The notes under the pieces are model-generated. The model saw only the letters and a program-made list of their open reading frames with translations, made no database searches and was not told the DNA's origin. This document shows, piece after piece, positions 1 through 33,353 of a DNA stretch of 33,353 nucleotides. The translations under genes were made by a program, and so were the position numbers. Positions within the stretch are counted from its first letter, which is position 1, and the number at the start of each line of letters is the position of its first letter. The DNA is from Methanothrix sp. (GTDB lineage Archaea; Halobacteriota; Methanosarcinia; Methanotrichales; Methanotrichaceae), in the NCBI GenBank assembly GCA_026394555.1, contig JAPKXZ010000054.1, forward strand, positions 1-33,353, written 5' to 3'.

Positions 1-2
1 AC

Positions 3-311
3 ATACCGCACATCGATGATCTGGCTGAGCTGCAAGTAGTGAAGAGGGAAGACGGCTCCTGGCTGGTGGACGGCGCTCTGCCGGTGGATGACTTCAGAGA
101 GACGATCGACCCGGAAGGGCTGCCCGAGGAAGAGGATTATCGATACATAACCTTAGGCGGATTTGTGATGGCGCATTTGGAGAAGATACCTACCGCGGGA
201 GACCACTTCGAGTGGGGTGGCTACCGTTTTGAGGTTGTAGACATGGATGAGCGCAGAGTGGACAAGATTCTGGTAACTCCTCTGGCAAAGGACAAAGATA
301 GGTCATTATGA
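3..311 (+). CDS. C-terminal part of a CorC/HlyC-type (hemolysin-related) CBS membrane protein, 5' truncated by the window edge
   Basis: The frame is open from the left edge to TGA at 309-311, so the true start lies outside the window. An in-frame GTG at 39 is internal and not the start. The visible 102 residues look like the CorC_HlyC/transporter-associated domain that ends this family: a 'DGSWLVDGALPVDDF' entry, a 'YRYITLGGFVMAHLEKIPT' helix-turn segment, 'GDHFEWGGYRFEVVDMDERRVDKILV' beta strands, then a short basic tail. Full-length members carry an N-terminal DUF21 membrane domain and a CBS pair and are linked to ion (Mg/Co) transport or efflux; none of that is visible here. The stop overlaps the queC start by 4 bases (ATGA), suggesting a shared transcript. 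The family call is good; the substrate is unknown. Confidence 0.8.
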   Translation: MPHIDDLAELQVVKREDGSWLVDGALPVDDFRETIDPEGLPEEEDYRYITLGGFVMAHLEKIPTAGDHFEWGGYRFEVVDMDERRVDKILVTPLAKDKDRSL

Positions 312-967
312 AAGGCGTTTTAATTCTTTCCGGCGGCGTGGATTCGACCACATTGCTTTTCAAAATGCATTCTGACGGCTATGAGGTGACGGCTCTCACC
401 TTCAACTACGCCCAGAGGCACAAGAAAGAGATAGCCTCGGCTAAAGCGATTGCAAAAAGGCTGGACATCATGCACCATATCGTCGACCTCAGCTCTCTCG
501 CATGCCTTTTGGGCGACAGCGCACTGCTGGGAGGAAAAGAGGTGCCAAGCTGTCACTACACAAAAGAGGCCGCCAAAAAAACAGTAGTGCCCAATCGCAA
601 CATGATCATGCTCTCCGTGGCGGCGGGCTACGCCGAGGCTCATGAGATTCCCGAGGTCTTTTACGCGGCTCACAAGAATGATAGCACCATCTATCCTGAC
701 TGCCGGCCAGAGTTTGTTCAGGCGCTGCGCCCTGCCATCCGGCTGGCTACTGCCTGGCATCCCGTAGATTTGCGGGCTCCTTTTGTGGATATGAGCAAGG
801 CGGAGATCGTGAGGATGGGTCTCACCTTGCGGGTACCATACGAGCTAACCTGGTCCTGCTACCGGGGGGAAGAGCGGCCCTGCGGCACCTGCCCCACCTG
901 CATCGAGAGGGAGGAGGCGTTTGCACTGAACGGGCGACGAGATCCGCTGCTGGAAGACGGGAATTGA
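308..967 (+). CDS. queC: 7-cyano-7-deazaguanine (preQ0) synthase QueC
   Basis: QueC converts 7-carboxy-7-deazaguanine, ammonia and ATP to preQ0. In archaea preQ0 is the precursor of archaeosine in the tRNA D-loop. The 219-residue length is typical. The PP-loop SGGVDSTT is at residues 8-15, 'VPNRNMIML' follows near residue 95, and the C-terminal zinc site is complete: Cys184, Cys192, Cys195 and Cys198 in 'WSCYRGEERPCGTCPTC'. The ATG at 308 overlaps the preceding stop (ATGA), which fixes the start by translational coupling. The next gene begins 53 bases downstream. No other archaeosine or preQ0 genes are visible nearby. Cytoplasmic. Very confident. Confidence 0.96.
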   Translation: MKGVLILSGGVDSTTLLFKMHSDGYEVTALTFNYAQRHKKEIASAKAIAKRLDIMHHIVDLSSLACLLGDSALLGGKEVPSCHYTKEAAKKTVVPNRNMIMLSVAAGYAEAHEIPEVFYAAHKNDSTIYPDCRPEFVQALRPAIRLATAWHPVDLRAPFVDMSKAEIVRMGLTLRVPYELTWSCYRGEERPCGTCPTCIEREEAFALNGRRDPLLEDGN

Positions 968-1020
968 TCATCATAATACGCCAAAAGATCTATTTCGCAT
1001 CCCCTCCAATCTCCCTGTAA

Positions 1021-3795
1021 ATGCCCGTTCCCTCCCCTGACGCCCCTGCTCCCGCCGCCCCGCCTGTCTCCCCCGAAGACGCCGCCCTCCTCTCCCTCTT
1101 CGACCCCGTCGTGCGGGACTGGTGGCTTTCCTCTTTCAGCTTCGCCGAAGGCCTCTTCACTCCGCCCCAGCGCCTGGGCGTGCCCCTCATCGCGCAGGGC
1201 AAGAACGTGCTCATCTGCTCGCCCACCGGCTCGGGCAAGACCCTCTCCGCTTTCATCTCCATCATCAACCAGCTCTTCATCATGGCGGCAAAGGGGGAGC
1301 TTGCAAACATGGTCTACTGCCTCTACATTTCTCCGCTCAAATCTCTGGCCAATGATATTCACAAAAACCTGGAGCGGCCCCTCCAGGAGATGCAGACCCT
1401 GGCTTTGCAGCGAGGGCTGGAAGTGCAGGAGATCAGGCACGCCATCCGGCACGGAGACGTCTCGGCCCAGGAAAAGGCCCGCATGCTGAAGAAGACCCCT
1501 CACATCCTCAACACCACACCCGAGTCCCTGGCCATCCTTCTCAGCTCTCCCCGCTTTCGGGAGAAGCTGAAGTATGTGCGCTGGGTAATCGTGGACGAGA
1601 TCCATTCCCTGGCCGCCTCCAAACGCGGCGTGCACCTCTCCCTCAGCCTGGAGCGGCTGGAGGAGCTGAAGAGAGAGTTGCAGGAGAACGGTGAGCCGAT
1701 CGGCCATGATGAATTTGAGCAAAAAGGCGAGAGGGGCCGGGAAGGGGAGCTTTTTCAGTCTGTCGATCCTGCTTCAGGAAGCTTCGTTCGCATCGGCTGC
1801 TCGGCCACTGTGGAGCCGCTGCAAGAAGTGGCAAACTTTCTGGCAGGAAACTTTCGGCCTGTGCAGGTGGTGGACTGCCGCTTCTCCCGCCGCTTTGACC
1901 TGCGCTTGCTCTGTCCGGTGCCCGATCTCATTCTTGCGAAACAAAAAGAGCTTTCCGACCGGCTCTACGAGCTCATGCACCGTCATATCCAGGAGCACCG
2001 GAGCACCCTCATCTTCACCAACAGCCGCAATGGAGCGGAGCGAACGCTATTCAACCTCAAGCAGCGCTTCCCTCTGTTTTACAATGCCGAGAACTCCGCC
2101 TGCCACCACGGCTCCATGGGCAGGGATGCAAGGCAGGACACGGAGAGCCGTCTCAAGCAGGGGCTGCTCAAAGCCGTCTGCTCCTCTACCTCTCTGGAGC
2201 TTGGCATCGACATGCCCTACATCGATCTCGTCTTGCAGATCGGCTCGCCCAAGTCCGTTGCCGCGCTCTTGCAGCGCTTCGGCAGAGGGGGCCACAGCCT
2301 ATGTCAGGCCGTAAAAGGCCGGATAATCGTTCTGGAGAGAGAGGAGTTGATGGAATGCGCCGTGATGCTGGAAAGAGCCAGAGCGGGCGATGTGGACAGA
2401 ATTCATATTCCCAGAAATGCCCTGGACGCCCTCTGCCAGCACCTTTTGGGCATGGCGCTGGAGAGGGATTGGACTGTTGACGAGGTGCTGCGGGTGGTGA
2501 GAAGGTCCTACTGCTACCGGAGCCTAAGCGAAGAGGAGCTGATGAGCGCTGTGTTCTACCTCTCGGGAGGCCACGAAGGCATGCAGGAGAGGCAGATCTA
2601 CCCCAAGATTCGCTATGATGCCGAGACGAAAATGATAGGAACGCGGGGCGGCAGATCTCGCATGATCTACTACACCAACTCGGGCATGATACCGGATCAG
2701 TTCACCTGCGATGTGCTCACCCGGGAGGGGCGCTTCGTGGGAAGGCTGGATGAGAAATACATGGAAAAGCTGGACAAGGGGGATGTCTTTTCCATCGGCG
2801 GTGGGGCCTATTCCTTCTGCTACCGGCGTGGCGGCAAGATCTACGTTGACGCCGCAACAGGCCGGCCCAATATCCCCACCTGGTCCTCGGAGAGGCTGCC
2901 CTTATCCTTTGACCTGGCCAGGAGCATTCTCTCCTTCAAGAGCGACATGCTCTGGATGATGAAAAGCCAAAAGAGGAAGGGCCGGGTGGGCCAGCATGAT
3001 TATGATGATTATGATGATGATGATAGTAGTAGCAGAGCCGTCGTCCGTTGGCTGCAGAGCCAGTACCCCATCGACGAGAACAGCGCCCGCTCCATCTGCG
3101 AGATCTTCCGCCAGCAGATCGACTTTCAGGGAGAGGATGCGGTTCCTACCAACTGCAGAATAGTGGTGCAGCAGTGCCTCCAGGAGAGTGGCCGCAGGAT
3201 CTACTATTTTCTCTCCGGCTACGGCCTGCGCTTTAATGAGGGGTTAGCCCGCATGGTGGCCTATCTCCTCGCCCGGCAGAGGATGAGCGATATCTGCATC
3301 ACCACCACCGACTCGGGCTTTGTGCTCTCCCTTCCCGTTTCCGGCAAGGTGAATCTGCCGGCCATCATTGGCTCCATCCGGGAGGAGAACTGCGAGCAGC
3401 TTCTCTTTCGATCCTTGCAGAACACCAGCCTCCTGAAGAGCGTCTTTCGCATCAACGCCACTCGCTCATTCATGATCCTGAAGAGCTACAAGGGACGGCA
3501 GAAGTCTGCCCGGCACCAGCAGTTTGACGCAGACATGCTCATCGGCTTTGCCGGCAAGCTGGACGAGTTTGCCGTGCTGCGGGAGAGCTTTCGGGAGATC
3601 ATCGAGGATAGATTCGAGGTGGACAATATCAAAGAGGTGCTGCGGGGCCTGGCCTCTGGCGAGATCGAGGTGGTTATGAAGACGGAGGCGACGCCGTGCC
3701 CCATGGCCTTCGGGCTGGCGACGCTGGGGTCCTCTGCCGGGGAGAGGCGGGAGCGGATGAGGGAGATGCAGAAGATTGGCGGTGGGAAGATATGA
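1021..3795 (+). CDS. Lhr-type superfamily 2 ATP-dependent helicase
   Basis: This is a 924-residue SF2 helicase of the Lhr / Lhr-like group (COG1201), thought to act in DNA repair or RNA/DNA remodelling. Motif I SPTGSGKT is at residues 67-74, the DExH motif DEIH at 192-195, motif III is 'GCSATVEPL', and motif VI QRFGRGGH is at 418-425. After the two RecA-like domains comes a winged-helix and Lhr-specific C-terminal half (about residues 450-920), so the length fits the Lhr core. The start is the first ATG after an in-frame TAA at 1018-1020. It opens with a Pro/Ala-rich stretch and has no clear Shine-Dalgarno, so a later start before residue 40 is possible. Residues 660-671 are an acidic run from a GAT repeat (separate entry). 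The stop overlaps a tiny downstream ORF by ATGA. Confidence 0.92.
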   Translation: MPVPSPDAPAPAAPPVSPEDAALLSLFDPVVRDWWLSSFSFAEGLFTPPQRLGVPLIAQGKNVLICSPTGSGKTLSAFISIINQLFIMAAKGELANMVYCLYISPLKSLANDIHKNLERPLQEMQTLALQRGLEVQEIRHAIRHGDVSAQEKARMLKKTPHILNTTPESLAILLSSPRFREKLKYVRWVIVDEIHSLAASKRGVHLSLSLERLEELKRELQENGEPIGHDEFEQKGERGREGELFQSVDPASGSFVRIGCSATVEPLQEVANFLAGNFRPVQVVDCRFSRRFDLRLLCPVPDLILAKQKELSDRLYELMHRHIQEHRSTLIFTNSRNGAERTLFNLKQRFPLFYNAENSACHHGSMGRDARQDTESRLKQGLLKAVCSSTSLELGIDMPYIDLVLQIGSPKSVAALLQRFGRGGHSLCQAVKGRIIVLEREELMECAVMLERARAGDVDRIHIPRNALDALCQHLLGMALERDWTVDEVLRVVRRSYCYRSLSEEELMSAVFYLSGGHEGMQERQIYPKIRYDAETKMIGTRGGRSRMIYYTNSGMIPDQFTCDVLTREGRFVGRLDEKYMEKLDKGDVFSIGGGAYSFCYRRGGKIYVDAATGRPNIPTWSSERLPLSFDLARSILSFKSDMLWMMKSQKRKGRVGQHDYDDYDDDDSSSRAVVRWLQSQYPIDENSARSICEIFRQQIDFQGEDAVPTNCRIVVQQCLQESGRRIYYFLSGYGLRFNEGLARMVAYLLARQRMSDICITTTDSGFVLSLPVSGKVNLPAIIGSIREENCEQLLFRSLQNTSLLKSVFRINATRSFMILKSYKGRQKSARHQQFDADMLIGFAGKLDEFAVLRESFREIIEDRFEVDNIKEVLRGLASGEIEVVMKTEATPCPMAFGLATLGSSAGERRERMREMQKIGGGKI
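2998..3033 (+). repeat. In-frame GAT/TAT/AGT trinucleotide run inside the helicase gene
   Basis: A run of GAT and TAT codons followed by AGT/AGC codes for D-Y-D-D-Y-D-D-D-D-S-S-S (residues 660-671). It falls in a predicted linker of the C-terminal half. Such trinucleotide runs can change length by slippage without breaking the frame. Length variation between strains is an inference. Confidence 0.8.
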
Positions 3796-3920
3796 AATCG
3801 AACAGGACCAAGGTTCGCGATATCCTAGATGTTGAGATCATCAGAGCAGCCCACGCACGCTATCGATTCGGAACCCGCATGCATAAACCCGTGATCAGTA
3901 ATCGCATACACTGTATCTAA
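3792..3920 (+). CDS. Possible 42-residue ORF coupled to the helicase gene; uncertain
   Basis: The ATG at 3792 overlaps the helicase stop in an ATGA arrangement and the frame runs 42 codons to TAA. The translation is basic ('MKSNRTKVRDILDVEIIRAA...'), has no domain I recognise and no upstream Shine-Dalgarno beyond the coupling. It could be a genuine small protein, the decayed head of a former downstream gene, or chance. I keep it only because of the overlap. Confidence 0.22.
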   Translation: MKSNRTKVRDILDVEIIRAAHARYRFGTRMHKPVISNRIHCI

Positions 3921-4049
3921 AAGCGGGAAGGACTGACGTAGGAGGATAAAAAAACTCGATGCTGCGTAAATGTTTTATGGGCTGGTACAACGATACATAG
4001 ATATTAATAATACGGAAAAAAGCTAAATAGAATCAGCCAAAGGCGTAGC

Positions 4050-4056
4050 GAGGTGA
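4050..4056 (+). promoter_or_regulatory. Shine-Dalgarno site of the small lysine-rich gene
   Basis: GAGGTGA lies 4 bases before the ATG at 4061 and matches the archaeal 16S 3' end well. It is the main reason for calling such a short gene. AT-rich TATA-like sequences occur upstream (around 4003-4029), but none is clearly placed. Confidence 0.65.
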
Positions 4057-4060
4057 CTGT

Positions 4061-4198
4061 ATGCCAACGAGTAAGAAACAGATGGAGAAGCTGAACAAAG
4101 TGAAGAAGGCCAAGGCAGAAGAGCTCTCGAAGCAGGCGGCTTCGGGTAGCGAATCCGCCAAAAAGAAGCTCAAGAAGCTCGAGAAAAAGATCAAGTGA
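4061..4198 (+). CDS. Small lysine-rich protein, 45 residues
   Basis: The ATG at 4061 follows GAGGTGA at 4050-4056. The 45-residue product starts MPTSKKQMEKLNKVKK and ends KKKLKKLEKKIK. About a third of the residues are lysine, with heptad-like leucines and alanines, so a single charged amphipathic helix or short coiled coil is likely. No cysteines, signal peptide or membrane segment. A T-rich stretch at about 4210-4236 could terminate the transcript. I do not recognise the family. A nucleic-acid or ribosome-associated role would fit the composition, but that is a guess. Coding support is the ribosome binding site plus the uniform composition. Confidence 0.6.
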   Translation: MPTSKKQMEKLNKVKKAKAEELSKQAASGSESAKKKLKKLEKKIK

Positions 4199-4390
4199 GC
4201 CGCCTGGCTTTTCCAACTATTTTTATCTTCTTTTTTAAAGGGCTAATCTATCACCACTAGTCGCAGATACCGGGCCAGATCGGCCAGACCTTCCAGACCG
4301 GCAGGCGGATCAAGGTCGGAATGGGGCAACATCACTTTTTGTTATCAAGCTCATGGGAAATCAAACTTCTTATGGTAACTATGCAGAAAG
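4199..4390. other. Intergenic stretch with a T-rich terminator-like run
   Basis: After the small gene, TTTTTATCTTCTTTTTT around 4215-4236 looks like an archaeal U-tract terminator. The GC-richer part at 4260-4330 has short CCAGA-type repeats but no ORF with a start and ribosome binding site, and no recognisable RNA. Confidence 0.4.
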
Positions 4391-4398
4391 TATATAAG
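4391..4398 (+). promoter_or_regulatory. TATA box of the DUF1269-like gene
   Basis: TATATAAG lies about 55 bases before the ATG at 4452. A transcript starting about 25 bp downstream would have a roughly 35-base leader that includes the AGGAGG ribosome binding site at 4438-4443. Confidence 0.65.
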
Positions 4399-4451
4399 CG
4401 ATAAATACCTAAAGATTATAATATTATAAGATTAAAAAGGAGGATCTAAAT

Positions 4452-4958
4452 ATGAGCGATTTGGTCGTATTGGCCTTCGACACCGAGACAGGTGCCGGGC
4501 AGATGAGAGACAGCCTGTTGAAGCTGCAAAAGGAGCATCTAATAGGATTGGAGGATGCTGCGGTCATTGTCAGAAACAAAGACGGCAAGGTTAAGGTGAA
4601 TCAAGAAGTCAACATGGTGGGGGCGGGAGCTATGGGCGGAGCCTTCTGGGGACTTCTGATCGGCTTCTTCTTCTTTGTGCCTATATTCGGATTAGTTCTC
4701 GGTGCAGCAACAGGAGCCATTGCCGGAAAGTTTGCAAATACGGGAATGGACGAACAATTCATCAAAGAAGTCGGAAACACCATTCAGCCTGGAAACTCAG
4801 CATTGTTCATGCTGGTTAGAGAATCCACTCCAGATAAAGTAATGGACGAGCTAAAGAAGTTCAAGAACGTCAAGGTATTGAAGACATCTCTCTCCAAGGA
4901 GCAGGAAGAGCATCTCAGGGAAGCTTTTGCCGGCCAGGATGTAAAAGTTACGCTTTAG
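4452..4958 (+). CDS. DUF1269-like membrane protein
   Basis: The 168-residue product matches the pattern of the DUF1269 family. It opens with 'MSDLVVLAFDTETGAGQMRDSL', then an alpha/beta ferredoxin-like N-terminal half with 'GLEDAAVIVRNKDGKVKV'. A central Gly/Ala/Phe-rich hydrophobic hairpin follows (about residues 55-95, 'GAMGGAFWGLLIGFFFFVP' and 'GLVLGAATGAIAGKFA'). The C-terminal half ends in 'VKVLKTSLSKEQEEHLREAF'. The start is fixed by AGGAGG at 4438-4443, 8 bases before the ATG. Function is unknown; members are often stress-linked membrane proteins. It appears monocistronic, with its own TATA box and a hairpin just downstream. Confidence 0.88.
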   Translation: MSDLVVLAFDTETGAGQMRDSLLKLQKEHLIGLEDAAVIVRNKDGKVKVNQEVNMVGAGAMGGAFWGLLIGFFFFVPIFGLVLGAATGAIAGKFANTGMDEQFIKEVGNTIQPGNSALFMLVRESTPDKVMDELKKFKNVKVLKTSLSKEQEEHLREAFAGQDVKVTL

Positions 4959-4975
4959 AATCCGTCAAGCAGGCG

Positions 4976-5000
4976 CACCCCGGCAGCTCTGCTGCGGGGC
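4976..5000 (+). terminator. GC-rich hairpin downstream of the DUF1269-like gene
   Basis: CCCCGGCAGC (4978-4987) pairs with GCTGCGGGG (4991-4999) across a 3-base loop with one bulge, starting about 20 bases after the stop at 4958. There is no long T-run after it, so it may be an mRNA 3' end stabiliser rather than a terminator. Confidence 0.45.
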
Positions 5001-5064
5001 ATCAAAGGCGCCGTCGCATGTTGTAACGGGATTTGGAGCAATAAGTGGTAATAAAAAGATGACC

Positions 5065-5072
5065 TTAAATAG
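5065..5072 (+). promoter_or_regulatory. TATA-like element that decides the start of the VWA gene
   Basis: TTAAATAG lies here, with a purine/A-rich flank. Transcription about 25 bp downstream would begin near 5094. The ATG at 5078 would then precede the transcript, so the ATG at 5120 is the likely start. Confidence 0.5.
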
Positions 5073-5119
5073 AAAAAATGCGTATTGGTTATAATTATAT
5101 TGTTCTGGATGGGTGGGTT

Positions 5120-7219
5120 ATGAAAATAAATCGGACCATATTACCATTGGCAGTAATTGCTATCATCAGCCTGTATCCCGGTACAGCTTCGGATCCGTCA
5201 TTTCCTGCATCGGACCAGGAATCAAGCTGGTATGCTTACGAGACCCCCGAAGATTCGGCTCGACTGGTGGAGAACGGATCGATGAACGCTCTGCCGGACA
5301 AAAGCAGCCTTTTGATAGTCGATTCCAGGGGCAAACAGTCGCGCACCTCTTTGGAGATGCCTGCCGGCAGTTGGGCACAACTTCGGCTAATGCCGGAGAC
5401 AAGCGGAGAGCTGCAGCTCTTCTGCCTCTACCCCACCGGCTCTGTTGCCACAATCCTCAATACTTTCGTACAGAAGGGCAAGGGCTACACTACATGGTAC
5501 CAGGCCGGCCTGGAAGGCGATTATGAGCTGTGGTTTACAGTGAACGAGGCCAAGAGCAATTCCGTAAAATTCCTTGTCCAGGAATCAGAGGTTGCGGATG
5601 AAAGCGCTCCAATGGCGGCAGGAGCCGGTGGTGTCTCAAGAGCTATTGGCAGTCAGCCCCGCATGTCCTACGCCATGCCTTCTCCGGCTGTTGCCGCCCG
5701 CACCAATATCGGCTTCTCTGCGGACGGCGCCAAGGACATCAACAGCTTCCGGGAGAACATCAAGCAGGACTATTTGCCCCTGCCAAGCGATGTGACCTAC
5801 GAGGGCCTGTTTTATGACTACTACTTTGATACCGGCAAGGCTCAGGAATGCAAGAAGCTCTTCTGCCCGTCCTACAGCTATGCCGTTTCTAAAGATCCCA
5901 TATCAATGCAGCCGCAATACTATCTCTCTGTGGGCCTGAACTCAGGGATAACCAATTTCCAGAGAAAGAAGCTGAACCTTGTGGTGGTGCTGGATTTCTC
6001 CGGTTCCATGGGCAGCCCCTTCGATGAATACTACTACGATCGCTTCGGCAATAAGGTAGAGCAGAAAGGGGACGAATCCAGCATGAGCAAGACCAAGATG
6101 CAGATTGCCGATGAGTCGGTGGTCGCCCTCCTGGGACAGCTCAAGCCGGAGGATCGCTTCGGGCTGGTAATATTCAGCGACGATGCCTTCCTGGTCGATC
6201 CGCTCACCAGCGTTGCCGATAAAGACCCAGAGAGGCTGAAGAGCCGCATCCTCAATATCAAGGAGACATACGGAACCAACATGGAGGCAGGAATGCAAGA
6301 TGGTACCGCCCTCTTCAATCGATTCCTGCAGGCCGACAAATCAGAGTACGAGAACAGGATAATCTTTTTGACCGACGCCATGCCCAACATGGGAGAGACC
6401 GGCGACCTCCCGCTCTACCGAATGCTGGAGGATAATGCCGATCAGGGAATTTACACCACATTCATCGGTATCGGCGTGGACTTCAACACGGCGCTGGTAG
6501 AGGGCATCACCAAGATCAAGGGAGCCAACTACTACTCGGTCCACTCTGCCAGCGAGTTCAAGACACGCATGAACGATGAATTCGATTTCATGGTCACGCC
6601 ACTGGTCTTTGATCTGCGCCTTAAGCTGGATGCGCCGGGCTACGAGATTGAGAAAGTCTACGGCTCTCCTGAGGCGGACCAGGCCACGGGCGAGCTGATG
6701 AAGGTCAATACCTTATTCCCCTCCAAGGCCGAGAACGGCCAGGTTAAGGGCGGAGTGATCCTGGTGAAGCTGAAGAAGCTCTCCAATCAGGGGAACATGC
6801 GGCTTACCGTGAGCTACAGGGATAGAAATGGAGTAATGGATAGCGATGAGGCCGAAGTGGATATGGCAGGGGCAAGTGCTGATTTTTACCAGAACAGCGG
6901 CATAAGAAAGGCTGTACTTCTCTCTCGCTATGCGGATCTGCTCAAGAACTGGATGATAGATGAAAGGAAGGCGGCAGATAAGGGCTGGAAGATTGTGCCG
7001 TCCGTGACTTTAGCTAATGGAATTGTCGTCCCCATTGAGCTAGGCGAATGGGAACGCCAGTCCATGCCCCTCGTCGTCTCTGAGCCCTATGCAGAGCTGT
7101 TTGGCAGGTTCCGAAATTACTTCCAGAGTGAGGCGCAGGTTTTGGGCGATCGCACACTGGAGACGGAAGAAGCGATACTAAAGAAGCTGGAGGCCTTTGC
7201 TGGACCGATCAATGGATGA
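5120..7219 (+). CDS. Secreted von Willebrand factor type A domain protein
   Basis: The product is 699 residues from the ATG at 5120. An in-frame ATG at 5078 would add 14 residues before the signal peptide and would probably precede the transcription start. Residues 1-24 (MKINRTILPLAVIAIISLYP...) are a signal peptide. A beta-rich region of about 260 residues follows. The VWA domain then starts with 'NLVVVLDFSGSMG', with the MIDAS motif DFSGS at 292-296, the conserved Thr in 'TYGTNMEAGMQDG' and the Asp in 'IIFLTDAMPNMGE', so the metal site looks complete. A beta-rich C-terminal part of about 180 residues follows. An insertion rich in Tyr/Asp (DEYYYDRFGNK) sits right after the MIDAS. The likely location is the cell surface, in adhesion or protein-protein binding; the partner is unknown. 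The gene ends at a strong hairpin. Confidence 0.88.
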   Translation: MKINRTILPLAVIAIISLYPGTASDPSFPASDQESSWYAYETPEDSARLVENGSMNALPDKSSLLIVDSRGKQSRTSLEMPAGSWAQLRLMPETSGELQLFCLYPTGSVATILNTFVQKGKGYTTWYQAGLEGDYELWFTVNEAKSNSVKFLVQESEVADESAPMAAGAGGVSRAIGSQPRMSYAMPSPAVAARTNIGFSADGAKDINSFRENIKQDYLPLPSDVTYEGLFYDYYFDTGKAQECKKLFCPSYSYAVSKDPISMQPQYYLSVGLNSGITNFQRKKLNLVVVLDFSGSMGSPFDEYYYDRFGNKVEQKGDESSMSKTKMQIADESVVALLGQLKPEDRFGLVIFSDDAFLVDPLTSVADKDPERLKSRILNIKETYGTNMEAGMQDGTALFNRFLQADKSEYENRIIFLTDAMPNMGETGDLPLYRMLEDNADQGIYTTFIGIGVDFNTALVEGITKIKGANYYSVHSASEFKTRMNDEFDFMVTPLVFDLRLKLDAPGYEIEKVYGSPEADQATGELMKVNTLFPSKAENGQVKGGVILVKLKKLSNQGNMRLTVSYRDRNGVMDSDEAEVDMAGASADFYQNSGIRKAVLLSRYADLLKNWMIDERKAADKGWKIVPSVTLANGIVVPIELGEWERQSMPLVVSEPYAELFGRFRNYFQSEAQVLGDRTLETEEAILKKLEAFAGPING

Positions 7220-7246
7220 AGAATGAAAGTGAAAAAGCGAGGAGCA

Positions 7247-7290
7247 AAAAAAGAAACGGCTCCAGGATGATATGGAGCCGTTTCTTTTTT
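7247..7290. terminator. Bidirectional hairpin terminator between convergent genes
   Basis: A perfect 18-bp stem (7247-7264 with 7273-7290) with an 8-base loop lies between the stop of the VWA gene (7219) and that of the nitroreductase (7321, minus strand). The A-rich 5' arm and T-rich 3' arm give a U-tract in both directions, the classic layout of a shared terminator for convergent transcription. Confidence 0.85.
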
Positions 7291-7320
7291 GGTTTCTTTC
7301 TTTGTTTTTTGTCAGCTTTG

Positions 7321-8406
7321 CTACTTCATCAGCACTTCTTGCAGCGGCCTTCTGGTAGAATGCGCCCCGCCGGGCTTGGCATACCCCAGCCGGAAGGCCT
7401 GCTGCACCTGCATCATCCCTGACGAAGCTGGCAAGAGCTCGGTCAGATTTACCTTTGTCTCTCCCACCTCCAGTGCCTGGCTCATGGGATGCATGCTTAC
7501 GCCCAGAGCCGCGGCAGCGAGCCAGAAACGCTCCAGGACCCTTCCCGCCTTGAGGGATGAGATGCTATCGTTTTTTGTTGTGCTGATGAAGCCTAGATAG
7601 AGCGTGCTGTTGATCAACTCGGCGTCCTTTTTAGATTGCTCTGGTCCCATATCTAAAAAGACAACCGCCAGCTGAGCCATCTTGGCTTGCATGCCTGTGG
7701 GCCCCATGACGCCCTGGCCTAGCCAGTGACCCAGCTCGCTCTTAAAGTTGGCATCGGAATACTGAATGCCGTTTGCCTGCACCACGAGATCTTGAAAGCC
7801 CTTCTTTATGGCAGAATCGCTGGTTATGAAGATGCCGACATCCTCATCAGAGCTGAGGCTCTTGATAGTTTCCAGATCGGACTGGGAGATAGCCCGCGGC
7901 TCGTAAGGATTGCGGTTGGTCTGGCGAGAAAAGATGGCCGAGAAGAGCCGAGTATCTCTGGAAGGATTGAGGGGATTGGCAGCCGGCTGCAATACTACTT
8001 TAGCCACGAGATCCTTCTCTCCGGGGAAGTAGGAAACGCTACAGTTGTAGCCGAAATGCTCAGCAGCTATTACCAGATTTTCCAGGGCACAGCCCATACT
8101 TATGTACAGCTCTCTTTGATCTCTGTCCGCAACCTGCAGCCCTCTTGATCTGTCGGCAAAGACCAGGATACTCTCATTGGTGACGTTAAACTTCCAGGGC
8201 TGACTGTTGTGGCTGGAGGGCGCGAGGACTGCATAATTGAGCAGAAAGGTAAGCTTCTCCTCTCGGCTATCATTTGCGGGAAAGTCGCTCTCTTTGATAT
8301 TCCAGGCATCCAAGGAAGCCTCGGGCTGCATTAAAACCCCTGCCAGCACCATTCCCAAAATCAAGAATATGCTTATCACTACAACCTTAGTCGTCGATAC
8401 TGCCAT
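7321..8406 (-). CDS. Membrane-anchored nitroreductase-like (Acg-type) flavoprotein
   Basis: The 361-residue product begins with a hydrophobic signal/anchor (about residues 8-27, 'VVVISIFLILGMVLAGVLM'). The nitroreductase fold follows, with 'AVLAPSSHNSQPWKF' (about residues 58-72), the FMN-phosphate-binding style of Acg-type nitroreductases, then 'RELYISMGCALENLVIAAE', 'FSRQTNRNPYEPRA', and a late 'LAAAALGVSMHPMSQALEV' and 'QQAFRLGYAKPGGAHSTRRP'. Family length without the anchor is about 330, so it is complete. The anchor predicts an extracellular catalytic domain, which is unusual for an FMN enzyme. The ATG at 8404-8406 follows a GAGGCGG site. A TATA box (8447-8456, minus) gives it its own promoter. 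The substrate is unknown. Confidence 0.85.
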   Translation of the reverse strand: MAVSTTKVVVISIFLILGMVLAGVLMQPEASLDAWNIKESDFPANDSREEKLTFLLNYAVLAPSSHNSQPWKFNVTNESILVFADRSRGLQVADRDQRELYISMGCALENLVIAAEHFGYNCSVSYFPGEKDLVAKVVLQPAANPLNPSRDTRLFSAIFSRQTNRNPYEPRAISQSDLETIKSLSSDEDVGIFITSDSAIKKGFQDLVVQANGIQYSDANFKSELGHWLGQGVMGPTGMQAKMAQLAVVFLDMGPEQSKKDAELINSTLYLGFISTTKNDSISSLKAGRVLERFWLAAAALGVSMHPMSQALEVGETKVNLTELLPASSGMMQVQQAFRLGYAKPGGAHSTRRPLQEVLMK

Positions 8407-8446
8407 GATCTGCCGCCTCGTGCATGCTATTGAGATCTATGAAGAT

Positions 8447-8456
8447 CTATTTAAAA
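8447..8456 (-). promoter_or_regulatory. TATA box of the Acg-type nitroreductase gene
   Basis: Read on the minus strand this is TTTTAAATAG. It lies about 45 bases before the ATG, so transcription would start near 8424 and give a short leader carrying GAGGCGG. Confidence 0.55.
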
Positions 8457-8483
8457 TCAAGCAAATTCTTTTTTTTGGCAAGG

Positions 8484-8490
8484 TTTATTT
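8484..8490 (+). promoter_or_regulatory. Probable TATA element of the 5'-nucleotidase gene
   Basis: TTTATTT is positioned to start transcription near 8510, just ahead of the GGAGG site at about 8520-8525. The nearby CCTATAAGATC (8500-8510) is too close to the ribosome binding site to serve. Confidence 0.4.
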
Positions 8491-8532
8491 GGAAGCAATC
8501 CCTATAAGATCACAAGATTAGGAGGATTAAAA

Positions 8533-10242
8533 TTGTTAAATCTAAAATGGAGTATTTTGATTGCCACTCTTCTGCTGCTTGGCACTTCTATAGCAACCTC
8601 TGCTTCTCTTAATTCGACAGAAGAGACGGTTGAGCTTCAGATAGTGGCCCTAAACGATTTCCACGGCCAGATTGAGCCGCCTTCCGGCAACCAAACTCTA
8701 TACTACAACACCACCAATTATCCCTTTAAGGCAGAAGTTGGAGGAGCGTCTTACCTGGCCACCCAGATTAAGGCACTAAAAGCCACCAATCCTAATACAG
8801 TTATTGTATCGGCAGGGGACTGCATCGGCGCAAGCCCTCTGGTTTCGGCACTTTTTCACGATGAGCCCACCATTGAGGCATTGAGCGAGATGGGCCTGGA
8901 GTATTCTGCTGTAGGCAACCATGAATTCGATAAAGGCGTATCGGAGCTGCAGCGCATGCAGTACGGCTGCTGCCACCAGGTAGATGGCTGCCAGGATAAA
9001 GATCGTTTTGTGGGTGCAGGCTACAAATACCTCACGGCAAACGTGGTTATTAATGCTAACAGCAATAACACTAGTATCAATATCACTAACAGCACGCTCT
9101 TTCCGCCCTACATGATACAGGAAATCGAAGGAATCCTTGTAGCCTTCATTGGCGTATCCTTGAAAGACACACCGGCAATTGTTGCGCCGTCTAATGTTCG
9201 CGGCCTAACGTTCCTGGATGAGGCAGATTCGATCAATGCTGTTGTTGGAGAGCTGAAGAAAAAGGGCATAAAGACAATAATCGTCCTGATTCATGATGGA
9301 GGCCAACAGGACGGACTGCCCAGCGAGAGCAAAAATTTCCGAGGTTCTATCATTGATGTAGTCAAACGCTGCGACAGAGAGGTGGATGTATTCGTCACTG
9401 GACATACTCATCAGTCTTACGTATCCACCATTGACGGACGCATCGTAACCCAGGCCGACTATCAAGGCAGGTTCATCACCGATATTGATCTCGTCATCAG
9501 CAAAGAGACTGGAGATGTTCTCTTGGCCAGAGCCAAGAACGTAGCCGTCACCCGCGACGTACCTAAAGATGCAGATGTTTCCGAAATAGTGGAAAAGTAC
9601 TCCACTTTGGCAAAGCCCTTGACCCAAAAGGTAATTGGATCGATAACCGCTGATATTTCCAAAACGCCGAGCAATTCCGGTGAATCGGCTTTGGGCGATG
9701 TCATTGCCGACACACAGCTCCGCTCCGCCAGCCCAGATGGCGCACTGGTCGCTTTCATGAATCCGGGGGGAATACGCACCGATCTAATCTACCAAGCGAG
9801 CCAGAGCGAGGGGGCAGGCAATGTGACTTACGGCGAGGCTTTCAGCGTGCAGCCCTTTAGCAATAGCATATTTGCCTTGAATCTGACCGGCAGCCAGATC
9901 GATGAGCTGCTGGAGGAGCAGTTTGACAATCCAAGCCCAGGGATAAATAGCATCGTCCAGGTCTCGCGTGGCTTCAACTACACCTGGAACAGAAGTGCTC
10001 CTTCCGGCCAGAAGGTCGATATCAACTTCATCAAGATCAATGGAAAGACCATAGATCCGAAGGGCAGCTATCGCGTTGCTGCCAACGGCTTCCTGGCGGA
10101 TGGGGGAGACAACTTCACAGTCTTTGGTGCTGGAAAGAATAAGGTATGCGGTATTGGCGATGTGGATGCCTTTATAGAATACTTCCAGGCTTTCTCGCCA
10201 GTCTCGCCCGGTGAGATGGACAGAATTGTGGTTACCGGTTAG
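8533..10242 (+). CDS. Secreted 5'-nucleotidase / 2',3'-cyclic phosphodiesterase family protein (UshA-like)
   Basis: The protein is 569 residues. The start is TTG at 8533, chosen because GGAGGA lies 7-8 bases upstream and the signal peptide (LKWSILIATLLLLGTSIATS) begins at once. The metallophosphoesterase domain has NDFHGQ at residue 41, GDCIG near 96, GNHEF (Asn129, His130) and GHTH at 290-293, so the two-metal site is complete. The C-terminal 5'-nucleotidase domain (about 365-550) has 'MNPGGIRTDL' and 'ANGFLADGGDNF'. It would remove phosphate from extracellular nucleotides or related esters. A segment near residues 175-195 is packed with N-x-S/T sequons, fitting a glycosylated surface protein. 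Exact substrate not predictable. Confidence 0.93.
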   Translation: MLNLKWSILIATLLLLGTSIATSASLNSTEETVELQIVALNDFHGQIEPPSGNQTLYYNTTNYPFKAEVGGASYLATQIKALKATNPNTVIVSAGDCIGASPLVSALFHDEPTIEALSEMGLEYSAVGNHEFDKGVSELQRMQYGCCHQVDGCQDKDRFVGAGYKYLTANVVINANSNNTSINITNSTLFPPYMIQEIEGILVAFIGVSLKDTPAIVAPSNVRGLTFLDEADSINAVVGELKKKGIKTIIVLIHDGGQQDGLPSESKNFRGSIIDVVKRCDREVDVFVTGHTHQSYVSTIDGRIVTQADYQGRFITDIDLVISKETGDVLLARAKNVAVTRDVPKDADVSEIVEKYSTLAKPLTQKVIGSITADISKTPSNSGESALGDVIADTQLRSASPDGALVAFMNPGGIRTDLIYQASQSEGAGNVTYGEAFSVQPFSNSIFALNLTGSQIDELLEEQFDNPSPGINSIVQVSRGFNYTWNRSAPSGQKVDINFIKINGKTIDPKGSYRVAANGFLADGGDNFTVFGAGKNKVCGIGDVDAFIEYFQAFSPVSPGEMDRIVVTG

Positions 10243-10265
10243 CCGGTAAGTTGGCAAATGTTGTT

Positions 10266-10336
10266 AGAGATCCCAGGCAGACTGTAAGCATCAGGAGCCC
10301 GCGTCCTGCGCTGGCGCGGCTGGACCTGGGATCTCT
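10266..10336. other. Long inverted repeat between the 5'-nucleotidase and the histidine kinase
   Basis: AGAGATCCCAGG (10266-10277) is the exact complement of CCTGGGATCTCT (10325-10336). The 47-base interior is GC-rich and has its own CGCG...CGCG pairing. This would form a stable branched RNA or cruciform. It starts 24 bases after the 5'-nucleotidase stop, so an mRNA 3'-end structure is the simple reading. A small structured RNA is the alternative. Confidence 0.6.
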
Positions 10337-10381
10337 TAAGTACGTTCGCGAAATGCGCCCTGGCCTGGAGGCGGGTGATGG

Positions 10382-10424
10382 GCTTTTGGGAGGCTGGGGA
10401 TTAGCAGACTACCAAAAGCTTTTT
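10382..10424 (+). terminator. Hairpin plus T-run upstream of the histidine kinase gene
   Basis: GCTTTTGG (10382-10389) pairs with CCAAAAGC (10412-10419) and is followed by TTTTT. It could be a terminator for read-through from the nucleotidase gene or a leader structure of the kinase mRNA. Confidence 0.4.
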
Positions 10425-10470
10425 CGTTAAGTTCTTCAATCTTGAATGACTGGGAGGAACTAAGATCAAG

Positions 10471-13419
10471 TTGTTAGATTCGGCAGAAAGTGACAAGTTT
10501 TTATCTTTTCGCACCGCCGCTATTCTGGCCGCCACAATCATGCTGCTTCACCTGACACTGGTGATTCTCAGCGAAAGAAACGAGAACCTCCTTCCCATTA
10601 AGGATGTATTTGTAACCATGATCAGCGGGCTGGCTGCCACCGCCTTGTTTTACACAGCGCGTCGATTGGTGGGCAGGGCCAGAAAAGCCTGGATAATGAT
10701 TGCTGCCGCCATGTTGTTCAATACCCTGGGGGATTTATCCTGGTCGGTGATCGAGTTCGTCCTCCATCAGAACCCATTTCCTTCGTTTGCGGACATCGGC
10801 TACCTCATGTTCTACCCTCTCTTCGCGTTGGGCATATTTCTTCTGCCGGAGGTACCGTTCTCTCCTCGGGAGAAAATCAAGATCCTGCTGGATGCTGGAA
10901 TCGTTATTGTATCGATCACTTTGGTATTTTGGGTCTTGCTGATTGCCCCAATTGTTATTTCTATAGAAGTATTTGATCTGGAATCGGCGGTTTCGCTGGC
11001 TTACCCCGTCATGGATTTGCTCCTTTTCATTGCTCTGATAGAGCTGCTCTATAGAAAGCTCGACTCTCGTGGACAGGGTCCCATCATTATTCTGGCTCTC
11101 AGCAGTGCGATATTAATATTAACGGATGTGATCTTCAGCATTCAGACACAGCAGGGAACATTCGTCTCCGGCGGCCTCCTAGATAGCGGCTGGGTGATGA
11201 GCTACCTCCTTTTTGGGCTGGCAGGAATTCTGCAGATAAACATTCCACCATTGGATAGATCTAGAGCTTCGGACTATGTTCAAAACAGGAGGGCGGATTG
11301 GACTCACAACTTGCCCTTCTTTGGGATCAGTTCCGTCTTTTTGCTCTTCGTCTGGGGCCAGGAATTCTTGCGTCCCATCAACTATTCTATGGTAACCGCC
11401 ACTCTCGGACTCCTCATTGGTCTGATGTTCATCCGTCATAAGGTGGTTTTTGATGAAAGCAATCAATCGGAAAAGGAAAAAGCCGCAATTCTTAGCGGGC
11501 TAAGAAAAGTGGCAGTAGAATATCTCGATACACAGATGCGCATCATCTGGGTTAATTCTTCAGTAAAAGAGTATCTCGGCACCTCCGAGGACGAGATCAA
11601 GGGAAAACACTGCTTTGAGATCATCCAGGGAATCGATAAACCCTGCATAGGCTGCACAGCCATCAAAGCCCTGCAGACCGGTCAATCCCAGGAAGGAGAA
11701 TTGATCACCCCGGACGGCAAGACCTGGCTGTCTCGGAGCAGTCCTATCAAGGATGCCAGGGGGATGGTCACGGGAGTGGTCCACGTAGCTCTAAACATCA
11801 GCGATCGCAAGAAGACTGAGAGCGCTCTGAAAGAGTCAGAGCGTCTTCTTGCGAGCATAATAGACTTCCTCCCCGATGCGACAAACGTCATCGACAAAGA
11901 AGGAAGAGTCATATCATGGAACAAATCGATGGAAAAGATGACCGGCGTCAAGGCCGAGCAGATCCTGGGAAAAGGAGATTACGAATACGCTTTGCCCTTC
12001 TATGGTGAGCGTATACCGGTACTCATAGATGCAGTGCGTGGATCAGATCAGATTTTTGAAAACCGATATGATACCATAAAAAGGCAAGAAGACGGCACTC
12101 TCGATGCCGAAGCCTACATCCCTAATCTATGCGGAAATGAAGCCTATATCCTGGGAAGCGCATCGGCTCTCTATGACTCTAACGGAAATTACAGGGGGGC
12201 GATCGAATCCATCCGCGACATCACAAAACGAAAACGTGCTGAGGAGGATTTACAGAGGGCCAAGGAGAAAGCTGAATTTGCCACGCGAGCCAAATCCGAA
12301 TTCCTGGCCAATATGAGCCACGAGATCCGCACGCCCATGAATGCCGTAATAGGCATAACCGGCTTTCTGCTGGATGAGGACCTCACGAAGAGTCAGAGGG
12401 AGTATGTTGAAATCATCCGCAGCAGTGGAGATACGCTCCTCACCATCATCAACAACATCCTCGATCTCACTAAGATCGAAACGGAGATGATTGAACTGGA
12501 GCACCAGCCCTTTGACCTGCATGACTGCCTTGATGTGTCTCTGGATATGGTGGCCATGGATGCCAGCAGGAAGGGTCTGGACACAGAGTACACCTTCGTA
12601 GACTATGTTCCAACGGTGATCCTGGGAGATCCCACCAGGATAAACCAGATCTTGATTAATTTGTTTAATAACGCTGTGAAGTTTACAGAAAAAGGCAAAA
12701 TCACCATCACTGTTTCGAGCAGAGCGGTAGAAGACGGCAACTATGAAATCCATTTTGCTGTAAAAGATACGGGAATCGGCATTCCAGAAGATAAGATGGG
12801 GCGCCTATTCCAGTCGTTTAGTCAGGTCGATGCATCGACAGCGCGCCGGTACGGTGGCACCGGTCTCGGACTGGCCATAAGCAAGAGGTTAGCGGAGCTA
12901 ATGGGAGGAAAGATGTGGGCCCTGAGTGAGGTTGGCAAGGGGTCTACTTTTCACTTCACAATCATGGTGGAACCGACCCTCTGCGGGCCGATCGAAATAG
13001 GCAGGCACGAATCGAGAATCGATGTCCAGGGAGATCTCAATAAAGGTTTGAGCATACTGTTGGCAGAAGATAACTTGGTTAACCAGATGGTGACTCAGAA
13101 AATGCTCAATAAGCTGGGATATAGAGCGGATGTGGCAGCCAACGGCATCGAGGTTTTGCAGGCCCTGGAGCGCCGGCATTACGATGTGGTGTTAATGGAC
13201 GTGCAGATGCCGGAAATGGACGGCCTGGAAGCTACCCAGGCGATACGTCAAAGATGGCCGGCTGGAGAGCGCCCATCGATCATCGCCATGACCGCTGCGG
13301 CCCTCAAGGGCGATCGTGATATGTGTTTGGCTGCAGGCATGGATGACTACGTAAGCAAGCCGGTCAAGATAGAGATGCTGAGGGCCGCTCTGCTGGCTTG
13401 CGGCAAGGACTGCCAATGA
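10471..13419 (+). CDS. Membrane-bound hybrid histidine kinase with two PAS domains and a receiver
   Basis: The product is 982 residues. The N-terminal ~325 residues hold about eight hydrophobic segments (a multi-pass sensor region, not a known MASE type by eye). A PAS domain at about 345-455 carries the Cys-rich 'KPCIGCTAI' motif, and a second PAS lies at about 458-588. A coiled linker leads to HisKA with phospho-acceptor His617 in 'NMSHEIRTPMNA'. HATPase_c follows (about 719-835; 'NLFNNAVKF', 'DTGIGIPEDKMG', 'GGTGLGLAISKRL'). The C-terminal receiver (about 859-979) has Asp910 in 'VLMDVQMPEMDG' and a Lys in 'SKPVK'. All catalytic motifs are intact. The start is TTG at 10471, with GGGAGGA 12 bases upstream, a long spacing, so it may be off by a few codons. 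The signal and output are unknown; no separate response regulator or HPt protein is visible here. Confidence 0.93.
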   Translation: MLDSAESDKFLSFRTAAILAATIMLLHLTLVILSERNENLLPIKDVFVTMISGLAATALFYTARRLVGRARKAWIMIAAAMLFNTLGDLSWSVIEFVLHQNPFPSFADIGYLMFYPLFALGIFLLPEVPFSPREKIKILLDAGIVIVSITLVFWVLLIAPIVISIEVFDLESAVSLAYPVMDLLLFIALIELLYRKLDSRGQGPIIILALSSAILILTDVIFSIQTQQGTFVSGGLLDSGWVMSYLLFGLAGILQINIPPLDRSRASDYVQNRRADWTHNLPFFGISSVFLLFVWGQEFLRPINYSMVTATLGLLIGLMFIRHKVVFDESNQSEKEKAAILSGLRKVAVEYLDTQMRIIWVNSSVKEYLGTSEDEIKGKHCFEIIQGIDKPCIGCTAIKALQTGQSQEGELITPDGKTWLSRSSPIKDARGMVTGVVHVALNISDRKKTESALKESERLLASIIDFLPDATNVIDKEGRVISWNKSMEKMTGVKAEQILGKGDYEYALPFYGERIPVLIDAVRGSDQIFENRYDTIKRQEDGTLDAEAYIPNLCGNEAYILGSASALYDSNGNYRGAIESIRDITKRKRAEEDLQRAKEKAEFATRAKSEFLANMSHEIRTPMNAVIGITGFLLDEDLTKSQREYVEIIRSSGDTLLTIINNILDLTKIETEMIELEHQPFDLHDCLDVSLDMVAMDASRKGLDTEYTFVDYVPTVILGDPTRINQILINLFNNAVKFTEKGKITITVSSRAVEDGNYEIHFAVKDTGIGIPEDKMGRLFQSFSQVDASTARRYGGTGLGLAISKRLAELMGGKMWALSEVGKGSTFHFTIMVEPTLCGPIEIGRHESRIDVQGDLNKGLSILLAEDNLVNQMVTQKMLNKLGYRADVAANGIEVLQALERRHYDVVLMDVQMPEMDGLEATQAIRQRWPAGERPSIIAMTAAALKGDRDMCLAAGMDDYVSKPVKIEMLRAALLACGKDCQ

Positions 13420-13461
13420 TGATACATAACAATATTAAGAGGTAAGAACACATTAATATTT

Positions 13462-13467
13462 GGAGGG
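13462..13467 (+). promoter_or_regulatory. Shine-Dalgarno pointing at an ACG codon
   Basis: GGAGGG lies 6 bases before the ACG at 13474. Nothing else within range is an ATG, GTG or TTG in this frame. The spacing and the signal peptide that follows mark ACG as the functional (or formerly ATG) start. Confidence 0.6.
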
Positions 13468-13473
13468 ATAAAT

Positions 13474-13908
13474 ACGAAGCTATTCACACTTGGCATTTTT
13501 GCCTTTGTTCTGGTCTCTCTGGCATCTGCCACTGTAGAGCTGGGCGGACAGTCCGGAAAAGATGTTCTGATAGGTATCGGGAATGGTACAGGCCTATGGG
13601 ACTGGGGCGAAGCGCCTTTGGGACATATCATCAACGACAGCAAGCTGATTGCAGGGTCCTGGATCGTCCCTGAGGACAGGTCTTCTATGCAGACCCCACT
13701 CCAGGCGAGCGGCATGGGCCGGGGTGGCTTTGCCAATGCGCCATATGTCAATAACATTGCATTTGATTACATGAATATACCGATAACATTCGACGGCTTC
13801 GGCGAATTGAGTACTCGGGATAATAAGCAATTCATGTCGGCTAGTGGTGTCTTCGACTCAACCGGCTTCAGGCCACCAAAGGAAAGCCAGTTCCCGAGAA
13901 TTTATTGA
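13474..13908 (+). CDS. Small secreted protein of unknown family with an apparent ACG start codon
   Basis: From ACG at 13474 the frame gives 144 residues beginning (M)KLFTLGIFAFVLVSLASA, a clean signal peptide with an Ala-x-Ala cleavage site. A mature domain of about 125 residues follows, rich in Gly, Asn and aromatic residues ('IGIGNGTGLWDWGEAPLG', 'NNIAFDYMNIPITFDGFG'). The in-frame stop upstream is TGA at 13420-13422. Between it and TTG at 13618 there is no ATG, GTG or TTG, and 13618 would delete the signal peptide. The reading frame is otherwise undamaged. I do not recognise the family; no cysteines or catalytic motifs stand out. It lies 54 bases after the histidine kinase gene, with ACAATATTAAG (13430-13440) as a possible promoter. 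Alternatives are a true ACG start, an ATG-to-ACG mutation that silences the gene, or a sequencing error. Confidence 0.6.
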   Translation, partial: TKLFTLGIFAFVLVSLASATVELGGQSGKDVLIGIGNGTGLWDWGEAPLGHIINDSKLIAGSWIVPEDRSSMQTPLQASGMGRGGFANAPYVNNIAFDYMNIPITFDGFGELSTRDNKQFMSASGVFDSTGFRPPKESQFPRIY

Positions 13909-13977
13909 CACCTCAATTTACCTTTTTAAGGGTTGCTGGGGGGCAAAGTGAGGTGCATCCTGGTTTCTAGTCGCGAT

Positions 13978-14505
13978 TTACGTCTTCTGGGAAATATCAG
14001 ATATGATCTTCTCATATTCGAGCTGCTCACTGGGAACCGGCCTCTTTTCCTCATCCGGATAGCCAAAGGCGATCATGCACAGAACACTCAAATTCTCGGG
14101 AAACCCGAGCACTCGCTTGATGTAATCCTCCGAGGAGAGATTGCTGCTGTGCATTCTTTTTCTGATCTGAATCCAGCAAGAGCCCAGACCGAGGCTGCAG
14201 CCTGCGAGCTGCAGGATGATGGCGGCAATAGAGCAGTCCTCCACCCAGACATCCGACTCTCCCTGCGCAGCGCAGACAACCACACAGAGGCTTGCTCCTT
14301 TCAGGAAGCTTGAGCCGCTCTCTTTAGCTCTGGACAGCTCCGCCAGCAATGCTCTGTCCGTGATAAAAAGGAAACGCCAGGGATTGATGCCGCGAGAGGA
14401 GGGGGAACGCAGCGCGGCCTCCTTTATCAGTTCGATCTTCTCTGCTTCAATCTCCCGGTCCCTGTATCTTCTGATGCTGCGCCTTTCTCTCAGAATGTCG
14501 AGCAA
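13978..14505 (-). CDS. Nitroreductase family protein (FMN-dependent)
   Basis: The protein is 175 residues, typical for small archaeal nitroreductases. Near the N-terminus 'LRERRSIRRYRDREIEAEKI' is the diagnostic Arg-Ser-x-Arg FMN-phosphate motif, followed by 'AALRSPSSRGINPWRFLFI'. The helix 'CSIAAIILQLAGCSLGLGSCWIQIR' and the C-terminal 'MIAFGYPDEEKRPV' complete the fold. The start is TTG (14503-14505, minus) behind GAGGATC 4 bases away. It lies 51 bases downstream of the CAP-domain gene on the same strand. Cytoplasmic. Electron acceptor unknown. Confidence 0.9.
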   Translation of the reverse strand: MLDILRERRSIRRYRDREIEAEKIELIKEAALRSPSSRGINPWRFLFITDRALLAELSRAKESGSSFLKGASLCVVVCAAQGESDVWVEDCSIAAIILQLAGCSLGLGSCWIQIRKRMHSSNLSSEDYIKRVLGFPENLSVLCMIAFGYPDEEKRPVPSEQLEYEKIISDISQKT

Positions 14506-14556
14506 TAGTGATCCTCTCTTTTGCCGCTAACGGCTCAATAGAACTCCGTTCTTTCC

Positions 14557-15222
14557 TCAAACCGGGGTTGTTGAGTAGCAGGAGACGGGCCGGTTGAATA
14601 CGGTATTGATGATAATACTTCGCTCTGGCATTTTAGCAAAGTTGTTTGTCAGTGTTTTATACTCATTGGTTGCCCCAACCTCGACAGCCTTAGGCCGCCC
14701 TGCAGCATAAACTGCCGTGCCGTTTATATTGCCTCGCGGGGTGTAGTCGCAGACCAAAATTTCGTATCCGCTGGAGTTAGCCTTTGCGCACCCCACCTCT
14801 GCCGTTTCCTGCCAGATTATTTGCGTGTAATGGCTGACGGCACCGAGCGATCCTGTGGCGCTGACGGAAGGATACTCTCCATTGATGAAATTGCTTCTCT
14901 CTTCGCCCCATTGATCGACCATTTGGGTGAGGGTCTTATGCAGGCTCGTTGTCGCAAGAGCTATATTTTGTCCAAATCCGGACTTGGGACAGTGCTTTTG
15001 CCGTCCCAGAGGCAGAAAGTTTGCGGCATTATAATCGGCGCACTCCTGGGCCTGATGGGAGAGGTTCTCGGACCAGTTTAGTGCAGTGACATTTACCTCG
15101 GCACGATATCGATTTTGCGCGGCAAGAATCTCCTGCTTTTCATTGGATTTCAGTTCTGCTTCCACCGTCGCAACCAGCACCGCCGACAGCATGAATAGAA
15201 TAATAATAATATTTTTATGCAT
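14557..15222 (-). CDS. Secreted CAP/SCP-domain (PR-1-like) protein
   Basis: The protein is 221 residues with signal peptide MHKNIIIILFMLSAVLVATV. The CAP domain shows 'AAQNRYRAEVNVTALNWSENLSHQAQECADYN' split over helices 1-2, then 'GQNIALATT', the CAP signature 'SHYTQIIWQETAEVGCA', and 'ILVCDYTPRGNING'. The cavity His and Glu residues of the family are present. Cysteines in 'EVGCA' and 'LVCDY' probably pair. A tail of about 50 residues with two prolines and a late Cys extends past the domain. The ATG at 15222 has AGGTGATG just upstream. It sits between a flavoprotein and a nitroreductase gene on the same strand, though a shared transcript is uncertain. Extracellular; role unknown. Confidence 0.9.
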   Translation of the reverse strand: MHKNIIIILFMLSAVLVATVEAELKSNEKQEILAAQNRYRAEVNVTALNWSENLSHQAQECADYNAANFLPLGRQKHCPKSGFGQNIALATTSLHKTLTQMVDQWGEERSNFINGEYPSVSATGSLGAVSHYTQIIWQETAEVGCAKANSSGYEILVCDYTPRGNINGTAVYAAGRPKAVEVGATNEYKTLTNNFAKMPERSIIINTVFNRPVSCYSTTPV

Positions 15223-15290
15223 TTCATCACCTATTGGGATTGTCCCATGAACAGGACTATTTTGGTGGGTAGATATGTAAGCAGCGGTTA

Positions 15291-16640
15291 CTATGATGAT
15301 AATATATTGCTCTTTATGCTCCTGGCAGCCAGCATTCCTGTAGAAAATGCCGCTTGCAGGTTATAGCCACCTGTATCCCCGTCTACATCCAAAACCTCGC
15401 CCACCAGATACAGTCCCTTAATCAGCCGAGACTGCATGGTTTTGGGATCGACCTCCATCGTTTCCACTCCGCCTCTGGTAACCATGGCGGTGCTATAGCC
15501 GCAAAGATCGGATACGACCAGAGATAGGCCGACGAGATTATCAATCAAGCAACTACGCATCTCTCGGGTCAATTGAGCCATTTTCAGGTCGGTGGCAATC
15601 CCCGAGATCTGCAGCATTCTCTTTATCAGCCGGGGATAGAGTGGCACTGATGACGGCACAAAGCGAGGCCTGTCCGCCAGCACAGACAATAAGCTCCTTG
15701 CTCCATCCAGTCGCGCCTTATCTACGAGCCATTCTTCCAGAGCCTTTCGTTTATCGTCCGGCACAAAAGAGAGCTTTAAGATGTCTTTTGCTCGAATATA
15801 CCGGGATAAGTCAAGAATTCCCGGACCGGAGAGCCCCTCATGGGTAAATAGAATATCGCCCCGATGCTCTCTGATTTTTGCATGACGGTAGAGCGAGATC
15901 TTCATATCCGGAAACGAGAGACCGGCCAGATCAGAAAACGGATAATTCGTTATGAGAAGCGGGGTTAGTGCCGGCCCAATCTCGACTATGCGGTGGCCGA
16001 GAACGCTGGCAAACCGGTAGCCGTCTCCGCAGGAGCCGGTGGCGGGATAAGAGCATCCCCCCGTGGCTATTACCAGCAGCCTGCTGCGATAATTGACACC
16101 ATCACAGCCCACTAAAAAGCCATTTTCATTCCTGGTTATAGACTTGACAGCCTGGTTGCACTTGATGAATACCCCCCATTCCCGGCATTGTTCGATCAGG
16201 ATATCCAACACATCTCTAGATCGCTTAGTCTCTGGAAAGATCTTGTCCCCCTTTTCCCGGATCATTTCCAGTCCTTTTGCTTTAAAGAAGGCGATGAGAT
16301 CGCTATTTGTGAATCCGAGAAGGGCCGGTCGCAGGAATCTACCGTGATCTCCATAATGATCAAGAAAGTCCTGAATATCGCCATCATGAGTTATATTGCA
16401 TTGGCCGGTGCCCGAGATGAGGAGCTTATGCCCAGGGGAGTTCTTTTTTTCCAGAATCAGGATCTTTTTGCCCTTTTGCATGGAGTTTATGGCGCAAAAA
16501 AGCCCGGAAGGCCCGGCTCCAACGATAATCAGATCGTAATGAGAATGAATATCCTTCAGTGCAGGCAAAAGCTCATTCATCCCGCTGGCTTTTGGTACAT
16601 CATCCAGCTTGCAGCGACTTTCTTTATGAAGCTTTGCCAA
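15291..16640 (-). CDS. HI0933/YhiN-type NAD(P)/FAD-dependent oxidoreductase (BaiN family)
   Basis: The 449-residue product is a flavoprotein of the HI0933 family. The FAD-binding 'YDLIIVGAGPSGLFCAI' has GAGPSG at residues 41-46. Then come 'ILEKKNSPGHKLLISGTGQCN', the family hallmark with 'SGTGQCNITH', 'VIATGGCSYPATGSCGDGY', 'FTHEGLSGPGIL', 'AMVTRGGVETMEVDPKTMQS', and the C-terminal 'GLYLVGEVLDVDGDTGGYNLQAAFSTG'. The start chosen is TTG (16638-16640) with GAGAGGT upstream. An ATG at residue 21 is equally plausible, because the family normally begins just before the FAD motif and the first 30 residues are not family-like. It would be transcribed from the TATA box at 16714-16723. Physiological substrate unknown. 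Confidence 0.92.
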   Translation of the reverse strand: MAKLHKESRCKLDDVPKASGMNELLPALKDIHSHYDLIIVGAGPSGLFCAINSMQKGKKILILEKKNSPGHKLLISGTGQCNITHDGDIQDFLDHYGDHGRFLRPALLGFTNSDLIAFFKAKGLEMIREKGDKIFPETKRSRDVLDILIEQCREWGVFIKCNQAVKSITRNENGFLVGCDGVNYRSRLLVIATGGCSYPATGSCGDGYRFASVLGHRIVEIGPALTPLLITNYPFSDLAGLSFPDMKISLYRHAKIREHRGDILFTHEGLSGPGILDLSRYIRAKDILKLSFVPDDKRKALEEWLVDKARLDGARSLLSVLADRPRFVPSSVPLYPRLIKRMLQISGIATDLKMAQLTREMRSCLIDNLVGLSLVVSDLCGYSTAMVTRGGVETMEVDPKTMQSRLIKGLYLVGEVLDVDGDTGGYNLQAAFSTGMLAARSIKSNILSS

Positions 16641-16713
16641 AGGAACCTCTCACTACCCGGTTATTTCGATCATTTTGATACTGATGGGTAAAAAGCTTAA
16701 CTAACCGGATTTG

Positions 16714-16723
16714 TTTATATATC
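16714..16723. promoter_or_regulatory. Shared, near-symmetric TATA box for two divergent genes
   Basis: TTTATATATC on the plus strand reads GATATATAAA on the minus strand. Rightward transcription about 25 bp away would begin near 16744, making the polyferredoxin gene (ATG 16748) essentially leaderless. Leftward transcription would begin near 16692, giving about 50 bases of leader to the flavoprotein gene. No second TATA is evident in the 107-bp gap. Confidence 0.5.
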
Positions 16724-16747
16724 TTTACGTGGCTCAATGATAATGAT

Positions 16748-17356
16748 ATGCTAAAGATCACCCCTTATCTTGGAATCATGGTGCTGATAGTATCCATAGG
16801 CGGCATATTTTACCCCAAGCTTGGCTACTTCCTCTTGCTGGTCTTTGCCAGCCTGATGATCATTGCTCCCTTCCGAGGACGTTGGTTTTGCGGTAATCTC
16901 TGCCCGCGAGGAAGCTTTGTTGATTTCTGGCTGGCCCCACTGAGCCGAAAGTTGAAAATTCCACATCTATTTCGGAGCATGTGGCTAAGAGCCCCCATCT
17001 TCATCGCACTCATGGGATTCATGATCTTTCGCATTATACAGACAGACGGCGTAGTGGACAAAATCGGAATGGTTTTTGTTACGCTCTGCATTCTAACCAC
17101 ATCAATTGCCATCCTCTTTGGGGTAATCATAGCCCCTCGAACCTGGTGCTCTTTTTGCCCCATGGGAACGATGCAAAGAGCAGTTGGTGGCAAGAAGTAC
17201 CAGCTAAAAGTGGACACTGAGAAATGCATCGATTGCGGCAAGTGCCAGAAGGTCTGCCCCATGCAGCTTCCTGTAAACGAGATACTGGATAAGCCGGACT
17301 GCATTAAATGCGCCAGATGTGTGGAAGCTTGCCCGAAGCGGGCATTGAGCTTCTGA
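16748..17356 (+). CDS. Membrane 4Fe-4S protein of the NapH/polyferredoxin type
   Basis: The 202-residue product has about four membrane segments (near 10-40, 86-100, 108-130 and one overlapping the second Cys motif). The twin membrane motifs FCGNLCPRG (Cys48, Cys52) and WCSFCPMG (Cys134, Cys137) are typical of NapH/NosR-type proteins. Two C-terminal ferredoxin motifs follow: CIDCGKCQKVCP (Cys160, 163, 166, 170) and CIKCARCVEACP (Cys185, 188, 191, 195). It is shorter than classical NapH and probably passes electrons across or along the membrane; the partner is unknown. The ATG at 16748 has no Shine-Dalgarno and lies where transcription should begin (leaderless). It is followed by a zinc-ribbon gene with its own leader. 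Confidence 0.88.
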   Translation: MLKITPYLGIMVLIVSIGGIFYPKLGYFLLLVFASLMIIAPFRGRWFCGNLCPRGSFVDFWLAPLSRKLKIPHLFRSMWLRAPIFIALMGFMIFRIIQTDGVVDKIGMVFVTLCILTTSIAILFGVIIAPRTWCSFCPMGTMQRAVGGKKYQLKVDTEKCIDCGKCQKVCPMQLPVNEILDKPDCIKCARCVEACPKRALSF

Positions 17357-17393
17357 TGCAAAAAAATGTTCCGATAAGTTAACATATGCCAAA

Positions 17394-17417
17394 GTGCCAT
17401 AGAAAGGTGCCATAGAA
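17394..17417 (+). repeat. Tandem 11-bp repeat upstream of the zinc-ribbon gene
   Basis: GTGCCATAGAA occurs at 17394-17404 and again at 17407-17417 (period 13). The pair lies between a TATA-like AGTTAACATAT (17377-17387) and the GGAGGTGA site at 17423-17430, at the expected transcription start. A repressor site is possible. Confidence 0.5.
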
Positions 17418-17437
17418 TGATCGGAGGTGAAGGCAAA

Positions 17438-17590
17438 ATGTGTACTGTTGGAGGCGGGCCGGACATAGGGAATATCGAAACTTTGGCCACCAAAGATTAT
17501 GAATGTCTGGACTGCAAGAATCAGTTTAAGGGAATGGGCAGAAGGCCCATGTGTCCTTCCTGCAAATCCAGGAACGTCAAGGCTGTCTAA
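17438..17590 (+). CDS. Small zinc-ribbon protein, 50 residues
   Basis: The ATG at 17438 follows GGAGGTGA (17423-17430) by 7 bases. The 50-residue product has a Gly-rich start (MCTVGGGPDIGN) and a zinc ribbon made of 'YECLDCKNQFKG' and 'PMCPSCKSRN', that is two CxxC knuckles 15 residues apart, ending KAV. It ends 5 bases before the next gene (ATG 17596), so the two are almost certainly co-expressed. Short single-ribbon proteins like this are common in methanogens, mostly without known function; nucleic-acid binding or a subunit role is possible. Zinc coordination is inferred from the cysteines. Confidence 0.82.
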   Translation: MCTVGGGPDIGNIETLATKDYECLDCKNQFKGMGRRPMCPSCKSRNVKAV

Positions 17591-17595
17591 GGGCC

Positions 17596-18057
17596 ATGCA
17601 TATACTCATCAAGGATGACGAGATAGCTTATCTCGTAGGCCACAGTGGCACTTTAGCCATAGCCAAGACGAATGGAAACTTTTTTTATCTGGAGACGGAG
17701 TCAGAGGAGATTGTGCTCTTCACCGATCCGGAGGATCTGATGGTGGCCTCTTCCCGAGACGTTGGCGAGAAGGTTATGCGCGGCCTACGTTGCACCATTT
17801 ATCAGCTTCGGGAACTAGGCGCACCGCTCATAGTACTCCCAAAAGGCCATCCCGCATCGCCCCGCTTGAAGACGGTGGTGTCCATCGGCCCCTGCACTCG
17901 TTTGAGCTGCAAGATAGAGCAGGGAACGCATCCCGAGCAGGATGTGCTCTGCGGATCAGAGGAGTTTCACGAAGCCCAGGTGCTGGCGAAGCCCGGGGGC
18001 GCAGAGATATTGGGCATAGCTTCAAAAGAGAACGAGATAATTGTGCAAAAGCTGTAA
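17596..18057 (+). CDS. Conserved-looking archaeal protein of unknown function, 153 residues
   Basis: The ATG at 17596 is chosen because it begins just after the zinc-ribbon stop. A start at 17551 would overlap that gene by 40 bases and add an unlikely N-terminus. The protein begins MHILIKDDEIAYLVGHSG, an alpha/beta pattern with 'LETESEEIVLFTDPEDLMV', a helix 'VMRGLRCTIYQLRELG', then a Cys-containing loop 'GPCTRLSCKIEQGTHPEQ' followed by 'DVLCGSEEF' and a C-terminal 'EILGIASKENEIIVQKL'. No signal peptide or membrane segment. I believe it belongs to one of the methanogen-conserved domains of unknown function but cannot name the family. It is sandwiched between a zinc ribbon and a DUF2098-like gene, suggesting one small complex or pathway. 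Confidence 0.75.
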   Translation: MHILIKDDEIAYLVGHSGTLAIAKTNGNFFYLETESEEIVLFTDPEDLMVASSRDVGEKVMRGLRCTIYQLRELGAPLIVLPKGHPASPRLKTVVSIGPCTRLSCKIEQGTHPEQDVLCGSEEFHEAQVLAKPGGAEILGIASKENEIIVQKL

Positions 18058-18069
18058 GAGATGATTATT

Positions 18070-18351
18070 ATGGCACAGATCAAAGAAGACAGCCTGGTCA
18101 GGTACAAGGGCACGGGCACCATTGGGACGGTCAAGGTGCTGAAGGTGGAAGACGACGGTGAGACGTGGGCCTATTTAGACAGCACCGGCCTTTACTACCG
18201 CCTGGATACCCTGGAGCTGATCGAAAAGGCTCCGGATAGAAAAGATCTGGAGGGCATGACCATTGAGCAGATCCAGGACCGGTTCAAGCAGACACAAGAT
18301 ATGATGGATGCGGTTAAGATGCAGGATGATAACCTGGAGACGGGCGGGTGA
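18070..18351 (+). CDS. DUF2098-like small archaeal protein
   Basis: The 93-residue product has an SH3-like beta-barrel opening, 'LVRYKGTGTIGTVKVLKVEDDGETWAYLDSTGLYYR', a pattern I associate with DUF2098, followed by a helical tail ('MTIEQIQDRFKQTQDMMDAVK'). Function is unknown. GAGATGA at 18058-18064 suits the ATG at 18070; an in-frame ATG at 18061 would add 3 residues but leaves no room for a ribosome binding site. It is 12 bases after the unknown-function gene and converges on the ADP-dependent kinase gene, with only 19 bases between stops. The family assignment is from memory. Confidence 0.72.
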   Translation: MAQIKEDSLVRYKGTGTIGTVKVLKVEDDGETWAYLDSTGLYYRLDTLELIEKAPDRKDLEGMTIEQIQDRFKQTQDMMDAVKMQDDNLETGG

Positions 18352-18370
18352 AGTAGAGCCGCAATCAAAA

Positions 18371-19666
18371 TCAAATTTTATTGATGGCCGTAAGTTCCCG
18401 GAAAAAGATGGCTGCGGTAGCGGTATCCCCCAGGCCGACGGTAATCTTTGGCTTTTTTGCCAGGAGAGACGGCATCAAAGATATGATTGTGTCTCCTGTT
18501 TGAAGGAATGCACCCCTCCCGGATGCCGTGGCCCCATTGCGGCAAAACTCCTCTTTAGCCTCAAGCCCCACGAGATTTTCCACTTCGGGAGGCTCTCCAA
18601 TTACATAGCCCGTGGCAGCCAGAGCCGCTGCGGTATCAACTCCGCTTTGCAGGGCAGAGAGCTCTATAGCGGCTGTGATCATTCCCGGCAACATGACGCT
18701 CAGAATGTAGTCTCGGGTATGAACCGCCACTCTAAAAAGCCCCAGGCTTTCACGCAGACGCTTCGCCGCCTGCATGGTCTCCTGCCACCGGACGGGCAAT
18801 GATCCTGGCGTAGATCCTTCTGCCGCCGCCAGCTCGTCCTCATTCAAGCCCAGGCTGTCCACGGGAATTTGGGGAAGAAGCAAAAGAAGAGACTGCATAA
18901 TCTCAGGACTCTGGAAGCTGCCCATCTCGGCGTGGATGAAGATCTGCGGATTTTTATCCTTCCAGGATTTGATCTGGGCGATTTTCTGGGGAAAGATCTC
19001 CTGGTACTCTTTAAGTGGTGCCAGGTGAAAGCCGGAGAGCAGAGCGCCATCGATTTCCCGGATATTTTCCAGGCAATAGAAATCGAAATGTCGGCTGGAG
19101 AGAAGCCTGGTATTCACCGGATCGTAAGTGGCAATAAAACGATTATCGCTGGGCGCGGTTATTTTGCTCTGGCCGCTGGCTACCAGGTCTCCCTTTTTGA
19201 ACTGGAAGACGAAATGCACCATCTCAGTCTCTAGGTCTTGATCTCTTTCTAGATTCGCTTTGGTCTCTCCTCTTGATAGGCCGGGCTCTGCTGTGCTGAA
19301 AGCAGGCACGCGCACTCCGGTATGAAGCATGCCGGCCAGTTTCGCTCCAAGCGCTGGAGCATTGAGAACCGGCCGGGCTCCCAGTACAGCCAGGACATTA
19401 GCCATGATGCCGGCATTTCCGCCCAGGCGAAATTGCCAGGAGAAGGACTCTTCGATCTGCCGGGCCACCTCTGGGCTCTGGATAAGGATCTCTGCTCCCG
19501 ATCCCTGCTGCATGCAAAATAGCAGGGAGGATAGGAGGTCTTCGCGGCTGCCTATCGACTCTTTCAGCTCTATTTTCATATTGGATGGGATGAGAGCCGA
19601 TATCTCCTCACTGCGTATATTGCAGACAGCATCGACGTTTACAGGATAGGCGCAAATGATATTCAT
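18371..19666 (-). CDS. ADP-dependent phosphofructokinase/glucokinase family protein
   Basis: The protein is 431 residues, slightly shorter than the usual 450-480. The ribokinase-like fold of the ADP-dependent sugar kinases is seen in 'FRLGGNAGIMANVLAVLG' (GGNAG at 82-86), a substrate-side 'GAKLAGMLHTGVRVP', an 'IHAEMGSFQSPEIM' segment, and the C-terminal 'TVGLGDTATAA' with the catalytic-base Asp414. It would phosphorylate fructose-6-phosphate or glucose with ADP in the modified glycolysis of methanogens. From sequence alone the sugar cannot be told; in Methanosarcinales this family is usually annotated as phosphofructokinase. The ATG at 19664-19666 follows a TATA-like TTAAGATATAA on the minus strand (19720-19730), leaving a roughly 33-base leader. 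Confidence 0.85.
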   Translation of the reverse strand: MNIICAYPVNVDAVCNIRSEEISALIPSNMKIELKESIGSREDLLSSLLFCMQQGSGAEILIQSPEVARQIEESFSWQFRLGGNAGIMANVLAVLGARPVLNAPALGAKLAGMLHTGVRVPAFSTAEPGLSRGETKANLERDQDLETEMVHFVFQFKKGDLVASGQSKITAPSDNRFIATYDPVNTRLLSSRHFDFYCLENIREIDGALLSGFHLAPLKEYQEIFPQKIAQIKSWKDKNPQIFIHAEMGSFQSPEIMQSLLLLLPQIPVDSLGLNEDELAAAEGSTPGSLPVRWQETMQAAKRLRESLGLFRVAVHTRDYILSVMLPGMITAAIELSALQSGVDTAAALAATGYVIGEPPEVENLVGLEAKEEFCRNGATASGRGAFLQTGDTIISLMPSLLAKKPKITVGLGDTATAAIFFRELTAINKI

Positions 19667-19948
19667 AGTAGTCCCACTGGCAGGCCTGAAGCAGTGTTCA
19701 TTTAATCTTATCCTTCTCGTTATATCTTAAATGCTCATATATTTATTCCCGCTCTGACAGGATCGGGGCGCAAAATTTATATTCGACGTGTGTCGTACTA
19801 CGTTGAATGCCGTAAGACCACCGGCAGCAGAGGTAGAGGAGTGGGGGCTTCTCACCCTCATCACCAGTTGAGGGAAGATGTAGGCCAAATTCCGGGCCAA
19901 CATTTTTCCGTCAATTGCTTATGTCAAGACATAACATAGCACACATTT
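19667..19948. other. Divergent intergenic region between the ADP-dependent kinase gene and aroA
   Basis: This stretch holds the kinase promoter (19720-19730, minus). It also has AAATTTATATTCG (about 19775-19787), a possible second plus-strand promoter far from aroA, and a GC-rich segment at 19800-19900 with short complementary runs. I see no ORF and no recognised RNA. If the 19775 element is active, a short non-coding transcript would lie ahead of aroA. Confidence 0.4.
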
Positions 19949-19956
19949 CTTATACT
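19949..19956 (+). promoter_or_regulatory. TATA element deciding the aroA start
   Basis: CTTATACT lies about 26 bases before the ATG at 19978, the spacing expected for a leaderless mRNA. The longer in-frame start at 19915 would then lie upstream of the transcript. Confidence 0.5.
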
Positions 19957-19977
19957 TGCGCTACCATTTCCTCGATC

Positions 19978-21240
19978 ATGATTGCGTCAGTCGAGCGCTC
20001 TTCTCTCTTTGGTGAGGTATATGCCCCGCCCTCTAAAAGCTACACCCACCGCGCGATCCTCATAACTTCCCTGGGACCGGGCGGAACCGTAAAGCGGCCC
20101 CTCCTCTCCGCAGACACCCGAGCCACAGTTGCCGCCAGCGAGGCCTTTGGAGCCAGGATCTCACTTAACGATGAAGTAAATATCACCGGCGTCTCCGACC
20201 GGCCCCAGACTCCGGAGGATGTCATCAACGTTCTGAATTCGGGCACCACGCTCCGCTTCTGCTCGGCGGTGGCATCTCTCACCGACGGTGCTGTTCTCAC
20301 CGGGGACGCCTCCATTCGCACCCGGCCCAACGGCCCTCTTTTGAGCACGCTCTCGGAGCTGGGTGCCCAGGCATTCTCCATCCGCAACAATGGCATGGCC
20401 CCACTGGTGATCAAGGGAAAGATGCGGGGCGGCACGGCCCACCTGAACGGTGGCGTCAGCTCCCAGTTCCTCTCGGCGCTGCTCATCGCTGCCCCTCTGG
20501 CGGAAGAGGACACTAGAATAGTAATAGAGGGCGATCTGAAGAGCCGCCCCTACGCCGAGATCACCCTGGACATGCTGGCCGACGCGAACGTGCGGATAGA
20601 GGCACAGCGCCAGGAGTTCTTTGTGCCGGGTGGGCAGAGCTTTGGCCTGAAGAGCTACACCATTCCCGGAGACTTCTCCTCGGCCTCTTACCCGTTAGCC
20701 GCAGCAGCGGTCAGCGGCAGCGAGGTCACTGTCAAAGGCGTCCTCCCATCACGGCAGGGCGACTCGGCAATCATCGACATCCTGGACCGCATGGGCGCCA
20801 AGGTCTCCTGGGATAAGGAAAAAGGGGACCTCCACATCAAGGGCGGCGACCTGGTGGGCGTAGAGGTGGACGCCAGCCGAACTCCCGATCTGGTGCCTAC
20901 CATCGCCGTACTGGGTGCTGTGGCGAGCGGCAAGACGACCGTGGTGAATGCAGAGCATGTGCGCCACAAGGAGACGGACCGGCTGCATGCCATGGCCGTG
21001 GAGCTATCTAAAATGGGCGCTGACATCCGGGAGCGTCCGGACGGGCTGGAGATCACGGGCGGAAAGCTGCACGGAGCAAAGGTGCACGGTTGGCACGATC
21101 ATAGGATCGTCATGGCGCTCACGGTGGCGGGATTGGTAGCAGGGGAGACGCTGATCGATACGGCGGAAGCGGTGGATGTCTCCTATCCGGGTTTCTTCGG
21201 GCAGATGACGGATCTCGGAGCGAGAGTGATGGTGAGATGA
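19978..21240 (+). CDS. aroA: 3-phosphoshikimate 1-carboxyvinyltransferase (EPSP synthase)
   Basis: AroA joins shikimate-3-phosphate and phosphoenolpyruvate to form EPSP in aromatic amino-acid synthesis. The start at ATG 19978 gives 420 residues, the standard length; the extra 21 residues from an ATG at 19915 are not family-like and precede the predicted transcription start. Motifs in order: 'APPSKSYTHRAI' (PEP/S3P site), 'NSGTTLRF', 'RTRPNGPLLSTL', 'LNGGVSSQFLSALLIAAPL', 'RTPDLVPTIAVLGAVASG', 'RHKETDRLHAMAVEL', 'HGWHDHRIVMAL'. All catalytic residues of the family appear present. No other aro genes are visible in the window. Confidence 0.96.
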   Translation: MIASVERSSLFGEVYAPPSKSYTHRAILITSLGPGGTVKRPLLSADTRATVAASEAFGARISLNDEVNITGVSDRPQTPEDVINVLNSGTTLRFCSAVASLTDGAVLTGDASIRTRPNGPLLSTLSELGAQAFSIRNNGMAPLVIKGKMRGGTAHLNGGVSSQFLSALLIAAPLAEEDTRIVIEGDLKSRPYAEITLDMLADANVRIEAQRQEFFVPGGQSFGLKSYTIPGDFSSASYPLAAAAVSGSEVTVKGVLPSRQGDSAIIDILDRMGAKVSWDKEKGDLHIKGGDLVGVEVDASRTPDLVPTIAVLGAVASGKTTVVNAEHVRHKETDRLHAMAVELSKMGADIRERPDGLEITGGKLHGAKVHGWHDHRIVMALTVAGLVAGETLIDTAEAVDVSYPGFFGQMTDLGARVMVR

Positions 21241-21329
21241 AAGGAGGGACTGCAGAATCGTGCCCCTATCATCGGAACCCGGCACACTACTACTAATATT
21301 AATCCCTCTACTTCCTGACAGGCAGTATT

Positions 21330-21540
21330 GCATCCACCACCGGGCCCCACCCATCACTCCCGGCTGGGGCTGGCTGTCACGACAGCGCCAAAGCCTAGGA
21401 TCGACAGACCTGACAGGGCAGCGGCGGGCGAGCCTGTGCTGGTCGGCGGCGCGCCATGTCCGGCCCCAGGTGCGCACGCATGCGGGCACGAGCGAGCCGT
21501 GGGGATATCGGGCAGCGGGCTTTGGTAGGGATGATGGGCG
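21330..21540 (+). repeat. Degenerate direct repeat, copy 1
   Basis: This GC-rich segment of about 210 bp recurs in the same orientation at 22109-22336. The best conserved core is 21374-21396, identical to 22155-22177 and containing the palindrome CTGTCACGACAG. The ends 'GGGCAGCGGGCTTTGG' and 'GAGCCGTGG' also match. The body is GC-rich compared with the AT-rich sequence around it, and no frame carries a start with a ribosome binding site. The two copies bracket the HicB/HicA genes. Confidence 0.72.
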
Positions 21541-21579
21541 ATAAGACGGCGATTTATTGCAGTAAGAACTTTTAGTTAG

Positions 21580-21804
21580 CTATCCAGCAGAAAGCCATTC
21601 TTCACGACTTATTTTTGCCCGTCTCAAAATCTCTGCCAAGAGGCTTGCCCCAATATCGTTTCCATGGTGGAGATTAGGGATTTTCGCATAAAGATGCTCT
21701 CGAACCATATAGGAATGGCCCGATCCAGGATAAGGTCCTTTGAATCCCAGCTTGTTCAATCGACGAATAAGTTCACGTCTTGATACCGGAACGAGTTTAG
21801 ACAA
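21580..21804 (-). CDS. HicA-like toxin (mRNA interferase), type II toxin-antitoxin
   Basis: This 74-residue protein of the HicA/YcfA fold opens 'VSRRELIRRLNKLGFKGPYPGSGHSYMV'. His30 in GSGHSYM is the family's catalytic His position. It ends 'GASLLAEILRRAKISREEWL', a typical HicA C-terminal helix. The start is TTG at 21802-21804 (minus), overlapping the HicB gene end by 8 bases, so translation is coupled to the antitoxin. The active His and fold look intact. The toxin follows the antitoxin here; both orders occur in this family. Confidence 0.87.
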   Translation of the reverse strand: MSKLVPVSRRELIRRLNKLGFKGPYPGSGHSYMVREHLYAKIPNLHHGNDIGASLLAEILRRAKISREEWLSAG

Positions 21805-22051
21805 CTGCTATCGGCTCCGTAGAGACATTTATGCCCACATTGTTGATAGGTGGAATCGTATCGCCCATCTTAAGCCTCAAGGCAATCCAGCCCTCGATGA
21901 CAGAAATGAGCTCCCTTCGGCACTCTTCTACAGTCTTTCCGGATGCCCAAACGCCTTCAAGCTCTGGGACTTCCCCAAATATGGGCTCAGGATCATCGAT
22001 GACCTTGTACTCTGCCCTTTCTAGAGCTGCCATGATATATTCGGCGAACAT
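21797..22051 (-). CDS. HicB-like antitoxin
   Basis: The 84-residue product matches the short HicB fold: 'EYKVIDDPEPIFGEVPELEGVWASGKTVEECRRELISVIEGWIALRLKMGD'. This is the partial RNase H-like domain with the 'PELEGVWASGKTVEE' family segment. The ATG at 22051 is used; an ATG at residue 7 is possible and gives a more usual N-terminus. There is no separate DNA-binding domain after the fold, so autoregulation would need another mechanism. It overlaps the downstream toxin gene by 8 bases. Confidence 0.87.
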   Translation of the reverse strand: MFAEYIMAALERAEYKVIDDPEPIFGEVPELEGVWASGKTVEECRRELISVIEGWIALRLKMGDTIPPINNVGINVSTEPIAVV

Positions 22052-22108
22052 AATAAAGGATAATTTAGAGATATTAGGGGAAATATCTTGCGCTGTTCAG
22101 ACTGTGTC

Positions 22109-22336
22109 GCATTCACCACCGTGGCCCACCCGTCACTCCCGGCAGGGGGGCATGCTGTCACGACAGCGCCAAAGCCTCGGATCGGCAGACCGGCCAAGTC
22201 AGCGGCGAGCAAACCTGAGCCGTCCGGTGTCGTGCCACGCCCGTCCCCCGGGCGCGCGGGCATACGCGGTCACGAGCCAGCCGTGGGAATATCGGGCAGC
22301 GAGAGCAGCGGGCTTTGGCTGGGGTAATGGGGGCAT
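22109..22336 (+). repeat. Degenerate direct repeat, copy 2
   Basis: The second copy of the repeat at 21330-21540, same orientation, about 780 bp apart start to start. The identical core is 22155-22177. It carries small insertions (for example GAGAGCAGCG near 22301-22310) relative to copy 1. It lies just upstream of the HicB gene, which it may affect. Confidence 0.72.
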
Positions 22337-22399
22337 GAGGCCGGTCGGGCCGGAGGCAAGAGCAGCACCAGGCAGCGGGCATATTGCACAGAGGCGAGT

Positions 22400-22459
22400 A
22401 CACTGTGGGCCCAGGTGAAGAACTATCTTGAGGCGAAAGGGATCAATGTAGGGAAATGA
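22400..22459 (+). pseudogene. Possible 3' end of a lost gene
   Basis: In frame 2, 'LWAQVKNYLEAKGINVGK' ends at TGA 22457-22459 and reads like a genuine C-terminal amphipathic helix. Upstream the frame merges into the repeat and has no credible start. It may be a remnant of a gene replaced when the repeat/HicBA segment arrived. Chance is possible. Confidence 0.25.
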
Positions 22460-22748
22460 TCTGGCCAATTTCCACCGACACCAAAGATGTATTTTAGCTT
22501 GGTAGGCGATCCATGTTAATGAATCAGTTGATGAGCCTTTTAATCACATTATCATAACAGTCTCTATTGGCAATCAATCTTTTTGATAATAGTAACCGTC
22601 TTCCATATCATCGATTATAAAATAAAGTAAGTAATATTTAATTATAGGGGACCGCAAAAACTTCTTATACTTATAACATCTGATGAACCCTAGGGAAAAT
22701 ACTGATTACTACTAATACTTATTACATGCAATGTGGGGGAGATTCTCT
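22460..22748. other. AT-rich leader region of the metalloprotease gene
   Basis: About 290 bases with no ORF. Possible promoters are TTATACTTATAAC (22665-22677) and TAATACTTAT (22713-22722). The former leaves a leader of about 50 bases containing the GGGGGAGA ribosome binding site at 22735-22742. Nothing else is recognised. Confidence 0.45.
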
Positions 22749-24248
22749 ATGACGATAAATATCTCACGATTTGTATTTATATTCTTTTTAACTATATGCA
22801 TCACAGTAACGACGGCAATGGGAATTACTGTAAAGGTATCCACATCAAATGGTGCTGAAACGTCCTCTTCCTCACAGAGCTATGATCTGGATAGATCAAC
22901 GTGGTTGAAACAGGACATAAACCTAGACTCCGGCAAAATCTCATCCCACCTGCAAGCAGAAGGCGGGGGAAAAAATAGATTGACGCAATCACTATCCGGA
23001 AGTAGTTATGCTCTTACCAGCAACGTCGATAGCCAGGGAACGTTTTGTGTCTCTTCAGACTCTTCTGCCTCGGGGCAGGCGGCAAGTTTCAGCCAGCATG
23101 TAGCGGGGGCAGGTAGCCTGAGTCTCAATCTGCAGGGCACACAGGACGGTGCCACTGCCGGTCAAGAGGCAAGCGTGACCGATGGCGTGCTGTCCAGCTC
23201 GCAGAGCCTCTATGCGGGTAAGGATCAAGGCGCCTTTGCCTGCCAGAGTACAAATATGGAAGGCCAAGGCGGCAAAATGGTCTCGGTAGCGCTGGGTAAG
23301 AAGAATGTTATGCTGGCGGAAAGCAGCTTTTCCGGCCAGGGCAGTATGAAAGCCAATCTCGCTTCTGCAGCGTCAGATGGTGCCTTTTCCCGCGGCTTTG
23401 CGGTCATAGATGATGTTCTCGTTCTGAGCGACGACTACTTCAATGCCGTTTCAGAAGGCGGCGAGGACCTGATGATGGGCATGTCCGGCCTAAGAATGTT
23501 GGGAGATGGAAGCGGCATAGGCAGCTTTGATGTGAGCGTCCTCAATCTAGGGCTGAATGATGCGAAAGGAGCGGCGAAGGTCTCAACGACCTCCAAGACG
23601 GCAACGGCCGTGACTGGCGGATCTTATTCATCTTATAAGCTTACAGGATATCGCTGGAACGTGTTGGATCCCAAGGTGCAGCTCTACCTAAATCCGACCG
23701 GAACCCCAACAGGGCTTACGGCGGCATCCTCGCAAAGCGCTATTGCTGCGGCGGCCAATACCTGGGATGATGCTGTAGCCGGCAATATCTTTGCAGATGG
23801 AACTACGGTGATAGTAGATTCCAAAAAGGTGGTGGACGCTCCATTCTCCAAGACACCCAAGAGAGACGGCTACAATGTTAATGGCTGGAAAAAATTTGGG
23901 AATAGCTTTATTGCGCTGAATCGCTGGTGGACCAATGGCGTTAAGGTAGATGGATATTATTCCCTTATAGAATCCGATACCTGGTACAACCTTGATTATC
24001 AGTGGACCACAAGTCTCGCTACTGCCCAGAGCACCGGTAAGCTGGATCTGCAAAGCGTTGCCCTGCATGAACTGGGCCACTGCATCGGCATGGGTGATAT
24101 CTACTCCTCAACTTACGGGGGGAGTTTGCCGCCCACCGATCCTCGAACCAAGGACCTCGAACAGGTTATGAATCTCTACAACGGGCCACAAAGGACGCTG
24201 GGAAATGGTGACAAGACGGGAGCGCAGATTCTGTATGGAAAGGTATAG
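22749..24248 (+). CDS. Secreted matrixin-like zinc metalloprotease
   Basis: The protein is 499 residues. The start is ATG at 22749, behind GGGGGAGA; an ATG at 22731 lies before this site and is rejected. Signal peptide MTINISRFVFIFFLTICI..TTAMG. A region of about 280 residues is rich in Ser/Gly/Gln/Ala with loose repeated beta strands ('GSLSLNLQGTQDG', 'GSMKANLASAASDGAFS'). Then a catalytic domain: 'AANTWDDAVAGN', the zinc motif HELGHCIGMGD at 440-450 (HExxHxxxxxD), and 'EQVMNLYNGPQ' as the Met-turn. It is intact and probably active on extracellular proteins. There is no cysteine-switch propeptide; the long N-terminal region may take that role or be a surface anchor. It ends near a T-run (24279-24284). 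Confidence 0.87.
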   Translation: MTINISRFVFIFFLTICITVTTAMGITVKVSTSNGAETSSSSQSYDLDRSTWLKQDINLDSGKISSHLQAEGGGKNRLTQSLSGSSYALTSNVDSQGTFCVSSDSSASGQAASFSQHVAGAGSLSLNLQGTQDGATAGQEASVTDGVLSSSQSLYAGKDQGAFACQSTNMEGQGGKMVSVALGKKNVMLAESSFSGQGSMKANLASAASDGAFSRGFAVIDDVLVLSDDYFNAVSEGGEDLMMGMSGLRMLGDGSGIGSFDVSVLNLGLNDAKGAAKVSTTSKTATAVTGGSYSSYKLTGYRWNVLDPKVQLYLNPTGTPTGLTAASSQSAIAAAANTWDDAVAGNIFADGTTVIVDSKKVVDAPFSKTPKRDGYNVNGWKKFGNSFIALNRWWTNGVKVDGYYSLIESDTWYNLDYQWTTSLATAQSTGKLDLQSVALHELGHCIGMGDIYSSTYGGSLPPTDPRTKDLEQVMNLYNGPQRTLGNGDKTGAQILYGKV

Positions 24249-24312
24249 AAGAATGCGATAGAATTCAAGAGTTGATTCTTTTTTCATATTCTTATGTAAT
24301 CAAGCAATAAGA

Positions 24313-24320
24313 TTATAAAT
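24313..24320 (+). promoter_or_regulatory. TATA box of the DUF6788-metal transporter operon
   Basis: TTATAAAT lies about 26 bases before the TTG at 24343, consistent with a leaderless first gene. It would drive the four-gene run to 27112. Confidence 0.6.
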
Positions 24321-24342
24321 GGCAGTTACATAAGAGACATTC

Positions 24343-24660
24343 TTGATACCCAAAACCACCATCCACTCACTAGAGCATCAGGATCTCTCTGTGCTTTACG
24401 AGATCAGGGACCTCGTCGAGCGCCTCATCTTAGAAAGAGGCAAGCCGCCCCTGGCAGAGGAGCTACCAGATGACAGAGAGGTGTTGGATGTGCAGACGAC
24501 CGGCTGCATCACCTACCGTCTGGAGAAGGTCTCCTGTGGCAAGAACTGCAAAGGCTGTCCGCACGGTCCTTATTGGTATGGCTACTGGCGGGAGGGGGGC
24601 AAAACGCGCTCCAAATACATCGGCAAGAATCTGTTGACCACAGAAACCAAAAAGGTGTAG
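24343..24660 (+). CDS. DUF6788-like small Cys-containing protein at the head of the metal transporter operon
   Basis: The protein is 105 residues from TTG 24343, the position expected for a leaderless start. The N-terminal helical part ('YEIRDLVERLILERGKPPL') leads to a compact C-terminal motif 'GCITYRLEKVSCGKNCKGCPHGPYWYGYWREGG..RSKYIGK'. I associate this with DUF6788, although here the Cys pattern is CxxxxCxxC. A metal-binding or nucleic-acid-binding role is suggested by the cysteines and basic tail. The stop is 4 bases before the lipoprotein gene, so it is probably co-transcribed with it. Whether it senses the transported metal is an inference. Confidence 0.72.
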   Translation: MIPKTTIHSLEHQDLSVLYEIRDLVERLILERGKPPLAEELPDDREVLDVQTTGCITYRLEKVSCGKNCKGCPHGPYWYGYWREGGKTRSKYIGKNLLTTETKKV

Positions 24661-24664
24661 TAGT

Positions 24665-25561
24665 ATGATACGCAATATTAATAAATATAGTTTGATATTG
24701 ACTTTGCTGCTGGCAGTAACCATACTCTCAGGCTGCGTTTCACAAGATGAGTCCTCTTCCGGAACCCTTTCCGGCAATGCTTCCGGCAATGCGTCACACA
24801 GGATCAAGGTGGCCACGACCATCGCTCCTCTGGGCGACTTTGTGAAGGCAGTGGGCGGCGAGAAGGTCGAGGTTACGGTGGTAGTTCCGCCGGGAGCCGA
24901 GCCCCATACCTTCGAGCCCACGCCCTCTCTGATGATGAATGTGGCCAAAGCAAATCTCTATGTCATGAACGGGGCGGGTCTCGAGTTCTGGATGGACAAG
25001 CTGCTAGAGGCCAATAAGAGAATGGTAGTAGTAGACTCCTCTCAGGGCGTCGCCTTGCTGGAAGAGAGGAAAGGTGAAATAGATCCACACGTCTGGATCT
25101 CCCTAAGAAATGCTGCTTTCCAGGTGAATAACATCTGCTCCGGACTGATAGCGGTAGACCCGGCAAATAAAGATTATTATATCAAGAATAGAGATGATTA
25201 TTTGCAGAAGCTGCAATCCCTGGATGAAGAGCTGAATCAGACCTTTGCCGGCAAGAAGAACAGGATCTTCATTGTACACCATCCCGCCTGGACCTACTTC
25301 GCTCGGGACTACAACCTATCCCAGGTGCCGCTCATGGAGAATGAAAAGGAACCGGGCCCCAAGTACCTGGGCGAGGTGATCGACCTGGCCAGAAGGAATA
25401 ACATTACCACCATATTCATTGAGCCGGAGTATAACCCCAAGGCAGCCGAGGTGATCGCGCGGGAGATGAACGCCGGCATTGTGACTCTAGATCCCCTGGC
25501 TGAGAACTATCATGAAACAATGGCCTATGCTGGAAGAGAGATTGCCCTGAGCCTAGCATGA
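24665..25561 (+). CDS. Zinc/manganese-type ABC transporter solute-binding lipoprotein (ZnuA/TroA family)
   Basis: The 298-residue protein starts with a lipobox, 'LAVTILSGC', so Cys24 is the probable lipid anchor. The binding site has His81 (EPHTFEP), His142 (DPHVW) and His205/206 (VHHPAW), plus a late Asp in 'TLDPL', the standard ligands. A His-rich loop typical of many ZnuA proteins is absent. A 'SGNASGN' repeat linker follows the lipobox. It delivers metal to the downstream permease; zinc versus manganese cannot be told by sequence. The ATG at 24665 is 4 bases after the previous stop and overlaps the ATPase gene by 4 bases (ATGA). Confidence 0.93.
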   Translation: MIRNINKYSLILTLLLAVTILSGCVSQDESSSGTLSGNASGNASHRIKVATTIAPLGDFVKAVGGEKVEVTVVVPPGAEPHTFEPTPSLMMNVAKANLYVMNGAGLEFWMDKLLEANKRMVVVDSSQGVALLEERKGEIDPHVWISLRNAAFQVNNICSGLIAVDPANKDYYIKNRDDYLQKLQSLDEELNQTFAGKKNRIFIVHHPAWTYFARDYNLSQVPLMENEKEPGPKYLGEVIDLARRNNITTIFIEPEYNPKAAEVIAREMNAGIVTLDPLAENYHETMAYAGREIALSLA

Positions 25562-26319
25562 CAGAGAATATAGTATCCATAAAGGGCCTCTGGATCTGCC
25601 GGGCTTTGCACGCCGTCCTGGAGGACATAAATCTGGAGCTTGCAGCCGGCGACTTTCTCGGTCTGATCGGCCCCAACGGAGGCGGCAAATCCACCCTGCT
25701 AAAAGCAATGCTGGGACTGATCAAGCCCGATCGGGGCAGCATTGCCATCTTCGGGCTGCCGCCCGCAGCGGCACGGAGCCGAGTTGGCTACATGCCCCAG
25801 AAGACAGTCTTCGACCAGAGCTTTCCGGTTAATGTTTTGGATGTGGTGCTCATGGGAAGATATAGCCGCACCGGGCTCATGCACCGCTACGGCCCCCATG
25901 ATCGCATAGCTGCGCAGAATGCACTCGCTGCTGTGGGAATGGAAGACCGGGCTATGCGCGAGATTGGCGCACTCTCGGGAGGAGAGCAGCAGAGGGTCTT
26001 TGTCGCTCGCTCATTAGTCTCCGATCCAAAGCTGCTACTCCTGGATGAGCCCACGGCAGGCGTTGATTCCGCCCAGCAGACGGATTTTTACGATCTGCTC
26101 TGCCACCTGAATCGCGATCAGGGTATCGCCATTGTGCTGGTCTCCCATGATGTTACAGCCATCTCCAAATACGTGAGCAAGATTGCCTGCTTAAACCAGC
26201 GGCTTTATTATCATGACTCCAAGGAACTAAGCAATGAGGACATCGAGAAGGCCTACGGCTGCCCGGTGGAGATGATCGCGCACGGTACACCCCATCGGGT
26301 CTTGAGGGAACATGATTGA
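25558..26319 (+). CDS. Metal ABC transporter ATPase (ZnuC-like)
   Basis: The protein is 253 residues. Walker A is GPNGGGKST (near residue 40), the Q-loop 'MPQKTVFDQSFPV', the signature LSGGEQQRV, Walker B LLLLDEPTAGVD, and H-loop 'VLVSHDVTA'. The sequence resembles the ABC-type Mn/Zn group (PF00005). The ATG at 25558 overlaps the lipoprotein stop (ATGA), and the gene overlaps the permease by 8 bases. It powers import of the metal bound by the lipoprotein. Membrane-associated, cytoplasmic side. Confidence 0.94.
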   Translation: MTENIVSIKGLWICRALHAVLEDINLELAAGDFLGLIGPNGGGKSTLLKAMLGLIKPDRGSIAIFGLPPAAARSRVGYMPQKTVFDQSFPVNVLDVVLMGRYSRTGLMHRYGPHDRIAAQNALAAVGMEDRAMREIGALSGGEQQRVFVARSLVSDPKLLLLDEPTAGVDSAQQTDFYDLLCHLNRDQGIAIVLVSHDVTAISKYVSKIACLNQRLYYHDSKELSNEDIEKAYGCPVEMIAHGTPHRVLREHD

Positions 26320-27112
26320 TTTGGATTTTCTCCAGTACGACTTCATGAGAAATGCCCTGGCCGCGGGCCTGGCCGCCTCAGTGCTCTGCGGCGTAATTGG
26401 GATATATGTAATTTTAAATAAAATAGTATTCATAAGCGACGGCATCGCTCACGCTGCCTTTGGCGGCATTGGTCTTGGTTACTTCCTGGGCTACGATCCG
26501 CTGGCCTTCGGAATAGGATCGGCCGTAATAACTGCTCTCGGCATAGGCATGGTCAGCTCCCGGGCACGCATATCCGAGGATACGGCCATTGGTGTCTTCA
26601 TGGCCACCGGCATGGCTTTAGGAATAATGCTCCTCACTCTTTCCCAGGGCTATGCCAGAGACCTTTACGGCTACCTTTTCGGAAATATTTTAGCCGTGAC
26701 AAGGAGCGATGTTCTGCTTATTGCGGCACTCACATTGATCATCCTGGCTCTCGTCTTTCTGCTCTACAAAGAATTTCTTCTCCTGAGCTTCGATCCCATC
26801 TATGCACAGGCCATTGGCCTGCCCGTGCAAAGCCTTCGCCTCTTGCTCCTGGTCATGGTAGCCTTTAGCGTGGTCATTCTCATCAAGATCGTGGGGATAA
26901 TCATGGTCATAGCGCTTCTGACCATTCCCGGCGCCATAAGCCGGCGGCACATGTTGGGACTGCCCGCGATCATGGCCGGCTCCATATTATTGGGCGCGAT
27001 CTTTGTGACCATTGGGCTCTTGATATCTTATGAGCTGGATGTCCCATCCGGTGCGACCATAATTCTCACGGCAGCCTTAGCTTTTTTCCTGAGCACCGTG
27101 CTTTCCAGATAG
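26312..27112 (+). CDS. Metal ABC transporter permease (ZnuB-like, ABC-3 family)
   Basis: The protein is 266 residues with about eight membrane segments ('GLAASVLCGVIGIYVI' near the N-terminus, 'ALTLIILALVFLLY', 'LLLLVMVAFSVVILI', and the last 'GATIILTAALAFFLSTVL'). The family loop 'ISDGIAHAAFGGIGLGYFLG' and the 'RHMLGLPAIMAG' region fit ABC-3 permeases. Overlap of 8 bases with the ATPase gene. Full length. With the two genes before it this forms a complete import system. Confidence 0.93.
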   Translation: MIDLDFLQYDFMRNALAAGLAASVLCGVIGIYVILNKIVFISDGIAHAAFGGIGLGYFLGYDPLAFGIGSAVITALGIGMVSSRARISEDTAIGVFMATGMALGIMLLTLSQGYARDLYGYLFGNILAVTRSDVLLIAALTLIILALVFLLYKEFLLLSFDPIYAQAIGLPVQSLRLLLLVMVAFSVVILIKIVGIIMVIALLTIPGAISRRHMLGLPAIMAGSILLGAIFVTIGLLISYELDVPSGATIILTAALAFFLSTVLSR

Positions 27113-27116
27113 ATAG

Positions 27117-27126
27117 GTTTAATTAA
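27117..27126 (+). promoter_or_regulatory. Possible TATA box of the COG1361-ABC exporter operon
   Basis: GTTTAATTAA lies just after the permease stop (27112), with the ATG at 27152 about 26 bases on, so a leaderless or near-leaderless transcript. The spacing supports a separate promoter for the exporter genes. Confidence 0.45.
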
Positions 27127-27151
27127 TGGATGCAAATTAACTTAAAAGAGG

Positions 27152-28147
27152 ATGAAGCTCCTGCATATCATCAGCATTCTGCTTCTTCTTGCCGGTACGG
27201 TCCAGGCAGAAGATATCATATTTTTTGCAGATGATCACTACAAATCCTTGGGCCGGCCAGAGCTTACAGCCGGTGTGGCCAATCCGGCTCTGGTCCCAGG
27301 TGATAGTATCCTGCGAATAAACCTGGCCAATATAGGCGAGCTGAAAGAACTGATGCCCATTAACGAGAGCGGCTCAAATGAAGACATATTGCGGGAGATG
27401 AGAGCGGAAATGCAGAGCAGTGATGCTTTGAACATCGATGCCGCCCTTGCCGGAACAGAGACCCTGCAAGCAGGAGCCATAAAGGTGACAACCGGGCCGC
27501 AGCATATCAAGATCCTTCCTGCGGGAGGCGCGGCAATGTTGCAGTTTAATATCACTGCAAAGATGAATGCAAGCGGCTGGTATCGGCTTCCCTTGACCGT
27601 TGATTATGAGCGGCAGGTGGATGTGAGCGTGAAGAGCAGCGAGGTCTTTCCCCTCTATGAAGCAGAAAGACAAAACCTCACTTGTATGGTATTTGTGGCA
27701 GGAAATAATGATTCTTTGCGCATTTCAGGGATTAAATCAGAGCTTTATGCGGGTGGAAGTGAAATCTTGAGGATGGCAATCAGCAATGATGGTGCCACAT
27801 TGCTTCATAATTGCTCGGCCAGGCTCCTGACTGCTCCTCCCTTCTACACAGAGGGCCCGGATACAATGCTTGGAGACCTGGCCCCCGGATCGTTGGCTGT
27901 AATCTCATTCACGGTAGGCGTAGATGGAAATGCCGGCCGGCAGGATTACCAACTGGGCTGTGAGATTGATTGCCAAGAGAAAAGCATAATTGTCCCTCTG
28001 CAAATCTCTCTCGCGCGCGCCGGGGTTTTAGGAAACTATGCAGGGCCGGTATTGGGAAGCCTGGCAATAGCAGGTCTCGCAGCTTTTCTGATATGGAAAA
28101 GAGGAGATCAACTCTTCAGTCGCAAGAGAAGACGAAGGCAAAAATGA
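27152..28147 (+). CDS. Secreted/membrane-anchored COG1361-like protein of an ABC exporter operon
   Basis: The 331-residue protein has signal peptide MKLLHIISILLLLAGTVQA. A beta-rich extracellular region shows at least two immunoglobulin-like units ('NPALVPGDSILRINLANIG' and 'AGGSEILRMAISNDGATLLHNCSARLL', each the start of a CARDB/COG1361-style strand pattern), and several N-x-S/T sequons. A C-terminal membrane segment lies at about 298-315, followed by a basic tail (RKRRRRQK). Its stop overlaps the ATPase gene by ATGA, and the operon continues to an ABC-2 permease. In other archaea COG1361 proteins next to ABC-2 exporters are thought to work with them at the cell surface; the cargo is unknown. 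Near-leaderless start predicted. Confidence 0.82.
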   Translation: MKLLHIISILLLLAGTVQAEDIIFFADDHYKSLGRPELTAGVANPALVPGDSILRINLANIGELKELMPINESGSNEDILREMRAEMQSSDALNIDAALAGTETLQAGAIKVTTGPQHIKILPAGGAAMLQFNITAKMNASGWYRLPLTVDYERQVDVSVKSSEVFPLYEAERQNLTCMVFVAGNNDSLRISGIKSELYAGGSEILRMAISNDGATLLHNCSARLLTAPPFYTEGPDTMLGDLAPGSLAVISFTVGVDGNAGRQDYQLGCEIDCQEKSIIVPLQISLARAGVLGNYAGPVLGSLAIAGLAAFLIWKRGDQLFSRKRRRRQK

Positions 28148-29076
28148 CAGAAAAACCGGTTGAAGCTAAGGGAATTTGCAAGATATATAAGAGCTTCTTG
28201 GGGAGTCGTACCACAGTTCTTCAGAACATATCCCTGGATATCGAGGCGGGAGAGATCTTCGGTCTACTCGGCCCCAACGGCTCAGGCAAGACCACTCTCA
28301 TCTCCATCTTCTCCACTCTCATCTACCCGGAGCGGGGCAGTCTTTTCATCCTGGGAATGGATGCACGTCGCGACAGCAACGAGATCCGCAAAGTCATAAA
28401 CATCAGCACTGCCAAGCCCAATTTTCCCTGGAGCCTGACCGTGCAAGAGAACCTGCGCCACTATGGCATGCTCTACGGCCTTTATGGCTCCGCTCTCTCC
28501 CGGACAGTGGAAGATCAGATCGATGCCTTTGAGCTTTCTGAGTTTCGGGATATGAAGTTCGAGAACCTCTCCACCGGCCTAAAGCAGCGCCTCTCTCTGG
28601 CCAAAGCCATGCTCAACCACCCTCGTCTTCTGTTCCTGGACGAGCCCACCACGGGACTTGATCCGGATATATCCATAAAAACCCGCCTGCTGATAAAGAG
28701 AATTCACCAGGAACAGAACATCTCTGTGGTCTTATCCACTCACTACATGCCAGAGGCGGAGATGCTCTGCGATCGGATTGCCTTTTTGCGCAAGGGTCAG
28801 ATTGTGGCACTGGATACGCCCCGCAATTTAAAGAAGCATCTGGGGCTGGGGGAAAAAGTGGTGGTCTCTTACGAAGGGCCGGTAGACATCGCGGCCCTGG
28901 AACGCCTGCCGGGCGTTTTAGGCATAAGAGCGGAGAAGGGCCGCTTGGAGATTGTGATCGACAGAAACGAGGATAGTCTGGACAGGATAGTCAAGCTCTT
29001 TTGCCATGCCAGAATCCTGGACATAACCATAAAAGAACCCGATTTGGAGGATGTATTCCTTGAACTGGCAAGGTGA
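28144..29076 (+). CDS. ABC-2 type transporter ATPase
   Basis: The 310-residue protein starts at ATG 28144, which overlaps the previous stop; an upstream in-frame ATG at 27970 lies inside that gene and is not used. Walker A GPNGSGKTT, Q-loop region 'ISTAKPNFPWSLTV', signature LSTGLKQRL (a variant of LSGGQ, usual in exporters), Walker B LLFLDEPTTGLD, and 'VLSTHYMPEAE'. A C-terminal regulatory extension ends in 'EPDLEDVFLELAR', the tail of the CcmA/ABC-2 group. The gene overlaps the permease start by 26 bases, so they are one unit. Confidence 0.93.
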   Translation: MTEKPVEAKGICKIYKSFLGSRTTVLQNISLDIEAGEIFGLLGPNGSGKTTLISIFSTLIYPERGSLFILGMDARRDSNEIRKVINISTAKPNFPWSLTVQENLRHYGMLYGLYGSALSRTVEDQIDAFELSEFRDMKFENLSTGLKQRLSLAKAMLNHPRLLFLDEPTTGLDPDISIKTRLLIKRIHQEQNISVVLSTHYMPEAEMLCDRIAFLRKGQIVALDTPRNLKKHLGLGEKVVVSYEGPVDIAALERLPGVLGIRAEKGRLEIVIDRNEDSLDRIVKLFCHARILDITIKEPDLEDVFLELAR

Positions 29077-29845
29077 ATTGAACAAGTACCTGGCAAGCGC
29101 CTACAAGAACTGGATCATCTCCAAGAGGAACATCTTCACCTTATTCGAGCTATTCTTCTGGCCCATGATCAGCCTGCTATCCATTGGGCTGCTCACGCGG
29201 TTCTTGCGGGTGGAGGGCTCGATGGTCTCCTTTCTCCTGGTGGGCGCTATTGCCCTTACCATTTTGCAGGTGGCCCAGATCGATGTAGCCTACGTCCTCT
29301 TATTCGACATGTGGTCCAAGAGCATCAAGAACACTTTCATCGCTCCGATTCGTAGCTACCATCTGGTCTTTGGAGCAGCACTCTTCGGCATACTGCGGGG
29401 CAGTGTGGTCTTCTTCATTCTGGCGGTAGTCAGCCGCTACCTCTTTGGCTTTGATTTCCAGGAGGGAGGCCTTCTACCGGTGCTGATATTTCTGGCAGGT
29501 GTTTTCGCTACGGCTGCGGTCATCGGCATCACCGTGTGCATATCCATTCTCACCTTCGGCCAGAAGGCGGATGTTGCCGCCTGGAGCCTGAGCGGTATGA
29601 TCCTGCTCGTGAGTGGAATTTACTATCCCGTAGAGGTGCTGCCTCCCTTGCTGCAGACGATTGCCAGAATCATTCCCCTGACCTATTTTTTAGAATACTA
29701 CAGGTCAATATTTATTCCAGGCCCCCATCATCTGGCCATTGGTGCATTTCTGGCCGTTTTCTACCTGGTTCTAGGGCTGATCCTGCTGGATCGTGCTATT
29801 GAGAGGGCGAGAAGGACAGGCATCCTGCTGCGGCTGTCGGAGTAG
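29051..29845 (+). CDS. ABC-2 type transporter permease
   Basis: The 264-residue protein is of the ABC-2 membrane family (NodJ/DrrB-like). About six membrane segments are visible, with an amphipathic start 'KYLASAYKNWIISKRN', the helix 'LFELFFWPMISLLSIGLL', 'LPVLIFLAGVFATAAVIGI', and the 'GIYYPVEVLPPLLQTIARIIPLTYFLEYYRS' signature near the C-terminus. It pairs with the preceding ATPase; the two overlap by 26 bases. Substrate unknown. Confidence 0.93.
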   Translation: MYSLNWQGELNKYLASAYKNWIISKRNIFTLFELFFWPMISLLSIGLLTRFLRVEGSMVSFLLVGAIALTILQVAQIDVAYVLLFDMWSKSIKNTFIAPIRSYHLVFGAALFGILRGSVVFFILAVVSRYLFGFDFQEGGLLPVLIFLAGVFATAAVIGITVCISILTFGQKADVAAWSLSGMILLVSGIYYPVEVLPPLLQTIARIIPLTYFLEYYRSIFIPGPHHLAIGAFLAVFYLVLGLILLDRAIERARRTGILLRLSE

Positions 29846-29858
29846 TGTTGCAAGATAT

Positions 29859-29864
29859 GAGGTG
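29859..29864 (+). promoter_or_regulatory. Shine-Dalgarno that decides the folP-like start
   Basis: GAGGTG lies 6 bases before TTG 29871. An in-frame extension to 29793 would overlap the permease gene and add residues unlike the family. Confidence 0.65.
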
Positions 29865-29870
29865 TTGGGA

Positions 29871-31091
29871 TTGATAGAAGGCATTTTGGGTCGCGTCTTG
29901 GTCGGAGACAGTCATCCCGTGCGGCTGATGGGCATAATCAATCTAAGTCGTGAGTCCTTCTACCAGGGCTCAGTGGCCGGCCCTCATGAGGCTCTCTCCC
30001 TGGCGACAGCCATGCAAGAGCAGGGCGCGGATATGATAGATCTGGGCGGCGTCTCCACGGCGCCAGGCTCTCCTCTCATAAGTGAGGCAGTGGAACGAGA
30101 AAGGCTCTTTCCCGCTCTCAAGGATATTTTGGACAACCTGGATATCACCGTCTCCATTGATACGCAAAGGTCCGGCATTGCAAGCGAAGCCCTCTCGCGG
30201 GGAGCCGCCTGCATAAATGATGTCTCCGGACTGTCTGACCCCAATATGGCTGCCCGTGTGGCCGAGTACGACGCATCCCTGATCATCATGGCTTCCCGGC
30301 AGAGAGCGGGCGATCTGCTCCAAATAAACGAGATAATTGCCTTGCTGGGAGATAGAGTGAGGGCCGCGGCGAAGGCTGGCGTAAGCCCGGCTAAGATCTC
30401 GGTTGATCCGGGCATCGGCAAATGGATACCGGAAAAGACTCCTGCCCACGATCTGGCCATTTTGGACGGATTGCTCCGCCTGCGTGCTTTAGAGCGGCCG
30501 GTGGTCGCGGCTATTTCCCGCAAGTCCTTCATCGGGGAATGCCTGCATAAGCCCGATCCCTTCCAGAGATTGGCAGGAACGCTGGCGGCCACGGCCATAG
30601 CTGTTTATCTGGGGGCGCATATCGTCAGGACCCATGATATCGCCGCCAGCCTGGATACCGTAGCCATGGCCAAAGCCATTCGAGGCCGTCCGGCTGTGTC
30701 GGTAGATGAGGAGATGGAGGTGGAGGTGCTGGGCTATTTGGGCCAGGGGGAGGATCTAGCGGAAACATTGCGCCGGACAGAGGTAGATGAGCGGGGACTA
30801 AGCACTCTCTGCAAGAAAAGCTCTTTTCGCATCCTGGCTGTGCGCGGCCTTAGCAGCATGGAGGCCATAATAATAAAGCAGGAGATGCTGGCCCGAGGCG
30901 GAGACGCTGCCATTCCCAAGCTCGCTCTTCGCTGTGATCCAAGGCCAGAAGAGGTTTTAATATTCGGCACCTCCAACCAGATAGCTGGACTGGTAAAGAA
31001 CTTGAGCGGCCAGCCCTTCCGACTCATGCGCCTGGCCGCGAGGATAGATGAGGCTACTAAAATGATAGAAAACCCAGAACGTTACGGGTGA
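29871..31091 (+). CDS. Dihydropteroate synthase-like protein with a C-terminal extension
   Basis: The 406-residue protein starts at TTG 29871. The DHPS TIM-barrel motifs run in order: GIINLSRESF (21-30), the counterpart of GILNVTPDSF; 'TVSIDTQRSG'; 'CINDVSGL'; DPGIGK (179-184); SRKSF (216-220); and 'IVRTHDIAASL' near the barrel end. They are all intact. Standard DHPS is about 270-280 residues; here about 120 more follow ('SFRILAVRGLSSMEAIIIKQEML', 'LIFGTSNQIAGLVKNLSG'), an alpha/beta extension known from some bacterial and archaeal folP genes. It would condense a pterin diphosphate with a p-aminobenzoate-type substrate for folate or methanopterin. Its stop overlaps the GTG of the next gene, so the two are coupled. 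Which cofactor is made cannot be settled here. Confidence 0.88.
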   Translation: MIEGILGRVLVGDSHPVRLMGIINLSRESFYQGSVAGPHEALSLATAMQEQGADMIDLGGVSTAPGSPLISEAVERERLFPALKDILDNLDITVSIDTQRSGIASEALSRGAACINDVSGLSDPNMAARVAEYDASLIIMASRQRAGDLLQINEIIALLGDRVRAAAKAGVSPAKISVDPGIGKWIPEKTPAHDLAILDGLLRLRALERPVVAAISRKSFIGECLHKPDPFQRLAGTLAATAIAVYLGAHIVRTHDIAASLDTVAMAKAIRGRPAVSVDEEMEVEVLGYLGQGEDLAETLRRTEVDERGLSTLCKKSSFRILAVRGLSSMEAIIIKQEMLARGGDAAIPKLALRCDPRPEEVLIFGTSNQIAGLVKNLSGQPFRLMRLAARIDEATKMIENPERYG

Positions 31092-32251
31092 GTGTATTGC
31101 AGGTTTTAGGAATAAAGACGGATCTTATAAAACCGGGCGATGGCCTGGCGGCATCCCTGGAAAAAGCCATGGCCGAATCGGGCCTGGCTTTACAGGACGG
31201 CGACATTCTGGTCATCTCGGAGAGCACGCTCGCAACCGCGGAGGGAAGAGTTGTGGCTTTGCATGATGTCACTCCTGGACCCCTCGCCCTCTCCATGGCC
31301 GCCAGGTACAGCAAAGATCCGCGCGAGATGGAACTGATCCTGCAAGAATCTGATGAGATAATGGGGGGCATTCCAGGCGTGGTGCTGACGCTAAGGGAGG
31401 GCTTTCTTTATCCCAACGCCGGCATCGATAGCTCCAATGCCCCTCCCGGTCACGTGGTTCTATTTCCGGCCGATGCACAAAAATCGGCAATCAAGATTAG
31501 GGAGCGCATGGCGAAAGGCAGAAGGATTGCGGTTATCATCGGCGACAGCCGGACTCATCCCCTGCGACTGGGCTGCGTAGGCGTGGCCCTGGCCTGTGTG
31601 GGCCTGGAGCCGGTCGAGGACGCGCGCGGCCAAAAGGACCTCTTCGGTCGGGAGCTCAAGATCACTCGCAAGGCAGTGGCAGACAATTTAGTCTCTGCCG
31701 CTCAGATAGTAATGGGTGAAGGAGACGAGGGAATTCCGGCCGTGATCATAAGAAATGCACCTGTGTCCATTAGCGAGGTGCAAAGCGCCATCCCCTCCAT
31801 CCCACCAGAGGAGTGCATGTACATCGGTGCACTGCGCTCCGGCCCCCGCCCTTACACGGGAGGATACGATCATCTCATCCTGCAGGCTAAAGAGGCAGCG
31901 AAAGATGCCTATGCCCCTTACTCTGGATTTTTGGTAGGCGCGGCGCTTCTCTCCCGGAGCGGCAAAATCTACTCGGCCGGCAACATTGAGAATGCCGCTT
32001 CCGGGGCGGGCATCTGTGCGGAGAGGGCGGCCCTGGCAAAAGCTATTGCCTCTGGTGAGCGTGAATTTGAGGCGATTGCCATAGTAGGAAACGCTGACGA
32101 GCCAATATCGCCCTGTGGCATATGCCGGCAGAGCCTGATAGAATTCGGAGAGAATATTATTATCATCATGAGCAATGCGAAAGGCGATGCACTGACGGCT
32201 ACGCTCGCCGATCTCCTGCCAAGAGCGTTTACGGGCAAGTGCCTGAGATAG
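31088..32251 (+). CDS. CofE-superfamily gamma-glutamyl ligase fused to a cytidine deaminase domain
   Basis: One 387-residue frame carries two domains. Residues 1-250 are CofE-like (COG1478): 'DGDILVISESTLATAEGRVV', 'FLYPNAGIDSSNAP', 'IIGDSRTHPLRLGCVGVAL', 'KDLFGRELKITRKAVADNLVSAAQIVMGE'. After a linker (about 251-262), residues 263-387 are a cytidine deaminase: 'AKDAYAPYSGFLVGAALL', 'NIENAASGAGICAERAAL', 'PCGICRQSLIEF', with Cys310, Glu312, Cys343 and Cys346 intact. There is no stop or frameshift between them. The GTG start (31088) overlaps the folP-like stop. The motif GDSRTHPLRLG differs from the GRP-type motif I recall for characterised CofE, so F420-0 ligase activity is not assured. A FolC-replacing role beside folP is an alternative. 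The deaminase half would convert cytidine/deoxycytidine to uridine/deoxyuridine. Confidence 0.88.
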   Translation: MSVLQVLGIKTDLIKPGDGLAASLEKAMAESGLALQDGDILVISESTLATAEGRVVALHDVTPGPLALSMAARYSKDPREMELILQESDEIMGGIPGVVLTLREGFLYPNAGIDSSNAPPGHVVLFPADAQKSAIKIRERMAKGRRIAVIIGDSRTHPLRLGCVGVALACVGLEPVEDARGQKDLFGRELKITRKAVADNLVSAAQIVMGEGDEGIPAVIIRNAPVSISEVQSAIPSIPPEECMYIGALRSGPRPYTGGYDHLILQAKEAAKDAYAPYSGFLVGAALLSRSGKIYSAGNIENAASGAGICAERAALAKAIASGEREFEAIAIVGNADEPISPCGICRQSLIEFGENIIIIMSNAKGDALTATLADLLPRAFTGKCLR

Positions 32252-32259
32252 CTTAAGCT

Positions 32260-32431
32260 GACGATTTCCGCAAATACCGACACGGGAATACAGAGCTCTA
32301 CGCGGGGGTGTCCGCTCGCGCGGCTCAAAATCTTTTATTTATCGGGGGAAAATGTCCTTCTTTCTGAGCTCATCGCGATTGTGGTCAATGACAGCGTATA
32401 AGAAAATATCTGAATCTACAGCGATGCGCAT
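32260..32431 (-). pseudogene. Broken PIN-domain toxin gene (VapC-like)
   Basis: From ATG 32429-32431 (minus) the frame reads MRIAVDSDIFLYAVIDHNRD..., a PIN start with its first Asp, and stops at TAA 32339-32341 after 30 residues. The adjacent frame resumes 'SRASGHPRVELCIPVSVFAEIV', the next PIN segment with the second acidic residue, and is cut off at about 32260, just before the end of the CofE-deaminase gene (32251). That second frame also has a TAA at the junction, near a C5 homopolymer (32344-32348). The C-terminal half with the remaining acidic residues is missing. Clear pseudogene of a toxin. Confidence 0.75.
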
Positions 32432-32436
32432 TGCTT

Positions 32437-32592
32437 TTAGCCACAGAAAGCGTTCTGAATTTTTCTTACCATTGCTTCCTCTTCTTCTTCGGTTAAGGCC
32501 CAAACCACTCTACCGAATAAATCCGTGGCTCCCCCGTGTGGCAGGGGGTCCTTCTCGGAGTCAAAGAGTTGATCAAATGGAATTTTTGGCAT
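32437..32592 (-). CDS. Small antitoxin-like protein paired with the broken PIN gene
   Basis: ATG 32590-32592 (minus) to TAA 32437-32439 gives 51 residues: 'MPKIPFDQLFDSEKDPLPHG', then 'LFGRVVWALTEEEEEAMVRK', a basic/acidic helical end. The stop is 5 bases before the PIN start, the usual VapB-VapC spacing. It lacks an obvious ribbon-helix-helix start but has the acidic helix that wraps a toxin. A TATA-like TTTATATAA overlaps its own ATG and cannot serve it, so expression is unclear. It may be a fossil of a decayed pair. Confidence 0.55.
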   Translation of the reverse strand: MPKIPFDQLFDSEKDPLPHGGATDLFGRVVWALTEEEEEAMVRKIQNAFCG

Positions 32593-32800
32593 TTATATAA
32601 AGCACATCCGCTATTGTCCTTGATCTTGGTATCATTCCCGTTATTATACTCATGGGCAGTTTGCCAGTTTGCCAGGGGGCCCCGATCTCGGCGAATTTGC
32701 CGTCGGCGTAGAGCTGTTGGCGGACCCGAGCGGGCGCAGAGGTTGCGGAATCGACCATCATAGTGGAATTCAAAGGCTTTTTCGCTTTGAACAGGCAAGT
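32593..32800. other. Gene-free stretch between two toxin-antitoxin remnants
   Basis: Several short frames cross this region on both strands, but none has a convincing start, ribosome binding site or domain. A minus-strand frame reads 'ARVRQQLYADGKFAEIGAPW', which may be a decayed gene piece but is unidentified. Confidence 0.35.
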
Positions 32801-32810
32801 TTTAAATATA
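32801..32810 (+). promoter_or_regulatory. TATA box of the RelB/RelE-like pair
   Basis: TTTAAATATA lies about 31-40 bases before the ATG at 32841, giving a leader of about 10 bases with an AAGGGG ribosome binding site (32827-32832). Confidence 0.6.
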
Positions 32811-32840
32811 AAAGTTACTAGAATATGAAGGGGCATTGAT

Positions 32841-33083
32841 ATGATCGAAGCGGAAGAGATGAGCATAATCAGCTCGATAATGGACGACCTCAGGGTTCTC
32901 AAGAATAAGGTGGGAGAGATGGAAGGACAAATTCAGGCTCTCGCCGATATGCATAGTGATTCTGACTTGGAAGTCCGAGAAGAATACTTGGTCCGTCTAG
33001 ACGAGCTGGAGGGAAATAGCAAATTTGAAGAATTCTCCGATATCGCTTCTTTAAGGAAACGGATTGAAAAAGAGGTGAATTGA
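32841..33083 (+). CDS. RelB-like antitoxin
   Basis: The 80-residue protein is wholly helical and acidic: 'MIEAEEMSIISSIMDDLRVLKNKVGEM', 'MHSDSDLEVREEYLVRLDELEGNSKFEEF', and the C-terminal 'IASLRKRIEKEVN' that I associate with archaeal RelB-type antitoxins. No DNA-binding fold is evident. AAGGGG precedes the ATG, and a TATA box lies at 32801-32810. It sits 2 bases before the start of the RelE-like fragment, whose ribosome binding site (AGAGGTGA, 33071-33078) lies inside this gene's end. Confidence 0.75.
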   Translation: MIEAEEMSIISSIMDDLRVLKNKVGEMEGQIQALADMHSDSDLEVREEYLVRLDELEGNSKFEEFSDIASLRKRIEKEVN

Positions 33084-33085
33084 AT

Positions 33086-33229
33086 GTGTCATCTTATGGT
33101 TACCGTTTAGAAGAAGGGCTGATATCTCTTTTAGAAAAGGCCCATAAAAAAGACAAGAAGCTCTACGAAGCGGCTTTCAAGAAGATGGAAGACATAGCAA
33201 AGAATCCACATCATTATAGTCAATCGTAA
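33086..33229 (+). pseudogene. RelE-like toxin, C-terminally truncated
   Basis: From GTG 33086 (AGAGGTGA at 33071-33078 upstream) the frame gives MSSYGYRLEEGLISLLEKAH..., then 'KKDKKLYEAAFKKMEDIAKNPHHY', the first half of a RelE/ParE toxin. It stops after YSQS at TAA 33227-33229, 47 residues against about 85-100 for the family. The catalytic C-terminal strands are absent. Homology ends at about 33217, just where an IS630-like element is likely to begin, so the break is probably an insertion. A TTG at 33080 is possible but too close to the ribosome binding site. Confidence 0.7.
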
Positions 33230-33250
33230 AACATATTACCTCATAGATAT

Positions 33251-33260
33251 CTTTAAATAA
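33251..33260 (+). promoter_or_regulatory. TATA box of the transposase gene
   Basis: CTTTAAATAA lies about 26 bases before the ATG at 33283, so the transposase mRNA is probably leaderless. Confidence 0.55.
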
Positions 33261-33282
33261 TTTGTACACAATATGCATAGGT

Positions 33283-33353
33283 ATGGGCAGGAAACCTGTA
33301 ATAGTAAGGCATATATCAAAGGAAGAACTCATTAAATTATATAAAATTGAGAA
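33283..33353 (+). CDS. N-terminal fragment of an IS630-like transposase, 3' truncated by the window edge
   Basis: The first 23 residues read MGRKPVIVRHISKEELIKLY.., the N-terminus I associate with archaeal IS630-type transposases, where 'RHISKEEL' leads into a helix-turn-helix. The rest, including the DDE catalytic domain, lies beyond the window. No Shine-Dalgarno; a TATA box at 33251-33260 supports leaderless expression. Family call from a short stretch only. Confidence 0.6.
   Translation, partial: MGRKPVIVRHISKEELIKLYKIE

Follow-up and report, generated by a model that had tools for sequence, protein, structure and literature searches.

The window analysed here, a 33,353-nucleotide stretch of Methanothrix DNA (contig C70 of genome G000), contains a gene for a small secreted protein that is very likely intact and translated from an ACG codon at position 13474, through near-cognate initiation with Met-tRNAi that is driven by a Shine-Dalgarno (SD) sequence, with ACG serving as a regular start codon in this lineage. 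Judging from the comparison of gene families, ACG and, even more often, CTG recur as start codons of related genomes, a pattern that is invisible from the window alone, and the window gene appears to be one case of several.

The window gene and its start region

The features of the gene and its immediate surroundings are as follows.

10465..13419, + strand: histidine kinase gene, upstream of the window gene; the SD-spaced codon at 10465 is ATC
13417..13422, + strand: in-frame TGA TGA that bounds the frame upstream; the first TGA ends the histidine kinase gene
13462..13467, + strand: SD sequence GGAGGG, 6 bases 5' of ACG; the same spacing is found in the CTG, TTG and ACG paralogues
13474..13476, + strand: candidate ACG start codon; the aligned codon is ATG in two homologues (L003 and L004)
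13474..13530, + strand: predicted signal peptide TKLFTLGIFAFVLVSLASA, the first 19 residues, recognised and cut by eye
13474..13908, + strand: coding sequence of the 144-amino acid secreted protein, with a putative ACG start and a TGA stop, from sequence reading and homologues
13618..13620, + strand: TTG, the first canonical in-frame start, 3' of the signal peptide
13777..13905, + strand: C-terminal tail (residues 102-144) common to many secreted proteins of related genomes
13978-14505: nitroreductase gene, convergent, beyond the window gene

The original prediction described a GGAGGG 6 bases before ACG, a signal peptide directly after it, an otherwise clean frame of 144 codons and the absence of ATG, GTG or TTG in frame before 13618, and each of these observations holds. 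The GGAGGG is separated from ACG by the spacer ATAAAT, the ACG is followed by AAG CTA TTC and, by eye, by the signal peptide, and there are no internal stops in the 144 codons up to the TGA at 13906-13908. The lack of canonical codons extends back to the upstream stops, as ATG, GTG and TTG are all absent from the 17 codons between the TGA TGA and the ACG; no usable AUG, GUG or UUG was found at the N-terminus of the protein. The spacing between the SD sequence and the ACG is normal. The protein matches none of the Pfam and none of the NCBIfam families in a profile search at an E-value of 0.1.

The start region of the upstream histidine kinase gene (10465-10473) is without a well-placed canonical start as well. 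The SD-spaced codon is ATC both in the window and in the closest relative (G021), and the TTG at 10471, which comes first in the open reading frame list for this gene, adjoins a stretch missing in G021; the ATC at 10465 is possibly a near-cognate start too.

ACG and CTG start sites in related gene families

Across the families, ACG exchanges at start sites with ATG, TTG, CTG or ATA, with ATA and ATC being rare. By these comparisons, ACG and CTG would act as start codons: they hold a fixed position behind the SD sequence and undergo no synonymous change in the aligned sets. Among the start counts given below, those for the 25 matches of a TPR family, the 100-record CTG/ACG family and the 26 sites of a third secreted family come from sets that were not picked by motif.

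The TPR gene, which is unrelated to the window gene and has an SD-spaced ACG, emerged from a screen of the 430 kb sample of the window genome for frames that encode a signal peptide or membrane segment but have no canonical start. For its 25 matches in 50 genomes of the archaeal family (Methanotrichaceae), a reading of the start codons by eye, tolerant of small shifts in register, gives ACG for 18, ATG for 4, and TTG and ATA for 1 each, L275 being unclear. The 18 ACG genes belong to 16 species of the genus and to two genomes from other genera (G027 and G032). The codon preceding ACG varies (ATA, ATT, ATC, TTA, TTG, AAA) and ACG is constant; the second codon before ACG is a stop in 5 of the 16 (L209, L214, L264, L266, L267). 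Counting against the ACG start, some of these genes have in-frame canonical codons upstream: an ATG seven codons up in L269-L271, a TTG five codons up in L262 and L265, and a TTG adjoining ACG in L214. Codon periodicity starts at the ACG, with none upstream: the entropies at the three codon positions in 16 motif-picked sequences are 1.61/1.59/1.62 upstream and 0.57/0.45/1.11 downstream.

The third family, that of L342 from G021, is conserved, multi-copy and secreted, with matches in 43 of 50 genomes and a remote similarity to the CTG/ACG family (22% identity, E 8e-5). Of 30 loci read, 26 distinct sites reach the N-terminus, 9 partial matches having been dropped. The starts, counted by eye with a one-codon register shift allowed, are ATG in 11 sites, ACG in 8, TTG in 4, CTG in 2 (that of L376 being ambiguous with TTG) and ATC in 1 (L363). 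In L355, in L359 from another genus and in one L365 site from a third genus, an in-frame stop immediately precedes the ACG, so that no upstream in-frame start is possible; L360 has an ATG directly after the stop, at the same site.

Through residues 102-144, the window protein is linked to a large assemblage of secreted proteins that share this tail. Matches to one such tail protein are found in 37 of the 60 genomes, all of the window's family. In 100 records (mostly matches to one tail protein, some fetched by motif, with one duplicate), the codon found at SD spacing ahead of the signal peptide is CTG in 37, the commonest start in this family, followed by ATG (15), TTG (12), ACG (7), GTG (2), ATA (2) and others (3), with no SD-spaced codon in 21. 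A rival second candidate codon is present in 8 of the 100 records (three of those with TTG, two with ATG, the two with GTG and one with ATA), and for two CTG records TTC is an alternative candidate. Across the 26 genomes of the genus, the pattern GGAGGGNNTGATCTG is matched 30 times, in 22 of them, against a single match for the reversed pattern, and 26 of the 30 lie at 5' ends of family genes according to our own matching of places (the exceptions are L089, L090, L091 and L094). Five members, L057, L132 (from the window's genome), L165, L175 and L178, have a stop codon immediately 5' of GGA GGG, leaving GGA, GGG, two variable codons and CTG as the only codons that can precede the signal peptide. 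Counting against CTG starts, a canonical codon lies within 14 codons upstream in 13 of the 37 CTG records, eight of which have GTG ten codons up (the others are L055, L056, L134, L135 and L141). In the CTG1 alignment set, picked by a motif that contains CTG, the start column is CTG in 24 of 24 sequences, and the other invariant leucine columns vary in 5 of 5 cases. Here too, codon periodicity starts at the CTG, with entropies of 1.04/1.09/1.12 upstream and 0.38/0.40/1.07 downstream in 20 motif-picked sequences of the CTG family. L172 (G002) is a further family gene with ACG, the match of which held an internal stop, and G004 has the CTG-started members L049 and L371.

Several peculiarities of the leaders in this family can be recorded separately. 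In many CTG1 members (e.g. L040 and L041, with ATGGAGGGATTGATCTGA), the SD sequence lies within a five-codon frame that starts with ATG and has a stop overlapping the CTG start; this frame is absent from L036, L037 and L057. Leaders with GGAGGG NN TGATC before CTG could, with a small bulge, pair further with the 16S tail, the complement of which we take to be GGAGGTGATC. In the genes for the secreted proteins L150 (G004) and L145 (G002), the SD-spaced codon is ATA where related genes have ATG.

ACG1, a paralogue of about 312 amino acids, has GAGGGATARAWACGAA at its start in six species. At ACG1 5' ends, the start context of the window gene is found unchanged in G008; the copies in G001, G007 and G024 differ from it at one base, and those in G019 and G020 at two. 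In the ACG1 alignment set, which was picked by a motif containing ACG, all six sequences have ACG followed by AAR AAN and then the signal peptide, and the other invariant threonine columns vary synonymously in 7 of 12 cases. The entropy contrast is weak (0.35/0.23/0.40 upstream and 0.24/0.14/0.54 downstream). An in-frame TTG, without a clear SD sequence, is conserved 20 codons upstream in 6 of 6, and a longer ACG1 product is therefore possible; the twelve bases before the SD sequence vary. The ACG1 leaders (L097, L102, L111, L113, L114 and L115) carry TTGACCTTC...TCTGGTGAAGGTCAA 25-60 bases upstream, strongly conserved in the six species, and the conserved upstream stretch would represent either a regulatory leader or an N-terminal extension.

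Among the 26 genomes of the genus, the 17-base start context GAGGGATAAATACGAAG of the window gene occurs exactly in 3 places and with one mismatch in 3 more (in two genomes with a partial list of matches, the best ones have two and three mismatches), and each of the six marks the 5' end of a signal-peptide frame, which is more than chance would give. The 430 kb sampled from the window genome contain 59 coding-like frames with a hydrophobic segment at the N-terminus; in 11 of them, no canonical start lies within 14 codons before the segment, and two of the 11, the window gene and the TPR gene, have an SD-spaced ACG. When three genomes of the window's genus are taken, 5 of 25 such start-less frames have an SD-spaced ACG or CTG, compared with 0 of 10 with any SD-spaced codon in G045, a same-class genome taken as control, a difference that, by a hand estimate and with this small and partly biased control screen, is not significant. 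Among the five, L240 and L334 come from stretches chosen for known CTG genes and the window gene was given, whereas the TPR gene and L342 are independent. The codons found after GGAGG in the 430 kb are too sparse for their count alone to establish enrichment. An ATT candidate at 3842 in L197 was rejected, given that its two closest homologues differ at the N-termini. At L202 (8042, + strand, contig C2 of G000), GGAGGGATGACAATT stands before a signal-like segment, with an ATT at good SD spacing and an ATG too near the SD sequence.

Mechanism of initiation and alternative explanations

Near-cognate initiation with Met-tRNAi would be the simplest mechanism. The GGAGGG, six bases off, would position the 30S subunit at the ACG, and Met-tRNAi (anticodon CAU) would pair with this codon with one mismatch, at the middle base. 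We infer that the ribosome initiates at the ACG, that the chain begins with methionine and that the weakness of the codon is made up for by the SD sequence; the product would then bear a normal signal peptide and undergo export. The purpose might conceivably be low-level or tunable expression of surface proteins.

A further reading, which is rather unlikely, goes beyond leaky initiation at a handful of genes: ACG would be an ancient and regular start codon of the archaeal family, maintained either by a dedicated part of the initiation machinery (a modified initiator tRNA or factor) or by C-to-U editing of start codons. No unusual initiator tRNA was found in the 30 of 42 tRNA places that were read; the tRNAs there look ordinary, with Met (cat) present twice and Thr represented by cgt, tgt and ggt, and one place contained no ARAGORN gene. 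Loss of aIF1, which acts against non-canonical starts according to PMC8211752, was considered and rejected: a SUI1 match is present in 59 of the 60 genomes, and the sole miss is a 58%-complete genome.

The original prediction had posed an either/or, initiation at ACG or recent silencing of the gene by a single base change, and proposed a comparison with sister genomes. This comparison finds ACG in G021 and ATG in G014 and G017. Initiation at ACG has comparative support from several families, and recent silencing is not supported. The orthologue in G021 has the same neighbour gene and the same GAGGGATAAATACGAAG, including the ACG, and its protein is 94% identical to the window protein over residues 1-107. 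The two genes differ in 11 of 102 codons; two of the differences are at a breakpoint, and the remaining nine comprise 7 synonymous and 2 nonsynonymous ones. No disabling change private to the window genome was found, the ACG being shared with G021, and there is no sign of relaxed selection in an NG86 dN/dS of 0.22, estimated from few changes over the 101 codons after the ACG, breakpoint included. The homologues in G014 and G017 (L003 and L004) have 48% identity, other gene neighbours and ATG at the aligned codon; for L003, the ATG start rests on the alignment because the frame continues upstream. With ACG in two genomes and ATG in two, these codons exchange at one site, and these four genomes together with the family context make up the case for the window gene by itself.

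A young pseudogene with its start codon mutated away is thus improbable. The ATG in the two more distant homologues would fit a lost start codon, and the G021 copy does look interrupted: it is split near codon 100 between contigs C2 and C114 of that genome (L031/L032 3' end, L035), with the 3' part on C114, and the two contig ends at the break resemble each other when inverted (CAAATGnCCCCTACA; by eye), as with an insertion element, so that this copy was probably cut by an insertion-like break and may be broken now. However, the window frame is intact, the ACG is shared, the changes are mainly synonymous, and ACG is conserved at the start sites of other families.

Very unlikely is C-to-U editing of the mRNA, converting ACG to AUG and CUG to UUG before translation, which we consider a weaker explanation than near-cognate initiation. 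ACG and CTG are the two commonest starts outside ATG, GTG and TTG, each a single C-to-U step from a canonical codon, and start codons are created by editing in fern organelles, as the abstract of PMC12548569 indicates. Nevertheless, the SD-spaced ATA in L145 and L150 and the ATC in L363 are beyond C-to-U repair, and there was no archaeal paper on editing of this kind among the matches listed in a search not aimed at editing alone.

The chances are slimmer still for a start upstream or in another frame, such as the ATGATG at 13416, followed by a shift, or for a start at the ATA at 13468. The short frame ATGATGATA...TAA (13416-13445) does precede the window gene, but it is out of frame and ends 28 bases before the ACG, and no slippery site was found by eye; these points speak against the shifted upstream start, which the original prediction had raised as the contrary case. 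The ATA is directly against the SD sequence, and in the TPR set it is the codon before ACG that varies. Exclusive use of the TTG at 13618 or another downstream codon is the least likely of all since, although this TTG is the first canonical in-frame start, the resulting cytoplasmic fragment would lack the signal peptide present in the ATG homologues.

Relation to known start codons and implications

To our knowledge, NCBI table 11 does not list ACG as a start codon, and the tolerance of initiation factors for a middle-base mismatch has been studied mainly in eukaryotes, in which an ACG start is read by the initiator Met-tRNA. Like the GUG and UUG starts of archaea and bacteria, the ACG considered here would combine SD-directed initiation with a codon one base away from AUG but, unlike them, it mismatches the middle base. 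Against the ACG reading, one initiation review names AUG, GUG and UUG as the archaeal start codons (PMC7531240), and 'ACG' and 'CUG' are absent from its text. Among the matches listed in a literature search that mostly does not cover subscription journals, none dealt with archaeal ACG starts. In Methanosarcina mazei, a related methanogen, CTG initiation is likewise reported, there by Ribo-seq, for about 5% of the unannotated sORFs (PMC11456600); those sORFs encode at most 70 amino acids, whereas CTG and ACG here are conserved between species in genes for 144 to about 340 amino acids, and 'ACG' is absent from the main text of that paper. Eukaryotic ACG starts and the non-AUG or edited starts of plant organelles are near-cognate as well but depend on scanning, a plastid system or editing to AUG, in contrast to an SD-led archaeal system; non-AUG mutants of yeast are treated in PMC6412873.

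If the ACG start is conserved and does not reflect damage, genes of this kind may be overlooked or wrongly placed by standard gene finders. For Methanothrix and its relatives, the start codons allowed in archaeal gene prediction would then be too few, and surface and secreted proteins would be annotated without their signal peptides or missed entirely. Natural, conserved, SD-led ACG starts would also provide a clean system for the tolerance of archaeal initiation factors to a middle-base mismatch.

Follow-up and report, generated by a model that had tools for sequence, protein, structure and literature searches.

A family-wide fusion of a CofE-superfamily glutamate ligase and a cytidine deaminase in Methanotrichaceae

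We analyzed a stretch of 33,353 nucleotides (contig JAPKXZ010000054.1 of GenBank assembly GCA_026394555.1; referred to here as the window) from a Methanothrix MAG and found a gene in which a CofE-superfamily glutamate ligase is joined to a cytidine deaminase. This fusion is genuine and old, and it extends across the Methanotrichaceae. With a probability of about 0.72, we read the first half of the product as a FolC2-type dihydrofolate synthase/folate glutamate ligase and the second half as a working cytidine deaminase for nucleosides. No published description of a fusion of a CofE-superfamily domain with a cytidine deaminase was found in open-access full-text searches. Ancient and spread across the family, the fusion is a marker of Methanotrichaceae, a group with major aceticlastic methanogens among its members.

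A fused gene conserved in Methanotrichaceae

The initial annotation described a CofE-like domain and a deaminase in a single uninterrupted frame, and profile searches bore this out: both PF01996 and TIGR01354 were matched in full within one 387-aa open reading frame (Table 1). The PF01996 match (hmmscan; E value, 6e-76) covered profile positions 1 to 218 of 218 and scored 255 bits (cutoff, 25). The second part was recognized by TIGR01354 (cyt_deam_tetra; 128.8 bits versus a cutoff of 113.65) and, at residues 263 to 359, by PF00383 (dCMP_cyt_deam_1; E value, 2e-15). We also prepared an AlphaFold model of the full protein (monomer; 40-sequence alignment; mean pLDDT, 81.9). Its first part matched Archaeoglobus fulgidus CofE (2phn) with a TM-score of 0.84, and its second part matched a bacterial Cdd (2d30) with a TM-score of 0.93 (both by target length). 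The model was weak at loop 156-163, which was therefore left out when judging the ligase pocket. Translation may begin at GTG 31088, which shares 4 nt (GTGA) with the end of folP, or at TTG 31097; the close junction with folP is kept in relatives.

Table 1. Coordinates of the fused gene, its parts, and the adjoining folP gene in the window
Feature	Position	Strand	Description or basis
Fused ligase-deaminase gene	31088..32251	+	387 aa; single open frame; GTG start
Predicted product of the fused gene: CofE-superfamily (FolC2-like) glutamate ligase plus cytidine deaminase	31088..32251	+	Profile searches and shared architecture in relatives
F420_ligase (PF01996) domain	31109..31756	+	Residues 8-223; fold match to 2phn
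Ligase loop GDSRTHPLRLG	31541..31573	+	Residues 152-162; occupies the site of the CofE loop TDTNGRCFRRG
Linker following the ECMY motif	31823..31867	+	Residues 246-260; alignment and linker list
Tetrameric-type cytidine deaminase domain	31871..32239	+	Residues 262-384; TIGR01354 above cutoff; fold match to 2d30
C310-A311-E312, predicted zinc ligand and catalytic glutamate	32015..32023	+	39/39 fused rows
P342-C343-G-x-C346, predicted remaining two zinc ligands	32111..32125	+	39/39 fused rows
folP, dihydropteroate synthase with C-terminal extension	29793..31091	+	TIGR01496, 212 bits versus a cutoff of 162.6

The closest relatives of the source genome were Methanothrix/Methanotrichaceae (96% identity to Methanothrix sp. 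S02.Bin032). Our main sample comprised 61 genomes of the class Methanosarcinia (30 Methanotrichaceae and 31 others), all of which contained a match to the fused protein. The fusion was carried by 27 of the 30 Methanotrichaceae, among them genomes that are near-closed or in a single contig (G007, G029, and CP086218.1). A TIGR01354 deaminase was present in 27 of the 61 genomes; all 27 were Methanotrichaceae, and the main deaminase always lay within the fused frame. A search for stand-alone halves in relatives found the ligase alone in all 31 other genomes of the class (51 to 60% identity), and no cytidine deaminase of the TIGR01354 family was found in those 31. The recurrence of the same continuous frame in other Methanotrichaceae (27/30, including single-contig genomes) rules out chance or an assembly join. 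In a phylum-wide sample, the cytidine deaminases outside Methanotrichaceae were encoded by genes of their own, and almost all belonged to the HAE type that haloarchaea have. Some long haloarchaeal Cdd frames resembled fusions, and these were apparently chance open frames of GC-rich DNA.

Two fused copies were imperfect, one being truncated by a contig end (G037) and the other frameshifted at a run of C (G019, a two-contig genome; L059, G019:C2, about 2164273-2164288). The frameshift is either a sequencing error or strain-specific decay. The fused gene was missing from three Methanotrichaceae genomes (G017, G035, and G045), two of which also lack folP; in the third, what is left of folP is a fragment at the edge of a contig. 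The locus was thus perhaps lost from these assemblies, and the missing genes may reflect assembly gaps.

Both halves are under purifying selection. Between the fused gene and its near relatives, dN/dS was 0.06 to 0.13 for the ligase half and 0.04 to 0.22 for the deaminase half. At values of about 0.1, a pseudogene was rejected, with the G019 frameshift as the single exception. The pairwise distances of the two halves were correlated (r = 0.86), and the linker length was conserved save for a few insertions. Maximum-likelihood analysis of 75 ligase domains placed the fused ligases in one clade (support, 98/93) beside the stand-alone ones, and the two groups together formed a clade of their own (96/93). 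In the stand-alone orthologues, little sequence follows the conserved ECMY motif. The simplest history would be a single fusion event in the ancestor of Methanotrichaceae, with a deaminase added at the ligase C terminus just past ECMY. That deaminase was probably of bacterial origin. A haloarchaeal origin was rejected, given that haloarchaeal deaminases are stand-alone, of the HAE type, and only 33 to 43% identical; the closest stand-alone Cdd among those compared (L085) had 46% identity to the fused deaminase.

The ligase half, true CofE, and the folate context

Another CofE-family gene is present in almost all genomes of the class. In the source genome, this other copy (G000:C36:9033-9650) is followed by cofC, has the GR-type loop, and passes both CofE models, i.e., TIGR01916 and PRK13293. 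The fused ligase also exceeds the equivalog model TIGR01916 (211 versus 180.65 bits) and falls below PRK13293 (205 versus 274). In the tree, the other copy and its counterparts clustered with the characterized AF2256 (100/100), and the fused and stand-alone ligases lay outside this cluster. One true CofE reading frame (L079:8952-9947) was called with an N-terminal extension of approximately 90 aa, which is probably a start-site artifact.

The initial annotation noted that the loop GDSRTHPLRLG departs from the motif of characterized CofE. This departure from the GR-type loop proved to be general: the fused protein reads IIGDSRTHPLRLG at residues 150 to 162, and the loop takes the form DSRT(H/Q)P(L/M) in fused and stand-alone ligases versus DT(N/C)GRxF in CofE, with DSRT in 34/34 fused and 20/20 stand-alone rows and DT.GR.F in 19/19 CofE rows. 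D114, D153, and E211 are invariant and align with D109, D150, and E208 of AF2256, which we take to be metal/GTP ligands. Elsewhere in the alignment, F92 of AF2256 (F, I, V, or L among CofE) is replaced by G97, E197 is replaced by N200, and G153-C155 align with T156-H157-P158. In complexes of AF2256, F92, G153-C155, and R234 of the partner chain hold the chromophore of F420 (PMC10861534). The replacement of F92 and G153-C155, together with the separate clade and the cofC-linked second copy, makes it very likely that the fused ligase is not a true CofE. The suspicion that this half might not be the F420-0 ligase was therefore probably right, with the true CofE encoded elsewhere. TIGR01916, a standard model, would nevertheless label it as an F420-0 ligase, very likely wrongly.

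The genomic context points to folate. A tetrahydrofolate gene cluster is known from Methanosarcinaceae and ANME-2 (PMC9012536). In our sample, the stand-alone orthologue was the last gene of this cluster, a conserved run of purN-glyA-folD-folP-(metV)-metF-thiC-like-ligase; the metV label was taken from the literature cluster, and NCBIfam had no match for that gene. This run was found in Methanosarcinaceae and a neighboring family, with gaps and insertions that vary by genus. With its metV, metF, and thiC-like members, the cluster extends beyond folate synthesis proper, which counts against a folate ligase. In most Methanotrichaceae, the cluster is dispersed, yet folP remains directly upstream of the fused gene; in the source genome, glyA and folD adjoin and purN lies elsewhere. 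FolC (TIGR01499) was above its cutoff in none of the 61 genomes of the class. Matches to DHPS, FolD, and PurN were each present in 59 of them, with DHPS above its cutoff in 58. Because folP overlaps upstream and folC is missing, dihydropteroate, which the initial annotation listed among the compounds to assay, is the best candidate substrate.

There are precedents for such a role within the superfamily: Chlamydia CT611 (COG1478 FolC2) complements an Escherichia coli folC mutant (PMC1971073), and folC2 is required for 5,10-CH=THF in Lactobacillus reuteri (PMC5061717). The fused ligase scored far below the folate ligase model TIGR04132 (116 versus a cutoff of 350 bits). It is thus FolC2-like in predicted role and in context and no member of the TIGR04132 bacterial subfamily. 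We consider the ligase half to be probably a folate ligase, i.e., a FolC2-type dihydrofolate synthase. The fused and stand-alone ligases would then be concrete candidates for the dihydrofolate synthase missing from the folC-less, folate-using Methanosarcinia, and this assignment is the more useful part of the finding. Genomes of the Methanosarcina type, which are open to genetic work, carry the stand-alone orthologue.

An improbable alternative is that the ligase half acts as an additional glutamyl ligase for F420-0 (or F420-1), e.g., one that lengthens the tail, and that its adjacency to folP is incidental. The TIGR01916 score, the presence of two CofE-family genes in almost every genome of the class, and the tails of 4 to 5 glutamates on F420 in methanogens with cytochromes (PMC8498797) are consistent with such an enzyme, but the positions of the F420 chromophore pocket are replaced throughout the clade. 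Moreover, the context is one of folate genes in Methanosarcinaceae and of folP in Methanotrichaceae, with the other copy beside cofC, and a second F420 ligase would leave the dihydrofolate synthase of this folC-less class still missing.

Several further observations concern the neighborhood. The folP gene extends approximately 130 aa C-terminal of the DHPS domain (29793-31091), and DHPS frames of >400 aa are usual across the class, indicating that the extension is class-wide. In several Methanosarcinaceae, a ThiC-like protein is encoded between metF and the stand-alone ligase (L067:8200-9468 and equivalents). It is above the PRK13352 cutoff and under that of TIGR00190, and it may serve folate/pterin rather than thiamine metabolism. 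Two Peregrinibacteria (L031:6001-7357 and L032:5995-7490) encode a CofE-superfamily ligase (41 to 42% identity; loop, DSHCQPLRWG) directly before a PurN-like gene, which was recognized by eye; this ligase is another FolC2 candidate. Upstream of folP and the fusion, the window encodes a zinc/manganese-type ABC transporter (24665-27112; substrate-binding protein, ATPase, and permease), followed by a protein that looks exported and by an ABC-2 exporter. L076, L077, and L078 (three genera) have these gene families ahead of folP and the fusion as well. A tie between this transporter and the zinc need of the deaminase is speculative.

The deaminase half

The initial annotation reported that Cys310, Glu312, Cys343, and Cys346 were intact, and these residues do read C, E, C, and C. 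Across the family, F281, N299, E301, C310, A311, E312, R313, C343, and C346 were invariant in 39/39 fused rows, and F381 was present in 38/39. At residue 305, which we take to be the position of Tyr48 in Bacillus subtilis Cdd and where Tyr is usual, nearly all fused copies have Ser, which counts against ordinary Cdd activity. The fused copy was the only cytidine deaminase in most Methanotrichaceae genomes that carry it. The conserved residues suggest that this half probably acts on cytidine and deoxycytidine. In one genome, a second, stand-alone deaminase fragment (G039:C41:15637-17635) lies approximately 1.6 kb from a phosphorylase of the PYNP_C type; some Methanotrichaceae may thus have a separate pair for nucleoside catabolism.

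The deaminase half might instead act outside cytidine salvage, either in a structural or regulatory capacity or on a different amino-pyrimidine, e.g., a riboflavin/F420 precursor, for which the archaeal deaminase is, to our knowledge, unassigned. The fusion to a coenzyme enzyme, S305, the lack of a thymidine kinase, and a PF01048 phosphorylase that resembles methylthioadenosine phosphorylase would fit such a role. We nevertheless regard it as improbable: the zinc, proton-shuttle, and ribose-binding (F281, N299, and E301) positions are all invariant, dN/dS is about 0.1, and the Cdd equivalog model is passed. In addition, every methanogen requires the riboflavin step, whereas within the class this domain is confined to Methanotrichaceae.

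Proposed function and comparison with known systems

The scheme that we infer, including both activities, their substrates, the oligomeric state, and any coupling of the halves, starts from one polypeptide with two enzymes. The first half would use GTP or ATP and a divalent metal to activate a pterin substrate at its carboxylate and would join L-glutamate to it; the substrate would most likely be 7,8-dihydropteroate from the adjacent folP and perhaps also folate monoglutamate. It would thereby cover the dihydrofolate synthase/folate glutamylation step that is done elsewhere by FolC. As a CofE paralogue found throughout the sampled Methanosarcinia, it would feed a biosynthetic tetrahydrofolate pool (PurN, GlyA, and FolD). 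The second half would be a zinc cytidine/deoxycytidine deaminase of a non-haloarchaeal and probably bacterial type, attached once in the ancestor of Methanotrichaceae and serving as the usual and mostly the only cytidine deaminase of those cells.

Methanosarcinia make H4MPT-type cofactors, and sarcinapterin bears an extra glutamate; instead of folate, the ligase might thus glutamylate a modified form of it, namely tetrahydrosarcinapterin or one of its precursors, the more so if the folP-like protein acts on related pterins. This substrate is quite improbable: the known glutamate ligase for sarcinapterin, MptN, is an unrelated ATP-grasp enzyme that forms an alpha link, and purN, glyA, folD, and metF of the cluster belong to tetrahydrofolate metabolism.

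The initial annotation also tied the fusion to thymidylate synthesis, and this link found no support. No thymidine kinase (PF00265) was found in the 61 genomes of the class, which leaves deoxyuridine without the classical route to dUMP, and extracts of Methanosarcina thermophila were reported to make dTMP with tetrahydrosarcinapterin (PMC9931769). Although the source genome has a methanogen-type ThyA (TIGR03283), where folate and deoxyuridine could in principle meet, this ThyA may use tetrahydrosarcinapterin, and a coupling of deoxyuridine production with thymidylate synthesis is highly improbable. The tetrahydrofolate genes seem to point at least equally to purine formylation (PurN). A phosphorylase route for the uridine formed was also considered: the PF01048 protein of the source genome looks like methylthioadenosine phosphorylase, while members of the PYNP_C family, similar in size to AMP phosphorylase, occur in almost the whole class.

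A stronger version of the preferred reading is that a hidden archaeal dihydrofolate synthase, labeled as an F420-0 ligase in databases, is physically coupled to pyrimidine nucleoside deamination in Methanotrichaceae, with nucleoside supply and folate glutamylation assembled or regulated together. We consider this unlikely; if true, the coupling would join one-carbon and nucleotide metabolism at a regulated point described nowhere else.

Each half of the fused protein is of a known kind, CofE being a dimer and Cdd a tetramer. The ligase half shares the Pfam family and fold of CofE (AF2256; PDB 2PHN/7ULD), with D114, D153, and E211 aligned, and differs in its separate clade, its DSRTHPL loop, G97, N200, its Cdd partner, and its folP context. 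Like FolC2 of Chlamydia (CT611) and L. reuteri, it belongs to the CofE superfamily, lies beside folate genes, and would have been recruited where folC is absent or insufficient; unlike them, the fused protein is archaeal, falls under the TIGR04132 cutoff, and bears a deaminase domain. The deaminase half has the fold and the catalytic, zinc, and ribose-binding residues of tetrameric Cdd (B. subtilis 1JTK and Bacillus anthracis 2D30), but here it is the C-terminal domain of a 387-aa fusion and has Ser305 in place of the usual Tyr. The fusion of a CofE-superfamily domain to a second enzyme has a precedent in FbiB, a single chain in which another enzyme domain likewise follows the CofE-superfamily domain (PMC8498797), whereas the partner in FbiB is a nitroreductase-family domain and the glutamylated cofactor probably differs from that of the fused gene.
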